Shown here one piece after another: positions 1 through 64,000 of a DNA stretch of 64,000 nucleotides. Below the pieces are notes generated by a model, which saw nothing but the letters and a program-made list of their open reading frames with translations, made no database searches and had not been told where the DNA came from. Source of the stretch: Anaerolineales bacterium. Lineage in GTDB: Bacteria; Chloroflexota; Anaerolineae; Anaerolineales; UBA11579. Location of the stretch: the NCBI GenBank assembly GCA_025808555.1, contig CP075526.1, positions 2,098,712 to 2,162,711 of the forward strand. Reading direction: 5' to 3'. Made by a program: the position numbers and the translations under genes. Within the stretch, counting starts at the first letter, position 1. Every line of letters begins with the position of its first letter.

Positions 1-476
1 AAACCCTGCAAGGCCAGTTGAGCCTGGTCGCCATTAAATATGAGGCGCGGCGCCAACTGTGCGCCGCCGCGCAGTGATTGGATCTTCTCTGCAATGTTCT
101 CCCACGGCAGCCAGCTGCGGCCAAAACCGTAGGCCGCCTGGGCGCTGGACTCTGCGTCCAGCAGTAGGCCTAACTGAGCCGGGCTGTAGCTCCAGCTCTG
201 TTCGCCATAGGTCAGCGTCACCTGCCCGCTGAGCGGGTAGGTGAGCTGCTGGCTGAGGTAAGCGATCGCCTCGGTGCGGCGCATGCCGCCGATGTCCACG
301 CCGCCCACGCTCACGCCGGGGTATACGCGGCCCAGGTACATCAACCCGAAGATGGTCGAGAACAGGAAGGCGGCTAGCGCCAGGAGCCCAGCGGCCGCGG
401 CCAACGCCGCAGCCGCCTGTGCTACGAAGCGGGGCGGGACAGGGCTATACGATTGCGGATAGGCCGTGGTGGACAT
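1..476 (-). CDS. VanW/YoaR-like envelope protein, N-terminal part (truncated by window edge)
   Basis: The minus-strand frame opens at ATG 476 and runs off the window at base 1. It has a cytoplasmic N-terminus of about 15 residues (MSTTAYPQ...), then one long Ala/Leu-rich membrane segment (about residues 18-45). Next comes the block YPGVSVGGVDIGGMRR, typical of the peptidoglycan-binding/VanW (PG_binding_4) family, with the later TLTYGEQSWSYSPAQLG pattern of the same domain. It is likely a membrane-anchored cell-wall protein; the catalytic or VanW part lies outside. A TACAAT hexamer (483-488) lies only six bases before the ATG and there is no SD, suggesting a leaderless transcript. Confidence 0.75.
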   Translation of the reverse strand, partial: MSTTAYPQSYSPVPPRFVAQAAAALAAAAGLLALAAFLFSTIFGLMYLGRVYPGVSVGGVDIGGMRRTEAIAYLSQQLTYPLSGQVTLTYGEQSWSYSPAQLGLLLDAESSAQAAYGFGRSWLPWENIAEKIQSLRGGAQLAPRLIFNGDQAQLALQG

Positions 477-505
477 GGGGAAATTGTATCGTTTCGCTGC
501 CAACT

Positions 506-1213
506 TTAGCTATTGATACGAACAATTTCCTCAAGAAGTGCATCAAAGGGTTGAGAGAAGTTGACCTGAGTTGCTGTGGGTAACTTCTCCTTCTTTCGGA
601 TTTGAGTGTGCAAATAGGAATCGGAAAGTTTCCGCGATGCATTTTCAAGGTAAGCCATCAGCTCACGAAACGACCTGGTCCCATAGTTGTTTGCTACTTC
701 ACTAAATGTTTTGCAGCCAAAAACTGGGGGAACATGGTCCAAGACCGATCTCAGCAACATTCCAGTCGCATAGTAATTTTGACTAACAAAGTTGTGGTCC
801 AGTTCTTCGCAAAGTCTAATAAGGCGAGCGAAATCAAAGCTATGCGTCGTGAGTCTTCTTATCTCATCGAGTCGTTTCGGATCTATGAACCTGTGAGCGT
901 TTCTTGACGTGCTTCCATTCTCCAGATCGCTGTATTCTGTTTCCAAATCTTGGATTGACTTGGGATGGAGCCGAAAAGAACCCTGGCCATTAGCTTTGAT
1001 AATACGCCCAGACTGCCGTATTTTTTTGCCCAATCGTGTTCTGTTGGGTTTGGGTAACCCTAACTGTGCATACCAGTCCTCTAAATCAGATAACGAAAAG
1101 GTTTCGATGCCCAAACCCTTCAACGCGTAAAAAGCTGTTCGTTCAGCTCGATCGGGCTCTCCCTGTTCCCATAATTTACTTGCATCTCGGAAATCCTCAA
1201 ATGACATGTTCAT
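506..1213 (-). CDS. Winged-helix protein with C-terminal LDHVPPVFG-type domain (last gene of four-gene accessory operon)
   Basis: This 235-residue protein has no assigned function. I chose the start MNMSFEDF at 1213 because AAGAGGA lies just upstream; an in-frame ATG at 1240 would overlap the previous gene and lacks such a site. Residues about 10-85 look like a winged helix (ERTAFYALKGLGIETFSLSDL, then GLPKPNRTRLGKKI and a GQGSFRLHP wing). They resemble the other three proteins of the operon. Residues about 105-235 form a separate helical domain with LCEEL, LLRSVLDHVPPVFG, TFSEVANNYG, LHTQIRKKEKLP and LLEEIVR blocks. I remember similar blocks in uncharacterised bacterial proteins but cannot name a family. 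The gene is markedly AT-rich compared with its neighbours. Confidence 0.7.
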   Translation of the reverse strand: MNMSFEDFRDASKLWEQGEPDRAERTAFYALKGLGIETFSLSDLEDWYAQLGLPKPNRTRLGKKIRQSGRIIKANGQGSFRLHPKSIQDLETEYSDLENGSTSRNAHRFIDPKRLDEIRRLTTHSFDFARLIRLCEELDHNFVSQNYYATGMLLRSVLDHVPPVFGCKTFSEVANNYGTRSFRELMAYLENASRKLSDSYLHTQIRKKEKLPTATQVNFSQPFDALLEEIVRINS

Positions 1214-1223
1214 TTTGTTCCTC

Positions 1224-1700
1224 TTAGGTAAGATTTCCAAATAATTCTCGTATGGTAGGTTTAGGGAAGTATGCTAAACCTCGTCCGTGCTGCTCTCGAG
1301 AGAGATACTTAGGTGTGAGTTTTCGGAGTGCCCGATTGATGTTCTGACGACTAGGTGGGTGTACGCTGAGCTTTAGTCTGATTTCTTCTCCAATCGATTT
1401 GTTCACAGCAAGCGAGCCAGCGGCAACTAGGTGCAGTACTGCCCAAGCTACCCTTTGCTCTTCCGATCCCCTTTCACTAACTGCAAAATCGGGTGGCAGA
1501 TTGCTAAGGACTTGTGAGATCCAATTGCTAACTACTGGCGCAGTTGGACCTTGGGAGACTTGCGCGGAAGTTGACGCAGATTCGGGCTGCCTGGCGGAAA
1601 GTTTATAACCCAGTAGCTCTTGAAACGCAGCAACCCTGTATTCGGAAGGCAGGGCCTTTACTTGTTCTTCTGCCCAGGCTAGCAATTCTTGAATGTTCAT
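1224..1700 (-). CDS. Winged-helix protein, paralogue of the adjacent upstream gene
   Basis: This 158-residue protein of unknown function starts two bases after the stop of the gene before it. The N-terminal helix (LPSEYRVAAFQELLGYKL) matches the upstream neighbour's IPTEFRGHAFQVVFEKLL. After a Ser/Pro-rich linker (about residues 36-55) comes a winged-helix-like region (QRVAWAVLHLVAAGSLAV, PPSRQNINRALRKLT, GLAYFPK). The NINRA recognition-helix block is shared exactly with the neighbour, so the two are tandem duplicates that have diverged. No catalytic motif is visible. DNA or protein binding is an inference from the fold pattern only. Confidence 0.65.
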   Translation of the reverse strand: MNIQELLAWAEEQVKALPSEYRVAAFQELLGYKLSARQPESASTSAQVSQGPTAPVVSNWISQVLSNLPPDFAVSERGSEEQRVAWAVLHLVAAGSLAVNKSIGEEIRLKLSVHPPSRQNINRALRKLTPKYLSREQHGRGLAYFPKPTIRELFGNLT

Positions 1701-1702
1701 CT

Positions 1703-2215
1703 CTACTCTCTCTCAATCATCGACTTGACTTTGTTAAGGCCTAGGCTTGACAGCGAATACCTGTATGCTTGCCCTTCCGGACTCCGGACAAAATGGCTCA
1801 TCTTCGTGGAAATTGCTCTATTGATATTCGGCGCGTATACGCTGGGGATTCTTAGCTTTTCCTTCAGAATCCTAGCTATTTCTGGCGGAGTCAGCGACCT
1901 TGCGCCTAGTTGCTGTTCGACCATGTACAAAACAATAAGCGAACGCTCTAGCCACGACCCATTATTTATGTACTTATCGAATTCCGAGAAGTCGATGTCT
2001 GAACTTAATACTGCTTCAACGACGCCAGCCTGTTCTCCGTGTTTCCCGGAGCTTACTACTTGCTTTGGGGTAGGAGTAGTGCCGCTTGCGACATTATCTG
2101 AGGCAAGGAGCTTTTCGAAAACGACCTGGAAGGCGTGCCCGCGGAATTCAGTAGGAATATCCGTAACAGCTTTCTGCGCCGCCGAGGCCGCTGAGAGAAT
2201 ATCGTCCTGTTTCAT
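1703..2215 (-). CDS. Winged-helix protein, operon gene 2 of 4
   Basis: This 170-residue protein has no recognised function. Its ATG overlaps the previous stop (ATGA at 2215-2212) and is preceded by GGAGGACAGCG, so translation is probably coupled. The N-terminal helix carries IPTEFRGHAFQ. A variable Thr/Pro/Gly linker follows (about 43-65). Residues about 85-165 have the winged-helix pattern ERSLIVLYMVEQQLG, LTPPEIARILKEKL, SVYAPNINRAI and a YRYSLSSLG wing. It is homologous by eye to the next gene. Its own partner or target cannot be told from the sequence. Confidence 0.65.
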   Translation of the reverse strand: MKQDDILSAASAAQKAVTDIPTEFRGHAFQVVFEKLLASDNVASGTTPTPKQVVSSGKHGEQAGVVEAVLSSDIDFSEFDKYINNGSWLERSLIVLYMVEQQLGARSLTPPEIARILKEKLRIPSVYAPNINRAISTKMSHFVRSPEGQAYRYSLSSLGLNKVKSMIERE

Positions 2216-2601
2216 CGCTGTCCTCCTTGTAGCATGCTTGAGAGTAAATTTAGATTTCGTAACGGGATTGTATAGCGTCCACCCGGAGTGGCCTCAACAT
2301 CCCCATTGTTCAGAAGAGCCCGAACAGATGGCTTCACTGACCCGACTGGAATTCCGGCAAGCAAAGCAATCTCAGTTGGCCCAATCTCTTCGCTGTCGCG
2401 TATTTCCAAAAGCTTCATCGCTTTTGCTGCCGCGATTACTGTCAGCACTTTTTGAGCCAGAGATAGGGAGCGAAAAGCTGGCTCAAGTATGAGTTCACCC
2501 GAGCGGCTGATTCTCACGAGCGGGCGCAAAGTTGCAGCCAGCAATTCTTCGACTAGCTTTGCCTCATCTAGAACAAGGTCCGATAAAGAGCGTGTGCTCA
2601 T
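2212..2601 (-). CDS. Small winged-helix protein, first gene of accessory operon
   Basis: This 129-residue protein leads the operon, behind a perfect AGGAGG (2606-2611) and a perfect consensus promoter. Residues about 45-115 form a winged-helix pattern: SLAQKVLTVIAAAKAMKLL, IGPTEIALLAGIPVGSVKPS and the wing GGRYTIP. The N-terminal 40 residues are helical (LVLDEAKLVEELL). There is no enzyme motif. It may be the autoregulator of the operon or one subunit of a complex of related winged-helix proteins. Both ideas are inference from position and fold. Confidence 0.65.
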   Translation of the reverse strand: MSTRSLSDLVLDEAKLVEELLAATLRPLVRISRSGELILEPAFRSLSLAQKVLTVIAAAKAMKLLEIRDSEEIGPTEIALLAGIPVGSVKPSVRALLNNGDVEATPGGRYTIPLRNLNLLSSMLQGGQR

Positions 2602-2622
2602 ATTGCCTCCTGATATGCTTGA

Positions 2623-2651
2623 ATTATAACCTAGTCTTCAAATTATGTCAA
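2623..2651 (-). promoter_or_regulatory. Consensus sigma-70 promoter of the winged-helix operon
   Basis: Read on the minus strand, TTGACA (2651-2646) is followed by exactly 17 bases and TATAAT (2628-2623), a perfect match to the housekeeping consensus. The start codon at 2601 lies about 15 bases past the expected transcription start, with AGGAGG between them. Confidence 0.85.
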
Positions 2652-2978
2652 TGCCTATTCTGGCATGCGACCGCGCCAAGGGTCGCCGCCCGCCTGATGT
2701 AGAACATAATGATATTTGAATATGCGAGTATTATATCATGATTTGTGGGGCGTTTGCAGGCGTAGGCTGTTTCCCTACTTAATTGTGCGTTTCTACGGGC
2801 GTTTTAAGGTGTTTCCTAAGCAACTCGCCCGGATAACGATGATATTTTCCTGTTCCGCAAGTGCAGAGAACGGTTTGTGTTTGGCTTCGCTCATGGCCTG
2901 TTTGTTGAGGGGGACCATCTGTTTGAAAATGCTTCTGTTATCAAGCGTCTTGGCTGCTGCTGGTGCGGTTAGCCATTC
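2652..2978. other. AT-rich gap between divergent operons, no gene recognised
   Basis: About 330 bases separate the two promoters. I see no convincing reading frame: the open frame on the plus strand has no ribosome site and an unremarkable sequence. No tRNA, clear terminator or repeat was found. CGTAG at about 2760 could pair with CTACG at about 2803, but the fold is weak. Confidence 0.5.
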
Positions 2979-3008
2979 TTGGTGTGGCAGATTTTTCGAA
3001 GCTATAAT
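2979..3008 (+). promoter_or_regulatory. Promoter of the thioesterase-rsmD pair, probably leaderless
   Basis: TTGGTG (2979-2984), an 18-base spacer and TATAAT (3003-3008) form a good sigma-70 promoter. The expected start of transcription falls on or next to the GTG at 3015. Confidence 0.7.
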
Positions 3009-3014
3009 TCACCC

Positions 3015-3527
3015 GTGACGAGAGAACAAACCGTTCCCCAACCCGTCTCCGCCTCGCGCATTACCATCTCCCAGCTGATGCAGCCTGACGATGCCAATAT
3101 CCTCGGCAACGTGCATGGTGGCCACATCATGAAGCTGGTCGACGAGGCTGGGGCGCTGGCCTGCATGAAGCACAGCCGCCAGCGCGTCGTCACCGTGGCG
3201 GTCGACCGCATGACCTTTCAGCATCCCATCCGCATTGGCGATCTCATCATCATCCACGCCGAGGTCAGCTATGTGGGTAGCACCTCGATGGAGGCTGAAG
3301 TCTCCGTGCACGCCGAGAACCCCACTACGGGCGAGAGCTGGCATACCAATACCGCCTACCTGGTCTACGTAGCGTTAGGCGAGGACGGCAAGCCGGTGCG
3401 CGTGCCGCCCCTGGAAGCCGAGACCGACTTCCAGCGCCAGCGCATGGAGCAGGGCGCCGCCCGCCAGAAGTACCGCCTCGAGCAGGCCAAGCAGGAGCGC
3501 TCCTTCTTCGGCAAAGACGCGCAATGA
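3015..3527 (+). CDS. Acyl-CoA thioesterase, hotdog fold (YciA/BACH type)
   Basis: This 170-residue protein should hydrolyse acyl-CoA thioesters in the cytoplasm. The hotdog core is clear: QLMQPDDANILGNVHGGHIM followed by LVDEAGALACMKHS and VAVDRMTFQHPIRIGDLI, with the conserved N-x-x-G-x-x-H-G-G block. The C-terminal tail is charged and rich in Gln, Glu and Lys. I chose GTG 3015 rather than an upstream in-frame codon because TATAAT sits six bases before it. The stop overlaps the rsmD start in ATGA, so the two are coupled. Confidence 0.9.
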   Translation: MTREQTVPQPVSASRITISQLMQPDDANILGNVHGGHIMKLVDEAGALACMKHSRQRVVTVAVDRMTFQHPIRIGDLIIIHAEVSYVGSTSMEAEVSVHAENPTTGESWHTNTAYLVYVALGEDGKPVRVPPLEAETDFQRQRMEQGAARQKYRLEQAKQERSFFGKDAQ

Positions 3528-4108
3528 GCGCGCCGCGCATCATCGCCGGCACGGCCCGCGGGCTGCGCCTCAAATCTGTGCCCGGTGACGGCACCCGGCC
3601 CATTACCGACCGTGCCAAAGAATCCCTCTTCAATATCCTGCGCCCCAGCTTGCCCGGCGCCGCCTTTCTTGATCTCTTCTCCGGTACAGGCTCCGTGGGC
3701 ATCGAAGCGCTCAGCCAGGGCGCCGGTCACGCCCGCCTGATCGATAACAGCCGCGCCGCCGCTGAGATCATCTACGCTAATCTCACCGCCGCCAAACTGC
3801 AGACCCGCGCCGAGGTGCGCCAGACCGACGCCTTCGCCCACCTGGCCGCGCCGCCGGACCGCCAGTTTGACTACGCCTTCATCGCCCCGCCGCAATATCA
3901 CGACCTGTGGAAGCGCGCCCTGTTGGCGCTCGACGCCGCGCCCGGCTGGCTGGTGGATGACGCCTGGGTTATCGTGCAGATCGACCCCACCGAATATGAA
4001 GCTGTTGAGTTGCAGAATTTAGAAGAATTCGACCAGCGTAAGTACGGCAATGTGCTGCTGGTGTTTTACGAGCGGATACCCTCACCCGTAGACTCAAATG
4101 CTGATTGA
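3524..4108 (+). CDS. rsmD: 16S rRNA (guanine-N2)-methyltransferase RsmD-like
   Basis: This 194-residue SAM-dependent methyltransferase is expected to modify G966 of 16S rRNA. The N-terminus RIIAGTARGLRL and RPITDRAKESLFNIL are family hallmarks, and DLFSGTGSVGIEALSQGA is the SAM-binding motif I. The catalytic loop, normally DPPY or NPPY, reads FIAPPQY, so the first acidic or Asn residue is Ala. I recall the same variant from other Chloroflexota, but this needs alignment. The start overlaps the thioesterase stop. A hairpin repeat follows 10 bases downstream. Confidence 0.88.
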   Translation: MSAPRIIAGTARGLRLKSVPGDGTRPITDRAKESLFNILRPSLPGAAFLDLFSGTGSVGIEALSQGAGHARLIDNSRAAAEIIYANLTAAKLQTRAEVRQTDAFAHLAAPPDRQFDYAFIAPPQYHDLWKRALLALDAAPGWLVDDAWVIVQIDPTEYEAVELQNLEEFDQRKYGNVLLVFYERIPSPVDSNAD

Positions 4109-4117
4109 CATTAGCCC

Positions 4118-4140
4118 GTCCTCTCCCAGTGGGAGAGGAC
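4118..4140. repeat. Perfect 10-bp inverted repeat between convergent genes, probably a dispersed palindromic element
   Basis: GTCCTCTCCC, loop AGT and GGGAGAGGAC form a perfect hairpin. It is followed by GCGAGCTTAGGCGAGCGGG, a style of intergenic palindrome common in environmental Chloroflexota assemblies. It lacks a T-tract, but its place between rsmD and the convergent zinc-ribbon gene fits transcription end or RNA protection. Confidence 0.55.
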
Positions 4141-4165
4141 GCGAGCTTAGGCGAGCGGGTGGGGG

Positions 4166-4762
4166 CTACACGGCCCGCTTCAGCTTCTGCCCGCAATTCG
4201 GGCATTCTTTTTCTTTCGCCAGCACAACAAAGCCGCACTTCGGGCAACCGCTCGGCTGCACGTCGCCCATAGGCGCGCCGCACGCCACGCAGCGGCCCTC
4301 GCCAACCGCGTTGGCCGTGTTGCAATAGCTGCACGCCATGCGCTGCAGGCGCCGCGCCAACTGCGTGCTGGCGCCGCCGTTGGCCGCCATGCGGTCCAAC
4401 AGCTTCCATACCTGCTGTTCCAGCGAGAGGTTCTCGATGTCGGCGGCAATATCATCCAGCCGGCCCAGCAGGTTCATTGGGTTAAGCCAGGTCAGCAGGG
4501 CGCTGGCGCCCAGGCTGCCCGCCAGCCCCAGCACCGATTGCTCGCCCACGCTGGCTTCGATGCGCTCGCCGCGCTTGGCCAGCGCCACGGCCAGGCTTGT
4601 GCGCCCGCCGCTGGCGCGGTTGTCGCGCGTGGCGATGCTCACATACGCCGTATCGCCGCGCACAGACGATTGCGCTGAGAGCCCGCCGCGGTTGAAGAAG
4701 TTGGCCAGGGTTGAAGCCATCTCCTCATGGTCAAGGTCGCCGTTGTATCGTTTGGTTTTCAT
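4166..4762 (-). CDS. Zinc-ribbon protein of unknown function
   Basis: This 198-residue protein has a conserved N-terminal region (DLDHEEMASTLANFFNRGG) and a Gly/Ala-rich possible amphipathic stretch (about 85-100, VLGLAGSLGASALLTWL). The C-terminus carries two zinc ribbons: CSYCNTANAVGEGRCVACG and CPKCGFVVLAKEKECPNCG, giving four CxxC knuckles and two Zn sites. No catalytic motif is visible. It is transcribed away from the SH3b gene from a shared 40-base region that holds a palindromic TATAAT box. Confidence 0.8.
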   Translation of the reverse strand: MKTKRYNGDLDHEEMASTLANFFNRGGLSAQSSVRGDTAYVSIATRDNRASGGRTSLAVALAKRGERIEASVGEQSVLGLAGSLGASALLTWLNPMNLLGRLDDIAADIENLSLEQQVWKLLDRMAANGGASTQLARRLQRMACSYCNTANAVGEGRCVACGAPMGDVQPSGCPKCGFVVLAKEKECPNCGQKLKRAV

Positions 4763-4781
4763 CGCGCGCTCATCCTCGGCT

Positions 4782-4791
4782 GATTATAATC
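4782..4791. promoter_or_regulatory. Palindromic -10 box GATTATAATC, candidate bidirectional promoter core
   Basis: GATTATAATC reads TATAAT on both strands. It lies 12 bases before the plus-strand ATG (4803) and 20 bases before the minus-strand ATG (4762). No strong -35 is visible on either side. Confidence 0.5.
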
Positions 4792-4802
4792 AGAGCCTCC
4801 GC

Positions 4803-5438
4803 ATGAAGTCCTTATCTGTACGTATCTTCTCCATTAGTTGTGCCGTCATGCTGGCCGGCGTGTTCAGCCTACTGGCCGCGCCTTTGCTCACCCCGGCCTA
4901 CGCAGCGCCAGAGCTCCAGCAGCCGACTGTCTCCATTGCCACCGTTACCGGCACGCCGGTGGGCGCCTACATTATCGTGGACCCATCGCATGTGCAGGTG
5001 AACGTGCGCAGTGGCCCGGGCACGGACTATCCCACGGTGGGCGTGCTGGTGGGCGGCGAGCAAGTCGCCGCTAAGGGCCGCTCAGTGGCTGGTGAATGGA
5101 TCCAGGTCTTTTACCCCGCCGTCGCCGAAGGCGTGGCTTGGGTATATGCCCCGCTGGTCACCCTTTTCGGCACCGCGCAGCTCAACATCATTGAGCCGCC
5201 GCCCACGCCGACTCCGCGCGTCACGCCCACCATTGACCCCACGCTGGCGGCCCAGTTCGTGCTGGATATCCCCGCCACACGCATGCCCACTTTTACCCCG
5301 CCGGAACCGCTGGAGATCCCCGAGTTTGAGCAAGCCGGCACCGGCCGGGTGGGAGGCGTGCCAGTGGGCATGCTCATTACCGGAGTGGGGCTGATGGGCC
5401 TGTTCGCCGCCGCAGTAAGCTATCTGCGTGAGCGCTAG
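4803..5438 (+). CDS. Exported membrane-anchored SH3b-domain protein
   Basis: This 211-residue protein has a signal peptide (about 1-33, ending near PAYAAPEL). A bacterial SH3 domain follows (about 55-125, with VNVRSGPGTDYPTVGVL and GEWIQV). Then comes a Pro/Thr-rich stalk with PPPTPTPRVTPT (about 140-180), and a C-terminal membrane helix (about 190-206) with a YLRER cytoplasmic end. It probably binds cell-wall material at the outer face of the membrane. The start is fixed by the signal peptide. The next gene, a small membrane protein, follows 30 bases on. Confidence 0.85.
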   Translation: MKSLSVRIFSISCAVMLAGVFSLLAAPLLTPAYAAPELQQPTVSIATVTGTPVGAYIIVDPSHVQVNVRSGPGTDYPTVGVLVGGEQVAAKGRSVAGEWIQVFYPAVAEGVAWVYAPLVTLFGTAQLNIIEPPPTPTPRVTPTIDPTLAAQFVLDIPATRMPTFTPPEPLEIPEFEQAGTGRVGGVPVGMLITGVGLMGLFAAAVSYLRER

Positions 5439-5468
5439 TTTTCCGAAAGAGAGTTGAGGAGAGAAGGT

Positions 5469-5780
5469 ATGAGGACTTTTAGTATTGCCTTGATCTTGGT
5501 GCAGCTGGGCGACATTGCGCTGCATCTGGCCACCGGCCAGTTTGAACCGATGCGTGTGGTGGCCAGCCTGCTGCTGGCCTTGTGGGCGCTGACCGCAGGC
5601 AAGGCAAAGATGGCCGCGGGCTGGGGCGCGGTGGCAGTCTACCTGAGCCTGAATGCGCTGTTCCTGATGCAGAATGGCCTTACCAACCCGGATCAGGGTG
5701 GCGCGCTGCGCGTAACCTTGTTCGCGCTGGTGCTGGTATCCACGTTGCTCACGGTGATGATCCAGCGCAAAAAGCGCTAA
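5469..5780 (+). CDS. Small membrane protein, about three helices
   Basis: This 103-residue hydrophobic protein shows about three membrane helices (residues 4-20, 32-66 as one or two segments, 78-97) and ends in the basic IQRKKR. The ATG at 5469 follows GAGGAGAGAAGG; an in-frame TTG 15 bases upstream is less likely. I do not recognise a family. It is probably co-transcribed with the SH3b protein and is followed by a strong bidirectional terminator. Confidence 0.65.
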   Translation: MRTFSIALILVQLGDIALHLATGQFEPMRVVASLLLALWALTAGKAKMAAGWGAVAVYLSLNALFLMQNGLTNPDQGGALRVTLFALVLVSTLLTVMIQRKKR

Positions 5781-5795
5781 GCCCAGCGAGACAAC

Positions 5796-5830
5796 AAAAA
5801 AAGCTGCCCAACAGGGCAGCTTTTTTTTTT
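5796..5830. terminator. Bidirectional intrinsic terminator
   Basis: GCTGCCC (5803-5809), loop AACA and GGGCAGC (5814-5820) are flanked by a run of A on the left and ten T on the right. It serves both the plus-strand membrane gene and the minus-strand IscA-like gene. Confidence 0.92.
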
Positions 5831-5849
5831 ATTCTTGAAGTTGTCGGTG

Positions 5850-6338
5850 CTAGTGGCCGCCGCAGCCACAGCTTGCGCCGCTGGCGTGCGAGTGGCCGCC
5901 GTGGGCATGGCTGCCACCGCAACCACAACCGGCGTCGCCATGGTGGTCAGGGGCGTCCTGGCCGTCCGTGCGGAAGGAATGGCCGCAGCCGCAGGCCGAG
6001 GTGGCGTTGGGGTTCTCGATCTTGAATCCGCTGGCCATCACATCGTTGACATAGTCAATGCTGGCGCCGCGCAGGTAGCCTACGGAGACTTCGTCCACCA
6101 CCACGCGCACACCGTGCTGCTCCACCACCACGTCGCTGTCGCGCACGGTGGATTCGAGGGCCATGCCATATTGGAAGCCACTGCAGCCGCCACCTTGAAC
6201 GAACACGCGTAGGGCGTGGTCTTCCAGGTTGCGTTGAGCCATCAAACCGCGCACAGCTTCAGCTGCCGGGGCAGTAATCGTCAATTGAGGGGACTCAACC
6301 ATCGGTTGAGCGTTGATCTGGGTTTCAGCGAGTGCCAT
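5850..6338 (-). CDS. IscA/ErpA-type iron-sulfur carrier with Cys/His/Gly-rich tail
   Basis: This 162-residue A-type carrier should deliver Fe-S clusters to apoproteins. Residues about 15-120 are the HesB/IscA domain: GGGCSGFQYGMAL gives the first conserved Cys and SACGCGHSF the C-x-C pair. Family members normally end just after this motif. Here about 40 extra residues follow, rich in His, Cys and Gly (DHHGDAGCGCGG, SHAHGGHSHASG, CGCGGH), likely able to bind metal. An AAAGGAG site precedes the ATG. The tail is in frame and not a sequencing artefact by any visible sign. Confidence 0.9.
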   Translation of the reverse strand: MALAETQINAQPMVESPQLTITAPAAEAVRGLMAQRNLEDHALRVFVQGGGCSGFQYGMALESTVRDSDVVVEQHGVRVVVDEVSVGYLRGASIDYVNDVMASGFKIENPNATSACGCGHSFRTDGQDAPDHHGDAGCGCGGSHAHGGHSHASGASCGCGGH

Positions 6339-6409
6339 GAAAGCTCCTTTTCAAAGTGATACCCGTCTATTTTATCAATCCCACAGGCTGTGTCAACCTC
6401 TTGCCTGGC

Positions 6410-6940
6410 TCAGTTTACGCTGCTGATGGCTACCTCGTTCGTCTCGGGGTTGTAGCGCACGGAGACCGTGTCGCCGGGTTTGAGGCTGCCCAGCTCGGTC
6501 AATTGCACCAACCGCTCGGTTTCGGCGTGGAAGGGGCTGGCATCGCCAGGCTCCACCTCCAGCACAAAGCGCACCATGGGATTGTTGTTGATATAGGTTC
6601 CGGTTTGGGTCATGCTTACAATGCTGGCAGTGGCCGCCTTGCCGGTTTGAAGGACGCGGCGGTTCAGAATGCCGGCAAGGGCTGGCGCGCCAAAAATGAG
6701 CAGCATGCTAACGATTGACAAGCCGATGGTGATAGTCAACGCGATCTCGCTCAGACGCGAAAGGCCTGAGGGTTGGATGCTGATGAGCCCGGGCAGGTAG
6801 TTATCGACCCAAGCGGCAAAGCGAATTCCTACATCGCCAAACATTTCGGCAGCCATTCCAGCAAAGATGCAGGTAAAAGGAAACCACATGAACAAAAAGA
6901 GTAACTGCCCAAATTGTTGAATGGTTTTTACGAATTTCAT
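6410..6940 (-). CDS. Membrane protein with C-terminal soluble beta domain, unknown function
   Basis: This 176-residue protein has an N-terminal membrane segment (about 10-32) and a second (about 68-92). The C-terminal domain of about 80 residues (ASIVSMTQTGTYINNNPMVR, then LGSLKPGDTVSVRYNPETNE) resembles the DUF3592-like extracytoplasmic or cytosolic beta modules that read V.V.Y.P. The start is supported by AGAGGAGG upstream. It stands 16 bases upstream-side of the hutH stop and could be independent. Confidence 0.6.
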   Translation of the reverse strand: MKFVKTIQQFGQLLFLFMWFPFTCIFAGMAAEMFGDVGIRFAAWVDNYLPGLISIQPSGLSRLSEIALTITIGLSIVSMLLIFGAPALAGILNRRVLQTGKAATASIVSMTQTGTYINNNPMVRFVLEVEPGDASPFHAETERLVQLTELGSLKPGDTVSVRYNPETNEVAISSVN

Positions 6941-6956
6941 CGCATCCTCCTCTGCT

Positions 6957-8492
6957 TTAACTCAATTGTCCGCTTAGCAGCGCGGCCTTGACGCGCTCCA
7001 CACCCGGCGCCCACAGGGCGTCGCCCTCGTGGGCAGGGGCGTGCTGGCGGATGGATGCCAGCGCCGCGGCCGTGCCGCGGCCGGCCTGCGCCTCCGGGTG
7101 CTGGCGCAGGCGCAGCTCCAGGGCGCGTGCGCCCAGGGTCAGCTCCACCGCCAGCACATGGGCGCAGTTGTGCGCCACTTGCCAGGCGTGGCGCGCCGCG
7201 GTCATCGAGTTGGCGTTGTGGTCCTCCTGCCCGGCGCTGGTGGGCAGTGAGCGCACCGAGTCGGGCGCGGCCAGGGTCTGGTTCTCGAGCACCAGCGAGG
7301 CGGCCGTGTATTGCAGCATCATCATGCCGGAATTGAGGCCGGCCGCTTCGGGAGAGGCCACCAGCATCGCGGGCAGGCCGCCGTTCATCTTGCTGTCGAG
7401 TAACAGAAAGCTGCGCCGTTCGGAGACGGCTGCGATCTCGCTGAGGGCGATCTTGAGGAAGTCCAGCGCCATGCCCACCGGCTCGCCGTGGAAGTTGCCG
7501 CCGGAAATACTGTCTCCATTAAAGAGCAGGGGATTGTCGGTGGCGGCATTGATCTCCCGTTCGATGACCGTGCGCACATAGGCCAGCGCGTCGTGTGCCG
7601 GGCCTTGGATCTGCGGCGCGCAGCGCAGCGAGTACACATCCTGCACGCGGCCCGCCGTATCCAGCAGGGTGCTGCCCTTGGTGAGGGCGCGCATGCGTTC
7701 CGCCACGGCCATCTGGCCGGGCTGTTTGCGGGCGGCGTGCAGCCGCGCATCCAGCGCGGCGGATGCGCCTTGCATTGCCTCCAGCGCCATGGCGGCGCTC
7801 AGGGAGGCGGTATCCAGCAGCGTTTCAGCCAGCACGAGGGTCAGCGCGCCCAGCGCGGCCGAGAAGGTTGCGCCGTTGGTAATGGCCAGGCCTTCTTTGG
7901 GGCCAAGCACCAGCCGCGGGATGCCGGCCGCGGCCATGGCCGTCTTGCCGTCCATGCGCTGTCCGGCATACGTCGCCCAACCAGAGTCTTCGCCACGGTC
8001 AGCCGCGTCAGTACTGAGCACCAGCGCCAGCTGCGAGAGCGGCGCTAAGTCGCCCGACGATCCGAGCGAACCCTGCGAGGGGATGATGGGCGTAACGCCT
8101 TTGTTGAGCATCGCCAACAAGGTTTCGATCAGCTCAGGCCGCGCTCCGGAGTGCCCGGCGGCCAGCGTGTTGGCGCGGATGAGCATTGCGGCGCGTACCA
8201 CCTCGGCGGGCAGTTCCGGGCCGGTGGCGGTGGCGTGGCTGAGGATGAGATTGCGATTGAGGGTGCGTGCGTCTTCGGGAGAGATCTGCTTATCGGCAAA
8301 GATGCCGAAGCCGGTGTTGATGCCGTAGACCGGCTTGCCGTGGGCGATGATGTCATCCACCCAGGCTTGCGATTGGGCTACCCGCTGGCGGGCCGCGGAC
8401 GCCAGGCGAACGTCTGCCTGGCCGTGGGCTACCTGCACGACGTCATGCAGGCTGAGATGCTCGCCGTCTATTTCAATGCTGGGTCTGGGCAT
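6957..8492 (-). CDS. hutH: Histidine ammonia-lyase family enzyme (MIO lyase)
   Basis: This 511-residue enzyme should deaminate L-histidine to urocanate using the MIO cofactor. Family blocks are all present: YGINTGFG (catalytic Tyr56), QGSLGSSGDLAPLSQLAL, QDVYSLRCAPQIQGP, SGGNFHG and TSAGQEDHNANSM. The MIO-forming triad, usually Ala-Ser-Gly, is Ser145-Ser146-Gly147. No other hut gene (hutU, hutI, ftcD) is nearby, so another aromatic-amino-acid lyase activity is possible. The gene lies 15 bases after smpB on the same strand and has a GGAG site. Confidence 0.85.
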   Translation of the reverse strand: MPRPSIEIDGEHLSLHDVVQVAHGQADVRLASAARQRVAQSQAWVDDIIAHGKPVYGINTGFGIFADKQISPEDARTLNRNLILSHATATGPELPAEVVRAAMLIRANTLAAGHSGARPELIETLLAMLNKGVTPIIPSQGSLGSSGDLAPLSQLALVLSTDAADRGEDSGWATYAGQRMDGKTAMAAAGIPRLVLGPKEGLAITNGATFSAALGALTLVLAETLLDTASLSAAMALEAMQGASAALDARLHAARKQPGQMAVAERMRALTKGSTLLDTAGRVQDVYSLRCAPQIQGPAHDALAYVRTVIEREINAATDNPLLFNGDSISGGNFHGEPVGMALDFLKIALSEIAAVSERRSFLLLDSKMNGGLPAMLVASPEAAGLNSGMMMLQYTAASLVLENQTLAAPDSVRSLPTSAGQEDHNANSMTAARHAWQVAHNCAHVLAVELTLGARALELRLRQHPEAQAGRGTAAALASIRQHAPAHEGDALWAPGVERVKAALLSGQLS

Positions 8493-8507
8493 GCGGCTCC
8501 TGCTTGG

Positions 8508-8960
8508 TTATTCGCGGTTCTTCATGGCGCGTGCCATTTCACGCTCGGCGTCGCGCTTGGCAATGTCTTGGCGCTTGTCCCACTTCTTTTTGCCCTTGGC
8601 CACCGAAATTTCCAGTTTGGCGCGGCCTTTTTTCAAATAGATCTGCAGTGGCACGATGGTGCTGCCGTTGCGCTTGACCTCTTCGTACAGGTCGGCGATC
8701 TCATCGGCGTGCAGCAGCAGCTTGCGCTCGCGCAGCGCTTCGTGCCCGTCCTTGCCGGCCTGGTGGTAGGGGGCGATGTGGGCATTGACCAGATAGGCAT
8801 CGCGCCCATTGGTACGCACATACGCCTCTTTAAGGCTCACCTGCCCGGCGCGTATGGACTTGATCTCGCTGCCCATCAGGACCATGCCGGCTTCGTATTT
8901 CTCCTTGAGGACGTAATCATGCCTGGCCTTGCGGTTGCGAGCGACTACTTTTTCAGCCAT
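8508..8960 (-). CDS. smpB: SsrA-binding protein SmpB
   Basis: This 150-residue tmRNA-binding protein is required for ribosome rescue by trans-translation. NRKARHDYVLKEKYEAGMVL with GSEIKSIRAG and the basic C-terminal tail (KKWDKRQDIAKRDAEREMAR) are diagnostic, and the length is normal. There is no SD: TAGAAT (minus strand, 8972-8967) ends six bases before the ATG, so the mRNA is probably leaderless. No tmRNA gene was seen in this window. Confidence 0.96.
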   Translation of the reverse strand: MAEKVVARNRKARHDYVLKEKYEAGMVLMGSEIKSIRAGQVSLKEAYVRTNGRDAYLVNAHIAPYHQAGKDGHEALRERKLLLHADEIADLYEEVKRNGSTIVPLQIYLKKGRAKLEISVAKGKKKWDKRQDIAKRDAEREMARAMKNRE

Positions 8961-9238
8961 CGTGTGATTCTACTATGCCGCATCTGACAGGTTGTGAGGA
9001 TGAGAAGTTATTGCGCGAAAGGGAGCGGGGGTCAAAAATTAATAACTTAACAACTAACAACTAGGGGCGCTGAGTGCTCTCAGTGGCATGGTGGCATCTA
9101 TAACTCAGAGTGTTTGGTGGTGCAAGGGTGTGTCAAGCCGTTGGACAATATTGGTGATTGCTTCGTCAGCGCAACTTAGCTGCGCAATCCTCGCAATGAC
9201 GGAAACAGGCGCGATGTCTTCATTGCGCTTGGAACGAC
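8961..9238. other. Intergenic region with a degenerate dispersed-repeat-like segment
   Basis: This is 280 bases without a credible gene. Bases 9156-9202 (GATTGCTTCGTC ... CTCGCAATGACG) resemble the ends of a short interspersed repeat seen between genes in many bacterial genomes. I could not confirm copies elsewhere in the window. The left part is AT-rich, with direct TAACAACTAA-like runs at 9045-9062. Confidence 0.35.
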
Positions 9239-9277
9239 AAAAAAAGAGAAGCGCAGCATGCTGCGCTTCTCTTTTTT
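9239..9277 (-). terminator. Strong intrinsic terminator of the TPR/peptidase operon
   Basis: A perfect palindrome is centred between 9258 and 9259 (arms AGAGAAGCGCAGCA and complement) and is flanked by A-run and T-run. It lies 16 bases past the stop of the peptidase gene and would also stop transcription from the other side. Confidence 0.93.
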
Positions 9278-9292
9278 GTAGCAGATTAATAA

Positions 9293-12200
9293 CTACCTAC
9301 TCACCGCCAGCTTGACCACTTTGCCTTGTGCATCCATGGTGATGCGGGCGTACTTGGGGTGCATGCGACCGGCGCTGGACACCTTTTTGCTCAGCGTGAC
9401 CAAGCTGCGGCTGGGCGCCAAAATCGTGCGTTTGGCGCCTGTGTTGTGGTCATGCGGCAGCGGGCAGTTGTGGTTCTGGCAGTTGGTGTGCTCATGGCTC
9501 ACGCTGACCTCGCTGCCTTGCATGCCCGGCAAGTATTCCTTCACCACCGCCTTGACAGTGGCCAGGGTTTCCTCGGGCAGGGCTTCCATGGGGATGTTGT
9601 CGCCCAGGCCATACGCATCCGGCAGATCGCACACCGTGTTCATCTCGCTGGCCTCTGCACGCAGGATGCGCTTGGGCAGCGTGGCATCCGCGCTGACCTG
9701 GGCCAGCGGGTCGCCATATAGCACGAACGAGATCAGCGTTTTCTGGTCCTCGCCATCCAGGTAGCCCTGGCGGCGGTGCATGGTTTGCGCCATGGCGATC
9801 TTGGCCCGGCGCAGGGCTTCGCCGGCCGGGTGGCCTTCGTTGAGCAGGCGCCAGAAGGTTTGGCCCAGCAGGTCCGCCGCGATCAGCGGCGTGGAGACTG
9901 CGCCATACGAGGTGACGGTGGAGCCCACGACCGCTTTGCTGCCCGAGTCGATGAACTTGAGCGCCAGGGCATTGTCTACGGTCTTGTTGAAGATGTTGGC
10001 CCCGAAGCAGGCCTCACTGAATACCACCTGCGGAGCGCGGCCATGGTTGACCACATCGCTGGGGCTCATGGCGATTGGATAGTCCGGCCCGGTGGGGGTC
10101 AGCAGCGGGTCGCGCTGGCCGTACCAATCCGGCCCGTCCTCCACGCCGTGCAGGTTGAAGTACGCCACCTGCAGCGCCTTGCCAGCTTCTTTGGGTAGCT
10201 TGCCCGTTTCGGTAGGCGGGCTTAGGCTCAGGCGCTGGGGTTCGCCGATGGTGCGGTACACGGAGTGCGAAGCGCGCTGCCACACCTGGGCTGTGTAGCC
10301 GAAGCTGCTGCGCTTGGGCTTCCACAAGCCGAACATCATCAGCAGGCGCATCACCAGCTGGCGCAGCGGGTCTTGCTGCGCAACCACCGTCTCGCGGCTG
10401 GCTTCGATGCGGTTGAGCGCTTTCAGCAGTGCGGCAGGATCCTTTTCGTTGCCGGAGGGCAGGCGGCCAGCCGGCCAGGTGGGCACGAAGTAGTTCTCGT
10501 CCAGGCTGGCATATGGATTATCGGAGGGTACATCCTTGTCATCATCATCTACCGGGTTAGGCAGATGGTGGAAGGGCACGATCTTCGGCCCGCCCACGAT
10601 GAGCAGGGCGCCGATCATCTCGCCGTTCTGGCGCAGCGCTTCGTCAAGGTCGGCCAATAAATGCTTGATGGCCCACGGATCGTTGGCGTTGACCGACTTA
10701 AGGCCGAACGAGGCCATGCAGGCTTCGTCATCGGCGTAGATCACATAAGAACCCCATTTGGGCAGCGCATCGGTGGCGGCGGCCACGGCGCGCAGGCTGG
10801 CGTCCACAGTGGCGAAGCCCTCCATGCCGTATTGGCGCACCAGATTATCTTTGGAACTGAGCAGTATGTACGCTGGATAACGGCCATCGGCGCGCAGACG
10901 CAGCGACTCGGCGGTGGCGGTGTTGATCTCTTCCAGATCGATCAGGGTTTCGGGCAGGGCGGAGAGAGCGTGGTGCAACGCTTCGTTGATGTCTTCGTCA
11001 CTGCGCGTCTGTAGCGGTTCAGACTTTGCTTCCGCAAAGTCCGGTGTGAATTCGGCCTGCGGTTCTGCGTCGAAGCCGGGTGCGTGGGCTTCGCCCTCGC
11101 CGAACTCTGCGGCCTTCGCTTCCACCAGATAGTCCGTCTCCGGTTCGTGGTCGGCGAGCCCCGGCGCGTGCGCCTCGCTGGCCCCTAAGATGCCTTTGGC
11201 TTCGGCTTGCGCCTGGGCGGCTATGTCGGCAGCCAGTTCGTCGCTAAGCAGGCCGTGGCTCACCGGCTCATCGGCTGCCACGGACGGCATGCTAAATTCC
11301 AGCGCTTCGTCAATATCGATGGACTTGGCGAACTCGGCCTTAACCTTGCCAGACTTTAGCTCGCGTCCATTGAACATTGGCGTGTGAGCTTCTTCGTTCA
11401 GCAACGTGTTCTTGGTCTTGATGCCTTTGGCAAAATCTTTCTTGACCTCGCGGGTCTTCAAAGACTCAGCATCCAACATCGGCACATGCACCGCCTCAAG
11501 GGCTGGCTCGAAGGCTTTGGCCTCAGCCGGCTCTGCAAAAGTCAGCGTATCGATCTGGTTCCATCCCAGACCCGCCGCCACTTTGGCAGGGATGGGCGTG
11601 CTGATGGCGTGCTGCAGCGAGGCCGGCCACAGCACCGCAAAGCGGTGTCCGGCGCCCCACACGCGGCGGGCCACCTGGCCGCTCACGTCTTCGGCGGCGC
11701 AGTCGTGCAGCACATCGACCGCGGCATTCTCCTGCCCGCTTTCCACCAGGAAGTTCGCGTGTAGCAGGCGCAGTTGCAAACAATGCGGCCAGATGCCGCT
11801 GTAGAGCTCGACCAGATTTTCGATCGCCAGCCAGGTCAGGCCCTGTACCTGCGCAATCTGAATATGCAGCAAGCCGGGTAATGGCGAGGGTGGCTCGGCC
11901 AGCAGGGCGGCTTGCACATGCAGCTCGGCCTGCTCCAGGTCGCCAACTTTGAAGGCTTGCTGGGCGCGCAGCACACTCTGAGCCCAAGGCTGAATATCGC
12001 TGGGGATCTGGAAGGGCCGGCGCAGAATGGTGGCCGCAGCACGAGCCGCCTCGGCCACGGTGGGTTTGATGCGGCGGGCCAGCTTGGCCAGCTGCTCCTG
12101 TGCCTCGACGAATTCCGGGTCCAGCTCGCACAAGCGGCGCAGCACTTTGAAGGCTACTTCGGGCTTGCCGTCCTTGATCAAGGCCTGAGCGCGCAGCAAC

Positions 12201-12361
12201 TCGACATGCAGATCGTAAGGATAGGCGTTGAGCCAGTCCTCCGCCACCTGGCGCACAAAGCGCATCTCGCCTGCGTTGAGCGCGACCTGCAGCAGGGTCA
12301 GTACTGTGGCGCGATCAACCGGCTTGCCGGTGGAGAGTTGTTTCTTCAAAGTGTCGTTCAT
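9293..12361 (-). CDS. TPR protein with C-terminal caspase-like (clan CD, C25/CHAT-like) peptidase domain
   Basis: This is a 1022-residue multidomain protein. Residues 1-260 are TPR-like helices. Residues 280-450 are an acidic, probably disordered linker with four H-x-P-[MG]-[LF] motifs. Residues 495-890 look like a caspase-fold peptidase: GALLIVGGPKIVPFHHLPNP, DNPYASLDENYF, WPAGRLPSG, then YFNLHGV with candidate catalytic His738-Gly739 and VVFSEACFGA with Cys785. SFVLYGDPL ends the domain. Residues 953-975 are His/Cys-rich (HEHTNCQNHNCPLPHDH), a likely metal site. The ATG overlaps the stop of the giant TPR gene (ATGA), so the two are translationally coupled. The peptidase assignment is from motifs and order. 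Its substrate is unknown. Confidence 0.75.
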   Translation of the reverse strand: MNDTLKKQLSTGKPVDRATVLTLLQVALNAGEMRFVRQVAEDWLNAYPYDLHVELLRAQALIKDGKPEVAFKVLRRLCELDPEFVEAQEQLAKLARRIKPTVAEAARAAATILRRPFQIPSDIQPWAQSVLRAQQAFKVGDLEQAELHVQAALLAEPPSPLPGLLHIQIAQVQGLTWLAIENLVELYSGIWPHCLQLRLLHANFLVESGQENAAVDVLHDCAAEDVSGQVARRVWGAGHRFAVLWPASLQHAISTPIPAKVAAGLGWNQIDTLTFAEPAEAKAFEPALEAVHVPMLDAESLKTREVKKDFAKGIKTKNTLLNEEAHTPMFNGRELKSGKVKAEFAKSIDIDEALEFSMPSVAADEPVSHGLLSDELAADIAAQAQAEAKGILGASEAHAPGLADHEPETDYLVEAKAAEFGEGEAHAPGFDAEPQAEFTPDFAEAKSEPLQTRSDEDINEALHHALSALPETLIDLEEINTATAESLRLRADGRYPAYILLSSKDNLVRQYGMEGFATVDASLRAVAAATDALPKWGSYVIYADDEACMASFGLKSVNANDPWAIKHLLADLDEALRQNGEMIGALLIVGGPKIVPFHHLPNPVDDDDKDVPSDNPYASLDENYFVPTWPAGRLPSGNEKDPAALLKALNRIEASRETVVAQQDPLRQLVMRLLMMFGLWKPKRSSFGYTAQVWQRASHSVYRTIGEPQRLSLSPPTETGKLPKEAGKALQVAYFNLHGVEDGPDWYGQRDPLLTPTGPDYPIAMSPSDVVNHGRAPQVVFSEACFGANIFNKTVDNALALKFIDSGSKAVVGSTVTSYGAVSTPLIAADLLGQTFWRLLNEGHPAGEALRRAKIAMAQTMHRRQGYLDGEDQKTLISFVLYGDPLAQVSADATLPKRILRAEASEMNTVCDLPDAYGLGDNIPMEALPEETLATVKAVVKEYLPGMQGSEVSVSHEHTNCQNHNCPLPHDHNTGAKRTILAPSRSLVTLSKKVSSAGRMHPKYARITMDAQGKVVKLAVSR

Positions 12362-15300
12362 AGCGCACTCACTTCCTGCGGTTGGTGGATCAGGTTCAGG
12401 GCGATCACCGCCGCCAACTGGCGTTGGATGCTGCGCTCACGCGGCGCCAGTTGGGCCGCCTTGCGTAGCGCGGCTTCGGCTGCGGTGTAGTCTTTGACAT
12501 CCTTCAGCGCCTGGGCAGCCTGCAGGTGCGGCTGCGGGCTGTGCGGCGCGGCAGCGGCGGCCAGCTCCAAGGCCTGCATGGCCTGTTTGAACTGGCGGCG
12601 GCTGAGGAACACCTGGCCGCGCTCGATCTGCACGTCGCTCAGATGCGGCGCCAGGGCGGCGGCCTCATCCAGATGATGCAAGGATTGATCCAGCTGGCCG
12701 CTGGCCTTGAGCAGCTTGCCCAGGTGCAGGTGCAGGCGGGCTTGCTGCGGCAGCGGTAAGCTGTCGGCTTTCTTGGCGGCGCGCTGGGCGGCGTGGATGG
12801 CGTCCAGCGTCTCGCCGGTGTTTGCCAGCATCTCAGACAGGGTCAGGTACACATCCGGGCGTTCGGTGTTGGCCTTGCTCAGGCGCAGCACTTCGCTAAG
12901 GCCCTTCTCGGCCGGCAGCAGTTGGGCGCGGCGCAGCTGGATGGGCAGCTTGTCTTGGGCGTACTGCTCCGAGCGTTCCAGCACCGCCAGCGCGTCGTCC
13001 ACTTCGCCCACGGCGTGCAGGCATTCGGCGTACAGGCTCAGCGCCTTGCTGTCCGTCGGGGCCAGGCGCAGGGCGCTCTCAGCCAGGCTCTTGGCGGTGG
13101 CGGTCTCGTTGTTGTGCAGGGCGATCTCGGCCTGCAGCACCAGCGCCGCGTTGGAATTGGGGGCCAGCTTTTGGGCGGCGGCCGCCTTCTCGCCGGCCTG
13201 TTTCAAGTCACCGGCCAGCTTGTAAGCCTGGGCCAGCGCCAGCGCGTATGCGGCGGATTTGGGTTGGAGTTTGGCGGCCTGCTCGAGGGACTTCTGCGCC
13301 AGCGGGTACTGCTCAGCGTCGAGCTGGGCCTGGCCCAGTTCAAAGTGGCGCTCAGCGTCTTGCGGCTGCATGGCCACGGCGTGTTCGAAATAGTCGATGG
13401 CGTCCGCCAGCGCGCCGGCCTGCTGCAGCAGCTTGCCCGCGAAGGCTTGCCACATCGCCTGCACGGGCGAGAGGGCGATGGCCTGGCGAATGTGCTCCAG
13501 GGCGGTCTGCGCCTGGCCGGCCTGCTGGGCGAAGCGAGCCGCCAGGGCGTGATACGGCGCCAGGTGCGGCTTCTGCTCCAGCGCGCCCAGCATCCACTTC
13601 AGCGCGCTGCTGGCATCGGCATCGCCGAAGGCCAGTGCGCGCTCTACCAGCACCTCGGGCGAACGCCAAAAGCCTTTGGCGTTCGCTTCCACTGTGCGCA
13701 GGTCGCCGCGCATGTGGGCGGCATACACCAGCGCGGCGGCTTCGCCGGCGCTGCTGGGGTAGCCGGTGGGCAGGGCCTCTACATCGGCGTTGTTGCCGAA
13801 GCGCAGGGCGGCGCGCGCCAGCCAGTGTTCCAGTTGAGCCCGTGCGCCGGCGAACGGCGCCGTGCTCAGCGCAGCGGTGAATGCCGCCCGGGCTGCAGCA
13901 TACACCTCCGGGCTCGTGCTGTCTGCGCCCGGGGCGGCCAGCGCATTGCTGGCGGCGCACAGCTGCTGCCATTCGGCGCGCTGCACGATGGCCTTACCCA
14001 GCGCGAACTGCGCCAGGGCCTGGCCGGGTACCAGCTTCACGGCCAACTGCAGCAGGTTCACTGCGGCTTCATAGTTCAACAAGCCTTGCGCGGCACGCGC
14101 CAGGCTGATGAGGGTCAAGGCATCTTGCGGTTCGCTGAATTTGGTGTTCACCATCTCCAGCGCGGTATTCAAATATTGCTCGGCCTGCGTGCGGTCGCCG
14201 CGGCGGGCGGCCATCTGCGATTGCAGAGCCAGCACGCGCGGGCCGGGCTGGTCGCTTTCCAGGGCGGGCGCCAGCGCCTTGGCCGCGGCCAGCTCTTCAT
14301 TGGAGTCGAGGGCCAGCTCGGCTTGCAAGCAGGCCAGTTCCGCATCCGGCGCACTGTTGGGCGTGGCCTCAGCCAGCAGGGCGCGAGCGCGCTCGGGCTG
14401 CAGCGTGGCCAGCGCCAACTCTACGGCCAACTGCAGCAGCGGCTGGTGGCTGTGATCCAGATGAAAGGCTTTCTCGGCAGCCGTGAGGGCAGCCGCCCAT
14501 TCGCCAGCGGCGCGCAGTAGGCGGGCTTTGTTAGCCAGCAGGCCCAGGTCGTCCGGCATGCGCTCGATGGCTTGCTCCAGCACTTCCAGGGCGGCCTGCG
14601 GGCGGCCTGCAGCCTGCAGGATGCGCGCTTTGCGGGCCAGCAGAGCAGGCTGGCCTGGCTCGGCGGTCAGGTTCTTCTCGATCGTAGCCAGGGCTTCGTT
14701 CCACTGCTGGCTATGTTCGTAGGCCTCGGTCAGCGCGTCGAGTAGGGCCGGCGTCTGCTCCAGCTCCAGGGCGCGCTTGAAATATGACACACTCGTGGCT
14801 GCAGCGCGGCGCTCCAGTAGGAAGCGACCGGCCTTGGCCAGCGCAGCGCCGTTAGCGCTGCGCAGCAGGGCGGCCAGCGTATCCACGGCCTTCTCGTGTG
14901 TGCCGTCCTGCCATTCCAGCTCGGCCAGGCGCAGAATGTGGGCCGCCGAGCCGTGCTCGGCGATGCCCTTGCCCAGGGCGCGGCGGGCGTCTTCATTCTT
15001 GCCCAGCGCTTCGGCCTGGTTGGCGAACCACAGCACGTCGTGCTCATCCTTGCCGCTGGTCATGTAGACCTTGCTGGCGATCTGGAAGGCTTCCTCGGTA
15101 CGCCCGGCATGGCTGTACGCCATGCACAGGGCGTGCAATACATCCGGGTCATTCGGGTTAGTCACATCCAGCGCTTCGAGGACGCGCAATGCTTCCTCGT
15201 GCTCGCCTTGCTTGGCCTGCGCCAGCGCTTTGCCCAGCACCAGACGCTTGTTCCAGCCCGGCTCCTGCGCCAGTTCAGAGCGCAGGGCGGCTTCGAATTC

Positions 15301-17481
15301 ATGGATGGCTTCGCCGTGCTTGGCCTGCGCCGCCAGGGCTTCGCCCAGCAGGGCGGTGGCCATGGCAAGCGGGCGCTGCTCCAGCGCAGTGCGCAGCAGG
15401 CCTTCGGCCTCAGCGGCAGCGCCGGTGAGCAACTGGGCCTGCGCGGCGTCCAGCAAAGCTTCACTATTCGCCGGTTCAGCTTGCAGGGTCACCTGCAGGG
15501 CGGCCAGCGCGGCGGGGGCTTCCTTCAGCGCCAGCAGCAGCTTGCCCAGCTCGTGCTGCAAGCCTGCGTGCTGCGGGTAGCTCTGCACGCCGCGCTCAAG
15601 TGTGTGGCGGGCCTGGTTGCTGTGGCCGAGCACGCGTTGCAGGCGGCCCAATTGCAGAATAGTGTTCTGGGCCAATACGGTGTTGGGCTGAGCGGCGGGC
15701 TCAGCCAATAATTCCACAGCTCGCGAGAAGGCGCCGAGGGCGGCCTCATTCTCTTCCAGCGTCAAATAGATCTCACCCAGCAGGTGTTGCAATTCCGGGT
15801 TGGGCTTGGTGAACTGCTGGGCGTTGAACAGCGTGTCACGCGCCGCCTGCACATCGCCCTGGTCGCGCAGTAGTTCAGCCAGTACGATCCAGGCCTCGTG
15901 TTGCGCGGGAGCCAGCTCGGTGGCGCGGCGCAAATGCTCAATGGCGCTGTTAGCGTCGCCCTGGGCCACCAGGGCTTTGCCCATCAGCGCATGCGCGCCG
16001 CCGTGGGTGGCCTGCACGGCCAGCACGCGCTGGCAGGCCTGAATGCATTCGCCGATCTCATCGGCATCCAGCGCCGATTGCGCCAGGCCGAACAGATCAT
16101 CCAGCGTGGGCTCTTCATCCTGCGCCAGCACTGCTTGCCATTCGCCATACGCGGCCGCGCCTTGCTGGCTGGCTTGCAGGGCCTTCGCCAGCTGGCGGCG
16201 CAGGTCGCTGCGCTCCGGCGCCAAAGCGGCCGCCAGATGGGCGGCCTGCAGAGCGCGCTCGGGCTCATTGCACAGCGTCATCACGCGGCTCAGGAAGGCG
16301 GCGCTGTCAGCATCGTTGGGGGCGTGCTGCACTGCCAGTTCGGCGGCCTGGCGGGCGGCTTCACCCAATTTCAGGTCCACAAAGATCTCGCCCAGTTGGC
16401 GCATCAAGGTGGCGTTCTCGCCCGCGGCGCTGTCTTGTGCTGCGGCCAGGGCTGCAGCAGCCATCCGCTGGGCTTCGGCCACATCGCCCGACTTCAGCGC
16501 TACGCGCGCCGCGGCAATCAGGGCGGCCGGGTGCTTGCTGCCGGCGCTCTTGGCGGCGGCCGCTGCGCTCTCCGGCATGGCGGCCAGGCCGGGCGCATCG
16601 GCGTGCACGGCGGCGTTCTCGGCCAGCTTGCCAGCCAGTTCAGCCTGCACGCGCTGTGCCGCGCCCCACGCGGCATGCAGCAGCGGGGCAGCGTCTTCCG
16701 GCTGGCCGCTCAGTTGGCGGATCTCGGCCTGCAGCAGCAGGCGCTCGATCTGGCTCAGTTCGCTGCCCTCGCCCTGCGGCTCGTTCTCGAGCTTGTGCAA
16801 CGCAAAGCGGGCAGCTTGCCGGGCCAGCGGCAAATGCATATGGGCCAGTTGGCGCAGCACGGCCAGGAATTGTGGGATGGGATAGTCGGCAATCGTTTCC
16901 AGCAGCACCGCGCTCTGCTCGTCCACCGTCAGCGGATTGCTGGTGAGGGCGTGCAAGCCCAGCTTGTGCAATTCTGCATTCGGCGCGCTCAGCAGGGCGG
17001 CCAGCAGTTCCTGCGGTTGAGGCAGCATGCCGAACAGCGCCGCCAGCGGCAGCTTCCAGAATTCAGCCGGGGCAATGCTCAGGTCCTGGGCCAGCTGCTC
17101 CCAGTTGCCCAGCACGCGGCGGCGCTCACGCAGCGCCAGCGCCAGCAGGGCGGCTTGCTCCACATCCGGCGCGTTGGTTGCGCCTTGCGTGCTCACCTGC
17201 TCGTAGGCGCTGGCGGCCTGGTAGCGCAGCTTCTCCGCTACCGCGTCCATCAGCTTGGCGCGCAGCTCTTCATGCAAGCCGGCCTGGCCCAGGCGCAGCA
17301 AGCCCAGAAAGGCCGGCGACCACGCGTTGCGTTGCGTGCCGGCGGCTTCCAGGGCTTGTGCGCCAAAACCTGCATCCTGCAGCTCAGCCCACAGGGTGGG
17401 CTCGTTGCGCAGGGCGGCCACTACCAGCGGCCATTCGCTTTGGGGCAGGCGGGTCTTGAGGTCGGCGATGAAAGAGCTCAT
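12358..17481 (-). CDS. Giant TPR-repeat protein (1707 residues)
   Basis: The protein is almost wholly alpha-helical and rich in Ala, Leu, Glu and Gln. From about residue 320 to the end it is nearly continuous 34-residue TPR units with the usual G-A-A-Y/F-P spacing, such as HYELGQAQLDAEQYPLAQKS-like turns. Residues 1-320 are a more divergent helical-repeat region. No signal peptide, membrane helix or catalytic motif is seen. It probably acts as a scaffold or sensor for the co-translated peptidase downstream. Large frames on the opposite strand here are composition shadows. The start follows CGGAAG; the small membrane protein ends 24 bases upstream. Confidence 0.85.
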   Translation of the reverse strand: MSSFIADLKTRLPQSEWPLVVAALRNEPTLWAELQDAGFGAQALEAAGTQRNAWSPAFLGLLRLGQAGLHEELRAKLMDAVAEKLRYQAASAYEQVSTQGATNAPDVEQAALLALALRERRRVLGNWEQLAQDLSIAPAEFWKLPLAALFGMLPQPQELLAALLSAPNAELHKLGLHALTSNPLTVDEQSAVLLETIADYPIPQFLAVLRQLAHMHLPLARQAARFALHKLENEPQGEGSELSQIERLLLQAEIRQLSGQPEDAAPLLHAAWGAAQRVQAELAGKLAENAAVHADAPGLAAMPESAAAAAKSAGSKHPAALIAAARVALKSGDVAEAQRMAAAALAAAQDSAAGENATLMRQLGEIFVDLKLGEAARQAAELAVQHAPNDADSAAFLSRVMTLCNEPERALQAAHLAAALAPERSDLRRQLAKALQASQQGAAAYGEWQAVLAQDEEPTLDDLFGLAQSALDADEIGECIQACQRVLAVQATHGGAHALMGKALVAQGDANSAIEHLRRATELAPAQHEAWIVLAELLRDQGDVQAARDTLFNAQQFTKPNPELQHLLGEIYLTLEENEAALGAFSRAVELLAEPAAQPNTVLAQNTILQLGRLQRVLGHSNQARHTLERGVQSYPQHAGLQHELGKLLLALKEAPAALAALQVTLQAEPANSEALLDAAQAQLLTGAAAEAEGLLRTALEQRPLAMATALLGEALAAQAKHGEAIHEFEAALRSELAQEPGWNKRLVLGKALAQAKQGEHEEALRVLEALDVTNPNDPDVLHALCMAYSHAGRTEEAFQIASKVYMTSGKDEHDVLWFANQAEALGKNEDARRALGKGIAEHGSAAHILRLAELEWQDGTHEKAVDTLAALLRSANGAALAKAGRFLLERRAAATSVSYFKRALELEQTPALLDALTEAYEHSQQWNEALATIEKNLTAEPGQPALLARKARILQAAGRPQAALEVLEQAIERMPDDLGLLANKARLLRAAGEWAAALTAAEKAFHLDHSHQPLLQLAVELALATLQPERARALLAEATPNSAPDAELACLQAELALDSNEELAAAKALAPALESDQPGPRVLALQSQMAARRGDRTQAEQYLNTALEMVNTKFSEPQDALTLISLARAAQGLLNYEAAVNLLQLAVKLVPGQALAQFALGKAIVQRAEWQQLCAASNALAAPGADSTSPEVYAAARAAFTAALSTAPFAGARAQLEHWLARAALRFGNNADVEALPTGYPSSAGEAAALVYAAHMRGDLRTVEANAKGFWRSPEVLVERALAFGDADASSALKWMLGALEQKPHLAPYHALAARFAQQAGQAQTALEHIRQAIALSPVQAMWQAFAGKLLQQAGALADAIDYFEHAVAMQPQDAERHFELGQAQLDAEQYPLAQKSLEQAAKLQPKSAAYALALAQAYKLAGDLKQAGEKAAAAQKLAPNSNAALVLQAEIALHNNETATAKSLAESALRLAPTDSKALSLYAECLHAVGEVDDALAVLERSEQYAQDKLPIQLRRAQLLPAEKGLSEVLRLSKANTERPDVYLTLSEMLANTGETLDAIHAAQRAAKKADSLPLPQQARLHLHLGKLLKASGQLDQSLHHLDEAAALAPHLSDVQIERGQVFLSRRQFKQAMQALELAAAAAPHSPQPHLQAAQALKDVKDYTAAEAALRKAAQLAPRERSIQRQLAAVIALNLIHQPQEVSAL

Positions 17482-17505
17482 TGCGTGCTTCCGTTTCGTG
17501 TGGGT

Positions 17506-17835
17506 TTAGGACCAGTTGACTTGCAGCACAACCCAGAATCCGCCGGCCATCAGTCCCAGGCCCAGCGAAGTCAGGAAGATGCCAACACCGGTAGCGGTCT
17601 TGACCATTTGTTGCACACCTTCAAGCAGTGCGCTGGCGCCGGTGACAAGCTGGGCCACATCTTCCGCAATGCCTTTTTGCACCAGGTGGGCGGCGTGCTT
17701 GCTGAGGCTTTTTACTTCCTTGCTGTGGGTGCGAGTGACCAGGATGAAAAGCCCCATGGCCAGAGCACACATGCCAAAGAAGAACAGGGCGGCGGCCATC
17801 AACAGCAGGGTGTCAGATTGGTTCAGTACGTACAT
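17506..17835 (-). CDS. Small two-helix membrane protein, first gene of TPR/peptidase operon
   Basis: This 109-residue protein has helices at about 9-35 (LLLMAAALFFFGMCALAMGL) and 82-106. Between them is a cytoplasmic amphipathic region (HSKEVKSLSKHAAHLVQKG). I chose ATG 17835 because GGAGGAAG lies just upstream; a longer in-frame version starting at 17877 lacks a site. Position before the giant TPR gene suggests that it tethers the complex to the membrane. This is inference. No family was recognised. Confidence 0.7.
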   Translation of the reverse strand: MYVLNQSDTLLLMAAALFFFGMCALAMGLFILVTRTHSKEVKSLSKHAAHLVQKGIAEDVAQLVTGASALLEGVQQMVKTATGVGIFLTSLGLGLMAGGFWVVLQVNWS

Positions 17836-17906
17836 GTCTTCCTCCGAGAAAAGACCAAAGTGAACCCCATGTTGCAAGAAGTGTGCCTATTTTGGGCAGG
17901 CGGCAA

Positions 17907-17935
17907 TTGACGGCGGGGCCGGCTTGGGCTAAAAT
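17907..17935 (+). promoter_or_regulatory. Strong sigma-70 promoter of rplY
   Basis: TTGACG (17907-17912), a 17-base spacer and TAAAAT (17930-17935) give an expected start near 17942, leaving a leader of about 150 bases before the rplY ATG. Confidence 0.8.
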
Positions 17936-17941
17936 GCCTCT

Positions 17942-18091
17942 CTGCATTCCGAGAAGTTGCCGTTGCAACTTACGTCTCCGTAGCGGAGACGTTTTCGCGG
18001 AATGGTCTAGCGGGATGATTGGTAACTTGCTCACGGTAATCGACTTGCCGCTTACCTGCGAGTTTGTGAGAGGCATCCCAAGGATGGAAGA
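17942..18091 (+). ncRNA. Structured 5' leader of rplY, candidate cis-regulatory RNA
   Basis: The leader folds by eye into a three-way junction: outer stem CATTCCG (17945-17951) with CGGAATG (17998-18004), enclosing hairpin AAGTTGC/GCAACTT (17954-17971, loop CGTT) and hairpin CGTCTCCG/CGGAGACG (17973-17991, loop TAG). A second domain is closed by GGGATG (18012-18017) and CATCCC (18074-18079), next to the ribosome site AAGGATGGAAG. Autoregulation by the ribosomal protein is plausible, since such leaders are common for ribosomal genes. No direct evidence exists. Confidence 0.55.
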
Positions 18092-18751
18092 ATGGAACGT
18101 TTCACTTTAAAGGCCACCAAGCGCGATGTGGTGGGCAAGAAGGTATCCAAGCTGCGCCGCGAGGGCAAGCTGCCCGCTGTGCTGTACGGCCGCCATGTTG
18201 ATAAGCCGATCCCCGTTACGCTTGATCTGCGCGAAACTTCAAAGATCCTCAAGCGCATCAACTACTCCAGCCTGGTCTTGATCGACCTGCAAGGTGAAGA
18301 GCACAATGTGCTGGTACGTGATTTCCAGGTCGATGCGATCCTGCGCGAACTGACCCATGTCGATTTCCTGGTCGTCTCCCTGACCGAAACCGTGCGTGCC
18401 GAGGTCAGCGTGGTGCTGGAAGGCAAGGCGCCGGTGATCAGCAACCTGGGCGGTCTGCTGGTGAACGGTCTGGAGCACGTGGAAGTGGAAGCCCTGCCGC
18501 AGGATCTGCCCGACCGCTTCCATGTTGACGTTTCCAGCCTGGAGAACTTTGGTGACGGCATCTTTGTGCGTGACCTGGTAGTGCCGGCCAATGTGACCGT
18601 GCTGAGCGACCCGGATGAGCTGATCGTGGTGGCCAGTGCGCCGGTGACGGAAGCCGAGAGCGCCCCGCGTGACGGCGCCCCGGCCGCCGCCGATGCGGCT
18701 GCTCCGGCTGCTGCTGCGCCGGCCGCTGGCGGCGACGCCGACAAGAAGTAG
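18092..18751 (+). CDS. rplY: 50S ribosomal protein bL25, CTC form
   Basis: This 219-residue long-form bL25 binds 5S rRNA in the large subunit. The N-terminal 5S-binding domain (about 1-95) shows KATKRDVVGKKVSKLRREG, LPAVLYGRH and VRDFQVDAILRELTHVDFL. The C-terminal TL5/CTC beta domain (about 100-185) has GLEHVEVEALPQDLPD. An Ala/Pro-rich tail ends in DADKK. A strong promoter and a long folded leader precede it and a strong terminator follows, so it is a single-gene unit. Confidence 0.95.
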   Translation: MERFTLKATKRDVVGKKVSKLRREGKLPAVLYGRHVDKPIPVTLDLRETSKILKRINYSSLVLIDLQGEEHNVLVRDFQVDAILRELTHVDFLVVSLTETVRAEVSVVLEGKAPVISNLGGLLVNGLEHVEVEALPQDLPDRFHVDVSSLENFGDGIFVRDLVVPANVTVLSDPDELIVVASAPVTEAESAPRDGAPAAADAAAPAAAAPAAGGDADKK

Positions 18752-18770
18752 ACTCTATTTGCAAGCTAAA

Positions 18771-18805
18771 AAGAGCCCGCCATTTGGCGGGCTCTTTTTT
18801 TTTTT
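18771..18805 (+). terminator. Intrinsic terminator of rplY
   Basis: AAGAGCCCGCC (18771-18781), loop ATTT, GGCGGGCTCTT and a long T-run. The gene on the other strand ends just beyond it, so it may serve both. Confidence 0.93.
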
Positions 18806-18808
18806 ATC

Positions 18809-19501
18809 TTATTTGCTTTCGCTATCCAGCAGCGTTTCCTGCAAGCGGCCTGCTTTGCGTTGCACCCAGTGGGCGCGTGCGCCGCGGCTGTAGGCAAGCA
18901 CCTTGTGCAACTTACCGTTGATGTAGTGCGCCGCCGCCTGGTCATCCAGCGCCAGGCCGGCTTTGACTTTGCCCGCCGCGATCAGCTTGCGGTAGGTAGG
19001 GCGGCGGCCGCTCTCGCTGTCATAATGCGGGCAGCACGATCCTGGCAGCCAGCCCAGGCAGTCCATCGGCAGCAGCTTGCCCGGCACCGAGTCGGTGATG
19101 CCTTGCTCAAACCAGCAGATGGCGCCGGCGCTGCCGCCCGCCAGCACAACGCCGCGCTGGTAGGCCTTGTGCAGCGCAGCGTCCACGCCCCAGGCGCGCC
19201 ACAGCGCCAGCATGTTGCGCGTGTTGCCGCCGCCGACCCAGATCAGGTCTTGCGCCAGCAGCAGTTTTTCCACGTCGGCCGTGTTGGGTTGGATCAATGT
19301 GAGGTGCGAGACGCGCGCGCCAAGCTCAGTGAAGACCCGCGTGACGCGCTTAATGTGTTGCGGCAGGTCGCCGCCTGCCGTGGGCAGGAAGCACACGCGC
19401 GGCTTGCGCGCCTCGCTGGCGTCCAGTAGGTAGCGCTCCAGCCGCAGGCCGCGGCGGCCAATCGCCTTGGAGCCGGCGCCAACCGCAATGATCTGGTTCA
19501 T
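18809..19501 (-). CDS. Peptidase E / S51-family protein
   Basis: This 230-residue protein of the class I glutamine-amidotransferase-like fold probably hydrolyses N-terminal Asp dipeptides. The motifs WVGGGNTRNMLALW and VVLAGGSAGAICWF (nucleophile Ser in GSAG) and a downstream PHYDSE block match dipeptidase E. It starts five bases after the stop of the DUF5996 gene and so lies in one transcript with it. Confidence 0.88.
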   Translation of the reverse strand: MNQIIAVGAGSKAIGRRGLRLERYLLDASEARKPRVCFLPTAGGDLPQHIKRVTRVFTELGARVSHLTLIQPNTADVEKLLLAQDLIWVGGGNTRNMLALWRAWGVDAALHKAYQRGVVLAGGSAGAICWFEQGITDSVPGKLLPMDCLGWLPGSCCPHYDSESGRRPTYRKLIAAGKVKAGLALDDQAAAHYINGKLHKVLAYSRGARAHWVQRKAGRLQETLLDSESK

Positions 19502-19506
19502 GTTGA

Positions 19507-20301
19507 TTACAGGGTGGGGAGCTGCAACGCGTAGGCCGCCTGCAGGAACGCCAGCACGCGCTCGGCGCCGTCTGCGTTGCCGGCCACTTCGCTGTAGGGC
19601 AGCATGGCGCCCTTCCAGCCATCCGTGTTCCAGCGCGCCCCGTTGGGCAGTGATTGCTGCGTCAGCGCCTTGTCAAACGGATGCGGGCTGACATAAAAAT
19701 ATTCGTTGCCGGGTTGCAGAGCCAGGCCGAAGGTAATGCTCTTATCCTCGTCATTCGCAGGAGCCACGAACGAGAGGTCGAACAGGCGCGGCCACAACTG
19801 CACTGCGTCTGAGGCCTGCCCCAGCTCCTTGCGCGCATCTTCGAATACCTGGTTCGCCAGCCGCAGAGCGGCCAGGAAGCGCTCAGCCTCATCCAGCGCG
19901 TAGTCGCGCTTGACATCGCTGCTATAGCTCTTGGCGGGCACTTTGCCTTGCATACCCAGTTCCCCCAGGCGGGCCAGCAGCTCGTTGCCCAGCTGGGTGG
20001 CGCTCAGCCCTTCGCTCAGGCGCAGTTGCTGCACATGGCCGCCGCTGGTGCTCAGGATGAAGTAATGATTGCGCAGATCCAGGCTCAGCGCAAAGGTCTG
20101 GGCCGGGTCCTCAGGGAACGAGATCGGCGTCGTGGTCAGGCCGGAGGTGTAAACGCGCAGGCCCAGATGGCCGTGGCGCGGCTGCTCAGGGGTCAAGGCG
20201 GCGCGGATGGCGCTGGCTACTTTGCAATAAGCGTGCAGCGTCTCGCGCGTGCCGCGCCAATCGCCAAAAATGGGGAACTGGGATTTAACTTCGCGAGCCA
20301 T
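19507..20301 (-). CDS. DUF5996 family protein
   Basis: This 264-residue cytoplasmic protein has the family pattern: WRGTRETLHAYCKVASAIRA at the N-terminus, GLRVYTSGLTTTPISF, LDLRNHYFILSTSGG and FGLALQPGNEYFYVSPHPFD near the C-terminus. The function is unknown in the family. TATAGT on the minus strand (20322-20317) lies 15 bases before the ATG. It is divergent from tkt. Confidence 0.8.
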   Translation of the reverse strand: MAREVKSQFPIFGDWRGTRETLHAYCKVASAIRAALTPEQPRHGHLGLRVYTSGLTTTPISFPEDPAQTFALSLDLRNHYFILSTSGGHVQQLRLSEGLSATQLGNELLARLGELGMQGKVPAKSYSSDVKRDYALDEAERFLAALRLANQVFEDARKELGQASDAVQLWPRLFDLSFVAPANDEDKSITFGLALQPGNEYFYVSPHPFDKALTQQSLPNGARWNTDGWKGAMLPYSEVAGNADGAERVLAFLQAAYALQLPTL

Positions 20302-20521
20302 GGCGCAGTAATCTTACTATATGTGGCTTTCTGTCCCGCAATGGCTTGCAAGTCCTTGATGCAAGCATGCATCTGGCATTGCAAAGTGCCTACTCGGTGT
20401 ATAAGCATCACTATGGCTCGGCTGTCAACCACCTTGATGAGAATGACCAAAGCGCTCCCCCCGCCGCAGGTCATTCTCATAAAAGTGCCTCGCAGCGCGT
20501 GGAGTAAAATCTTCTAAGCCT

Positions 20522-22540
20522 ATGTCAACTCCCAAAGACCTCGAACAGTTAGCCATCAACACCATTCGCTTCCTTTCGGCGGATGCCGTGCAGCAAGCCA
20601 ATTCCGGCCACCCGGGCCTGCCGATGGGCGCGGCGGCCATGGCCTACGCGCTGTGGACCCGCCACCTGCGCCATAATCCCAAAGACCCCCAATGGGCCAA
20701 CCGTGACCGCTTTGTGCTGTCTGGCGGCCACGGTTCGATGCTGCTGTATTCGCTGTTGCACCTCACCGGCTATCCGCTCTCTCTGGAGGAGATCAAGCGC
20801 TTCCGCCAGTGGGAGAGCAAGACCCCCGGCCATCCGGAGTACTGGGTTGCCCCCGGGGTGGAAACCAGCACCGGCCCGCTGGGCCAGGGCTTCGCCAATG
20901 CGGTCGGCCTGGCTATCGGCCAGGCGCACCTGGCGGCGCGCTTCAACCGCCCGGGCCATGAGATCTTTGACTATTTCACCTATGCCATCGTCACCGATGG
21001 CGACTTGATGGAAGGCATCACCGCTGAAGCCGCCTCGCTGGCTGGGCATCTCAAGCTCGGCAAGCTCATCCTCTTGTACGACGACAACAACATCTCGATC
21101 GATGGCAGCACCCACCTGACCTTCACAGAGGATGTGGGCCTGCGCTTTGAGTCCTACGGCTGGCATGTGCAGCACGTGGCGGATGGCAACGATGTCGAAG
21201 CCATCGACGCCGCACTGGTTGCCGCCCAGGCCGACCCGAGGCCCTCGCTCATCAGGGTCAAGACCATTATCGGCTTTGGTCTGCCCAAGCGCCAGGGCAC
21301 CGAGAAGGCCCACGGCGAACCGCCTGGCAACGAAGAGCTCGACGGCGCCAAGCGCGCCCTCGGCTGGCCGTTGGAGCCACGCTTCCTCATCCCCGGCGAG
21401 GCGCTGGAGCATTTCCGCGGCGCGATGGAGCAGGGGGCTGAGCTCAAAGCCGCCTGGGAGAGCAGGCTGGCTGGTTACAAGGCCGCCCATCCGCAGCAGC
21501 ACGCCGAGTTGCTACGCATCCTGGCCGGTGAGCTGCCCGAAGGCTGGGACGCGGAGCTGCCAGTATTCCCGGCGGATGCCAAGGGCATGGCCACGCGGGT
21601 TTCCTCCGGCAAGGTCATCAATGCCATCGCCGACAAGCTGCCTGATCTGCTGGGCGGCTCGGCCGACCTGCATCCGTCAACCAAGACCTTCATCAACTCC
21701 GCGCCAGACTTCCAGCCCAACACGCCAGAGGGGCGCAGCATCCACTATGGCGTGCGCGAGCATGCCATGGGCGGCATCGTCAACGGGCTCAGCCTGACGC
21801 CGGGCATCATTCCTTTCGGCGCAACCTTCCTGGTCTTCTCGGATTACATGCGCGCCTCCATGCGCCTCTCGGCGCTCTCGCCGTATCCCAGCATCTGGGT
21901 CTTCACGCATGACAGCATTGGCGTGGGCGAGGATGGGCCGACCCACCAGCCGGTCGAGCATCTCGCCGCTTTGCGCGCCATCCCCAACATGCGTGTCATC
22001 CGCCCGGCGGATGCCAACGAGGTGCGCGAGGCCTGGATCGCTGCCGTGCGTGACCGCAAGAACCCGACCACGCTCATCTTCTCCCGGCAAGACCTACCCA
22101 CGCTGGAACGCGGGCGCGGCGGGGAGTTTGCCGCTGCCACGGGTTTGCATAAGGGCGCCTATGTGCTGGCTGACTGGGGCAAGAAGAAAAAGCCTGACAT
22201 TATTTTGATGGCCTCCGGCTCGGAAGTGCCGCTCATCATCGAAGCCGGCCGCAAGCTGGCCAAGGACGGCGTCACTGTGCGCCTGGTTTCCTTCCCCAGC
22301 TGGGAGCTGTTCGTAGCCCAGTCCAAGAGCTACCGTGAGAAGGTGCTGCCGCCGGCCGTGACTGCCCGCCTCTCGGTGGAGGCGGGCGTAGCGCAGGGCT
22401 GGCAGCAGTGGGCCACGGCGCATGTCAGCCTCGAGCGCTTCGGCGCCTCGGCGCCGGGCGACGAGGCCATGCGCAAGCTGGGCTTCAATGCCGCCAACGT
22501 GCTCAAGCACGCCCGCACCCTGCTGCCGAAGAAGAGGTAG
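20522..22540 (+). CDS. tkt: Transketolase
   Basis: This 672-residue thiamine-diphosphate enzyme moves two-carbon units in the non-oxidative pentose phosphate pathway. [51 protein letters not shown] with DDNNISIDG (ThDP/Mg motif), [16 protein letters not shown] and [20 protein letters not shown] are all intact, and the length is normal. TAAAAT (20505-20510) lies 11 bases before the ATG and there is no SD. A DNA methyltransferase and tal follow in the same direction. Confidence 0.97.
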
Positions 22541-22544
22541 CCCG

Positions 22545-23405
22545 GTGCCAGCACGCCGCAAGCTGGCAGTAAAGGCCCGCGTAGTGCATGGCGATAACCT
22601 GGCCGTGCTGCTCGGCCTGCCCGACGCGAGCGTGAACCTGATCTACATTGACCCGCCGTTCAACACCGGCCGCAAGCAGGCCCGCAGCCGCCTGCGCACG
22701 GAGCGCAGCGAGAATGGCGACCGGGTGGGTTTTGGAGGCCAGCGCTACAGCACCACCGTGCTGGGCAGCCGGGCCTTCAACGATGCCTTCGACGACTATC
22801 TGGAATTTCTGGAGCCGCGTTTGCGTGAGGCACACCGCGTGTTGGCGCCGGACGGCAGCATGTACTTCCATGTGGACTACCGCGAAGTGCACTACTGCAA
22901 GATATTGCTGGACGAGATCTTTGGCCGCCAAAATTTCCTGAACGAGATCATCTGGGCCTATGACTACGGCGGCCGCGCCAAGGACCGCTGGCCGGCCAAG
23001 CACGACAATATCCTGCTCTATGTCAAAGATAATAAGGGCTATACCTTCAACGTTGAGGACATCGAGCGCATCCCTTACATGGCGCCAGCCTTGGCCGGTG
23101 AGGCCAAGGCGGAGCGCGGCAAGCTGCCCACGGATACCTGGTGGCATACCATCGTAAGCCCCACCGGCAAAGAAAAAACCGGGTACCCTACCCAGAAGCC
23201 GCTGGGCATCCTGCGCCGCGTTCTTACGGCTTCATCGAATCCGGGTGACCTGGTGCTCGACTTTTTTGCCGGCAGTGGCACAACCGGTGCCGCTGCGCTG
23301 GAGCTGGGTCGCCGGTTTTTGCTGGTGGACAGTAACAAAGAGGCGATCGATGTAATGAAGGAACGCTTTAAGGGGAAAGATGTAGAGTTCGTCAAAGGAG
23401 AATGA
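22545..23405 (+). CDS. Beta-class DNA methyltransferase (N6-adenine/N4-cytosine), orphan
   Basis: This 286-residue protein starts from GTG 22545, four bases after the tkt stop. Catalytic motif IV, IYIDPPFNTG (about residues 32-41), precedes motif I, LDFFAGSGTTGAAALELGRR (about 243-262), the order of beta-class enzymes. Target-recognition sequence lies between (YLEFLEPRLREAHRVL, HVDYREVHYCKILLDEIFG, IIWAYDYGGRAKDRWPAKH). No endonuclease is adjacent, so it is probably solitary, with a regulatory or protective role. Its position between tkt and tal is odd. Confidence 0.9.
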   Translation: MPARRKLAVKARVVHGDNLAVLLGLPDASVNLIYIDPPFNTGRKQARSRLRTERSENGDRVGFGGQRYSTTVLGSRAFNDAFDDYLEFLEPRLREAHRVLAPDGSMYFHVDYREVHYCKILLDEIFGRQNFLNEIIWAYDYGGRAKDRWPAKHDNILLYVKDNKGYTFNVEDIERIPYMAPALAGEAKAERGKLPTDTWWHTIVSPTGKEKTGYPTQKPLGILRRVLTASSNPGDLVLDFFAGSGTTGAAALELGRRFLLVDSNKEAIDVMKERFKGKDVEFVKGE

Positions 23406-23462
23406 GTTGAGAACAGAGCGTTCTCTTCAATTTCTCTCCGAGTGGAAACCAGAAGGAGCCTT

Positions 23463-24584
23463 ATGACCACTAATCCGCAAAAACTGTATGCCCTGGGCCA
23501 GTCCCTGTGGTTCGACAACATCGAACGCCGCTTGCTGGACAATGGTGAGCTGAAGGCTATGATCGAGCGCGGCGATATTTATGGCGTCACCTCCAATCCC
23601 AGCATCTTCAACAACGCCATTGGCAAGTCCGAGGACTACGATGCCCAACTGGCCGAGCTGGCACGGGCCGGCAAGACCACAGCGGAGATCTACGACGCGC
23701 TGACGGTCCAGGATATTCAGGCGGCCTGCGATCTGTTCCGCCCGCTGTATGACAGCACGCGCGGCGGCGATGGCTACGTAAGCATCGAGGTGCATCCGGA
23801 CCTGGCGCATGACACGGCCGCCACAGAGCACGAGGCCCAGCGCCTGTGGGCGTTGGTGGACCGGCCCAACTTGATGGTCAAGATCCCCGCCACCGCCGAG
23901 GGCATCCCTGCCATCCAAGCTTCTATCGCGCGCGGTATCAACATCAACATCACCCTGATCTTCTCGCTGCAGCGCTATGACGCAGTCATCAATGCCTATC
24001 TGGCCGGCCTGGAAGAACGGATCGCCAACAACCTGCCCATCGGGCACATTGCCTCGGTGGCCTCGTTCTTTGTCTCGCGTATTGACACCAAGGTGGATGG
24101 CTGGCTGGAAACATTGGCAGAGCAGGGCGGCGATACCGCTCGCAAAGCCAATGCCCTCATGGGCACGATCGCCGTGGCGAACGCCAAGCTGGCGTACAGG
24201 CTGTTTCTTGAACGCTTCTCTGGGCCGCGCTTTGAAGCCATCGCCCAGAAGGGCGGCCGCCGCCAGCGCCCGTTGTGGGCTTCCACCAGCACCAAGAACC
24301 CCGCATACCCTGACCTGCTGTATGTGGACACCCTGGTCGGTAAAGACACCGTGAACACAGTGCCCCCGCAGACCCTGGAAGCGGCCAAGAACCATGCGGC
24401 GGCCACGCTGAGCATTGAAGACGGCCTGGATGAGGCCCGCTTCCAGCTCGCCAATCTGGAGATGCTGGGGCTCTCGCTGGATAAGGCCACCGACGAGGTG
24501 GAGCAGGAGGGTGTGGCCGCCTTCAGCAAGGCGATCGCCGACCTGTTCGCCACGATCGACCAGCGTGCGGGCGAATTTCGCTAG
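23463..24584 (+). CDS. tal: Transaldolase, long form
   Basis: This 373-residue enzyme exchanges dihydroxyacetone units between sugar phosphates. GVTSNPSIFNNAI, IEVHPDLAHDT, LMVKIPATAEG (Schiff-base Lys), GININITLIFSLQRY and WASTSTKNPAYPD fit the roughly 370-residue transaldolase type often found beside tkt and zwf. I chose ATG 23463 because AAGGAGCC precedes it; the in-frame ATG at 23442 lacks a site. Confidence 0.96.
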   Translation: MTTNPQKLYALGQSLWFDNIERRLLDNGELKAMIERGDIYGVTSNPSIFNNAIGKSEDYDAQLAELARAGKTTAEIYDALTVQDIQAACDLFRPLYDSTRGGDGYVSIEVHPDLAHDTAATEHEAQRLWALVDRPNLMVKIPATAEGIPAIQASIARGININITLIFSLQRYDAVINAYLAGLEERIANNLPIGHIASVASFFVSRIDTKVDGWLETLAEQGGDTARKANALMGTIAVANAKLAYRLFLERFSGPRFEAIAQKGGRRQRPLWASTSTKNPAYPDLLYVDTLVGKDTVNTVPPQTLEAAKNHAAATLSIEDGLDEARFQLANLEMLGLSLDKATDEVEQEGVAAFSKAIADLFATIDQRAGEFR

Positions 24585-24594
24585 TACAGAATAC

Positions 24595-24622
24595 CCAGCC
24601 CACTCAAGAAGGGGCGGGCTGG
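24595..24622 (+). terminator. GC-rich hairpin after tal, weak terminator candidate
   Basis: CCAGCCC (24595-24601) pairs with GGGCTGG (24616-24622) across a 14-base loop. There is no T-run, so it may only slow RNA polymerase or protect the 3' end. Confidence 0.35.
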
Positions 24623-24686
24623 TATGGGGCGTATACTGGTAACACTTCGCCCAAAATAGCGTTATGTCTTGAATGAGGAGAGGCTC

Positions 24687-27440
24687 ATGAACTCATTCCG
24701 CGTGTCTGTTTCACAATGTAGTCTGATCCTGCTGCTGGCCTTGGGCTTGGCGGCTTGCGGCGGCAGCGCCGGAAGTCCGATAGAGTTCCAGCCCACCGCT
24801 ACTCCTGATCTTGAGATACCCATAGAGGACCTGCTGGTGTTTGTGCCCGGCGGGCCTTTTATTATGGGCAGCGACCCGGAGCAGGACACGCAAGCGCGCG
24901 AGGATGAGCTGCCGGCGCGGCGCGTGGTGCTGAACGGTTTCCATATCTATCGCAATGAAGTCACCAACGATATGTATGCGCAGTGTGTGGAAGCCGGACA
25001 GTGCACCTCGCCAATTGTGATCGAGGATGAGGATGATCCCGAGGCCGATACGGCCACCCAGCACTATAGCGACCCGGAGTACCGCGACCATCCTGTTGTG
25101 GGCGTGAACTGGTTCCAGGCGCAAGACTTTTGTGGCTGGCTGAATGCGCGCTTGCCAAGTGAGGCCGAGTGGGAGAAGACCGCCCGCGGCGAGTTGGCAG
25201 CGCTGTATCCCTGGGGTGATGACGAGCCGTTATGTGACCGCGCCAATGGTGGAGACTGTATCCTCGACACCATCACTGAGAAGATCGGCCAGTTGCCACT
25301 GGGCGAGAGCATCTACGAGGCCAATGACCTGGCCGGCAACGTGTGGGAATGGACGGCCGACTGGTACGACCCTGAATATTACGAACTGGGCGTGAGCAGC
25401 AACCCGCAAGGCCCGCAAGAGGGCGAGCTCAAAGTGGTGCGTGGTGGCAGCTATCTGGATGCTGCACCAGATCTGCGATCGGCGGCGCGTTTTGCCCTTG
25501 ACCCGGAGGAAGCCTTCAACGAAGTCGGCTTCCGCTGTGTGCCTATCGGGCAGGGTGTGCCCGCGGGCACACGCGCGCCATACTGCCAACCCGCGTACTC
25601 GCCACTGTGCACCGATCCCGATAATCCCGGCGGCGATTGCACGCCGTCCAATGGCGAGGACAACACCACGGATCTGGAGTGGTTGGGCTTCGCCTGCCCG
25701 AGGGATGGCTATATCCGCTTCACAATTGATGGCGGCGGCCGGTCGGCTGCTGATTATGACGTGACGATCAATGGCATCCCGTACAACTGCTTCGACTCCA
25801 CGGTTTACCCCGGCCGCTGGATCTGCGAAGGCACGGCTCAATCACAAGGCACGCTGGTGAGCATTTCGGCGTGTCCTGCGCCGCAGGGTGCGCTGCCCTC
25901 ACCGCAGTTGGCGGCTTTCACGCCCACGCCGGAGGGGCAGGCTCTGGTTGGCTTCCAGCAGCCTAGCGCGCCAGTCATGCAGCTGGTAGCCTTCGAGCCG
26001 CAAAGCGCGGTGCAGCTCGCTGGGCTGCAGCCGAATGGGCTGCAGGCATTTGCGCCTCAGGCTGCGCCGGCCTTGCAAGCCGCGGCAGCGTACTGCCCCG
26101 AAGGGCTGGTGTTTGACCCGGCTACCGGCCAGTGCCTCCCGCAGGAAGCATCGTGCCCTGATGGCTGGAGCTTTGACACGGCGCAGATGCAATGTGTGCC
26201 GGATGGCCAGTCTGGCTGCCCTGAGGGCACCACGTACAGTGCCGCGGCGCAAGCCTGCGTGCCTGACGGTGGTGGTGATGACCAGCCGGTGTGCCCCGAG
26301 CCGTTCGTGTTCGACCGCACCAGCGGCACCTGCCAACCGCCCACCAACGATGACGGCGGCGGCCTGTGCGGGCCGGGCTACTTCTATGACCGCAACATCA
26401 TGTGCTGCTCGCCGATCCAGGGGCGCCCAGAAACGTGTGATGACGGCAGCGCTCGCAACCCGCTGACGGGCGCGTGTGAGACGCAGGATGTGAATGGCTG
26501 CCCTGAGGGAACCGTCTACAACCAATATGATGGCGTGTGTTACCCCGTCACCATCACGCGTACAGCCAATAACCCCGACAGCAATGTGGCTGTTGAATGT
26601 GGCCCCAACCAATACTACAACTCACGCACGCTGCAATGTGTGGATCTGCCTGACGGCACGTGCGGCCCTGGCTACTACTATGAGAGCCGCCAGCAGACTT
26701 GTGTGCCGACCGATGGCCCCGGCAGCGGGTGCGCGCCGGGCTACACCTTCAGCTCGCGCTTGAACTGCTGTGTGGGTAACCCAGGCAATGACGGCAGCAC
26801 CTGCGCCGACGGCCAGACCGGCACTTCCCGCTTGCAGAGTTTTGCTTTTGCGGCCGCTGCAGGCGGCACCTTCTGTGACCCTGGACCGGGCAACACAGAT
26901 GGATGCCCGCTGGGCTATTACTTCGACACGGCCCAGCAGGCCTGCGTGCCTGCTGCCGGTGCGGGAGTGCCTTCGCAAGATGGCCAATGCCCGCAGGGCA
27001 TGTACTATGACAGCGCGTTTGGTGCCTGCTTCCCAACCACCTCCACTCCTCCTATGGGGTGTGGCCCGGGCCAGTACTTTGACTACCAGCTGGGCTTCTG
27101 TGTGCAGGCGGGTTGTGGTGGTTGTGCGCTCGGCTATACGCTCAACCCGCGCACGCAAACCTGCCAGCCTACCAGCACAACCTCAGAAGGCTGCTGGACT
27201 GTGACGCAGACTGTGCCGGTGTGTGCCTTTGAGCCTACCGCTACGCCAACCTGCCCGACGGGCGAAATTTGGGACCCGATAGCCCTGCGCTGCGATGACA
27301 TCCCCGATGACGGGCCGACTGGCGGGGGCACAAATATCGTTTGTTCAAATTACAACAATAACTTCGCTGCTTGTTCCGCGGCTGGATGCAACTGGTTCCC
27401 GTTTGTTGCTGGCGCAGCTGGCGGAGGCACTTGTTATTAG
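24687..27440 (+). CDS. Lipoprotein with FGE-like (SUMF1) domain and 14 Cys-rich C-x12-C repeats
   Basis: This 917-residue exported lipoprotein has a signal peptide ending in the lipobox LAAC (about residue 19). Residues 50-283 are an FGE-sulfatase fold (FVPGGPFIMGSDPEQ, NEVTNDMYAQCVEAG, ARLPSEAEWEKTARG, GNVWEWTADWYDPEYY, VVRGGSYLD, GFRCVPIG). The catalytic Cys pair of true formylglycine-generating enzymes is missing; GGSYLDAAPDLRSAARF stands in its place. A Cys-containing beta region follows (about 300-400) and then a Gln/Pro-rich linker. Residues about 469-870 hold 14 units of C-x2-G-x2-[FYWL]-x6-C (e.g. CPEGLVFDPATGQC). It is likely disulfide-rich and on the cell surface. ATG 24687 follows GAGGAGAGG. 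Confidence 0.88.
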   Translation: MNSFRVSVSQCSLILLLALGLAACGGSAGSPIEFQPTATPDLEIPIEDLLVFVPGGPFIMGSDPEQDTQAREDELPARRVVLNGFHIYRNEVTNDMYAQCVEAGQCTSPIVIEDEDDPEADTATQHYSDPEYRDHPVVGVNWFQAQDFCGWLNARLPSEAEWEKTARGELAALYPWGDDEPLCDRANGGDCILDTITEKIGQLPLGESIYEANDLAGNVWEWTADWYDPEYYELGVSSNPQGPQEGELKVVRGGSYLDAAPDLRSAARFALDPEEAFNEVGFRCVPIGQGVPAGTRAPYCQPAYSPLCTDPDNPGGDCTPSNGEDNTTDLEWLGFACPRDGYIRFTIDGGGRSAADYDVTINGIPYNCFDSTVYPGRWICEGTAQSQGTLVSISACPAPQGALPSPQLAAFTPTPEGQALVGFQQPSAPVMQLVAFEPQSAVQLAGLQPNGLQAFAPQAAPALQAAAAYCPEGLVFDPATGQCLPQEASCPDGWSFDTAQMQCVPDGQSGCPEGTTYSAAAQACVPDGGGDDQPVCPEPFVFDRTSGTCQPPTNDDGGGLCGPGYFYDRNIMCCSPIQGRPETCDDGSARNPLTGACETQDVNGCPEGTVYNQYDGVCYPVTITRTANNPDSNVAVECGPNQYYNSRTLQCVDLPDGTCGPGYYYESRQQTCVPTDGPGSGCAPGYTFSSRLNCCVGNPGNDGSTCADGQTGTSRLQSFAFAAAAGGTFCDPGPGNTDGCPLGYYFDTAQQACVPAAGAGVPSQDGQCPQGMYYDSAFGACFPTTSTPPMGCGPGQYFDYQLGFCVQAGCGGCALGYTLNPRTQTCQPTSTTSEGCWTVTQTVPVCAFEPTATPTCPTGEIWDPIALRCDDIPDDGPTGGGTNIVCSNYNNNFAACSAAGCNWFPFVAGAAGGGTCY

Positions 27441-27462
27441 TAGAGTTGTTTTAAGACCTCAG

Positions 27463-27494
27463 CGAGGCGCAACCGATTGCGCCTCGTTGTGTTT
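27463..27494 (+). terminator. Hairpin terminator after the Cys-rich lipoprotein
   Basis: CGAGGCGCAA (27463-27472), loop CCGA and TTGCGCCTCG (27477-27486), followed by TTGTGTTT. Confidence 0.75.
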
Positions 27495-27511
27495 AAGAAC
27501 CTAACTTGCTT

Positions 27512-28267
27512 ATGAGCGGTATTGAACTCACACTTGACGATCACTCGATTGCCACATTGTTGGTCAATCGACCACAAGTGCGTAACGGCTTGGACTGGGC
27601 GGCGATGGACGCGTTTGCAGCCGCCATCAAACGCGTCGCAGCTGCCAGGGATATCCGCGCCCTCATCATTACCGGCGCGGGCGAGACCTTCGTCTCCGGT
27701 GGCGACCTGAAGGCGCTGGCGCCATACACCAAACGCAAGGATGGCATGCGCCTGGCGACCGTGATGGGCAAGGCCCTGGGCGCGCTGCGCGGCCTGCATT
27801 GCCCGACCATTGCCGCCATCAATGGCCCGGCGCGGGGCGGCGGGGCCGAGATCGCCGTGGCGTGTGACCAGCGCATTATGGCCGAGGATGCCGATATTGG
27901 CTTCGTGCATGCCAAGCTGGGCATCACCACAGCGTGGGGCGGGGCGCGCTACCTGCTGCAGCTGGTGGGCTATCCCACCGCGCTGGAGCTGCTGACCACG
28001 GCGCGGGTGTTGCCGGCCCACGAGGCCAAAGCCATCGGCCTGGTGGGCCATCTCAGCGCGCCGGGTGGCGCATTGGAGGCGGCCCGCACGCTGGCGGCCG
28101 AGATGGCCCAGCACCCGGCCGAAGCGGTGCAGGCGGCCAAGCGGCTGCTGCAGTTCGCGGTGGCCAGCCCGCTGGTGGCGCGGCACGCCGAGCGCCGCCT
28201 GTTCTCGTTCCTGTGGGACACCGAGTATCGCCGCCAGGCGGTTGCCCGCTTTTTGAATCGCAAGTAG
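27512..28267 (+). CDS. Enoyl-CoA hydratase/isomerase family protein
   Basis: This 251-residue crotonase-fold enzyme probably hydrates enoyl-CoA or isomerises a related thioester. LLVNRPQVRNGLDWAAMDAF, ITGAGETFVSGGDLKALAP (oxyanion-hole Gly), INGPARGGGAEIAVACDQRI and GFVHAKLGITTAWGGARYL mark the family. The first catalytic Glu usually found in GGGxE...A is present as AEIA, and the second region has K-L-G-I in place of PE-x-x-G, so the exact reaction is unclear. No SD is visible before ATG 27512. Confidence 0.85.
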   Translation: MSGIELTLDDHSIATLLVNRPQVRNGLDWAAMDAFAAAIKRVAAARDIRALIITGAGETFVSGGDLKALAPYTKRKDGMRLATVMGKALGALRGLHCPTIAAINGPARGGGAEIAVACDQRIMAEDADIGFVHAKLGITTAWGGARYLLQLVGYPTALELLTTARVLPAHEAKAIGLVGHLSAPGGALEAARTLAAEMAQHPAEAVQAAKRLLQFAVASPLVARHAERRLFSFLWDTEYRRQAVARFLNRK

Positions 28268-28465
28268 GCTGTATTCGCATAGTGCATACGAAGGGGGAAG
28301 GAACCTTTACGAATTGGAAATCGGCTGGTTTTTGCCTGCCCTAAAGGATTCCTCGGCTTGCATGTATTTTGAATCTGCATAACTAAAAACGCCGCCTCGG
28401 AATGACCTCAAAATGTTCAACTCGGTGGATAGATTATAGTAGTGCAGTGACCTGAGGAGGTTGCC

Positions 28466-28888
28466 ATGGCCTCTGCTCCTGCGAGTGTTGCTGAGTACAT
28501 CAAAACGTTTCCAAAAGGTACGCAAGAGAAACTGGTTGCCATTCGCAAGATCATCAAGGATGTTGCACCCACAGCCAGCGAATCTGTCAGCTATCGCATT
28601 GCCGGCTACAAGCTGGATGGCAAGGTGCTGATGTATTTTGCCGGGCACAGCCAGCATGTCGCCGTGTATCCCATTCCGCCCCTGCCAGCAGAGACGGAAC
28701 GAGCCGTCAGGCCCTACCTGGTTTCCAAAGGTACTTTACGCTTTGCGCTGGATAAGCCGCTGCCGCTGGGCTTGATCCGCAAAGTGGCACAAGGGCATGT
28801 TAGGAGAGTGCGCCCGGCAGGCGCCAAGGCGCCGGCTAAGAAGGCTCCCAAGAAAGCTGCGCCCGAAAAGCGCGCCGCTGAGAAGTAG
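28466..28888 (+). CDS. DUF1801 (YdhG/frataxin-like fold) protein with basic tail
   Basis: This 140-residue protein is probably a small iron- or nucleic-acid-related protein of the DUF1801 family: EYIKTFPKGTQEKLVAIRKI, ESVSYRIAGYKLDGKVLMYFA, HVAVYPIPP and KGTLRFALDKPLPLGLIRKV. The last 25 residues are Lys/Ala/Pro-rich (KAPAKKAPKKAAPEKRA), a tail that could bind nucleic acid. GAGGAGG lies upstream, and TATAGT (about 28434) is a candidate -10. Confidence 0.85.
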   Translation: MASAPASVAEYIKTFPKGTQEKLVAIRKIIKDVAPTASESVSYRIAGYKLDGKVLMYFAGHSQHVAVYPIPPLPAETERAVRPYLVSKGTLRFALDKPLPLGLIRKVAQGHVRRVRPAGAKAPAKKAPKKAAPEKRAAEK

Positions 28889-28924
28889 CGCGGAATTACA
28901 CAGAAGTTGTACACAGGAGTTGTT

Positions 28925-29836
28925 ATGAAGATTGCCATGATCGGCCTGGGCCGCATGGGCGGCAACATGAGCCGCCGCTTGCTGAAAGCAGGCCACCAGG
29001 TAGTGGGCTACAACCTGAGCGAAGACACCACGCGCCAGCTAGAGCAGGAGGCTGGGCTGCTGCCCGCATTCTCGCTAAATGAGGTTGTGGGCCAACTTGA
29101 GGCACCCCGGGCGGTGTGGCTGATGCTGCCGGCGGGCGAAGCCACCGAAAGCACGATCGAAGCGCTGGCTGGCCAGCTGGCCGCCGGTGACGTGATCATT
29201 GACGGCGGCAACGCCAACTTTCGGGACAGCATGCGCCGGGCGGCTATGCTGGCTGAGCGTGGCATCCATTTTGTAGACGTGGGCGTCAGCGGCGGCGTGT
29301 GGGGGCTGGAGAACGGGTATGGCTTGATGATCGGTGGGGATGCGGGTGCAGTCAGCCGCCTGGAGCCGGTTTTCAAGGCGCTGGCGCCAGCCGAGGACAA
29401 GGGCTGGGGCCATGTGGGGCCGAGCGGGGCTGGGCACTACGTCAAGATGGTGCACAACGGCATCGAGTACGGCCTGATGCAGGCCTATGCTGAAGGCTTT
29501 GAGCTGATGGCGACCAAAGAGGAGTTTGGGCTGGACGTGCACCAAATCGCTGAGATGTGGCGGTATGGCACGGTAGTGCGCTCCTGGCTGCTGGATCTGG
29601 CAGCCCGCGCACTGGAATCTGACGCAAAACTCACAGATATTGCTGGCTATGTAGAAGATTCTGGCGAAGGACGCTGGACTGTTTTTGAGGCGATCAACCA
29701 GGATGTGCCCGCGCCGGTGATCACCTTGTCGCTGATGCAGCGCTTTGCCAGCCGGCAGCCGGAAAGCTACGCCAACAAGCTGATCGCAGCGCTGCGCAAC
29801 CAGTTCGGCGGCCATGCGGTGAAGAAGGCCGAATGA
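28925..29836 (+). CDS. gnd: 6-phosphogluconate dehydrogenase, decarboxylating (short NAD-type)
   Basis: This 303-residue enzyme oxidises 6-phosphogluconate to ribulose 5-phosphate. [20 protein letters not shown] is the dinucleotide fold; [29 protein letters not shown] and [20 protein letters not shown] hold substrate and catalytic Lys-Asn residues. It is about 300 residues, like the GntZ/YqeC type rather than the 470-residue form. ATG 28925 follows ACAGGAG. It overlaps zwf by ATGA, so both oxidative pentose-phosphate steps are coupled. Confidence 0.95.
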
Positions 29837-31335
29837 GCAGCAAGAACGGGCGTGCCAGCGCTGCGGCTCTAGTTATTTTCGGCATCACTGGTGACCTGGC
29901 GCACCGCAAGCTGGTGCCGGCGCTGTACCAGCTTGCCCTGGACGGCCAGCTGCCGCCGGAGACCAGCATCATTGGCGTGGGCCGCCGCGAGTGGAGCGAC
30001 GACAAACTTCGCAGCGAAATGCGTGTAGCCATAGAGAAGTTTGCGCGCACGCAACCTGTGGACAAAGCCGCTTTGGACGGCCTGCTGGGTCGCATGGTGT
30101 ATGTGTATGGCGATTTTGGCGAGAAGCCGGGTTACGAGCGCCTGAAGGCCAAGCTGGAGGAACTGGGCGCGCACAATCGCCTGTATTACCTGGCTACGCC
30201 GCCCAGTGTATATGACGAGATCATTACCAACCTGGGCGAGGCTAACCTGGCCCAGAATGACCGCGGATGGACTCGTATCATTGTCGAAAAACCCTATGGA
30301 CATGACCTGGCTTCGGCGCAGGAACTGGAGACCATCATCCACCGGGTCTTCGACGAAGAGCAGATCTTTCGTATTGACCATTATCTGGGCAAAGAGACGG
30401 TGCAGAATATTTTGTTCTTCCGCTTTGCCAACGGCATCTTTGAGCCGCTGTGGAACCGCCGTTATGTGAACTGCGTGCAGATCACGGTTGCGGAGACGAT
30501 CGGCGTGGATGGGCGGGCGGCCTATTTTGACAGCGCCGGGGTCATCCGCGATATTGTGCAGAACCATGCCCTGCAACTGCTGACGCTGACTGCAATGGAG
30601 GCGCCCGTGGCGTTCAATGCGGATGCGGTGCGCGATGAGAAGGTCAAAGTGCTGCGGGCGCTACGCCCGCTGACCGGCGACGAAGCGCTCAAGAGCACGC
30701 TGCGAGCACAATACGGGGCGGGTAAGCAGGATGGCAAGCAGGTCGACGCCTACCTGGCGCATGAAGGCGTGGCGACGGATTCGCAGACCGAGACATTCCT
30801 TGCCATTCGGGTGGCCATCGACAATTGGCGCTGGGCCGGCGTGCCGTTCTTCATCCGCTCAGGCAAGCATTTGGCTGAGCGCGTGACCGAGATCGCCATC
30901 CAGTATCGTCAGGTGCCGCTTGCCTTGTTCGGCGCGCAGAACATGGCCGGGGATGCACCTAACCGGCTGGTGCTTAATATCCAGCCGGACGAAGGCATCA
31001 CGCTGACCTTCGGCGCTAAGGTACCCGGGCCGAACAACAAACTCAAGTCGGTCAAGATGGACTTCTCGTATGCAGACGCGTTTGGCGCCAGCACGCCGGA
31101 GGCGTATGAGCGTCTGCTGCTGGACTGCATGCACGGCGACGCTACGCTGTTCACGCGCAGCGATGAAGTGCTGGAAGCGTGGAAATTTATCGACGGGGTC
31201 TTGCAGGCCTGGCAGGCACAGCCCAATAGCAAGCTGCCGCAATACGCGCCGGGCAGTTGGGGGCCGGAGGAGAATCACAAATTTATTCGGGAGCACGGCT
31301 ATAGCTGGCGCGACATGGAGGAGGTGCCGGGCTAG
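29833..31335 (+). CDS. zwf: Glucose-6-phosphate 1-dehydrogenase
   Basis: This 500-residue enzyme makes the first oxidative step of the pentose phosphate pathway with NAD(P). [21 protein letters not shown] is the cofactor loop and [16 protein letters not shown] holds the substrate and catalytic His. It starts within the gnd stop. Its end overlaps the convergent Nudix gene by four bases, with no terminator between. No 6-phosphogluconolactonase gene is seen here. Confidence 0.97.
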
Positions 31336-31943
31336 GCGAGGCCGAGAGCCTGCAGGAATATTAGCGTTATCCGCGCGGTAACACCCCATAACAACTCACG
31401 ATCATATTGCGTGAAGTAGGCCACGCGCACCACCGCGCCATTGGGCGCAGTGCGTTCGCGTTCCTCGCGGTTGGCGGGGTCGGCCAGCCAGGGTAGCGGG
31501 ATGGTGAAGATACGCTGCACCTCGCCTGGTTGCGGGTCGAGCTTGATGGGCCAGGGGATGACGCCGACAACGGGCGTGACGCGGTAGCTGCTGATGGTGA
31601 TGAAATCTTCCAAGTTGCCGAGCAGGCGCACCTGGTCCGGCGGCAGGTTGACCTCTTCGTGGGCTTCGCGCAGCGCGGCTTGCTCGGCGTGCGTTTCGCC
31701 CGGGTCCCAGCGGCCGCCGGGAAAGGCCACCTGGCCGCTGTGCATATCGCCCTCGTGCACCGAGCGCAGGATATAGAGCAGATGCCATTCATCGTCCTGG
31801 CGCAGGAGAGGCAGAAGCACGGCCGCCGGACGTGGCGTGCTCACCTCGTAGCCCTCGTTCATCACATTTATCTCCGGGTCGGCGTGGCGAGCGGACAGGC
31901 GGCGACGAATTTCGTCTTCGCTGAAATCTGGAATGCTGACCAT
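31332..31943 (-). CDS. Nudix hydrolase, CoA pyrophosphatase type
   Basis: This 203-residue protein probably cleaves CoA or related diphosphates. [16 protein letters not shown], then [14 protein letters not shown] form the Nudix box, and [17 protein letters not shown] is the CoAse-specific UPF0035 signature. I chose ATG 31943, which overlaps the upstream stop as TGATG, rather than a codon 33 bases earlier inside that gene. Confidence 0.9.
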
Positions 31944-32539
31944 CAGCCCGCCTGGATATGCACCACGCTGGCGCAATAGCGGCAGCGGTTGGCGCGGCCA
32001 GCCGCCAGCGGCTCCAGGCTGCCGTGGGCGCCGCAGTAGGGGCAGATGTCTGGGTTGGGTGCGGGCGAATCAGGCAGCGGCTGCGGGGTCAGCTCGGCAA
32101 GCCAGGCTTGCAGTTCTCTGGCTTCGGGGCTGTGCTGCAGACCCAACTCAGTGAGGTAGCGCTGGCTTTCGCTGTGCAGTTGCGTCCAGCGTTGCTGGCC
32201 GGCGAGCATCTCGAGGCCACTGCGCGCACTCTCTACGGAAGGCTGGACTTGCTCGCCAAGCAGGTACGCGTGGGCAGCTTGCAGGTAGAGCATGGGTGAA
32301 GGATAGATGATGCTGCGGTCGTAGGCGCGGCTAGCCATGTCTGCAAAGATGCGGGCGGCGGCGACATGGTCACCGACAGCCAGCAGGTGGTTGGCGCGCT
32401 GCAGCTCTTTCTGTTGGCGCGGGTTGAGCGAACGGCCGGGCACCAGCGGCCCGCGTGGCTTGCGCTGGCTGAAGCTTTGCAGGCGTTCGGCCAGCGGGCG
32501 GCGGGCGTACGGGAAACGACGACGTTGTTTGCCTGTCAT
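31943..32539 (-). CDS. Zinc-ribbon, helical-repeat protein of unknown function
   Basis: This 198-residue protein has a basic N-terminus (KQRRRFPYARRPLAERLQSF), a TPR-like helical middle (about 45-150, ANHLLAVGDHVAAARIFADM) and a C-terminal zinc ribbon CPYCGAHGSLEP...RCRYCASVVH. It sits in the tRNA-modification operon, overlapping trmI before it and the Nudix gene after it, both by TGATG. Its role is unknown. Confidence 0.7.
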   Translation of the reverse strand: MTGKQRRRFPYARRPLAERLQSFSQRKPRGPLVPGRSLNPRQQKELQRANHLLAVGDHVAAARIFADMASRAYDRSIIYPSPMLYLQAAHAYLLGEQVQPSVESARSGLEMLAGQQRWTQLHSESQRYLTELGLQHSPEARELQAWLAELTPQPLPDSPAPNPDICPYCGAHGSLEPLAAGRANRCRYCASVVHIQAG

Positions 32540-33336
32540 CAGCGCTCCGCGTGCAGACCTTCGGCAAGGCAGCGGGCGAAGATCAGAAAGCCGGTGTGGG
32601 CCACCATGGTGTCGGCGGGGCGCAGGCGGCCGGCGCTGGCCTTGTAGTAGCGGTGCATGAGTTCTGAAACCTCAACGAAGCCAAAGGAGTGCTGCTTGAG
32701 CGACTCGAGCACTTTGCTGACCTGATTGGTGGTGGGCAGGATGCAGCCAAAGAAGCCGCCCGGCTGCAGGGCGGCGCGCACCTGGGCCAGATAGTCCTCG
32801 GGATTGGGCAGGTCAAGAAAAATGGCGGCGATGTTCTTCTCCAGGAAGCCTTCGCCAATGTCGTGCAGGTGCAGGGTCACGCGCTCGTCCAAGCCGAGGT
32901 GCTGCAGGTTGCGCCGCGCCATATCCTGAGCCTTGGCGCGGTTCTCGTAGCTGTAGACGTGCCCGTTTGGGCCAACGGTGTGGGCCAGCGCTACGGTGAG
33001 CGCGCCAGAACCTGTGCCAGCTTCGATGACTTGGGTGCCGGGGCCGACGCCAAGGTTGAGCAGGATATAGCCGATATCTTTTGGGTAGATCACCTGACTG
33101 GCACGTTCAATATCGCGCAGTAGATCATCCAGAGCGGGCTGCAGGATGGTGAAGATAACCCCGCGGTGGGTGCTGATCTGCGTGCCCCATTGGCGGCCGA
33201 TGATGTCTTCATGCGGGATGACGCCGTGCATGCTCTGCATGCGCTCACCGGTGGTGAGCTTGACGGTGACAGAGTGGCCGCGCGGGCCGGAAAGAAAGGC
33301 CAGATCGCCGGCGCGGGCGGTGGGCGCGTTACTCAC
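32539..33336 (-). CDS. trmI: tRNA (adenine-N1)-methyltransferase TrmI
   Basis: This 265-residue enzyme should methylate A58 (and maybe A57) of tRNA. DLAFLSGPRGHSVTVKL is the N-terminal barrel, then VIEAGTGSGALTVALAH (SAM motif I) and AAIFLDLPNPEDYL (catalytic D-x-P). I chose GTG 33336 (VSNAPTARAGDL); it overlaps the upstream small gene by eight bases. Longer forms read through that gene in another frame. The C-terminus ends in an ATGA-type overlap with the zinc-ribbon gene. Confidence 0.92.
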   Translation of the reverse strand: MSNAPTARAGDLAFLSGPRGHSVTVKLTTGERMQSMHGVIPHEDIIGRQWGTQISTHRGVIFTILQPALDDLLRDIERASQVIYPKDIGYILLNLGVGPGTQVIEAGTGSGALTVALAHTVGPNGHVYSYENRAKAQDMARRNLQHLGLDERVTLHLHDIGEGFLEKNIAAIFLDLPNPEDYLAQVRAALQPGGFFGCILPTTNQVSKVLESLKQHSFGFVEVSELMHRYYKASAGRLRPADTMVAHTGFLIFARCLAEGLHAER

Positions 33337-33595
33337 GCGGCTGCACCACGAATACCCAGTGCCCGGCGACCAGGGCCGCCAGGCTGGCCAGCACGGCGAT
33401 GCCGAGGAACAGCGGGCCAAGGCGAAAGAGAGTCCAGCCCATTTGTTGAGCGGCGATGTGGCCGCCCCAGAATCCAGCCCAGGCGAGGCCAAGGTAGAGC
33501 AGCAGGCGGCCCATGCCGCCGCCGCGCCATAGGTGGAAGGCTGCGCCGAACAGGGTGGCGATGGTGGCGCCGAGCACGAAGGAGGGGAGAGTCAT
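33329..33595 (-). CDS. Small membrane protein in tRNA-modification operon
   Basis: This 88-residue protein shows three hydrophobic helices (about 4-20, 30-48 and 56-83, VLASLAALVAGHWVFVV). No family was recognised. It overlaps the trmI start by eight bases and follows mnmA by 44 bases, across a CACAGAT-type repeat. Confidence 0.6.
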   Translation of the reverse strand: MTLPSFVLGATIATLFGAAFHLWRGGGMGRLLLYLGLAWAGFWGGHIAAQQMGWTLFRLGPLFLGIAVLASLAALVAGHWVFVVQPRE

Positions 33596-33603
33596 GACAA
33601 TTT

Positions 33604-33627
33604 ATTTCACAGATAAACACAGATGCT
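33604..33627. repeat. CACAGATaaaCACAGATG short repeat
   Basis: Two CACAGAT units occur here, and a third and fourth copy are fused into the end of mnmA (33668-33692, complement). Related units occur at 34790-34812, 36005-36045, 36068-36076 and 48876-48903. Confidence 0.6.
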
Positions 33628-33639
33628 TAGGCAATGAAA

Positions 33640-34770
33640 TCAGATAACCATATCAGCTTTACCGGTTTTGTATCTGTGCTCATCTGTGGATTCCGTCTTG
33701 GGTGTCGCAATCAGACCACCGCCCAGGACTTCGCCGTCACGATAGATCACCGCGGCCTGGCCAGGCGTGATATCGCGCAGGGGGTGGGCAAACTCAATAG
33801 TGGCGCGGCCATCCGCCAGCAGGCTGACGCGGGCGGGCGCCTTACGGGCACTGTAACGGATCTTGACCTCGGCTTCGAAGGGCTGGCTGGGCGCCTGCCA
33901 GCTGACCCAGTGCATTGGCTCTGTGGTGAGCTGGCTGCCGCCCAGTTCCTCTTGCGTGCCTACGACGAGTTGGTTGCTGGCGGTGTCCTTGGCGATGACG
34001 TAGAGCGGCTGGGCGGCGGCGATGCCCAGCCCTTTGCGCTGGCCGATGGTGTAGCTGGCTAGGCCCTCGTGCTGGCCGATGGGCTGGCCAGCCATGTTGA
34101 CGATCTCGCCGGGTTGGATGAGCTGCGGCTGGTGGCGATGCAGGAAGTCACGATAGTCCTGACCGGCCAGGAAGCACAGGTCCATACTTTCTTTTGAAGT
34201 TGCGGCGGGTAGCTTGAGCTCGGCGGCGATGGCGCGCACTTCAGGCTTGGTCAGCTCGCCCAGAGGAAACAGGGCGTGCTGCAGCTTGGCCTGGTTGAGC
34301 ACGTGCAGCACGTAGGACTGATCTTTGTGGGTGTCTACGGCTTCGAACAGGCGCACCGGCTCGCCTGGGTTGCGGGTGAGGCGCACATAGTGGCCGGTGG
34401 CCATGTAGTCAGCGCCGAGGGCCAGGGCGCGGTTGAGCAAAAATTCCCAGCGGATCTGGCGGTTGCAGACGAGGCAGGGGTTGGGCGTGCCACCCGCGGC
34501 GTAGCCATCCAGGAAGTAGTTCACGACCACATCGTGAAATTCATCCTGGGCGTTGATGGCGTAGAAGGGGATGCCTAGCTGGCCTGCCACGCGGCGGGCG
34601 ACGCTCATGGCGGCTGGGGTGCAGCAGCGGTTGCTGGCTTCGCGCCCCGGCTCGCTCCACAGGCGCAGCATCATCCCAATGACCTCGTAGCCCTGTTGCT
34701 GGAGCAAGGCGGCCGCGACGGAGCTATCCACTCCGCCGCTCATGGCGACGACGACTTTGGGCTTACTCAT
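33640..34770 (-). CDS. mnmA: tRNA 2-thiouridylase MnmA
   Basis: This 376-residue enzyme puts sulfur on U34 of tRNA-Lys, -Glu and -Gln using ATP. MSGGVDSSVAAALL is the PP-loop. TPNPCLVCNRQIRW gives Cys102 and SMDLCFLAG gives Cys199, at the E. coli positions. The family normally ends near VLGGGLI. The last 18 residues here (TESTDEHRYKTGKADMVI) are encoded by a CACAGATGAGCACAGATAC repeat and flanking bases, so the tail is repeat-derived. The ATG overlaps the cysteine desulfurase stop, which supplies the sulfur. Confidence 0.96.
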   Translation of the reverse strand: MSKPKVVVAMSGGVDSSVAAALLQQQGYEVIGMMLRLWSEPGREASNRCCTPAAMSVARRVAGQLGIPFYAINAQDEFHDVVVNYFLDGYAAGGTPNPCLVCNRQIRWEFLLNRALALGADYMATGHYVRLTRNPGEPVRLFEAVDTHKDQSYVLHVLNQAKLQHALFPLGELTKPEVRAIAAELKLPAATSKESMDLCFLAGQDYRDFLHRHQPQLIQPGEIVNMAGQPIGQHEGLASYTIGQRKGLGIAAAQPLYVIAKDTASNQLVVGTQEELGGSQLTTEPMHWVSWQAPSQPFEAEVKIRYSARKAPARVSLLADGRATIEFAHPLRDITPGQAAVIYRDGEVLGGGLIATPKTESTDEHRYKTGKADMVI

Positions 34771-35972
34771 GAGCTAAACCCTTTAGCCACAGATGAACGC
34801 TGATGAGCGCTCTCAAGTTTGCGTGCTCGCTCGATGAGAGCGGGTAGAGCGGTGAGCAGTGCGTCTACATCGGCTTGGGTGGTGTGCTTGCCCAGCGTGA
34901 TGCGCAGGGAACCATTTGCCCATTCTGGCGTGATGCCCATGGCCAGCAAAACTTCGCTGGGTTGCGGGTCGCCAGTCTTGCAGGCCGAGCCGGAGGAGCA
35001 GGCGAAGCCAGCGTCATCCAGCAGCATCAGCAATGCGTTGCCATCCACACCCTTGAACACAAAACTGGCGTGGTTGGCGAGTCGTTGGGTGGGATGCCCG
35101 GTCAATTTCGAGTCGTCAATATCATTCAAGACTGAATTGATTATTGTGTTGCGCCAATCGATCAATCGATTAATCGATTGATCGATCTCTGTCTGGGCCA
35201 ACTCAAACGCCACGGCGATGCCGACGATGTAAGGCACATTGTGCGTGCCGGCGCGCAGGCCGGCTTCATGGCTGCCGCCGGTTTGAATAGGCAGTAGTGG
35301 TGTGCCGGCGCGCACAAAGAGCAAGCCGACACCCTTGGGGCCATACAGCTTGTGGGCTCCCAGGCTGAGAAGGTCAATACCGAGTTCGGTGACATTGAGA
35401 GGGACATGAGCAGGCGCCTGGATGGCATCGCTGTGGAACGCAACGCCGCGCTCGCGGCAGATGGCAGCAACCTCGCTGATGGGGTTGAGTGTGCCAACCT
35501 CGTTATTGGCCAGGATGACTGAAACCAGGGCGGTATCAGCGGTTAGGAGGCGGGTGACATCTTGCGGATGCACCATGCCGTATTCGTCTGCGGGCAGGCG
35601 CACGAGCTCAAAGCCGAACTCGGCCGCCAACTGATCGGCCGTACGGGCCACGGCAGGATGCTCCACCGGGCTGACCAGCAGGCGATTGGCGCCGCGCTGG
35701 CGGCGGGCGTCCAAGGCTGCGCCGCGCAGGGCCAGGTTATTGCTCTCTGTGCCGCCCGAGGTGAAAAGGAGCTCCTCAGGTTGGCAGCCGAGGGCGGCGG
35801 CCAGGCGGCCGCGGGCCTGTTCCACGGCGGCTTCGGCGCGCTGACCATAGCCGTGGACGGAAGACGGGTTGCCAAATTCGGCCTCGAAGTAGGGCTGCAT
35901 GGCTGCCCAAACGCGCGGATCGAGCGGCGTGGTGGCAGCGTAGTCAAAGTAGCGGCGCGCAGGCGCGTTCAT
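34767..35972 (-). CDS. Cysteine desulfurase (NifS/IscS family)
   Basis: This 401-residue PLP enzyme releases sulfur from cysteine for tRNA thiolation and perhaps Fe-S clusters. FDYAATTPLDPRVW, TSGGTESNNLAL, SLGAHKLYGPKGVG (PLP Lys) and GFACSSGSAC (persulfide Cys) are intact. TATAAT (minus, 35987-35982) lies nine bases before ATG 35972, and longer frames upstream are not supported. The C-terminal ESAHQRSSVAKGFSS is encoded by a CATCAGCGTTCATCTGTGG repeat. A 30-bp perfect ATCGAT-rich palindrome lies inside the gene. Confidence 0.94.
   Translation of the reverse strand: MNAPARRYFDYAATTPLDPRVWAAMQPYFEAEFGNPSSVHGYGQRAEAAVEQARGRLAAALGCQPEELLFTSGGTESNNLALRGAALDARRQRGANRLLVSPVEHPAVARTADQLAAEFGFELVRLPADEYGMVHPQDVTRLLTADTALVSVILANNEVGTLNPISEVAAICRERGVAFHSDAIQAPAHVPLNVTELGIDLLSLGAHKLYGPKGVGLLFVRAGTPLLPIQTGGSHEAGLRAGTHNVPYIVGIAVAFELAQTEIDQSINRLIDWRNTIINSVLNDIDDSKLTGHPTQRLANHASFVFKGVDGNALLMLLDDAGFACSSGSACKTGDPQPSEVLLAMGITPEWANGSLRITLGKHTTQADVDALLTALPALIERARKLESAHQRSSVAKGFSS
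35157..35186. repeat. 30-bp perfect palindrome inside cysteine desulfurase gene
   Basis: The arms are ATCGATCAATCGATT and its exact complement, centred between 35171 and 35172. It encodes IDQSINRLID and contains four ATCGAT sites. Confidence 0.9.
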
Positions 35973-35981
35973 AACGGGGTG

Positions 35982-35987
35982 ATTATA
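35982..35987 (-). promoter_or_regulatory. -10 box of the cysteine desulfurase operon
   Basis: TATAAT on the minus strand ends nine bases before the ATG; there is no SD, so the transcript is nearly leaderless. Confidence 0.6.
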
Positions 35988-36003
35988 GCGGGGAGTAAAC
36001 CTT

Positions 36004-36076
36004 GCCGCAGATGCGTGGCTACGCCACGCCGCAGATGAACCTTGAAACAAAAACTGAAGGCAAGAATTCACAGATA
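36004..36076. repeat. Degenerate CCGCAGATG/CACAGATAG repeat cluster
   Basis: CCGCAGATG occurs twice around the small palindrome CGTGGCTACGCCACG, followed by CACAGATAG at 36069. It is the same family as the repeats at 33604 and 34790. Confidence 0.5.
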
Positions 36077-36090
36077 GCCGGTTGCAGGGG

Positions 36091-38118
36091 CTATTCCAGC
36101 CAGAGCTCGCGGATATGGATGTGATATCCGTTGGCTGGCTCAGGCGCGAGATCTTTGATCTCGATGTGCAGAGTAGCTAACTCGGCTTCAGTGGCGGGCA
36201 GCTCAATGCTGACGGTGGGATCTGAAGGCAGGTCGGCATAGCTTTGCTTGAGGTCGTGCAAGGTGCCGTCCTCATACGTCAGGAACAGGCTGACTTCAAA
36301 GGAGTGTATACCTGCGAGAGTGAGTTCCAGTCCTCGGAGTTGGCGCGGCGGTTCGAAGTCAAATTCAAGGACGAAGGGATTGGCGTCGGCGCCGCGCATC
36401 AGCGAGTCAAAGTTGCCGTCGAGGGCGTCTTCAATGCGGCCACCGTCCAGCGAGGAGTAGCGCACCAGCGCCTGGCTGCCGTTGAACTCCACCCATTGGG
36501 TTTCGAGGCCGGCGACCGGCTCGATGATGCGCAGGCCTTGGACTGGCGCAGCATGAAACATGGGCAAGCCGGCGCGGCTGGTGTACAGCTGGGCAGGAAA
36601 GCGCTCAGCGCAGGTTTCCAGTTGCGCGGCGGGCAGACTTTCGCGATAGCTCCAGATAAGCACTGCAGGGCCTTGCAGGGTGGCTTCCAGCGCGGTGCAG
36701 TTCAACTCGTCGGGCTGGATGTAGTGAAAGTTTTGCGGGCGATCCATCTCATCATGGATGCTGATGGGTTCGGGCATGCTGGATTCCCAGCAGCAGCCCA
36801 CCAGGTAGATCTGCGTGTTCTCAGGCAGCAAATTGGCATAGTCGGTAATGTGGCGGGCGATAGGCGTATTGCGATAAGGCAGGCCGTTGATATATGCGCC
36901 GAAGTAGCCCCCCAGGTTGAGGACCGCGATTAACGCCACGAGTGCAGTGACGATGACCGCAGATGTAATTTTGCTCAGCCGTGTTTGTAGCCACATGGAA
37001 AGCTGCCACAACCCGCTGGCCACGAAGAGATAGGCGAGTGGCGCCGCGCCGAGGGTGCGGGTGGCGGACGGCACCTCGCTGCTGTTGGCGACCACCAGCA
37101 TGGAAGGCACATGCATCAGCAGGAAGATGATGAGCAGGATCAGCCCCTCGCGGCGGCGCGGCTGGCGCAACCAGAAGATGATGCCGAGGAGGAAGAATAG
37201 ACCGCTGAGGAGATCCAGGTGAGGGCGGTGGGCGATGTTGACACGGCTGATGCTATCGCCCTTGATGTTATAAGCGGCCAGCGCTTTTAGTCCGTTCTGG
37301 ACCAGCTGCCACAGACCGGCTGCGCTGAGCTCGAACTTTCCGCCGAGGTAGCCCTCAGAGGTGAAGGCTACGGCATTCTGCGACACGATCCACATATAAG
37401 GTAACGCCAGGAGGAGTAGCATGGCGATCACGCGCAGCCAGTCGCCCGTGTGTACGCGCGGCCCAGTGAAATGCAAGACCAGCATGGATAGGAGCAGAGC
37501 GGCAGGTAGCAGGTAGGCGCCGGGGTAGGTGTACAGGCCAAGGATGGAGACGAAGGCAGCCCACAGCAGCCAACGACGCTGCGGCTGCTGGATGTAGCAG
37601 ACCAGTAGCCAGGCGAGGCAGGCCGCCAGCAGCGGCACCACGATGGGCACATTGCCAAGACGGCTGTGAATGAGAAGCCAATAGGAGATGCCGGCGATGA
37701 AAGTGGCCAGGGTAGCGAAGAGCGGCCCGAGTAAGCGCCGGGCAAGGGCGTAGGTGAACGCCAAAGCGCCGAGGCTGATGAGGACCGAGGTGAGCTTGAG
37801 GCTAAGATAGTTCAAACCAAACAGCAACGCAGCCGGGGCGGCAAAGTAGTGGAACAGGGGGCCGGTACTGAGCGGGATGTAGAAGGGCCAGCGGCCGTGC
37901 ACGATATCCCATACGTAAATGGTGGCGGTGCTAATATCGCCAAATACTTCGGCTTGCAAATCCTTCAGGTTCCAAAAGCGCACGGCCGGCACCGCTAGCA
38001 GCATGCCCCAGAGTGCCAGAGTGGTTAGCTGAGGGGCGGTTTCCTGCAGGCGGGAAGCCAAGGCTGGCTGGGCCACTCGTTTAGGTGTCTTTTTGGCGGT
38101 TCGTTTGGTATGGCTCAT
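36091..38118 (-). CDS. GT39/ArnT-like membrane glycosyltransferase with C-terminal beta domain
   Basis: This 675-residue protein has about ten to twelve membrane helices (residues 30-420). A large first loop (QAEVFGDISTATIYVWDIVHGRWPF) occupies the place of the catalytic acidic residues of GT-C glycosyltransferases. The last 220 residues (from about 430) are soluble; the final 120 look like a galactose-binding beta sandwich (PFVLEFDFEPPRQLRGLELT). It probably transfers sugar from a polyprenyl carrier to an envelope acceptor. The start is leaderless-like: TATACT (minus, 38131-38126) lies seven bases upstream. Confidence 0.75.
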   Translation of the reverse strand: MSHTKRTAKKTPKRVAQPALASRLQETAPQLTTLALWGMLLAVPAVRFWNLKDLQAEVFGDISTATIYVWDIVHGRWPFYIPLSTGPLFHYFAAPAALLFGLNYLSLKLTSVLISLGALAFTYALARRLLGPLFATLATFIAGISYWLLIHSRLGNVPIVVPLLAACLAWLLVCYIQQPQRRWLLWAAFVSILGLYTYPGAYLLPAALLLSMLVLHFTGPRVHTGDWLRVIAMLLLLALPYMWIVSQNAVAFTSEGYLGGKFELSAAGLWQLVQNGLKALAAYNIKGDSISRVNIAHRPHLDLLSGLFFLLGIIFWLRQPRRREGLILLIIFLLMHVPSMLVVANSSEVPSATRTLGAAPLAYLFVASGLWQLSMWLQTRLSKITSAVIVTALVALIAVLNLGGYFGAYINGLPYRNTPIARHITDYANLLPENTQIYLVGCCWESSMPEPISIHDEMDRPQNFHYIQPDELNCTALEATLQGPAVLIWSYRESLPAAQLETCAERFPAQLYTSRAGLPMFHAAPVQGLRIIEPVAGLETQWVEFNGSQALVRYSSLDGGRIEDALDGNFDSLMRGADANPFVLEFDFEPPRQLRGLELTLAGIHSFEVSLFLTYEDGTLHDLKQSYADLPSDPTVSIELPATEAELATLHIEIKDLAPEPANGYHIHIRELWLE

Positions 38119-38183
38119 CCCGCTGAGTATACGGGAAAGCTGCTGGGCGGCTAGCGTGGAGGGCGTCAGGCTGCTGACAGGCT

Positions 38184-38211
38184 TTGAGTTCGCGTGGCAT
38201 TCTGCTATAAT
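38184..38211 (+). promoter_or_regulatory. Promoter of the phosphohexomutase gene
   Basis: TTGAGT (38184-38189), a 16-base spacer and TATAAT (38206-38211) predict transcription from about 38218. Confidence 0.75.
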
Positions 38212-38251
38212 CAGCTTGTACTAAAAATCACATTTACAAAGGGACAAGCTG
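38212..38251 (+). promoter_or_regulatory. 5' UTR hairpin holding the ribosome site in its loop
   Basis: CAGCTTGT (38212-38219) pairs perfectly with ACAAGCTG (38244-38251), two bases before the ATG. The AAAGGG ribosome site lies in the loop. The predicted start of transcription lies inside the left arm, so only some transcripts may form the stem. Confidence 0.45.
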
Positions 38252-38252
38252 A

Positions 38253-39677
38253 ATGGCCAAAGATATTCGCTTTGGAACTGATGGTTGGCGTGGAATGATC
38301 GCCAAGGATTACACGTTTGACGCCGTACAGCGCGCTGCCCAGGGATATGCGACCTACATCAAGAACCACAACAAGGCCTCCATGGGCGTTGTGGTGGGGT
38401 ATGACAAGCGCTTTCATTCTGAGAATTTTGCCGCTAGTGTGGCGAGTGTATTGGCCGGTAACGGCATCAAAGCCTGGCTAACCAAGGAAGCCACGCCCAC
38501 GCCAGTGATCTCTTACGCCGTGCTGACCCAGAAGGCTGGCGGTGCAATCAACATCACCGCTTCGCACAACCCGCCGACTGACAATGGTTTTAAAGTGCGA
38601 GACGAGAACGGTGGCGCGATTGACCCTGAGGGTCTGGCTGAGATCGAAGCCGCCATCCCCGATACGCTGGCCGCCGTGAGCAGCCTGGATTTTAAAGACG
38701 CCCAAACGCAGGGATTGATCGAGATCTTTGATGCGGCTCCCAAATACATTGAGCACTTGCAAAAGCTGATTGACCTGCAGCCCATCAAAGATGCGGGCTT
38801 CACCGTGATGGTGGACACCATGTGGGGTAATGGAGCTGGCTGGTTCCCGCGTCTGCTGGCAGGCGGCAAAACGCGCGTGCTGGAGATCCATAACGAGCGC
38901 AACCCCATCTATCCGGAGATGGAGCGCCCCGAGCCGATACAACCCAATGTGGATGCCGGGCTGGCCGCCACCGTAGCCAACGAGGCGGATGTGTTGCTGA
39001 TCACGGATGGCGATGCGGACCGCATGGGGCTGGGCGACGAGAAGGGCCAGTTCATCGACCAATTGCGCGCCTATGGCTTGCTGGCGTACTACCTGTTGGA
39101 AGTGCGCGGCGAGCGTGGCCCGATCGTTAAGACGCTTTCCACCACCACGATGCTGAACAAGCTGGGCAAGCTCTACGATGTGCCGGTGTACGACACCGGC
39201 GTGGGATTCAAGTATGTGGCTCCCAAGATGATGGAAGTGGGCGCCATGATCGGCGGCGAAGAGTCGGGCGGCTATGCTTTCCGCGGCAATGTGCCGGAAC
39301 GCGATGGCATCCTGGCTGGCCTGTATGTGCTCGACATGATGGTGAAGCTCAACAAGAAACCGACGGAGCTGATCGAGTGGCTGTTCGCCAAGGTAGGCGC
39401 GCATTATTACGACCGCATTGATAGCTTGTTCGAGGGCGACCGTGCCGCGGTGGAAAAACTGATTGTGGACGCCAAGCCTGAGACGATGGGCGGCCTGAGA
39501 GTGACCAGCCTGGATACTACGGATGGTTTCAAGTTCAATCTGGAAGATGGTGGCTGGCTGCTGGTGCGCTTCTCTGGCACGGAGCCGAAAATCCGCGTGT
39601 ACACCGAGACCACACATGTCGATAAAGTGCAGGCTATTTTGCAAGATGGTTTGCGCGTAGCAGGTATTACGCAGTAA
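38253..39677 (+). CDS. Phosphoglucomutase/phosphomannomutase family
   Basis: This 474-residue alpha-D-phosphohexomutase interconverts hexose 1- and 6-phosphates. [28 protein letters not shown] (phosphoserine loop), [14 protein letters not shown] (metal site), [12 protein letters not shown] (sugar loop) and [12 protein letters not shown] (phosphate site) are complete. The substrate (Glc, Man or GlcN) cannot be told by eye. tatD follows within five bases. Confidence 0.94.
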
Positions 39678-39681
39678 ATGA

Positions 39682-40488
39682 ATGACACTGATCGATACGC
39701 ATTGCCATTTGGATTTTGACGCCTTTGACAGTGACCGGGCTGACGTAGTGGCTCGGGCGCAGGAGGCCGGTGTGGATGTGATCGTGAATCCGAGCACTGA
39801 TATCGCCAACGCCGCCAAGGTAGTCGCCCTGGCGCAGCAGACAACCTGTGTCTATGCTGCTGTGGGCGTGCACCCCAACAGCAGCACGCAGTGGGGTGCG
39901 AGCAGCGAAGAAGAGGTGCGCCAACTGGCGCAGCAGTCGAAGGTAGTTGCGATAGGCGAGATCGGCCTGGACTATTACTGGGATGAAGCTCCGCATGATG
40001 TGCAACAGAAAGTATTGCAAGCTCAGTTAGAATTGGCAGCAGAAATGGAATTGCCCGTGATCGTGCACAACCGTGAGGCCAGCGAAGACTTGCTGGCTAT
40101 TTTGCTTGAATGGCAGGCTGGCCTGGCGGCCAGCGGTTCGCGGTTGGCTGCGCGTCCCGGGGTGCTGCATTCATTCTCAGGCGACCAGGCCATGGCCGAC
40201 AAAGCCGTGGCGGCCGGGTACTTTCTGGGCTTCACCGGCCCGCTGACTTTCAAGAATGCGCCGGTACTGCAGGCGATCGCCAAGCACGCGCCGCTGGAAC
40301 GCGTGCTGGTGGAAACGGACAGCCCGTTCCTTTCGCCGCATCCGCTGCGCGGGCAGCGCAACGAGCCTGCGCGGGTCAAGCTGGTGGCCGAGAAGCTGGC
40401 CGAACTTAAGGGCTTGCCATATGAAGAGATCTGTGCGGCGACCACCGCCAATGCCCGTCATTTATTTGGTATTGAGGCGCAGCAATGA
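39682..40488 (+). CDS. tatD: TatD family metal-dependent hydrolase
   Basis: This 268-residue TIM-barrel enzyme is probably a DNase or D-aminoacyl-type hydrolase of the TatD group. Metal ligands are in DTHCHLDF, IGEIGLDYYW, IVHNREA, LHSFSGD and LVETDSPFL. It overlaps the polyprenyl synthase start by ATGA and follows the mutase closely, so all three probably share one transcript. Confidence 0.94.
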   Translation: MTLIDTHCHLDFDAFDSDRADVVARAQEAGVDVIVNPSTDIANAAKVVALAQQTTCVYAAVGVHPNSSTQWGASSEEEVRQLAQQSKVVAIGEIGLDYYWDEAPHDVQQKVLQAQLELAAEMELPVIVHNREASEDLLAILLEWQAGLAASGSRLAARPGVLHSFSGDQAMADKAVAAGYFLGFTGPLTFKNAPVLQAIAKHAPLERVLVETDSPFLSPHPLRGQRNEPARVKLVAEKLAELKGLPYEEICAATTANARHLFGIEAQQ

Positions 40489-41450
40489 CTATGCTGGACT
40501 TTCACGCCCAGGTGCAAGCACAGCTCCCTGAAGTTGAGGAGCGCATGCGCCGGGTGGCCGACGGATACCATCCTGAGCTTGGCTATGCCCTGGAGCAGTT
40601 GCTTAACTCGGGCGGCAAACGGGTACGCCCCACGGTAACCCTACTAGTGGCGGGCATGCTGAACGCGCCGCACAAGCACGCCGTCACGGTGGCGGCTGCG
40701 GTCGAGATGCTGCACACTGCCACACTGGTGCACGACGACCTGATCGATGGCGCCACCCTGCGCCGTGGCGAACCCACATTGAATGCACTGTGGAACTCGG
40801 CCGCAACGATCCTGGCGGGTGACTTCCTGTTCTCGCAGGCCGCCTGGCTGGGCTCGCAGGCTGAGTCTGTGGAAGTGATGCAGATGTTCGCCAAGACGCT
40901 CTCGATCATTGTCAATGGCGAAGTCAATCAGATCTTCACACGCAACACGTATCCCACGCGGGAGGAATACGACCAACGCATCTATGCCAAGACCGCTTCG
41001 ATGTTCGAGCTGGCGGCCAAGGCACCTGCACACCTGGCGGGTGTCTTCCCCAAATATGGTGAGTTGCTAAACACCTACGGCAACAGCATTGGTATGGCCT
41101 TCCAGTTGGTGGATGATGTTCTGGACTTCTCCTCTGACGAAGCTACGCTAGGCAAGCCGGTGGCGAGTGACTTGCGCCATGGTTTGTTCACCCTGCCGAC
41201 CCTGTATTATCTGCAAGGCAAGCCTGCTGACGAGCGCGTGCAAGTTCTGCTGGACGGCCACGAGCTGGAAGAGGAGCGGATGGAAGCGCTGATCGGCGAC
41301 ATTCGCTCCAGCGGAGCGCTGGAGCAGGCCAACGAGGAAGCTCACCGCTATGTGCGCGTGGCGCTGGATGCGTTGGAAAGCATGCCGGCTTGCGACGAGC
41401 GCGACGGCCTGGCTGACCTGGCTGAATATGTGGTTCAGCGCTTGCATTAA
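40485..41450 (+). CDS. Polyprenyl (hepta/octaprenyl-type) diphosphate synthase
   Basis: This 321-residue trans-isoprenyl diphosphate synthase makes quinone or carrier-lipid side chains. GGKRVRPTVTLL, LVHDDLIDGATLRRG (first DDxxD) and FQLVDDVLDFSS (second DDxxD) are present. The residues before the first DDxxD (EMLHTATLVHDD) are small or medium, which fits a medium to long chain product. A promoter for the next gene overlaps its 3' end. Confidence 0.92.
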   Translation: MTMLDFHAQVQAQLPEVEERMRRVADGYHPELGYALEQLLNSGGKRVRPTVTLLVAGMLNAPHKHAVTVAAAVEMLHTATLVHDDLIDGATLRRGEPTLNALWNSAATILAGDFLFSQAAWLGSQAESVEVMQMFAKTLSIIVNGEVNQIFTRNTYPTREEYDQRIYAKTASMFELAAKAPAHLAGVFPKYGELLNTYGNSIGMAFQLVDDVLDFSSDEATLGKPVASDLRHGLFTLPTLYYLQGKPADERVQVLLDGHELEEERMEALIGDIRSSGALEQANEEAHRYVRVALDALESMPACDERDGLADLAEYVVQRLH

Positions 41451-41469
41451 GCTGAGTTTTCGCTAAACT
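41442..41469 (+). promoter_or_regulatory. Promoter for the haem-oxygenase-fold gene
   Basis: TTGCAT (41442-41447), a 16-base spacer and TAAACT (41464-41469), just after the polyprenyl synthase stop. Confidence 0.5.
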
Positions 41470-41501
41470 ATTCCCTTATTCGTCTGAAACAAAGGAGCCA
41501 T

Positions 41502-42095
41502 ATGACTCTGCAAGAGCAACTTAACCAGCGTATTGAAAAGAAGGCGCTGCTCAAGCACCCCTTCTACCAGGCTTGGGAATCCGGCGAGCTGCCGGTGGAC
41601 GCACTGCGCACCTATGCCCGCGAGTATGGCGCTTTCATCGCCACCATGCCTGCCGGCTGGGAGACTCTGAACGACGCGGAGACCGCGCAGGAAGAGCGCG
41701 AGCATGCCGAACTGTGGCAGGATTTTGCCGCCGGCCTGGAGACCGAGGTTGGCGCAGCTGAGCTGCCCGCGGTGAGCAAGCTGGTAGCCGACTCGGCTGC
41801 CCTGTTTGCCAAGCCGGCTACGGCGCTGGGCGCCCTGTACGCTTTTGAGGCGCAGCAGCCCGATACCGCCAAGAGCAAGCTGGACGGCCTGCGCGCCCAC
41901 TACAGCCTGCCCGCCAATACCGAGCCTTACTTTGAAGTGCACTCGGCCAACCACCACGAAGCCGCCAAGCTGCTTACCGCCATCAATGGCCTGAACAGCG
42001 AGGAGCAGGCTGAGGCCCTGGCTGCTTGCGAGCAGATGAGCGCCGCCTTGTGGGATGCGCTGACTGACATCTACGACAAGCACTGCGCAATGTAG
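41502..42095 (+). CDS. Haem-oxygenase-fold protein (TenA/PqqC/CADD-like)
   Basis: This 197-residue all-helical protein has candidate metal ligands in EEREHAELW, YAFEAQQPD and FEVHSANHHEA, and ends DIYDKHCAM. The HPFYQAWESGELPVDALRTYA opening is typical of the PqqC/CADD group of di-metal oxidases rather than thiaminase TenA. CADD-type proteins make p-aminobenzoate in some bacteria. Whether this one does is inference. AAAGGAG lies upstream, and a strong terminator follows. Confidence 0.75.
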   Translation: MTLQEQLNQRIEKKALLKHPFYQAWESGELPVDALRTYAREYGAFIATMPAGWETLNDAETAQEEREHAELWQDFAAGLETEVGAAELPAVSKLVADSAALFAKPATALGALYAFEAQQPDTAKSKLDGLRAHYSLPANTEPYFEVHSANHHEAAKLLTAINGLNSEEQAEALAACEQMSAALWDALTDIYDKHCAM

Positions 42096-42112
42096 TCTTT
42101 ACCCCGTAAACC

Positions 42113-42142
42113 AAAAAGCCGAGCGAAAGCTCGGCTTTTTTT
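42113..42142 (+). terminator. Intrinsic terminator
   Basis: GCCGAGC (42118-42124), loop GAAA and GCTCGGC (42129-42135), with A-run before and seven T after. Confidence 0.93.
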
Positions 42143-42202
42143 GTTGGCACTATTCCCTCAGTGTAAAGTCAGTTTGTGACATTCTTGGGACATTTGTATC
42201 TA

Positions 42203-42229
42203 TTGACTTTCTCGTGCAGCGCGTAGAGT
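42203..42229 (+). promoter_or_regulatory. Candidate promoter of the CBS gene
   Basis: TTGACT (42203-42208) and TAGAGT (42224-42229) with a short 15-base spacer; GAGGAGG follows before the ATG. Confidence 0.4.
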
Positions 42230-42251
42230 AGGGCGTAACGAGGAGGTACAT

Positions 42252-42695
42252 ATGGACACTCATAAAGTATCAGATTGGATGACAAAGGATGTGATCTCTG
42301 TGCCGTCCGGCACGACGTTGCCGGAGGCAACCGCGCTCATGCGAGAGAAGCATATCCGCCGCCTACCTGTGGTGGAGAATGGCCAATTGGTGGGCATCGT
42401 CACATATGGTGACTTACGCGAGGCGAACCCATCGGATGCCACCGGCCTCAGTATTCATGAGATCAGCTATTTGCTGCAGCGGATCGGCGTGGAGAAATTA
42501 ATGACGCGCAAGCCGTATACGGTGAGCCCGGACACGGCGCTCACCGAAGCAGCCCGACTGATGTTGCAACACAAGATCGGCGCACTGCCGGTGGTGAAAG
42601 ACGGCAAGCTGGTTGGCATTATCACGGAGTCTGACATCTTTCGGGCGTTCATGCGCCTGTTGGATCAAGAGCCCGTGGCTGTAGCGGCTGTTTAG
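42252..42695 (+). CDS. Two-CBS-domain protein
   Basis: This 147-residue protein is made only of a CBS pair: VSDWMTKDVISVPSGTTLPE...RRLPVVENGQLVGIVTYGDL and VEKLMTRKPYTVSPDTALTE...GALPVVKDGKLVGIITESDI. Such stand-alone pairs bind adenine nucleotides and act as energy sensors. The partner is unknown. The ATG has a strong GAGGAGG site. Confidence 0.92.
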   Translation: MDTHKVSDWMTKDVISVPSGTTLPEATALMREKHIRRLPVVENGQLVGIVTYGDLREANPSDATGLSIHEISYLLQRIGVEKLMTRKPYTVSPDTALTEAARLMLQHKIGALPVVKDGKLVGIITESDIFRAFMRLLDQEPVAVAAV

Positions 42696-42717
42696 CTTCA
42701 GCGTCTTACCCTCCTCA

Positions 42718-42748
42718 AGTGAGCATGCCCCTTGAGGGCATGCTCACT
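42718..42748. terminator. Hairpin between convergent CBS and SulP genes
   Basis: AGTGAGCATGCCC (42718-42730), loop CTTGA and GGGCATGCTCACT (42736-42748) form a perfect 13-bp stem without T-run; it overlaps the SulP stop codon. Confidence 0.7.
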
Positions 42749-44414
42749 GCGCGGGCTTATTGCTGCAGTGAGCACATTGGCTTTGATTCGCAGCCACAAG
42801 AGCCTGATCGCTGCTCCAGAAGAAATACTGCTCACCTATCTCATCTACAAGGCCGCCGCGTTGCAGCATTGCTTTGACGCTGGCGTGCACGCCTGCAAAC
42901 ATGAGCGTACCGCCCTGATCGCGGACCTTTTCATGCAGGCGACGTATCGCCTCTAATCCGGCAGTATCCAGTAGTGGCACTCCCCGCATGGAGAGCACCA
43001 AGGCGTGCGTTTTGTGCAAGCCGGAAAAAGCTTCGCTGAAAACGGACGCAGCGGCAAAGAAAAGCGGCCCGGTAACGAAGGCGACATACATATGCTCACA
43101 TTGCTGCGTGAGGGTGAGCCCGCGTTGCTGCAAGCGGGCCGGGTCTACCGGGCTGATCTCGACTTCCAGACTGGCGATGCGGTTGAGAAAGATCGCACCG
43201 GCCAGCAATGAGCCGATGAGGATGGCCTGGGTGAGATCCAGGCTGATCGTGGCCAGCATTGTGATCAAAAAAGCGGCAATGTCGGTCTTGAAGCGATGGC
43301 TGAACATGAAACGAATGGCGTGCCATTCGTTCATACGCCAGGCGGTGACCATGAGCACTCCGGCCAGGGCAGCCAGCGGAATGCGCGCCATTAGCGGAGC
43401 GAGCAGGAACATGGATAGCAGCAAGCCCAGGGCATGGATAATGCTGGTGAGCCGCGTCTGCCCGCCGGATTTGATGCCAACGCTGGAACGCGCAATGGCA
43501 GCCGTAGCTGGCACACCACCGAAGAAGGGAAGCAGCATATTGCCTACGCCCTGGCCGATCAATTCCTGATTGGCTTGCAAACGGATGCCGGTCATATTGG
43601 CGGCCACCGCGCCGCACAGCAAAGACTCCACCGCACCGAGTGCAGTGATGGTGAGCGTGGGAGGCAGCAGATCAGGCAGCTGGCTCCAGTCAAAGGTGAG
43701 CGGGTTGAAACGATCAGCCAATAGCAGAGTCTGTGGAATGGCGCCGATCTGTTCTGCCTCCCAGCCAGTGACCGCGGCGGCCACTGTGGCTGCAATGATG
43801 CCAAGCAGCGATGCAGGCGCGATGCGGTCCCACTTCTTCGGCCACAGCAGCATCAGGCCGATGACCACCAAGCCGATCACAAGCACTTGCCAATTAGGCG
43901 TAAAACCACCCTGAAAGTAGCCGAATAGTTTTTGCAGCGCAGTTTCTTTTTCGGCAGTGTGGATACCGAGAAAATTATCGATCTGGCCGATGAAGATGAT
44001 GAGCGCAATGCCTGAAGTGAAACCCGTAATGACTGAAGAGGGGATGAAGGCAATGAAGCGGCCCAGCTTGAGCAGGCCGATCAGCAGCAACAGAATGCCC
44101 GAAAGCAGGCCAGCGGCCCAGATGCCATCCAGCCCGTAGCGGCTGACCAGCACGATCAGCACGGCGCTCATGGCGCCGGTGGGCCCGCTGATCTGGTACG
44201 GCGCGCCGGAGAGGGCGCCGATCACCAGGCCAGCAATGATGGCGGTCACCAGCCCGGCAGCGGCCGTGGCGCCGGAAGCCACGCCGAAGGCCAGCGCCAA
44301 TGGCAGGGCCACGGCGGCGACTGTGAGGCCGGCTAGCAGGTCTTGTCGGAACTTGGTGGGAGTGTAGTTTGAGAACTCAGAACGATAGAGTTGGACAAGC
44401 GAGCGCCGCGGCAT
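42744..44414 (-). CDS. SulP family anion transporter with STAS domain
   Basis: This 556-residue inner-membrane transporter has about 12-14 helices (residues 22-420) and a cytoplasmic STAS domain (about 440-540; THALVLSMRGVPLLDTAGLEA). QDLLAGLTVAAVALPLALAFG and ISGPTGAMSAVLIVLV are family signatures. The substrate could be sulfate or bicarbonate, and the genes nearby do not decide. AAGGACT precedes the ATG, and TATAGT (about 44452, complement) is a candidate -10. Confidence 0.93.
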   Translation of the reverse strand: MPRRSLVQLYRSEFSNYTPTKFRQDLLAGLTVAAVALPLALAFGVASGATAAAGLVTAIIAGLVIGALSGAPYQISGPTGAMSAVLIVLVSRYGLDGIWAAGLLSGILLLLIGLLKLGRFIAFIPSSVITGFTSGIALIIFIGQIDNFLGIHTAEKETALQKLFGYFQGGFTPNWQVLVIGLVVIGLMLLWPKKWDRIAPASLLGIIAATVAAAVTGWEAEQIGAIPQTLLLADRFNPLTFDWSQLPDLLPPTLTITALGAVESLLCGAVAANMTGIRLQANQELIGQGVGNMLLPFFGGVPATAAIARSSVGIKSGGQTRLTSIIHALGLLLSMFLLAPLMARIPLAALAGVLMVTAWRMNEWHAIRFMFSHRFKTDIAAFLITMLATISLDLTQAILIGSLLAGAIFLNRIASLEVEISPVDPARLQQRGLTLTQQCEHMYVAFVTGPLFFAAASVFSEAFSGLHKTHALVLSMRGVPLLDTAGLEAIRRLHEKVRDQGGTLMFAGVHASVKAMLQRGGLVDEIGEQYFFWSSDQALVAANQSQCAHCSNKPAQ

Positions 44415-44517
44415 TTACAGTCCTTTTTTTGTGAAAAACGCCGGCACTATACCACTATTCTGAATAATCCTGGCAGCAATAGAGCGCCCACGTCAAGAGA
44501 GCAAGCTACAATAAGAC

Positions 44518-45267
44518 ATGCTGCGCAACTCATTATTGTTTGCCATCGCTTGCTCCCTGTTGTACTGGCTGGCGCGCGTCTACTGGAACACTCCCTTATA
44601 TCTGAATGACCTGGGTGGGCTGGGCTCCTTTCTGAGCGTGTTTGGCACGCTGTATGGCATTTTGGCGGCTTTTGTTGTGTTTGAGGTGTGGAGCCAATAC
44701 AACCGCATCTCTGGCTTGATTGGCAAAGAAGCGCAGGCGCTGGAGCAATTGTTCCGTCTTAGCTTGTACTTCCGAGACGCCAAGTTGACCGAGCGAATGA
44801 AAGCCAGTATCCGCGAATACATCAATTTAGTGGTCCAAGGCAATTTTCGCCAACTTGCGAAAGGAGAGCGCAATGTGCAAAGTGGCTTAGCGCTACGTAA
44901 GATCTCAGAGGTCATTCAAAGCGTTGAGTTCGATGACGAGCACGACTCGATTGTTTTCGAGCAGATAGTAGAGCATTATGGCGAAGTGGCCCAATTGCGC
45001 ACCGAGCGTACGAATGAAAGCCGCAACCGCTTGCCGCGATTTCTCAAGTACTTTATTTACATCGCGTCTGGTTTTGCCCTGATCACTTTCCTGATCATGC
45101 CGTTCGAGATGGCGTTGTATGGCTTGTTCTCTGCCTTCGTGATCGGCTTTTTACAGGCCATGGTGTTTCAGTTGATCGAAGAACTGGATAATCCCTTCAA
45201 GGGGCATATGCAGCTTACTCCTGCGCCGTTTTCAATTGCTCTCAAGCATATTGAAGAAGATTACTAG
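44518..45267 (+). CDS. DUF4239/bestrophin-like membrane protein
   Basis: This 249-residue protein has membrane segments at about 5-20, 38-58 and a pair at 178-220 (YFIYIASGFALITFLIMPFEM). Between is a cytosolic helical region (GKEAQALEQLFRLSLYFRD). The pattern GTLYGILAAFVVFEVWSQYN is typical of DUF4239 proteins, whose role is unknown (channel-like is inferred). TACAAT lies five bases before the ATG, so it is probably leaderless. Confidence 0.8.
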   Translation: MLRNSLLFAIACSLLYWLARVYWNTPLYLNDLGGLGSFLSVFGTLYGILAAFVVFEVWSQYNRISGLIGKEAQALEQLFRLSLYFRDAKLTERMKASIREYINLVVQGNFRQLAKGERNVQSGLALRKISEVIQSVEFDDEHDSIVFEQIVEHYGEVAQLRTERTNESRNRLPRFLKYFIYIASGFALITFLIMPFEMALYGLFSAFVIGFLQAMVFQLIEELDNPFKGHMQLTPAPFSIALKHIEEDY

Positions 45268-45272
45268 CCTGC

Positions 45273-45803
45273 ATGGCTAAGTACGTTGCCTTGTTGCGCG
45301 GAATCGCGCCGGCGTTCCCGAATATGAAGAATACAGATCTACGAGCGGTCTTTGAGCAAGAAGGGTTTGCCGGTGTGGAATCTGTGCTTTCCAGTGGCAA
45401 CATTATTTTTGAATCCTCCAAAGCCAGTGTGAAGGCATGGGAAAGCCAACTGGAGGCCGCTTGGCCCAGGCTGGGCTATAAGTCGACGACGATCATCAAG
45501 AGCGAGAAAGAGCTGACCAGGCTTCTGGCAGCTCAGCCTTTCGCAGGCACTTTGCATGGCGAAAGGTCTTACTTGCTGATCACCTTTTTTAAGCACCGCC
45601 CAAAATTGGGTTTTGACTTACCGTTCCAGCCAGAGGGTAAGCCGTTCCGTTTTGTGCACTATGCCGAGAAGGCGCTATGCAGCATCACTGACACCAGCAT
45701 GCCCATGGACCCTGGCGGCTGGATCGAGCGCCGTTATGGCAAAGAAATCACCTCGCGCACGCCGTTGACGATCGAGCGTATCTTGCGCAAGATGACCGGC
45801 TAG
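45273..45803 (+). CDS. DUF1697 family protein
   Basis: This 176-residue cytoplasmic protein has the standard opening YVALLRGIAP, then MKNTDLRAVFEQEGFAGVES with VLSSGNIIFESS, and a C-terminal TSRTPLTIERILRKM. No function is established for the family. It is five bases after the DUF4239 gene and its stop interlocks with the convergent nitroreductase stop (CTAG). Confidence 0.88.
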   Translation: MAKYVALLRGIAPAFPNMKNTDLRAVFEQEGFAGVESVLSSGNIIFESSKASVKAWESQLEAAWPRLGYKSTTIIKSEKELTRLLAAQPFAGTLHGERSYLLITFFKHRPKLGFDLPFQPEGKPFRFVHYAEKALCSITDTSMPMDPGGWIERRYGKEITSRTPLTIERILRKMTG

Positions 45804-46315
45804 GACCACTTCTCCCATTTCACGAGTTCATCAAAGTCTTTGCGGCCTTTGAGAAGCTTGGCCAGACGCAGCTTCTCTTTCTCAGCCGGATAACCGAAGG
45901 AGATAGCCATCAACGCTTGCCAGTCTTCGGGGATGCCAAGCAGCGCGGCGACCTTGTCGCTGTCGTAGAGCGTGGCCAGGCATGAGCCCACGCCCAATTC
46001 GGTGGCGGCCAGCTGCATATAGGCAGCAGCCTGACCCGCGTCGAATAGAGCACCGTAGAACTTCTCGGGTGGGGGCGTGAGGATGAGCACACCCAGGGCC
46101 GCGCCCGCCAGGTGGCCGGCGAACTGGCCCAGTTTGCTGACCTGGCGCAGCGTCTCGCGCTGGCGAATGGCGAGGAAGCGCCAGGCTTGGCGATTCTTGG
46201 ATGACTGAGAACGACGGCCCGCCTTCAGGATGGCCAGCACTACCTCGTCAGGCAACGGCTCATCTGTGAAGTCGCGAATGGCGCGCTTACGGCGGATGGC
46301 TTCAGATACTTTCAT
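45800..46315 (-). CDS. Nitroreductase family protein
   Basis: This 171-residue FMN-binding protein has VSEAIRRKRAIRDFTDEPLP (FMN phosphate Arg-rich loop), AGRRSQSSKNRQAWRF and LGVGSCLATLYD with GIPEDWQALMAISFGYPAE near the end. The substrate is unknown. The ATG overlaps the stop of the lipoprotein gene, and a GGAG site lies upstream within it. Confidence 0.9.
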   Translation of the reverse strand: MKVSEAIRRKRAIRDFTDEPLPDEVVLAILKAGRRSQSSKNRQAWRFLAIRQRETLRQVSKLGQFAGHLAGAALGVLILTPPPEKFYGALFDAGQAAAYMQLAATELGVGSCLATLYDSDKVAALLGIPEDWQALMAISFGYPAEKEKLRLAKLLKGRKDFDELVKWEKWS

Positions 46316-47883
46316 GGTTGAACTTCTCCTTCGATGAGAGTTAGAACGTGAAGTTCGTTGCCGCTGACGAACGCAAGCCGCCGTCCATCCGGCGACCAGC
46401 GTAGCGTATGAACATCTGGCAGAGGTGGGGTGAGTTGCTGAGGCATAGTAGCAGGGTCAAGGGCATCTGCCAGCCACCACAGGCTGCCGTCAGCCGCTAT
46501 AAAAGCCACTGCGCTGCCTTCTGGCTGCCAAGCTACATGCTCAACCGCAAAGTCAAGCTGGATCTGGCGGCTGGCGCCAGTATCTTGGTTGAAGACACCC
46601 AGCACAGCCTTGCGGGTTGTGTACAAGACGCCACTTGGCTGGCTTGGATGCCAGGCCACAGACTTTGAAGGCTGCAGCAGCAGGCGCGTGTTCTCACCGC
46701 TGGCTGCGTTCAGCAGCCAGACCTCTGCCGCGGCGACTCCTGCGTTGCGCGTGTACACCGCGTAGGCTTCGTTTGCTGACCAAGCTAGCAACTCTGGCTG
46801 CCCGGCAACCGCGGTTACCGCCAGGCTGGGCAGGGCGACCACGTACGCTTCCGTATGCGCTGAAATCTCATTGCGCTCTTGCGTGAAGCAGCGAATCCAC
46901 AGGTAAGCGGCACCGGCCGAGGACAGCGCGGAGCAGTATGGCGGTAAGTCAATATCCAGCTCGTCTATTAGGCTGATGTAATTTTGTTCGGCAGGATCGA
47001 AGATGGGGATGGCTTGTTTTGATTCGGGCAGTTGCAGGAACCAAAGCGCCACTTCTTCAATAAAGGCCTGGCGCTCACCTGGCGCCCAAGATGCCCGGGA
47101 ATACAGTTCTTCGCCAGGCCCACTGCCGCGTCCCACAACAAAGAAGCCGTCAAAGCTGTCTTGCTGCCAGGCATCGCCTGTCTGCACGTCAGCATATTGA
47201 AAACAGCAACCGAAGATGCGCTGTTCATCTGCAGACCAGGCCGGCTTGGAGTGGATTACCGCCATCCAGGCGTCAGAAAGCGGCACGCTCGCGCCCGTCT
47301 CCAGGTCGATCCACGCGTCGCCCGCCAGCAAACGCAATCCGCTGGGCGCCAGGCTGAGCGGCGCGCGGCCCGCAAAGCTGGCGGTGATGTTGCCATCCAC
47401 ATCGCGCAGCTGCACCACATCCCCGGCGATTTCAATCACGCGTTGCAATGCAGCAGACCAAACCGGCAGCAGGCAGTATTGCTGCGCTTCGGCCAGCGGC
47501 CAGACATGGTGGCTGGCTGTGCTTACAACCATAGGGTGTGCCCATTGCGAGTACGTGCCGTCAGGATACTGCGGCTGCGCCACAACTGGCAGCACGAGAA
47601 GATGCTCGCTATCCAGCCAGCGATAAGGCCCAGTAAGGCAATAGTCATGCTCACGGAAGCCGAACGACCAGCCGCTCAGTACCTGCGCTGGAAATTCGCT
47701 TGCCTCTCGCCAGCTGAGCGCGGCGAGCACATCTTCGGCGGCAGCCAGTTGCGGTTCTTCATCCGTAGATATAGTGGGAGTAGGGCTGGGCGAGCTGACC
47801 GCTATCGTTGCCTGGGGCGCGGCAGTGCAGGCTGCCAGCAAGCAGGCCGCTGTTAGCAGTGGAGCCCAGCGTAGTATGCGCAT
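46312..47883 (-). CDS. Beta-propeller-like lipoprotein
   Basis: This 523-residue exported lipoprotein has the signal peptide MRILRWAPLLTAACLLAAC with its lipobox Cys near residue 19, then a Ser/Pro/Thr linker. The rest has repeated WSADE, WAPGE, WHPSQ, WQPEG and WSPDGRRLAFVS blades, like TolB/PD40 propellers. It probably sits on the outer face of the membrane and binds a ligand or partner. I chose ATG 47883 by the signal peptide; longer frames upstream are not supported. Confidence 0.85.
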   Translation of the reverse strand: MRILRWAPLLTAACLLAACTAAPQATIAVSSPSPTPTISTDEEPQLAAAEDVLAALSWREASEFPAQVLSGWSFGFREHDYCLTGPYRWLDSEHLLVLPVVAQPQYPDGTYSQWAHPMVVSTASHHVWPLAEAQQYCLLPVWSAALQRVIEIAGDVVQLRDVDGNITASFAGRAPLSLAPSGLRLLAGDAWIDLETGASVPLSDAWMAVIHSKPAWSADEQRIFGCCFQYADVQTGDAWQQDSFDGFFVVGRGSGPGEELYSRASWAPGERQAFIEEVALWFLQLPESKQAIPIFDPAEQNYISLIDELDIDLPPYCSALSSAGAAYLWIRCFTQERNEISAHTEAYVVALPSLAVTAVAGQPELLAWSANEAYAVYTRNAGVAAAEVWLLNAASGENTRLLLQPSKSVAWHPSQPSGVLYTTRKAVLGVFNQDTGASRQIQLDFAVEHVAWQPEGSAVAFIAADGSLWWLADALDPATMPQQLTPPLPDVHTLRWSPDGRRLAFVSGNELHVLTLIEGEVQP

Positions 47884-47920
47884 AGCTAAGCCTAGACCAT
47901 CCGTCTTAGGCTGGCATGAG

Positions 47921-48850
47921 CTATAGAGCGCCTGCCTGCGGAAGCACGCGCTCCGCCAGCGATTCCAGCCCGGCAATATCGTCTTGATCCAGCCATTGCA
48001 GCATCACCTGCTGGCAGCCGGCCGCGGCCAGCGCCGCCAGTTGCTCCAGCAGCTGGCCGGCTTCGCCGACCAGTGCACCGCGGGCGCGCCATTCTTCGGC
48101 GCTGAACGGCGTGCCCGCCAGCTTCTTGTCCAGCTCGACTTGGTTGGTGGCGTAGACGACGCGAGTCATCATGCTACGCTTGACATCGCTGGGCTTGCGG
48201 TCTTGCTCCGCCAGATACTTGTCCAGCAGGGGCATGCGTTCGGCGAAGCTTTGCGGGGTTTGGCTGGTGCCGTTCCATTCTTTGGCGTAACGGGCGGCAA
48301 GCTTGAGCGTGCGGTGCTTGCCGTTGCCGCCGACAAGGATGGGCGGGCCGCCCGGCCGCTGTGGCCGCGGCAGCAGGATCGCTTCTTTGAGCTGGTAGTG
48401 CGTGCCGTCAAAATCGACGGGCGCGTCGCTGGTCAGCAGGTGGGTAACGACTTCCAGCCCTTCTTCAAAGCGGCGCATACGTTCGGGGATTTCCATAAGG
48501 TCCAGCCCGAACATGTGATGCTCGCGCTCCTGCCAGCCGGCGCCGAGGCCGAGTACCAGACGGCCGCCGCTAAGGTCATCCACGGCGGCGGCCATGCGGG
48601 CGGTCATGCTGGGGTGGCGAAAAGAGAATGGTGCCACCAGCGGGCCGAAGTGGATGCGCTGGGTGTGGCTGGCCAGCCAGGTCAGCGAAACCCATAGCTC
48701 CAGCGAATCCTTTTCAGGCGGGTTCATGTTGGTGTAGTGGTCGCTGCGATAGAGCCCGGCGTAGCCAAGATCCTCGGCGGCCTGCGCCAGGCGCTGCCAG
48801 CGCTGCCAGGTGAGCCCGTCTTGGCCTTCGATCATAATTGAAAGTTCCAT
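47921..48850 (-). CDS. LLM class flavin/F420-dependent oxidoreductase
   Basis: This 309-residue luciferase-like TIM-barrel enzyme shows AAEDLGYAGLYRSDHYTNM, LTWLASHTQRIHFGPLVAPF, VDDLSGGRLVLGLGAGWQEREH and RPGGPPILVGGNGKHRTLKL. The class often uses F420 in Actinobacteria and Chloroflexota. The substrate is unknown. AAGGAGAC precedes the ATG. Confidence 0.9.
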   Translation of the reverse strand: MELSIMIEGQDGLTWQRWQRLAQAAEDLGYAGLYRSDHYTNMNPPEKDSLELWVSLTWLASHTQRIHFGPLVAPFSFRHPSMTARMAAAVDDLSGGRLVLGLGAGWQEREHHMFGLDLMEIPERMRRFEEGLEVVTHLLTSDAPVDFDGTHYQLKEAILLPRPQRPGGPPILVGGNGKHRTLKLAARYAKEWNGTSQTPQSFAERMPLLDKYLAEQDRKPSDVKRSMMTRVVYATNQVELDKKLAGTPFSAEEWRARGALVGEAGQLLEQLAALAAAGCQQVMLQWLDQDDIAGLESLAERVLPQAGAL

Positions 48851-48875
48851 GTTGTCTCCTTGCTTAGCTTAGCAG

Positions 48876-48903
48876 CGGATGAGCGCAGACAGACGCAGAT
48901 AAG
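48876..48903. repeat. Degenerate copy of the CACAGATGA-type repeat
   Basis: GCGGATGAGCGCAGACAGACGCAGATAAG resembles the CACAGATGAACGC units near mnmA, here between two minus-strand genes (the key units are GGATGAGCGCAGA and GACGCAGATA). Confidence 0.4.
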
Positions 48904-48915
48904 AAATTCTACCTA

Positions 48916-49956
48916 TCAGCGCTCTTGGGTAGCCAGGAATAGGTTTCTGGCCTTATCGAATACTGGCTTCCATTCTTCGCCTTCGGCATCTGTTGAAAGG
49001 CCAATTCCATCGGTGATCGGTTGGCCCAGGAGGGCTTGCGCGGCAACCTGCCCGCAGGCGGCCGCCGCTTCCAGGTCATACCCGCCTTCGAGAATGAGGG
49101 CGATCTTGCCCTCACAGTTCTCCTGCGCCCAGTTGCGCAGGGATGCGACAGCGCGGCCGTAGCCGGCGGCGCTGACCTGCAAATTGGCCAGCGGGTCCTT
49201 CCAGTGCGAATCGAAGCCAAAGCTCACCAGCAGCATTTCAGGCTTGAAGCTATCCAGCAAGGCGGGGAACAGCTCGCCGTAGGCGGCGTCAAAGGCAGCA
49301 TCGCCGCTGCCGGGCGGCAGCGGCAGATTGGCGGTGAAGCCCAGGCCGGCACCGGTGCCGCGCTCTTCGAGGCGGCCGGTGCCTGGCCACAGCGGCAACT
49401 GCTGCGTGTTGCAGAAGAGCACATCCGCCCGATCGTAAAAGATGTCCTGCGTGCCATTGCCGTGGTGGACGTCCATATCCAGAATGGCAAGGCGGGCTGC
49501 GCCCTCGCGTTGCAATAAATGCTGAGCGGCCAACGCCACGTTGTTGAGCAGGCAGAACCCCATGGGCTGCGTGCGGGTGGCATGGTGCCCGGGTGGGCGA
49601 GATAGGGCGAAACCGGTTTGGGCCTCGCCACGCCAGACCGCGCGTGCGACCGCCACGGCTCCGGCGGCGGCATTTTGCGCGAGCGGCCAGCTGTGGCGGG
49701 TGGTGAAGGTGTCTGCGTCTAGATTGCGCTGTTCGGCAGCATGCTGTTGGATCGTCTGCAGCATATCGGCGCTGTGGACTGCGGCAAGAACATCGGCGGC
49801 CAGTGACTCAGCCGGCACTTCGGCGCCTAGCTGCCACAACCCGGCTTCTTCCAAGGCCAGGCGGATGGTCTCAACGCGCTGGGGACGCTCCGGGTGGTTG
49901 GGTTGCGAATGGGCACTGTGGCCCTCAGGGTAAAAGTAGGCGATGGGAGCGCTCAT
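48916..49956 (-). CDS. Histone deacetylase family (acetylpolyamine/acetoin-utilisation-type) protein
   Basis: This 346-residue Zn hydrolase has YFYPEGHSAHSQPNHPERPQ, SRPPGHHATRTQPMGFCLLN (His-His charge relay), ILDMDVHHGNGTQDIF (Zn Asp and His) and SFGFDSHWKDP (Zn Asp). Bacterial members deacetylate small amines or proteins; the target here is unknown. I chose ATG 49956: TATAAT (minus, 49968-49963) ends six bases upstream, and longer frames have no support. It is divergent from ku from overlapping promoters. Confidence 0.92.
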   Translation of the reverse strand: MSAPIAYFYPEGHSAHSQPNHPERPQRVETIRLALEEAGLWQLGAEVPAESLAADVLAAVHSADMLQTIQQHAAEQRNLDADTFTTRHSWPLAQNAAAGAVAVARAVWRGEAQTGFALSRPPGHHATRTQPMGFCLLNNVALAAQHLLQREGAARLAILDMDVHHGNGTQDIFYDRADVLFCNTQQLPLWPGTGRLEERGTGAGLGFTANLPLPPGSGDAAFDAAYGELFPALLDSFKPEMLLVSFGFDSHWKDPLANLQVSAAGYGRAVASLRNWAQENCEGKIALILEGGYDLEAAAACGQVAAQALLGQPITDGIGLSTDAEGEEWKPVFDKARNLFLATQER

Positions 49957-49960
49957 GCAG

Positions 49961-49989
49961 TGATTATAGAATGTTTGATAGGCTAAAAT
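49961..49989. promoter_or_regulatory. Overlapping divergent promoters for deacetylase and ku-ligD
   Basis: The deacetylase -10 (ATTATA, 49963-49968) overlaps the weak -35 (TGATTA, 49961-49966) of a plus-strand promoter whose -10 is TAAAAT (49984-49989), 17 bases on. Confidence 0.55.
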
Positions 49990-50020
49990 TGTTTTACCTC
50001 CCAAATAAAGGAGTTTCGCC

Positions 50021-50854
50021 ATGACAGAAGGAAATCCAACAGAAGAGAAAAGCAAGAAGGCAGCTGCTGGCGCACGGGCTATTTGGTCCGGCGCTATCGC
50101 TTTTGGGCTCATCAATATTCCGGTAAAGCTGTTCTCCGCCACGCGTGAGAACGAGCTTTCTTTCAACCAATTGCGCAAGAGCGATCACTCGCGTATCAAG
50201 TACTTACGTGTGGCCGCGGCCGATGGGCAGGAAGTGCCATATGACCAGATCGTCAAAGGGTTTGAGGTGGAAGACGGTCGCTATGTTGTGATCGAAGATG
50301 AAGATATCAAGAACGCCAGCCCAAAGAAGACTTCGAGTATTGAGATCCTGTCATTTGCAAATGAAGACGAGATCGACAGCGTGTATTTTGACAAGCCATA
50401 TTACCTGGGCCCAGACAAGAACGCGGCGCGGGCGTACAGCCTGCTGCGCGAGGCGCTGACACGCTCTAAGAAGGTGGCCGTCGCCAAGTTCATTCTGCGC
50501 ACCAAGGAAAACCTGGCGATTCTCAAGCCGGAAGGCGACGCCCTGATCCTTAACCAGATCCGCTACCAATCAGAAGTGCGCGAGTCTGAGGGGCTCAACC
50601 TGCCTGGTGCTGACGAAGTGAAAGAGAATGAGCTGGACCTGGCGCTGAATCTGGTAAACCAACTTACGCAACCCTTTGAGCCCGAGAAATATCAGGATAC
50701 TTTCACGGCTGAGATCAAGCGCATCATTGAGCAAAAGGCGCAGGGTATGACGCCTGAGGTGGTTGGCGTAGCACCGGAGCAGACCAAGGATGATGACTTG
50801 CTTGCCTCGCTGCGTGCCAGCATTGAAGCCAGCAAGGCTCGTGTAGACGCCTAG
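50021..50854 (+). CDS. ku: Ku protein for non-homologous end joining
   Basis: This 277-residue homodimeric DNA-end binder has ARAIWSGAIAFGLINIPVKL, then LSFNQLRKSDHSRIKYLRV and the core YDQIVKGFEVEDGRYVVIED, SIEILSFANEDEIDSVYFDKPYYLGP. The C-terminal arm recruits LigD. AAAGGAG precedes the ATG, and ligD starts 14 bases after the stop. Confidence 0.96.
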   Translation: MTEGNPTEEKSKKAAAGARAIWSGAIAFGLINIPVKLFSATRENELSFNQLRKSDHSRIKYLRVAAADGQEVPYDQIVKGFEVEDGRYVVIEDEDIKNASPKKTSSIEILSFANEDEIDSVYFDKPYYLGPDKNAARAYSLLREALTRSKKVAVAKFILRTKENLAILKPEGDALILNQIRYQSEVRESEGLNLPGADEVKENELDLALNLVNQLTQPFEPEKYQDTFTAEIKRIIEQKAQGMTPEVVGVAPEQTKDDDLLASLRASIEASKARVDA

Positions 50855-50868
50855 CGCACAGGTTAGGC

Positions 50869-53472
50869 GTGGTAGACCCACAACAAAGCCTTCAGGAGTA
50901 TCGCAATAAGCGCGATTTCTCCAAAACCAGCGAACCCCGGCCAAGTGACGCTGCGTCCGGCGCCGTATCACTTGGCCCGCACCAGGCGCGTTTTTGCATC
51001 CAAAAGCATGATGCTACGCGCCTGCACTACGATGTGCGCCTTGAGATCGAGGGCGTGCTGGTGTCGTGGGCTGTGCCGCAAGGCCCTTCGTATGACCCCG
51101 TCGTCAAGCGCCTGGCCGTGCGCACCGAAGATCACCCCATGGAGTATCTGGATTTTGAAGGCGTGATCCCCAAGGGAGAGTATGGCGCCGGCCCCATCAT
51201 TTTGTGGGATCAGGGGGTGTATACAAATATTCGTGGCACGAAGCGCAAGCCGTTCAGCATGAAAGAGTCGCTTGATGCCGGGCTGGTGGAAGTCCGCTTG
51301 GAAGGGGAAAAGGTTAAAGGCGAATTTGCTCTCGTGCGTACCAAGTACGAAGGCAAGCAAGAAAACTGGCTGATGGTGAAGATGAAGGATTCCTTCGCCA
51401 ACCCTGAGTACGACATCGTGGCTGATCTGCCCCTTTCAGTAAAGAGCGGTAAGAGCATCGAGGAGCTTGAGGAGGAAGGCAGCCGTGCGCAGCTGCCTGC
51501 CGCGCTGCGCAGCCTACAGCCTGAAACGCTGGACAAACTTGTGCCTGACAGCTTTCCAGGGTGGAAGGAGCCGATGCTGGCATCGCCTGAAGACCGGCCA
51601 ACTGAGCGGGCAAACTGGATCTACGAGCCTAAGCTCGACGGGCAACGAGCCATCATTTATCGCAAGGGTGGGCAGGTGCAGATGCTCTCGCGCAACAAGC
51701 TCATCATCACTGAGCAATACCCCGAACTGGCCGCAGCACTAAAGCAGCATGGCCGCGGCGACTTTGTGGCCGATGCCGAGATTGTCTCCTTTGAAGGGCA
51801 ACGCGCCAGTTTTGAGCAGATGCAAAAGCGCATGCATGTGCAAAGACCGAGCAAGGAGCTGATCGAAGACGCCCCGGTCTTCATGTATCTGTTCGACGTT
51901 ACCTACTATGAAGGCTATGACACTACGCGCTTGAGCCAACTGGAGCGCAAGCAACTGCTGCGCGGCCTGGTGGAATACAACGATCCTCTGCGTTATATGG
52001 AGTACCAGGAAGGCGGCGGGCTTGAGCTATTTCAGCAAGCCTGTGCCAGTGGGCAGGAAGGTGTGATCGCCAAAGACAGCAACGCGCCTTACCAGCGCAG
52101 CCGCTCTAAGAGCTGGCTGAAGTGGAAGTGTGTACGGCAACAGGAATTTGTGGTCGGCGGCTTTACGTTGCCCGCCGGCGGTATGCGCGGCTTCGGCGCG
52201 CTGCTGGTGGGCTATTACTCCGAAGGCGGCGACAAGCTGCAATTTGTAGGTGGGGTGGGCACCGGCTATTCAGACGAGGCCATTCGCGATATCCGCCGGA
52301 AGCTTGATTCGCTGGCAACAAATGACAACCCGTTCATGCCAGATGATCTGCTGCCCTTACAAGATGTTCAATGGGTGCGGCCCGAGTTGGTGGTTCAAGT
52401 GGGCTTTGGAGAATGGACCAAGCTGACCAAGATCCGCCACCCGCGTTATCTGGGCCTTCGCACAGACAAGGATGCACGCAGCGTCCGTCGTGAGGCGACG
52501 ACTGCAGAGCCTGCCCAGCCAGCAGCGCAGCCAGTACCCGCCGAGGAGCCGCGGGCGGCGGGGGATGAGACCCGCGAAGTGGAGGGGCAGAAGATCAAGA
52601 TCACCAACCCGGGCAAAATGCTCTTTCCGGATGTGAACAAGGCCCGCGTCATCGACTATTATGAACAGATCGCCCCGGTGATGCTGCCGCATGTGGCCAA
52701 CCGGCCGATCAGCATGCAGCGCTTTCCCGATGGAATCCGCGCACAAGGTTTCTTTCATAAAGAGGCGCCGGAGTATTTTCCCAAGTTCGTTAGCCTGGTT
52801 GAAGTGCGCACCAGTGCCAGCGCGGCCGAGACGCAATTGCAGGTCATGATCAACAACGCGGCCACGCTGGTATATCTGGCGCAACTGGCTTCGTTCGTCA
52901 TCCATATCTGGACCAGCCAGGCGCCGCTGTTGGATCAGCCTGACAAGATTGTCTTCGATCTTGACCCATCCACTGACGACAGCTGGGATGCTGTGGTGAG
53001 CGGGGCGCGGGACATGCGCCGTATGCTGACGGAAATGGGGCTGCCATCCTTTGTGATGGCTACCGGTTCACGCGGCCTGCACGTGTGTGTGCCGCTGGTG
53101 CCGCAGCACAACTTTGATACCGTGCTGTTGTTCGCCAAGGCCGTGTGCACCACGCTAGAGCGGCGCGATCCCAAATTCACAACACAGATCCGCAAAGACA
53201 AGCGTAAAGGGCGCATATTCTTGGACTATTTGCGCAACCGCTATGCCCAGACGGGGATAGCGCCATATTCGCTGCGCGCCAAACCAGGGGCGCCGCTGGC
53301 GGCGCCCCTGGCTTGGGAGGAGCTTGAGGACCCCAGCTTCCGAGCAGACAAGTTCAACGTCAGCAACATCATGCAGCGACTTTCAAATGACGGCGATCCG
53401 TGGGCGGGCTTCTTTGCGGCCCGCACTGCGCTGCCAGATTTTGGACTGATCGAGCAAGTACTTAAAGCGTAG
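50869..53472 (+). CDS. ligD: Multifunctional ATP-dependent DNA ligase LigD (PE-Lig-Pol)
   Basis: This 867-residue NHEJ enzyme has three domains. The 3'-phosphoesterase (about 1-175) has RLHYDVRLEIEG, DHPMEYLDFEGVIPKGEYGA and LMVKMKD. The ligase (about 230-540) has YEPKLDGQRAI with the adenylated Lys. After a Pro/Ala linker comes the primase-polymerase (about 575-867) with FDLDPSTDDSW (metal Asp pair) and GSRGLHVCVPL. The order is that of Agrobacterium- and Pseudomonas-type LigD. The GTG start is preceded by GGTTAGG. Confidence 0.96.
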   Translation: MVDPQQSLQEYRNKRDFSKTSEPRPSDAASGAVSLGPHQARFCIQKHDATRLHYDVRLEIEGVLVSWAVPQGPSYDPVVKRLAVRTEDHPMEYLDFEGVIPKGEYGAGPIILWDQGVYTNIRGTKRKPFSMKESLDAGLVEVRLEGEKVKGEFALVRTKYEGKQENWLMVKMKDSFANPEYDIVADLPLSVKSGKSIEELEEEGSRAQLPAALRSLQPETLDKLVPDSFPGWKEPMLASPEDRPTERANWIYEPKLDGQRAIIYRKGGQVQMLSRNKLIITEQYPELAAALKQHGRGDFVADAEIVSFEGQRASFEQMQKRMHVQRPSKELIEDAPVFMYLFDVTYYEGYDTTRLSQLERKQLLRGLVEYNDPLRYMEYQEGGGLELFQQACASGQEGVIAKDSNAPYQRSRSKSWLKWKCVRQQEFVVGGFTLPAGGMRGFGALLVGYYSEGGDKLQFVGGVGTGYSDEAIRDIRRKLDSLATNDNPFMPDDLLPLQDVQWVRPELVVQVGFGEWTKLTKIRHPRYLGLRTDKDARSVRREATTAEPAQPAAQPVPAEEPRAAGDETREVEGQKIKITNPGKMLFPDVNKARVIDYYEQIAPVMLPHVANRPISMQRFPDGIRAQGFFHKEAPEYFPKFVSLVEVRTSASAAETQLQVMINNAATLVYLAQLASFVIHIWTSQAPLLDQPDKIVFDLDPSTDDSWDAVVSGARDMRRMLTEMGLPSFVMATGSRGLHVCVPLVPQHNFDTVLLFAKAVCTTLERRDPKFTTQIRKDKRKGRIFLDYLRNRYAQTGIAPYSLRAKPGAPLAAPLAWEELEDPSFRADKFNVSNIMQRLSNDGDPWAGFFAARTALPDFGLIEQVLKA

Positions 53473-53490
53473 GTGATTTAGAATCTACCT

Positions 53491-54381
53491 ATGAGCATTG
53501 CACCCGTCAATAACCTTCCTTGTTCACTTGTTTCGCTGAATGCCAATGAGCCCATGGCTGGCACTGCGCCCAAGGCCCAGGTCTGGTTCATGCTGGAATA
53601 TACGCCACGCTGGGGCAACAAGGCGTGGGAGGAGAGCAGCATTGACCCTGGTATTCGTCAAGAAGTGGATGAGCAGCTCAAACAGATCCCGGGTGCGCGC
53701 CTGCTACTGATCAAGCAAAAGGACCACGCTGAGCGCTTGCGATTCTTTGCCGCGGGGCTTGGCGAGCAACCTGTTCTGTACAAGTTTGAGTTTGCCAGTT
53801 ACGAAGAGCTGGCTGAGTTGGATCTGAGCTCGATCGTTGCCGGGGCTGAGCAATACCAAGCCAATCGTACCAACGAGCAGATTTTGCTGGTATGTACCAA
53901 CGGCCAGCGAGATGCTTGCTGCGTGCTGCACGGGATCGCCGTGTACAACACATTGCATGCTCAGTTTGGCAATGCTGTGTGGGAGAGCAGTCACCACGGC
54001 GGCCACCGCTTTGCCGCCAATCTGCTGGCGTTCCCCAGCGGCCGTTCCTACGGCCGCTTGCGAGCTGACAATGCGCTGGGTGTGGCGCAGGCCATTGCCG
54101 AAGGCAATGTGCCTGTGAGGTATTGTCGCGGCTATACCGCCTGGGCAGAGCCTGCCCAGGCCGCAGAACTCATCTTGCGCGAGCAACTCAGCATGCAGCG
54201 AGAGGGCGGCTTGAGACTGCTGGCCAGCCGGCCAGAGGGCGCAAACCGCTGGAGAGTGCAATTCGCAACTGACAGCGATGAGCGCGAATTGCTGGTGGAG
54301 CGGGCCGAAGGTGCGCCTGTGCATGCTTCATGTGGCGATGAGAAGACAACTCCATCCGTCGAGTACCGCTTGGTGCTGTGA
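53491..54381 (+). CDS. Sucrase/ferredoxin-like (thioredoxin-fold Fe-S) protein
   Basis: This 296-residue protein has LLVCTNGQRDACCVLHG and ESSHHGGHRFAANLLAFPSG, which match the sucraseferredoxin family with Cys and His ligands for a 2Fe-2S cluster. An early CSLVSLNANEPMAGTAP segment fits too. The role is unknown. TAGAAT (53479-53484) lies six bases before the ATG and there is no SD. Confidence 0.85.
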   Translation: MSIAPVNNLPCSLVSLNANEPMAGTAPKAQVWFMLEYTPRWGNKAWEESSIDPGIRQEVDEQLKQIPGARLLLIKQKDHAERLRFFAAGLGEQPVLYKFEFASYEELAELDLSSIVAGAEQYQANRTNEQILLVCTNGQRDACCVLHGIAVYNTLHAQFGNAVWESSHHGGHRFAANLLAFPSGRSYGRLRADNALGVAQAIAEGNVPVRYCRGYTAWAEPAQAAELILREQLSMQREGGLRLLASRPEGANRWRVQFATDSDERELLVERAEGAPVHASCGDEKTTPSVEYRLVL

Positions 54382-54406
54382 AAGCAAGTGTGGTTAAATT
54401 CTGGCT

Positions 54407-55927
<1,521 letters not shown>

Positions 55928-55950
55928 CGGATACGCTAAGTGAAGAACAA

Positions 55951-55980
55951 AAAGAGACGGCCGACCGGCCGTCTCTTTTT
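55951..55980. terminator. Intrinsic terminator between convergent genes
   Basis: AAAGAGACGGCC (55951-55962), loop GACC and GGCCGTCTCTTT (55967-55978), then more T. Confidence 0.92.
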
Positions 55981-55986
55981 GTTCCT

Positions 55987-56364
55987 TTATCTGCTTTCTA
56001 TGCGTGCCATCAGCAGCATGTTCAGGGCCTCGCGTGCGGCGGGCAGCGTGCGCATCGCGTCCCAGTTCTCGACAAACTCTTTGGCTGAACGCTTGCTCAA
56101 TACGGCGAGGAATGGATCGCCGACCACAAGCTCGCCTTTGATGCGGGCGGCGCGCCAGTGCGGCTCAAGCTCGGCCGCGAGAATTGGGTAGGCGGCTTGC
56201 AAGCGCTCCTGCGCTTCGAAGAAGATCTGCTGCTGTTCGACCGTGAGCGATTTCTGCTGATAGATCTCAATGATCAATTCAGTGACTGTGTCCCAGTCTG
56301 TGGCGAAGGCGGTAAGGTGCGGGTCGTCAAGCTTCTGGAGCAGGCCGTGAGTAACTGGGTTCAT
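55987..56364 (-). CDS. Small helical protein of unknown function
   Basis: This 125-residue soluble helical protein (LQKLDDPHLTAFATDWDTV, QQIFFEAQERLQAAYP, SAKEFVENWDAMRTLPAARE) has no recognised family. It is divergent from glk over a 43-base gap holding ATTATAAT, which reads as a -10 on both strands. Confidence 0.6.
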   Translation of the reverse strand: MNPVTHGLLQKLDDPHLTAFATDWDTVTELIIEIYQQKSLTVEQQQIFFEAQERLQAAYPILAAELEPHWRAARIKGELVVGDPFLAVLSKRSAKEFVENWDAMRTLPAAREALNMLLMARIESR

Positions 56365-56390
56365 CGCAGGGTTGTGGAGACTTACGCGGG

Positions 56391-56398
56391 ATTATAAT
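56391..56398. promoter_or_regulatory. -10 region shared by glk and the divergent small gene
   Basis: ATTATAAT contains TATAAT on the plus strand (56393-56398, nine bases before the glk ATG) and on the minus strand (56396-56391, 26 bases before the other ATG). Confidence 0.55.
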
Positions 56399-56407
56399 GC
56401 CGCCCGT

Positions 56408-57418
56408 ATGACGGACTACATTCTCGCCGGTGACCTCGGCGCTACCAAGACGAACATTGCCCTTTTTGAAAGCAGCAATCTGCAGGCCGGGCCTCAGTTC
56501 ACCGAGTCTTATCTGAATGCGGAGCATGATGGCCTGCACGCCATTGTGCGCAAGTATCTTGGCGATAAATCAATAAACATTCGTACAGCGTGTTTTGGCG
56601 TGGCCGGCCCTGTGATCGATAACCATGTACGCATGATCAATCTGGATTGGGAAGTAGACGGCGCTGAACTGTGCGCTGAGTTTGGTTGGCAGTCTGCCTG
56701 GTTGATCAACGACCTCAAGGCATTGGCCAATGCAGTGCCTTTTCTGCAGCCCGCTGAGATGCACACCTTCCAGGCTGGCGTGCCGGAGCAGGGCGGCAGC
56801 ATTGCTGTGATCGCTCCGGGCACCGGCTTGGGTATTGGCTATCTCACCTGGGCCGGCGGGCGCTACACTGCCTATGCCACCGAAGGCGGCCACGCCAGTT
56901 TTGCTCCGGAGACGGACTTGCAGCATGAGTTGCTGCAGTGGCTGCGGCCTCAGTTTGGGCAAGTGGCTATTGAGCATGTGTGTGCGGGGGTAGGCTTTCC
57001 AAATCTATATGGCTTCCTCAAAGCTAGCGGGCATGCCAGCGAACCCGAATGGCTGGCCAGGGAACTAGCGGCGGAGGGTGATGACAACAATGCGATCATC
57101 GTCAAGCACGCCCTGGAGCAGACTCCAGGCAGCGAGATCTGCCAGATGACGCTGAAGCTGTTTGTGGAGATCCTGGGAGCCACCAGCGGCAACTTGGCCC
57201 TGGGGATGGGCGCAACCGGCGGCGTGTATGTGGGTGGAGGCATCCCGCCGCGCATTCTGCCGGCGCTGCAGCGTTATGACTTTATGAAGTTCTTTCTGGG
57301 CAAGGTGGGTTATGAGGAGTATCTTTCTCGTTTCCCCGTCCACATGATCCTGCAGCCCACGGCTGCTTTGCTGGGTGCGGCGGCTTATGCACGGCAGCAG
57401 GCAGGCTCGCCTTCCTAA
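56408..57418 (+). CDS. glk: Glucokinase (Glk family)
   Basis: This 336-residue ATP-dependent kinase makes glucose 6-phosphate, the substrate of the zwf product elsewhere in the window. LAGDLGATKTNIALF (phosphate loop), ACFGVAGPVIDN, WLINDLKALANAV (catalytic Asp), APGTGLGIGYL and TEGGHASFAPET are the Glk set, and MGATGGVYVGGGIPPRI closes the fold. The start is close to leaderless. Confidence 0.95.
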   Translation: MTDYILAGDLGATKTNIALFESSNLQAGPQFTESYLNAEHDGLHAIVRKYLGDKSINIRTACFGVAGPVIDNHVRMINLDWEVDGAELCAEFGWQSAWLINDLKALANAVPFLQPAEMHTFQAGVPEQGGSIAVIAPGTGLGIGYLTWAGGRYTAYATEGGHASFAPETDLQHELLQWLRPQFGQVAIEHVCAGVGFPNLYGFLKASGHASEPEWLARELAAEGDDNNAIIVKHALEQTPGSEICQMTLKLFVEILGATSGNLALGMGATGGVYVGGGIPPRILPALQRYDFMKFFLGKVGYEEYLSRFPVHMILQPTAALLGAAAYARQQAGSPS

Positions 57419-57530
57419 GCTTACACTAATCTACGGCAAACATTTCATTAATACGCCACCCGCACAATGATGTGCGTAGTGGAATCGCCCCTATACGCCA
57501 AATAGCCTAAAAAACTGAATACTCAGTGAG

Positions 57531-57553
57531 AAGGGCTGTGTAGGCCCTTTTTT
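57531..57553 (+). terminator. Terminator or attenuator between glk and rpoD
   Basis: AAGGGC (57531-57536), loop TGTGTAG and GCCCTT (57544-57549) with six T. It is 112 bases after glk and 105 before rpoD, so it may end glk or act in the rpoD leader. Confidence 0.7.
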
Positions 57554-57654
57554 CGGCTATGGGTTGTGTCACTTTGTTGGCGTCTGTGCCGTTAGCACAA
57601 ATGTAAGGTTTCGTGAACTGGAAGACTCTGAAGAATACGGAGGCATAGTATCGA

Positions 57655-58884
57655 ATGAGCAATACGATCGAAGCATTTGAAAACGAGGCAATCTCGCTGA
57701 ATGAAGATGAGGCTCTGGAGCGTTTGATCCGGCTTGGACGCAAGCAGGGCTTTGTAAGCATTGACAATGTGCTGCAACTCGTGCCGGGCGAGCAGCGCCA
57801 GTCTGAGCACTTGGAGGAGATCTTTGAGGCTTTGCTGAACGAAGGCATCCCCCTCGTGGAGGATGAGGATACCGACAGCATTGAGCTCTCCGAGGCTGAT
57901 GAAGACGTCGAAGACGAAGAGCCGACCAACGAGCGCAGCAAGATCTACGCGCCGGATGACCCGCTGGCCGAGGCCGAGACCGGGGACCTTGTGCGCCTGT
58001 ACTTCAACGAAGCGGCCAGTGTGCCCCTGTTGACAGCCGCCGAGGAAGTGGATCTGGCCAAAAAGATGGAGCGCGGCAACAAGGCCCGCACTCAACTGGC
58101 CCAGAAAGGCCTGAGCGCGGCCAAGCGGGCTGAGTTGCAAGAGGCGGTGCAGGTGGGCTGGGATGCCCGCCAGCACATCATCGTGGCAAATAGCCGCCTG
58201 GTGATCAGCATCGCCAAGAAGAACATGAACCGTGGCCTGCCGCTCATCGACCTCATCCAAGAAGGAAACATTGGTCTGATGCGCGCGGCCAAGAAGTTTG
58301 ACTACCGCCGTGGTTTCAAGTTCAGTACCTATGCTACTTGGTGGATCCGCCAGGCGATCACGCGGGCGATCTCCAACAAGTCGCGCACCATCCGCATTCC
58401 TGCGCACATGGGCGACAAGATCGCCAAGATGATGCGCATGAAAAACACGCTGAAACAGGAGCTGAAGCGTGAGGCCACGCTGGCTGAGCTGGCCGAGGCG
58501 CTGGAAGTAAGCGCTGAGGAGATCGAGCTGATCACCACCGCCGGCTACCAGCCGCACTCGCTGGAGACCCCGATAGGCAGCGACGAGGACTCAGTGCTGG
58601 GCGAGCTCATCGAAGATGAGACTGCCCCCTCGCCAGAGGAAAGCACCGCCCAGTCCCTTCTGGAGCAGGACCTGGCTCGCACCATTGACGAAACCCTGCC
58701 GCTGCGTGAGGCGCGCATTCTGCGCTTGCGCTTCGGCTTGGATGACGGCAAGGTGCATAGCCTGAGCGATGTGGGCCGCAAGCTGGGTGTCACGCGTGAA
58801 CGTGTGCGCCAGATCGAGGCCCAGGCTCTGCGCAAGCTGCGTGACCCGCGTGTACGCTCCCGTCTAAAGGATTACGTCAACTAA
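57655..58884 (+). CDS. rpoD: Primary sigma factor RpoD/SigA
   Basis: This 409-residue housekeeping sigma-70 has region 1.1 (about 18-70), an acidic linker (EDEDTDSIELSEADEDVEDE), 1.2 (DLVRLYFNEAASVPLLTAAEE) and region 2 (GLPLIDLIQEGNIGLMRAA, then FDYRRGFKFSTYATWWIRQA, the -10-reading helix). Region 3 follows, and region 4 carries LGVTRERVRQIEAQALRKLR for the -35. The intact -10 and -35 readers fit the TTGACA/TATAAT promoters seen in the window. GGAGG precedes the ATG. Confidence 0.97.
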   Translation: MSNTIEAFENEAISLNEDEALERLIRLGRKQGFVSIDNVLQLVPGEQRQSEHLEEIFEALLNEGIPLVEDEDTDSIELSEADEDVEDEEPTNERSKIYAPDDPLAEAETGDLVRLYFNEAASVPLLTAAEEVDLAKKMERGNKARTQLAQKGLSAAKRAELQEAVQVGWDARQHIIVANSRLVISIAKKNMNRGLPLIDLIQEGNIGLMRAAKKFDYRRGFKFSTYATWWIRQAITRAISNKSRTIRIPAHMGDKIAKMMRMKNTLKQELKREATLAELAEALEVSAEEIELITTAGYQPHSLETPIGSDEDSVLGELIEDETAPSPEESTAQSLLEQDLARTIDETLPLREARILRLRFGLDDGKVHSLSDVGRKLGVTRERVRQIEAQALRKLRDPRVRSRLKDYVN

Positions 58885-58901
58885 ACGTTGACGTTGTAGT
58901 A

Positions 58902-58935
58902 AAAAGCCGCCGCACGTATGTGCGGCGGCTTTTTT
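58902..58935. terminator. Intrinsic terminator of rpoD and of the convergent P450
   Basis: AAAAGCCGCCGCAC (58902-58915), loop GTAT, GTGCGGCGGCTTTT and further T. Confidence 0.93.
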
Positions 58936-58948
58936 GGTGGCTTGCTGT

Positions 58949-60292
58949 CTAGCTACGTTTTTTATAGCGTACAAGCGTGGAGGTGGGCTTGCTGGAGCCG
59001 CCCCGGTTCACGCCGATCGACTCGAACGGGGTTACCAGTTCGAGGTCGTACTTTCGGAACAGCAGCGCCAGGATGATGGACATTTCGGTGCGGGCGAAGT
59101 TCATGCCCGTGCATTTGTGGAGGCCGCCGCCGAAGGTGATGAGCTCAAAGCCGCGGCCCTCGCCGCGCTCGGTAAAGCGGGCGGGGTCGTAGGCGTAAGG
59201 CTCCGTGAAGTACTCGGGGATGAAGTGGGCCGCCGCGGTGGAGGTCATCACAAACCAGCCGGCGGGGATGCGATAGCCGTTCAAAGTGATGTCTTCCTGC
59301 ACTTCGCGGATCAGCGTCTCGGCAGACGGGCGCAGGCGCCCGGTTTCCTGAACGGCGGCGTTGATCTGGGCAATCTCGCGCATATGAACGTGGTTCACTT
59401 CGGCTGAGGTGCCGAGGACGCGTTGCACTTCCTCCTGCACGCGGGCGCAGTGCTGTGAATCGTTGATGAGGTGGATGATGGGCCAGGCGGCCTGGCCTGC
59501 AGTGGTCTCATGCCCGGCGAACATGAGGGCGGCGAAGAAGTTGGCCACGATCTCATCCGGCAGCGGCTCGCCGGAGTTATCAGGCTGTTCCAGCAGATAC
59601 TGGAAGCCGTCGGCTACAGGCTGCTTGCGACGCTCTTCGATGAGTGGCTGCAGGATGGCGCTGATCTTCTCCTTGGCGGCATCGCGGCGCTTGAACTTGG
59701 GCAGGGGCAAGTTGTAGAGCAGTGGGTCGAGCGATTCGCTCAATGCATCGTACTGCTCCCAGAAACCCTCGGCTTCCAGGCGGCGGTGAACATCTTCGCC
59801 CAGGAAGCAGCGGCCAGCCACTTCTTTGACGATGTGCGTCATTTCTTCAGTCAGTTCGATTTCACCACTGTCGCCCAAGCGCCCCAGCCATTCATTCACC
59901 ACTTGGCTCATAACGGGCAGGTAGCTGGCCATCTGCTCACGAGTAAAGAGACTGTGCAGGATCGGGCGGTGCAACTTGTAAGTTTCGTGCGAGCCGAGGA
60001 AGGCAATGCGCCCGAACATGGCGGCCAGGAACTGGTATGGCTTCTCCATGCTCAATTCTTTGTCAGTGCTCTTGAAGAAGAAAGATTGTTCTTGAGGCCC
60101 GACAAGGATGGCCATGGGTTGGCCGAGCAGCTTGATGCCAAAAACATTGCCATGCTTGTTGTAGCCGCGGCGGAAGAACGCTTCCTGGTCGCGATAAAAC
60201 TCGATGGCATGGCCAATGTAAGGCAATCCGCCACTGAGCATGGGCGGGGTGGGCAGTTTGGAAGGAGTGCTGACTGTTTCGGTATTGATCAT
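58949..60292 (-). CDS. Cytochrome P450
   Basis: This 447-residue haem monooxygenase has I-helix AALMFAGHETTAGQAAW, E-x-x-R in VQETGRLRPSAETL and the Cys-haem loop ITFGGGLHKCTGMNFA. No membrane anchor is seen, so it is soluble. General resemblance is to CYP51-like bacterial P450s; the substrate is unknown and no ferredoxin gene is adjacent. I chose ATG 60292 (MINTETVSTP) because TATACT lies six bases upstream; an ATG 33 bases earlier would lie upstream of that box. Confidence 0.93.
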   Translation of the reverse strand: MINTETVSTPSKLPTPPMLSGGLPYIGHAIEFYRDQEAFFRRGYNKHGNVFGIKLLGQPMAILVGPQEQSFFFKSTDKELSMEKPYQFLAAMFGRIAFLGSHETYKLHRPILHSLFTREQMASYLPVMSQVVNEWLGRLGDSGEIELTEEMTHIVKEVAGRCFLGEDVHRRLEAEGFWEQYDALSESLDPLLYNLPLPKFKRRDAAKEKISAILQPLIEERRKQPVADGFQYLLEQPDNSGEPLPDEIVANFFAALMFAGHETTAGQAAWPIIHLINDSQHCARVQEEVQRVLGTSAEVNHVHMREIAQINAAVQETGRLRPSAETLIREVQEDITLNGYRIPAGWFVMTSTAAAHFIPEYFTEPYAYDPARFTERGEGRGFELITFGGGLHKCTGMNFARTEMSIILALLFRKYDLELVTPFESIGVNRGGSSKPTSTLVRYKKRS

Positions 60293-60298
60293 GAAGGC

Positions 60299-60326
60299 AG
60301 TATACGCCTTTGTGAACATTGTCACT
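60299..60326 (-). promoter_or_regulatory. P450 promoter with CRP/FNR-like operator
   Basis: The -10 is TATACT (minus, 60304-60299). TGTGAACATTGTCACT (60311-60326) matches the TGTGA-N6-TCACA pattern of CRP-family sites in 9 of 10 defined bases and covers the -35 position, where no good TTGACA exists. Confidence 0.5.
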
Positions 60327-60344
60327 TAAACATTGGGTTAACGG

Positions 60345-60767
60345 CTATTCCCACAAGATAGCCAGACGTGCCAGCACATCACTCCAGCCCTGGCGCAGGT
60401 CAGCGCCGTCACCGGCTTGCGGGGCAAGGCAGTGGGTGAGACTAAGCGTCACGCCGTTGTCGGCGGGTTGGATATGTATCTCAACTTCTTCCTCAACAGT
60501 GCTGATGCCGTCATTCATCCAGTTCCAGGTGAAGCGCAGATTGCTATTGGGATCGAGGGCGGTGAAGCGCCCGCGCGCACCGATGCCAGCGGCAACCGAG
60601 CGGATGTCATATTCGCCGCCTACGCAGGCATCAATGCGATAGGAGGTGTCGCTGATGTGCGGCCACCACCAGCGCGCCAAGCCCTCGACCGTCGTGAGGG
60701 CCGCGTAGACCTGTTGTGGGCTGGCGTTGGGGATGTACTGTGTGATGGCGATGGTGTTACCGCTCAT
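60345..60767 (-). CDS. SRPBCC/AHSA1-like domain protein
   Basis: This 140-residue START-like ligand-binding fold shows ITQYIPNASPQQVYAALTT, WWWPHISDTSYRIDACVGGEY, LRFTWNWMND and LRQGWSDVLARLAIL. I chose ATG 60767, which overlaps the xthA stop by ATGA, rather than an ATG 24 bases earlier. The function is unknown. Confidence 0.85.
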   Translation of the reverse strand: MSGNTIAITQYIPNASPQQVYAALTTVEGLARWWWPHISDTSYRIDACVGGEYDIRSVAAGIGARGRFTALDPNSNLRFTWNWMNDGISTVEEEVEIHIQPADNGVTLSLTHCLAPQAGDGADLRQGWSDVLARLAILWE

Positions 60768-61531
60768 TTCAGTTCCAGCATGACCGGGCAATGGTCTGAC
60801 CCGGTTACTTTGTCAAAGATGGTGATGTCATTGACCTTCTTGAGCAAAGGCTTGGAGACCAGAAAGTAGTCCAAGCGCCAGCCGATGTTGTTCTGGCGAG
60901 CGCTGGGAAAGCGCGCCGTCCACCAGCTGAATTGCTGCTTATTGGGATACAACTCACGGAACGTGTCCACCAGCCCCGCATCAAAGAACAGGCCCAGGGC
61001 GGCACGCTCTTCCGGCATGAAGCCTGAGGTTCTCTGGTTCTCCTTTGGGCGGGCGAGATCGATCTCGTTGTGAGCGGTATTGAAGTCACCCGTAAGGATC
61101 AGATTCTCGCCCGCCTTGTGCAACTTCTTGATGTGCTTGAGCAGCGCATCGTAAAACTCCAGCTTGAATTTGACGCGTTCCATGCCGGTGGTGCCGCTGG
61201 GGAAGTAAACGTTCAGCAGGGTGAAGTCGTCAAAGCGGGTTTGAATAACGCGGCCCTCGATGTCAAACTTGGGCACGCCAAAACCAATGATGTCTTCCTT
61301 GCTCTTTTTGGCCACCATAGTGGCCACACCGCTGTAACCAGGGCGCTCAGCCGGGTTCCAGGCTACGGTGTAGCCTTTGAAGGTTTCCATCTGGGCATCG
61401 GTAAGCTGCTCAGGTTTGCTCTTGATCTCTTGAAGGCAGATCACATCCGGCTTCTGCTTCAGGATCCACTTCCAGCCATCTTTCTTGAGATGGGCGCGCA
61501 GCCCGTTTACGTTCCAGCTAATCAGTTTCAT
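60764..61531 (-). CDS. xthA: Exodeoxyribonuclease III
   Basis: This 255-residue AP endonuclease and 3'-5' exonuclease acts in base-excision repair. SWNVNGLRAHLKK, ICLQEIKSKPEQ, LTGDFNTAHNEIDLARP, FSWWTARFPSARQNNIGWRL and GSDHCPVML hold the metal and catalytic residues. AGGAGG precedes the ATG. It is coupled to the SRPBCC gene. Confidence 0.96.
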   Translation of the reverse strand: MKLISWNVNGLRAHLKKDGWKWILKQKPDVICLQEIKSKPEQLTDAQMETFKGYTVAWNPAERPGYSGVATMVAKKSKEDIIGFGVPKFDIEGRVIQTRFDDFTLLNVYFPSGTTGMERVKFKLEFYDALLKHIKKLHKAGENLILTGDFNTAHNEIDLARPKENQRTSGFMPEERAALGLFFDAGLVDTFRELYPNKQQFSWWTARFPSARQNNIGWRLDYFLVSKPLLKKVNDITIFDKVTGSDHCPVMLELK

Positions 61532-61599
61532 GCAGCCTCCTGCGTGGTGCTGATTCTACCTGAGGTGCTTGCGGCGGAGCAGCGGGCGAGTGCGCATGC

Positions 61600-61605
61600 T
61601 AAAAT
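61600..61605 (+). promoter_or_regulatory. -10 box of hisS
   Basis: TAAAAT ends eight bases before the hisS ATG; no SD is present and no clear -35 is visible. Confidence 0.45.
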
Positions 61606-61613
61606 GCCACATC

Positions 61614-62879
61614 ATGGCGAACATTATCCAGGCTGTACGCGGCACACAAGACTACTACCCGGAAGACATGGCGGTACGCTCCTGGCTGTACGCCAAGATG
61701 CGTCAGGTCTCTGAATCTTTCGGGTATCAGGAGTATGACGGCCCGTTCCTTGAGCGTTTTGAGCTGTACGCGGCAAAGTCTGGCGCTGAGCTGGTTGAGA
61801 AGCAGTCTTACGTTTTCGAGGACCGCGGCGGCGAACGCATCACCCTGCGCCCGGAATTGACGCCAACCTTGGCGCGCATGGTAGCCACGCGTCAGCGCCA
61901 GCTTACCTACCCGCTGCGCTGGTGGTCTTTTGGCCCGTTCTGGCGATACGAGAAGCCTCAGAAAGGGCGCACGCGCGAGTTCTTCCAGTGGAACATCGAC
62001 ATGGTGGGCGAAGACTCGCCCGAAGCCGATGCCGAACTGGCCACGATCGCAGCTACGTTCCTGAAGGCGATCGGGCTCAACGCCAATGAGACGCAGATCC
62101 TGGTCAATAATCGTCAGCTCATGCAGGCCGAGCTTGAAGCCCTGGGGATTGCCGGGGACCTGCGCAGCGAAGTCTTTGGCCTGATCGACCGTAAGGACAA
62201 GCTGAGTGCCGAAGCCTGGCAGGAGCGCGGCAAAGAGCTGGGCTTGGATGCGGCCCAGATGTTGGGCTTAGAGAAGCTGCTGGGGAATCTGGAGCTTTGG
62301 CAAAAGTCCGAATCAATGCAGCGTTTCTTCAAGGCTGTAGAAGCGCAGGGTGCGGCTGACTATGTGCGCTACGCGCCTCATATTATTCGCGGGTTGGACT
62401 ATTACACCGGCACAGTCTTCGAAGCCTGGGATACCGCCGGCGAGTTCCGCGCCATCTTCGGCGGCGGACGCTATAACGATCTGGTGAATGCCGTAGGCGG
62501 TGACCCGGTGCCGGCGGTTGGCTTTGCTGTGGGCAATGTGGTCATCAGCCTGCTGTTGCAGGCGCTAGGCCACGCGCCGGATGTCAGCGGGCGGGCGCCG
62601 ATTTATGTCACCGTGTTCGACGCGGATGGACTGGCAGCCTCCCTGACATTGGCGAGTGAGCTGCGTGCCGCCGGACTCAAGGTGACGAGCCACCTGCAGG
62701 CTGACAAGTTGCAAAAGCAGTTCAAGCAGGCTGACCGCAGCGGGGCGCGGGTGGTGCTGGTGCTTGGCCCAGACGAGCTTGCACAGAAAACTGTAAGCGT
62801 AAAAGACTTGCTGACTGGTGACCAGCGCAGTATGGCTCGTGCTGACCTGGCGGCTGAGCTGGGCAAGTTGCTGGCCTAG
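61614..62879 (+). CDS. hisS: Histidyl-tRNA synthetase
   Basis: This 421-residue class II synthetase charges tRNA-His, whose gene lies 41 bases downstream. IQAVRGTQDYYPEDM, TLRPELTPTLARMVAT, FWRYEKPQKGRTREFFQWN (motif 2), GLDYYTGTVFEAWD and GGRYNDLV with PAVGFAVG (motif 3) are complete, and the anticodon-binding domain follows (about 330-421). I chose ATG 61614 by the conserved N-terminus and the nearby -10; an upstream in-frame extension is not supported. Confidence 0.96.
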   Translation: MANIIQAVRGTQDYYPEDMAVRSWLYAKMRQVSESFGYQEYDGPFLERFELYAAKSGAELVEKQSYVFEDRGGERITLRPELTPTLARMVATRQRQLTYPLRWWSFGPFWRYEKPQKGRTREFFQWNIDMVGEDSPEADAELATIAATFLKAIGLNANETQILVNNRQLMQAELEALGIAGDLRSEVFGLIDRKDKLSAEAWQERGKELGLDAAQMLGLEKLLGNLELWQKSESMQRFFKAVEAQGAADYVRYAPHIIRGLDYYTGTVFEAWDTAGEFRAIFGGGRYNDLVNAVGGDPVPAVGFAVGNVVISLLLQALGHAPDVSGRAPIYVTVFDADGLAASLTLASELRAAGLKVTSHLQADKLQKQFKQADRSGARVVLVLGPDELAQKTVSVKDLLTGDQRSMARADLAAELGKLLA

Positions 62880-62920
62880 CCCGCAAACCAACAGTCTCCA
62901 TGATAAAATAGCGTCTTCTT

Positions 62921-62994
62921 GGTGGATGTAGCTCAATCGGCAGAGCACCGCATTGTGGATGCGGTGGTTGCGGGTTCAACTCCCGTCATCCACC
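62921..62994 (+). tRNA. tRNA-His (anticodon GTG)
   Basis: The cloverleaf is complete: extra G(-1) at 62921, acceptor GTGGATG with CATCCAC, D stem GCTC/GAGC, anticodon stem CCGCA/TGCGG with loop TTGTGGA, T stem GCGGG/CCCGT with loop TTCAACT, and C73 at 62994. G(-1) opposite C73 is the tRNA-His identity mark. CCA is not encoded. Confidence 0.97.
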
Positions 62995-63003
62995 CTGGCG
63001 AAA

Positions 63004-63029
63004 ACAAATCGGCCCCTAGGCCGATTTGT
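63004..63029. terminator. Hairpin after tRNA-His
   Basis: ACAAATCGGCC (63004-63014), loop CCTA and GGCCGATTTGT (63019-63029). There is only a weak T-rich run, but it lies between convergent units. Confidence 0.7.
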
Positions 63030-63037
63030 GATTTAAG

Positions 63038-63733
63038 CTAGGAAAGGCTGCGTGGCGCTAACAGCAGCGCCTGGCCTTGCTTGCCTACGTTCTCCAACGC
63101 GCCCATTTTGCGCATGCAGTAGCTGAGCCGCGTGCTTTGCCATATCGGAATGCCCATGGCTTGCGCCATCTGCTTGTGTGTAAATGGGCTTTGCAGCTCG
63201 CGTGGCAGCAGGCGCAGGTAGTCCTTCAAGTTGCGGAAGCGATGGCTGCCAGTGACCTCAAGTAAGCGGCGGTCTGCAATGCTCCAGTGCTTGCGCCGCC
63301 AGCTGCCAGCGCCATCATCCTGCCAGATCTCCTCCTGCTGCGTAAATACCGCCATGCAAGAGAAGTTAGGGTGCGCCGCCAAGTGGGGGATATACAGCAG
63401 CTCATCAAACAAATTTTCAATGCGCCCATGCTTGGGCGATTTACGGCGGCTGAGTTGTTTGCCGCGCTTGTTCTTGCGCACGATCCATTTGTCCTGAGCA
63501 ATTGGGTGCACTAGCACTACTTTGTGATTCTCCAGCAGGCGGCCGAGCTTGGTCTTGAGCGCGCTAAAGTTGGCGGTCTGGATCTCGATGAGGAGGCTGC
63601 CACGCACAATGTCGATCTGGTAGCCGTCCACGCGCTGCTCAAATGCGTCGCCCGGCTTCGCCAACCAGCGTTTCAGCCCCGCGTGCAAGCTTTGCTCGGT
63701 CAGGGTGCCAATGTGCGTGCCGGGCTGCATCAT
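63038..63733 (-). CDS. PD-(D/E)XK-nuclease-like protein (DUF8091-like)
   Basis: This 231-residue protein has VDGYQIDIVRGSLLIEIQT, a D-x8-E-x-Q arrangement like the core of PD-(D/E)XK nucleases, with an early Glu in LTEQSLHAGLKRW. Next come LVHPIAQDKWIVRKNKRGK and SRRKSPKHGRIENLFDELL. A C-terminal winged-helix-like region (FTHKQMAQAMGIPIWQSTRL, then CMRKMGAL) could bind DNA. The nuclease idea is inference; Gln replaces the usual Lys. It overlaps the dinB stop by ATGA, so it is likely to work with DNA-damage bypass. Confidence 0.7.
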   Translation of the reverse strand: MMQPGTHIGTLTEQSLHAGLKRWLAKPGDAFEQRVDGYQIDIVRGSLLIEIQTANFSALKTKLGRLLENHKVVLVHPIAQDKWIVRKNKRGKQLSRRKSPKHGRIENLFDELLYIPHLAAHPNFSCMAVFTQQEEIWQDDGAGSWRRKHWSIADRRLLEVTGSHRFRNLKDYLRLLPRELQSPFTHKQMAQAMGIPIWQSTRLSYCMRKMGALENVGKQGQALLLAPRSLS

Positions 63734-64000
63734 TGGCGCTCGCCCTTCTCTTTCCTCAGGCCGCTGGCGGCCACCAGGCTGCCAGCCCCAAAGCGGTCCT
63801 GCAGGCTCTTGAGGGCAGTGTCCAGGCGCTCTTGTTTTTCAAACTCTTTCGGGTTCCAGTCCCATAGTTTGGGCTGAAAGCTGGGCGGAGTGAGATTGCT
63901 GGCACGCACACCCAGCAGCCTGACTTTGCGGCCTCTCCAGTGGGCGGCCCAAAGCTTGCGGGCGGCTTCTTCGATAAGCTTGGCATCCGAGGTTGGGTCA
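63730..64000 (-). CDS. dinB: DNA polymerase IV (DinB family), C-terminal part
   Basis: The final 89 codons are in the window. RKLWAAHWRGRKVRLLGVRA and then RLDTALKSLQDRFGAGSLVA are the little-finger domain and the C-terminal block of Y-family polymerases. The catalytic palm lies outside the window, so activity cannot be checked. It is translationally coupled to the nuclease-like gene downstream. Confidence 0.8.
   Translation of the reverse strand, partial: DPTSDAKLIEEAARKLWAAHWRGRKVRLLGVRASNLTPPSFQPKLWDWNPKEFEKQERLDTALKSLQDRFGAGSLVAASGLRKEKGERQ

Follow-up and report, generated by a model that had tools for sequence, protein, structure and literature searches.

An array of fifteen C-x12-C units resembling half of a CBM14 domain in a predicted lipoprotein of an Anaerolineales bacterium

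The window analysed, a 64,000-nucleotide stretch of contig CP075526.1 from an Anaerolineales bacterium, contains a gene for a 917-residue lipoprotein (24687-27440, plus strand, as are all features of this gene described below) whose last half carries 15 C-x12-C units in a single open frame at 26094-27293. Judged from sequence, each of these units resembles the hairpin that forms half of a CBM14 domain (PF01607, the peritrophin-A chitin-binding domain of animals) and not a whole CBM14 domain, and the array would accordingly consist of hairpin-only modules as distinct from chitin-binding domains. The protein is best read, at a probability of about 0.5, as a cell-surface stalk or adhesin, extended and stiffened by disulfides, a reading for which we infer the disulfide pairing, the surface location and the adhesive function.

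The gene is preceded by a ribosome binding site (GGAGAGG) just 5' of its ATG, and two further genomes from its genus contain orthologues that are 73-86% identical. Its product begins with a signal peptide and a lipobox ending at Cys24 (LALGLAAC; 24687-24758), within which L21, A23 and C24 are invariant across all 10 aligned orthologues. There follows a domain resembling FGE/SUMF1 (residues 50-285; 24834-25541), supported by matches to Pfam FGE-sulfatase (3.4e-50) and to the solved FGE structure 6muj (3.9e-28). The stretch GGSYLDAAPDLRSAARF aligns with the segment of 6muj that carries both catalytic cysteines, neither of which is present in the window protein, and formylglycine catalysis was rejected because of their absence. 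In these respects the protein is similar to the lipoproteins PorK and GldK of the T9SS ring, which likewise carry an FGE-like domain lacking the two catalytic cysteines; according to the portion of the literature consulted, PorK reuses the FGE fold as a structural hub after loss of the same two residues. However, the score of the window protein against the GldK model (108 bits) falls far under the cut-off of 350 bits, and no hairpin array is described for PorK in that portion.

Beyond the FGE-like domain lies a cysteine-containing domain (residues 300-397; 25584-25877), most of whose cysteines are conserved among orthologues; it is predicted to be mostly beta-strands, located at residues 331-397, and comparison with the PDB returned weak matches only, mostly antibody entries. 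A spacer with abundant Ala, Pro and Gln (residues 398-469; 25878-26093), for which flexibility is suggested by a pLDDT of ~25 over most of its length, then leads into the array, and the protein ends with a C-terminal mini-module of the GCxW type (CSNYNNNFAACSAAGCNWFPF...C; 27342-27437), similar tails being present in several orthologues and in short members of the family.

A motif scan placed units 1-6 at residues 470, 490, 511, 536, 561 and 584 (26094-26477), units 7-10 at residues 605, 638, 659 and 682 (26499-26771), and units 11-15 at residues 740, 768, 792, 813 and 856 (26904-27293). The repeats reported in the first-pass annotation are thus real, if one more numerous than the 14 it had counted, and the variable linkers it described were borne out by a range of 6 to 44 residues. 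The x12 spacing is common to all 15 units, whereas the strict motif proposed at the same time, C-x2-G-x2-[FYWL]-x6-C, is satisfied exactly in 12; the deviants are CPEPFVFDRTSGTC and CGPNQYYNSRTLQC, in which the Gly is missing, and CDDGSARNPLTGAC, in which the aromatic residue is missing. Two units, 26367-26408 (NIMCC) and 26730-26771 (RLNCC; unit 10), end in a CC pair, so that the spacing can be counted as x11 or x12. Both are kept as CC in most orthologues, a comparable CC unit occurs in short family members, and the additional cysteine may pair with another one further downstream. The 15 C-x12-C pairs observed in the region compare with a mean of 3.1 and a maximum of 9 when its residues were shuffled 5,000 times; with a looser motif, itself fitted to the data, the corresponding shuffle mean was 0.125 against 15 observed.

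The suggestion that the repeat belongs to no named family did not survive comparison with Pfam. The whole protein matched CBM_14 in 11 stretches, scoring 72.8 bits where the cut-off is 22.1, and the repeat region alone scored 86.7 bits; the best stretch, residues 467-487, corresponds to profile positions 28-48 of 53. Four control sequences kept the Cys, Gly and aromatic positions in place while the remaining residues were shuffled among units: the match was absent in three and reached 18.2 bits, below the cut-off, in the fourth, a loss indicating that it depends on more than spacing. A single shuffle with only the cysteines fixed likewise gave no CBM_14 match. The known repeat families cited in the first-pass annotation as examples of a refuting match, namely EGF-like, TIL and furin-like, were not among the Pfam matches up to E = 10; the refuting match was thus obtained in part, by CBM_14, over the second half of the domain only.

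At residue level the likeness takes the form C-P-x-G-x-x-[FY]-[DN]-x(5)-C. In published structures of human chitotriosidase (CHIT1), the segment equivalent to the matched profile positions is a hairpin in which Cys450 and Cys463 are bridged with the same x12 spacing, a spacing found in all 15 units of the array, where hairpins are predicted at modest confidence. Given the above-threshold CBM_14 score, the repeats might be read as true chitin- or GlcNAc-binding modules tethering the cell to chitin or peptidoglycan. Three CHIT1 residues, Pro451, Leu454 and Trp465, are published as mattering for chitin binding, and the hairpin retains the sites of the first two, with Pro at the first in 8 of the 15 units. 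By way of contrast, the chitin-contacting aromatic residue located two positions past the second cysteine (Trp465 in CHIT1, Tyr103 in Avr4) occurs in none of the 15 units, 10 of which have Pro, the commonest residue, at that site, and in only 6 of 148 C-x12-C segments from 13 homologous proteins. The units also lack the first beta-sheet and the first three strands of CBM14, the equivalent of Cys420-Cys440 and the other disulfides outside the hairpin, though the CHIT1 cysteines are reported to be critical to its chitin binding. They differ from CBM14, too, in following one another 15 times along a lipoprotein from a bacterium. On these sequence comparisons chitin binding would appear improbable. 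A nearly complete CBM_14 (43.4 bits, profile positions 5-49) was recorded in a 95-residue frame of a fragmented genome from the same phylum (L103:1411-1698, plus strand); this frame looks animal-like and may represent contamination.

Other resemblances are more restricted. With a unit profile, a local C-P-x-G...C likeness was detected to the 25 kDa polyphenol-binding protein 8in3 (5.5e-6) and to a cysteine-rich segment of VWF (0.007), but these matches are short and local only, and Pfam TIL is unmatched by the window protein. Foldseek and VIA-align, applied to a six-unit model, gave no significant match to solved structures: the top Foldseek entries were serial cysteine-rich beads of the EGF-like or LDL-receptor type (megalin, Pfs25), with E-values of 0.03 or worse. 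Such beads are larger modules, with more cysteines, than the hairpin units. Searched by sequence against the PDB, the whole array returned chance antibody entries only.

In the AlphaFold predictions every unit takes the form of a turn flanked by a pair of short strands, at low confidence: the mean pLDDT was 40 for the whole protein and 62 for units 1-6 (~75 in units 1 and 2), with a pTM of 0.26. Such low confidence and the lack of a significant structural match fit flexible beads without proving them. Each unit is probably a beta-hairpin closed by one putative disulfide. A chain of small disulfide-closed loops on the cell surface, as originally envisaged, is in keeping with the predicted hairpins, the lipobox, the proteins for anchoring and folding encoded in the genome, and the conservation of the cysteines, higher than that of any other unit residue in the orthologue alignment; the disulfides and the surface location would remain its presumptive parts.

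Within its own taxonomic family the array is carried by 10 of 24 genomes. Overall identity is 86% and 72% to near relatives and 37-52% to distant ones, and the unit cysteines are kept at 32 of 32 positions in the near orthologues and at 88-97% in the distant ones. Several other members of the genus, including three with genomes >90% complete, gave no match to the array. Individual units are 36-91% identical to their counterparts in other species, compared with 24% to each other, which indicates that the array is old and not recently copied. A recent tandem expansion at the DNA level was ruled out, the window units sharing 46% nucleotide identity on average and 67% at most.

A second family of the same order possesses a shorter form, again a lipoprotein that includes an FGE-like domain but with 4-6 C-x12-C segments; using the C-terminal part of one such short form as query, matches were obtained in 40 of the order's 301 genomes, and 39 of these belong to the second family. 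Among named relatives with FGE, those examined at the level of the FGE frame have the domain in other settings, with no array. At L094 and in the adjoining stretch of genome G033 (contig C1:2918393-2922969), three FGE-like matches stand in a row; of the two frames that were read, both terminate in tails rich in cysteine, and four C-x12-C segments are present in one. Searches of PHROGs and of phage records gave no match, and plasmid records gave three weak ones at 22-26% identity.

These comparisons bear directly on what is in our opinion the main rival to a stalk or adhesin, chitin and metal binding being less likely: that the array is a passive spacer which binds nothing and lifts the C-terminal module off the membrane. 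A mere spacer would sit well with the variable number of segments among homologues (4-6 in the short form, 10-17 in long forms that are complete), and with a drift of non-cysteine unit residues in distant orthologues (0.29-0.32 identity) almost like that of the linkers (0.28-0.30). Against it, orthologous units retain their identity and order, including both CC units, and the aromatic column across homologues is mostly F or Y. We regard this alternative as credible, with something like one chance in four of being correct.

In the window the gene immediately upstream of the lipoprotein gene encodes transaldolase; relatives belonging to two genera show the same adjacency, which fits vertical descent. 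The surrounding genes (20522-31335) are those of the pentose-phosphate pathway, encoding transketolase, transaldolase, 6-phosphogluconate dehydrogenase and glucose-6-phosphate dehydrogenase, and no functional neighbour was found among them; nor did a promoter and terminator scan detect either element. A lone N6/N4 DNA methyltransferase gene (22599-23405; Pfam 2.3e-53) is situated between transketolase and transaldolase.

Genes for Lgt, VKOR and DsbA-like thioredoxins (Thioredoxin_4) are present elsewhere in the same genome, making both lipid anchoring and oxidative folding possible. The presence of this oxidising system is also relevant to the idea that the units bind metal or conduct redox chemistry, in the manner of a metallothionein or thiol buffer, to which the abundance of cysteine (41 in 452 residues) lends some colour. 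The wide and uniform x12 spacing argues against any such role, as does a sequence scan in which CxxC occurred once and CxC and heme CxxCH motifs were not found, and we consider it very unlikely.

The stalk or adhesin is preferred because of the 15 units of fixed spacing, the CBM_14 match lost on shuffling, the x12 disulfide of CHIT1, the conservation of the cysteines and the predicted hairpins, together with the genomic occurrence of VKOR, Lgt and Thioredoxin_4 and the absence of CxC and heme CxxCH motifs; it is weakened by the poor quality of the models, the lack of a significant structural match or a functional neighbour, and the absence of an array match in several other genomes of the genus. 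Were it correct, the secreted lipoprotein would be anchored in the cytoplasmic membrane at Cys24, with the non-catalytic FGE-like domain and the cysteine-containing domain, mostly strands in its low-confidence model, lying near the membrane. Beyond the flexible spacer would come the 15 units as small beads, every one a beta-hairpin with its own C-x12-C disulfide formed outside the cytoplasm by VKOR and the DsbA-like proteins, and together these beads would constitute an extended, protease-resistant stalk whose exposed aromatic faces would probably bind polysaccharide, cell wall or neighbouring cells in a weak and multivalent fashion.

Both the FGE-like pseudoenzyme domain and the hairpin resembling half of CBM14 are already known, and the array is therefore an unusual variant of known parts, not an unknown kind of repeat. 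A literature search of limited reach found no description of this array, of its combination of domains, or of lone hairpins in series. More tentatively, the C-x12-C hairpin may be a self-standing 14-residue repeat, smaller than EGF or TIL modules, of which these bacteria join 4 to 17 copies to make a surface fibre armoured with disulfides, with animal CBM14 containing the same hairpin as half of a larger domain. In practical terms, a 'CBM_14' label on bacterial proteins of this type should not be equated with chitin binding. If the hairpins do fold alone, few disulfide repeat modules would be smaller, and the array would illustrate the building of a cysteine-rich surface fibre by a bacterium whose oxidative folding is of the VKOR type.
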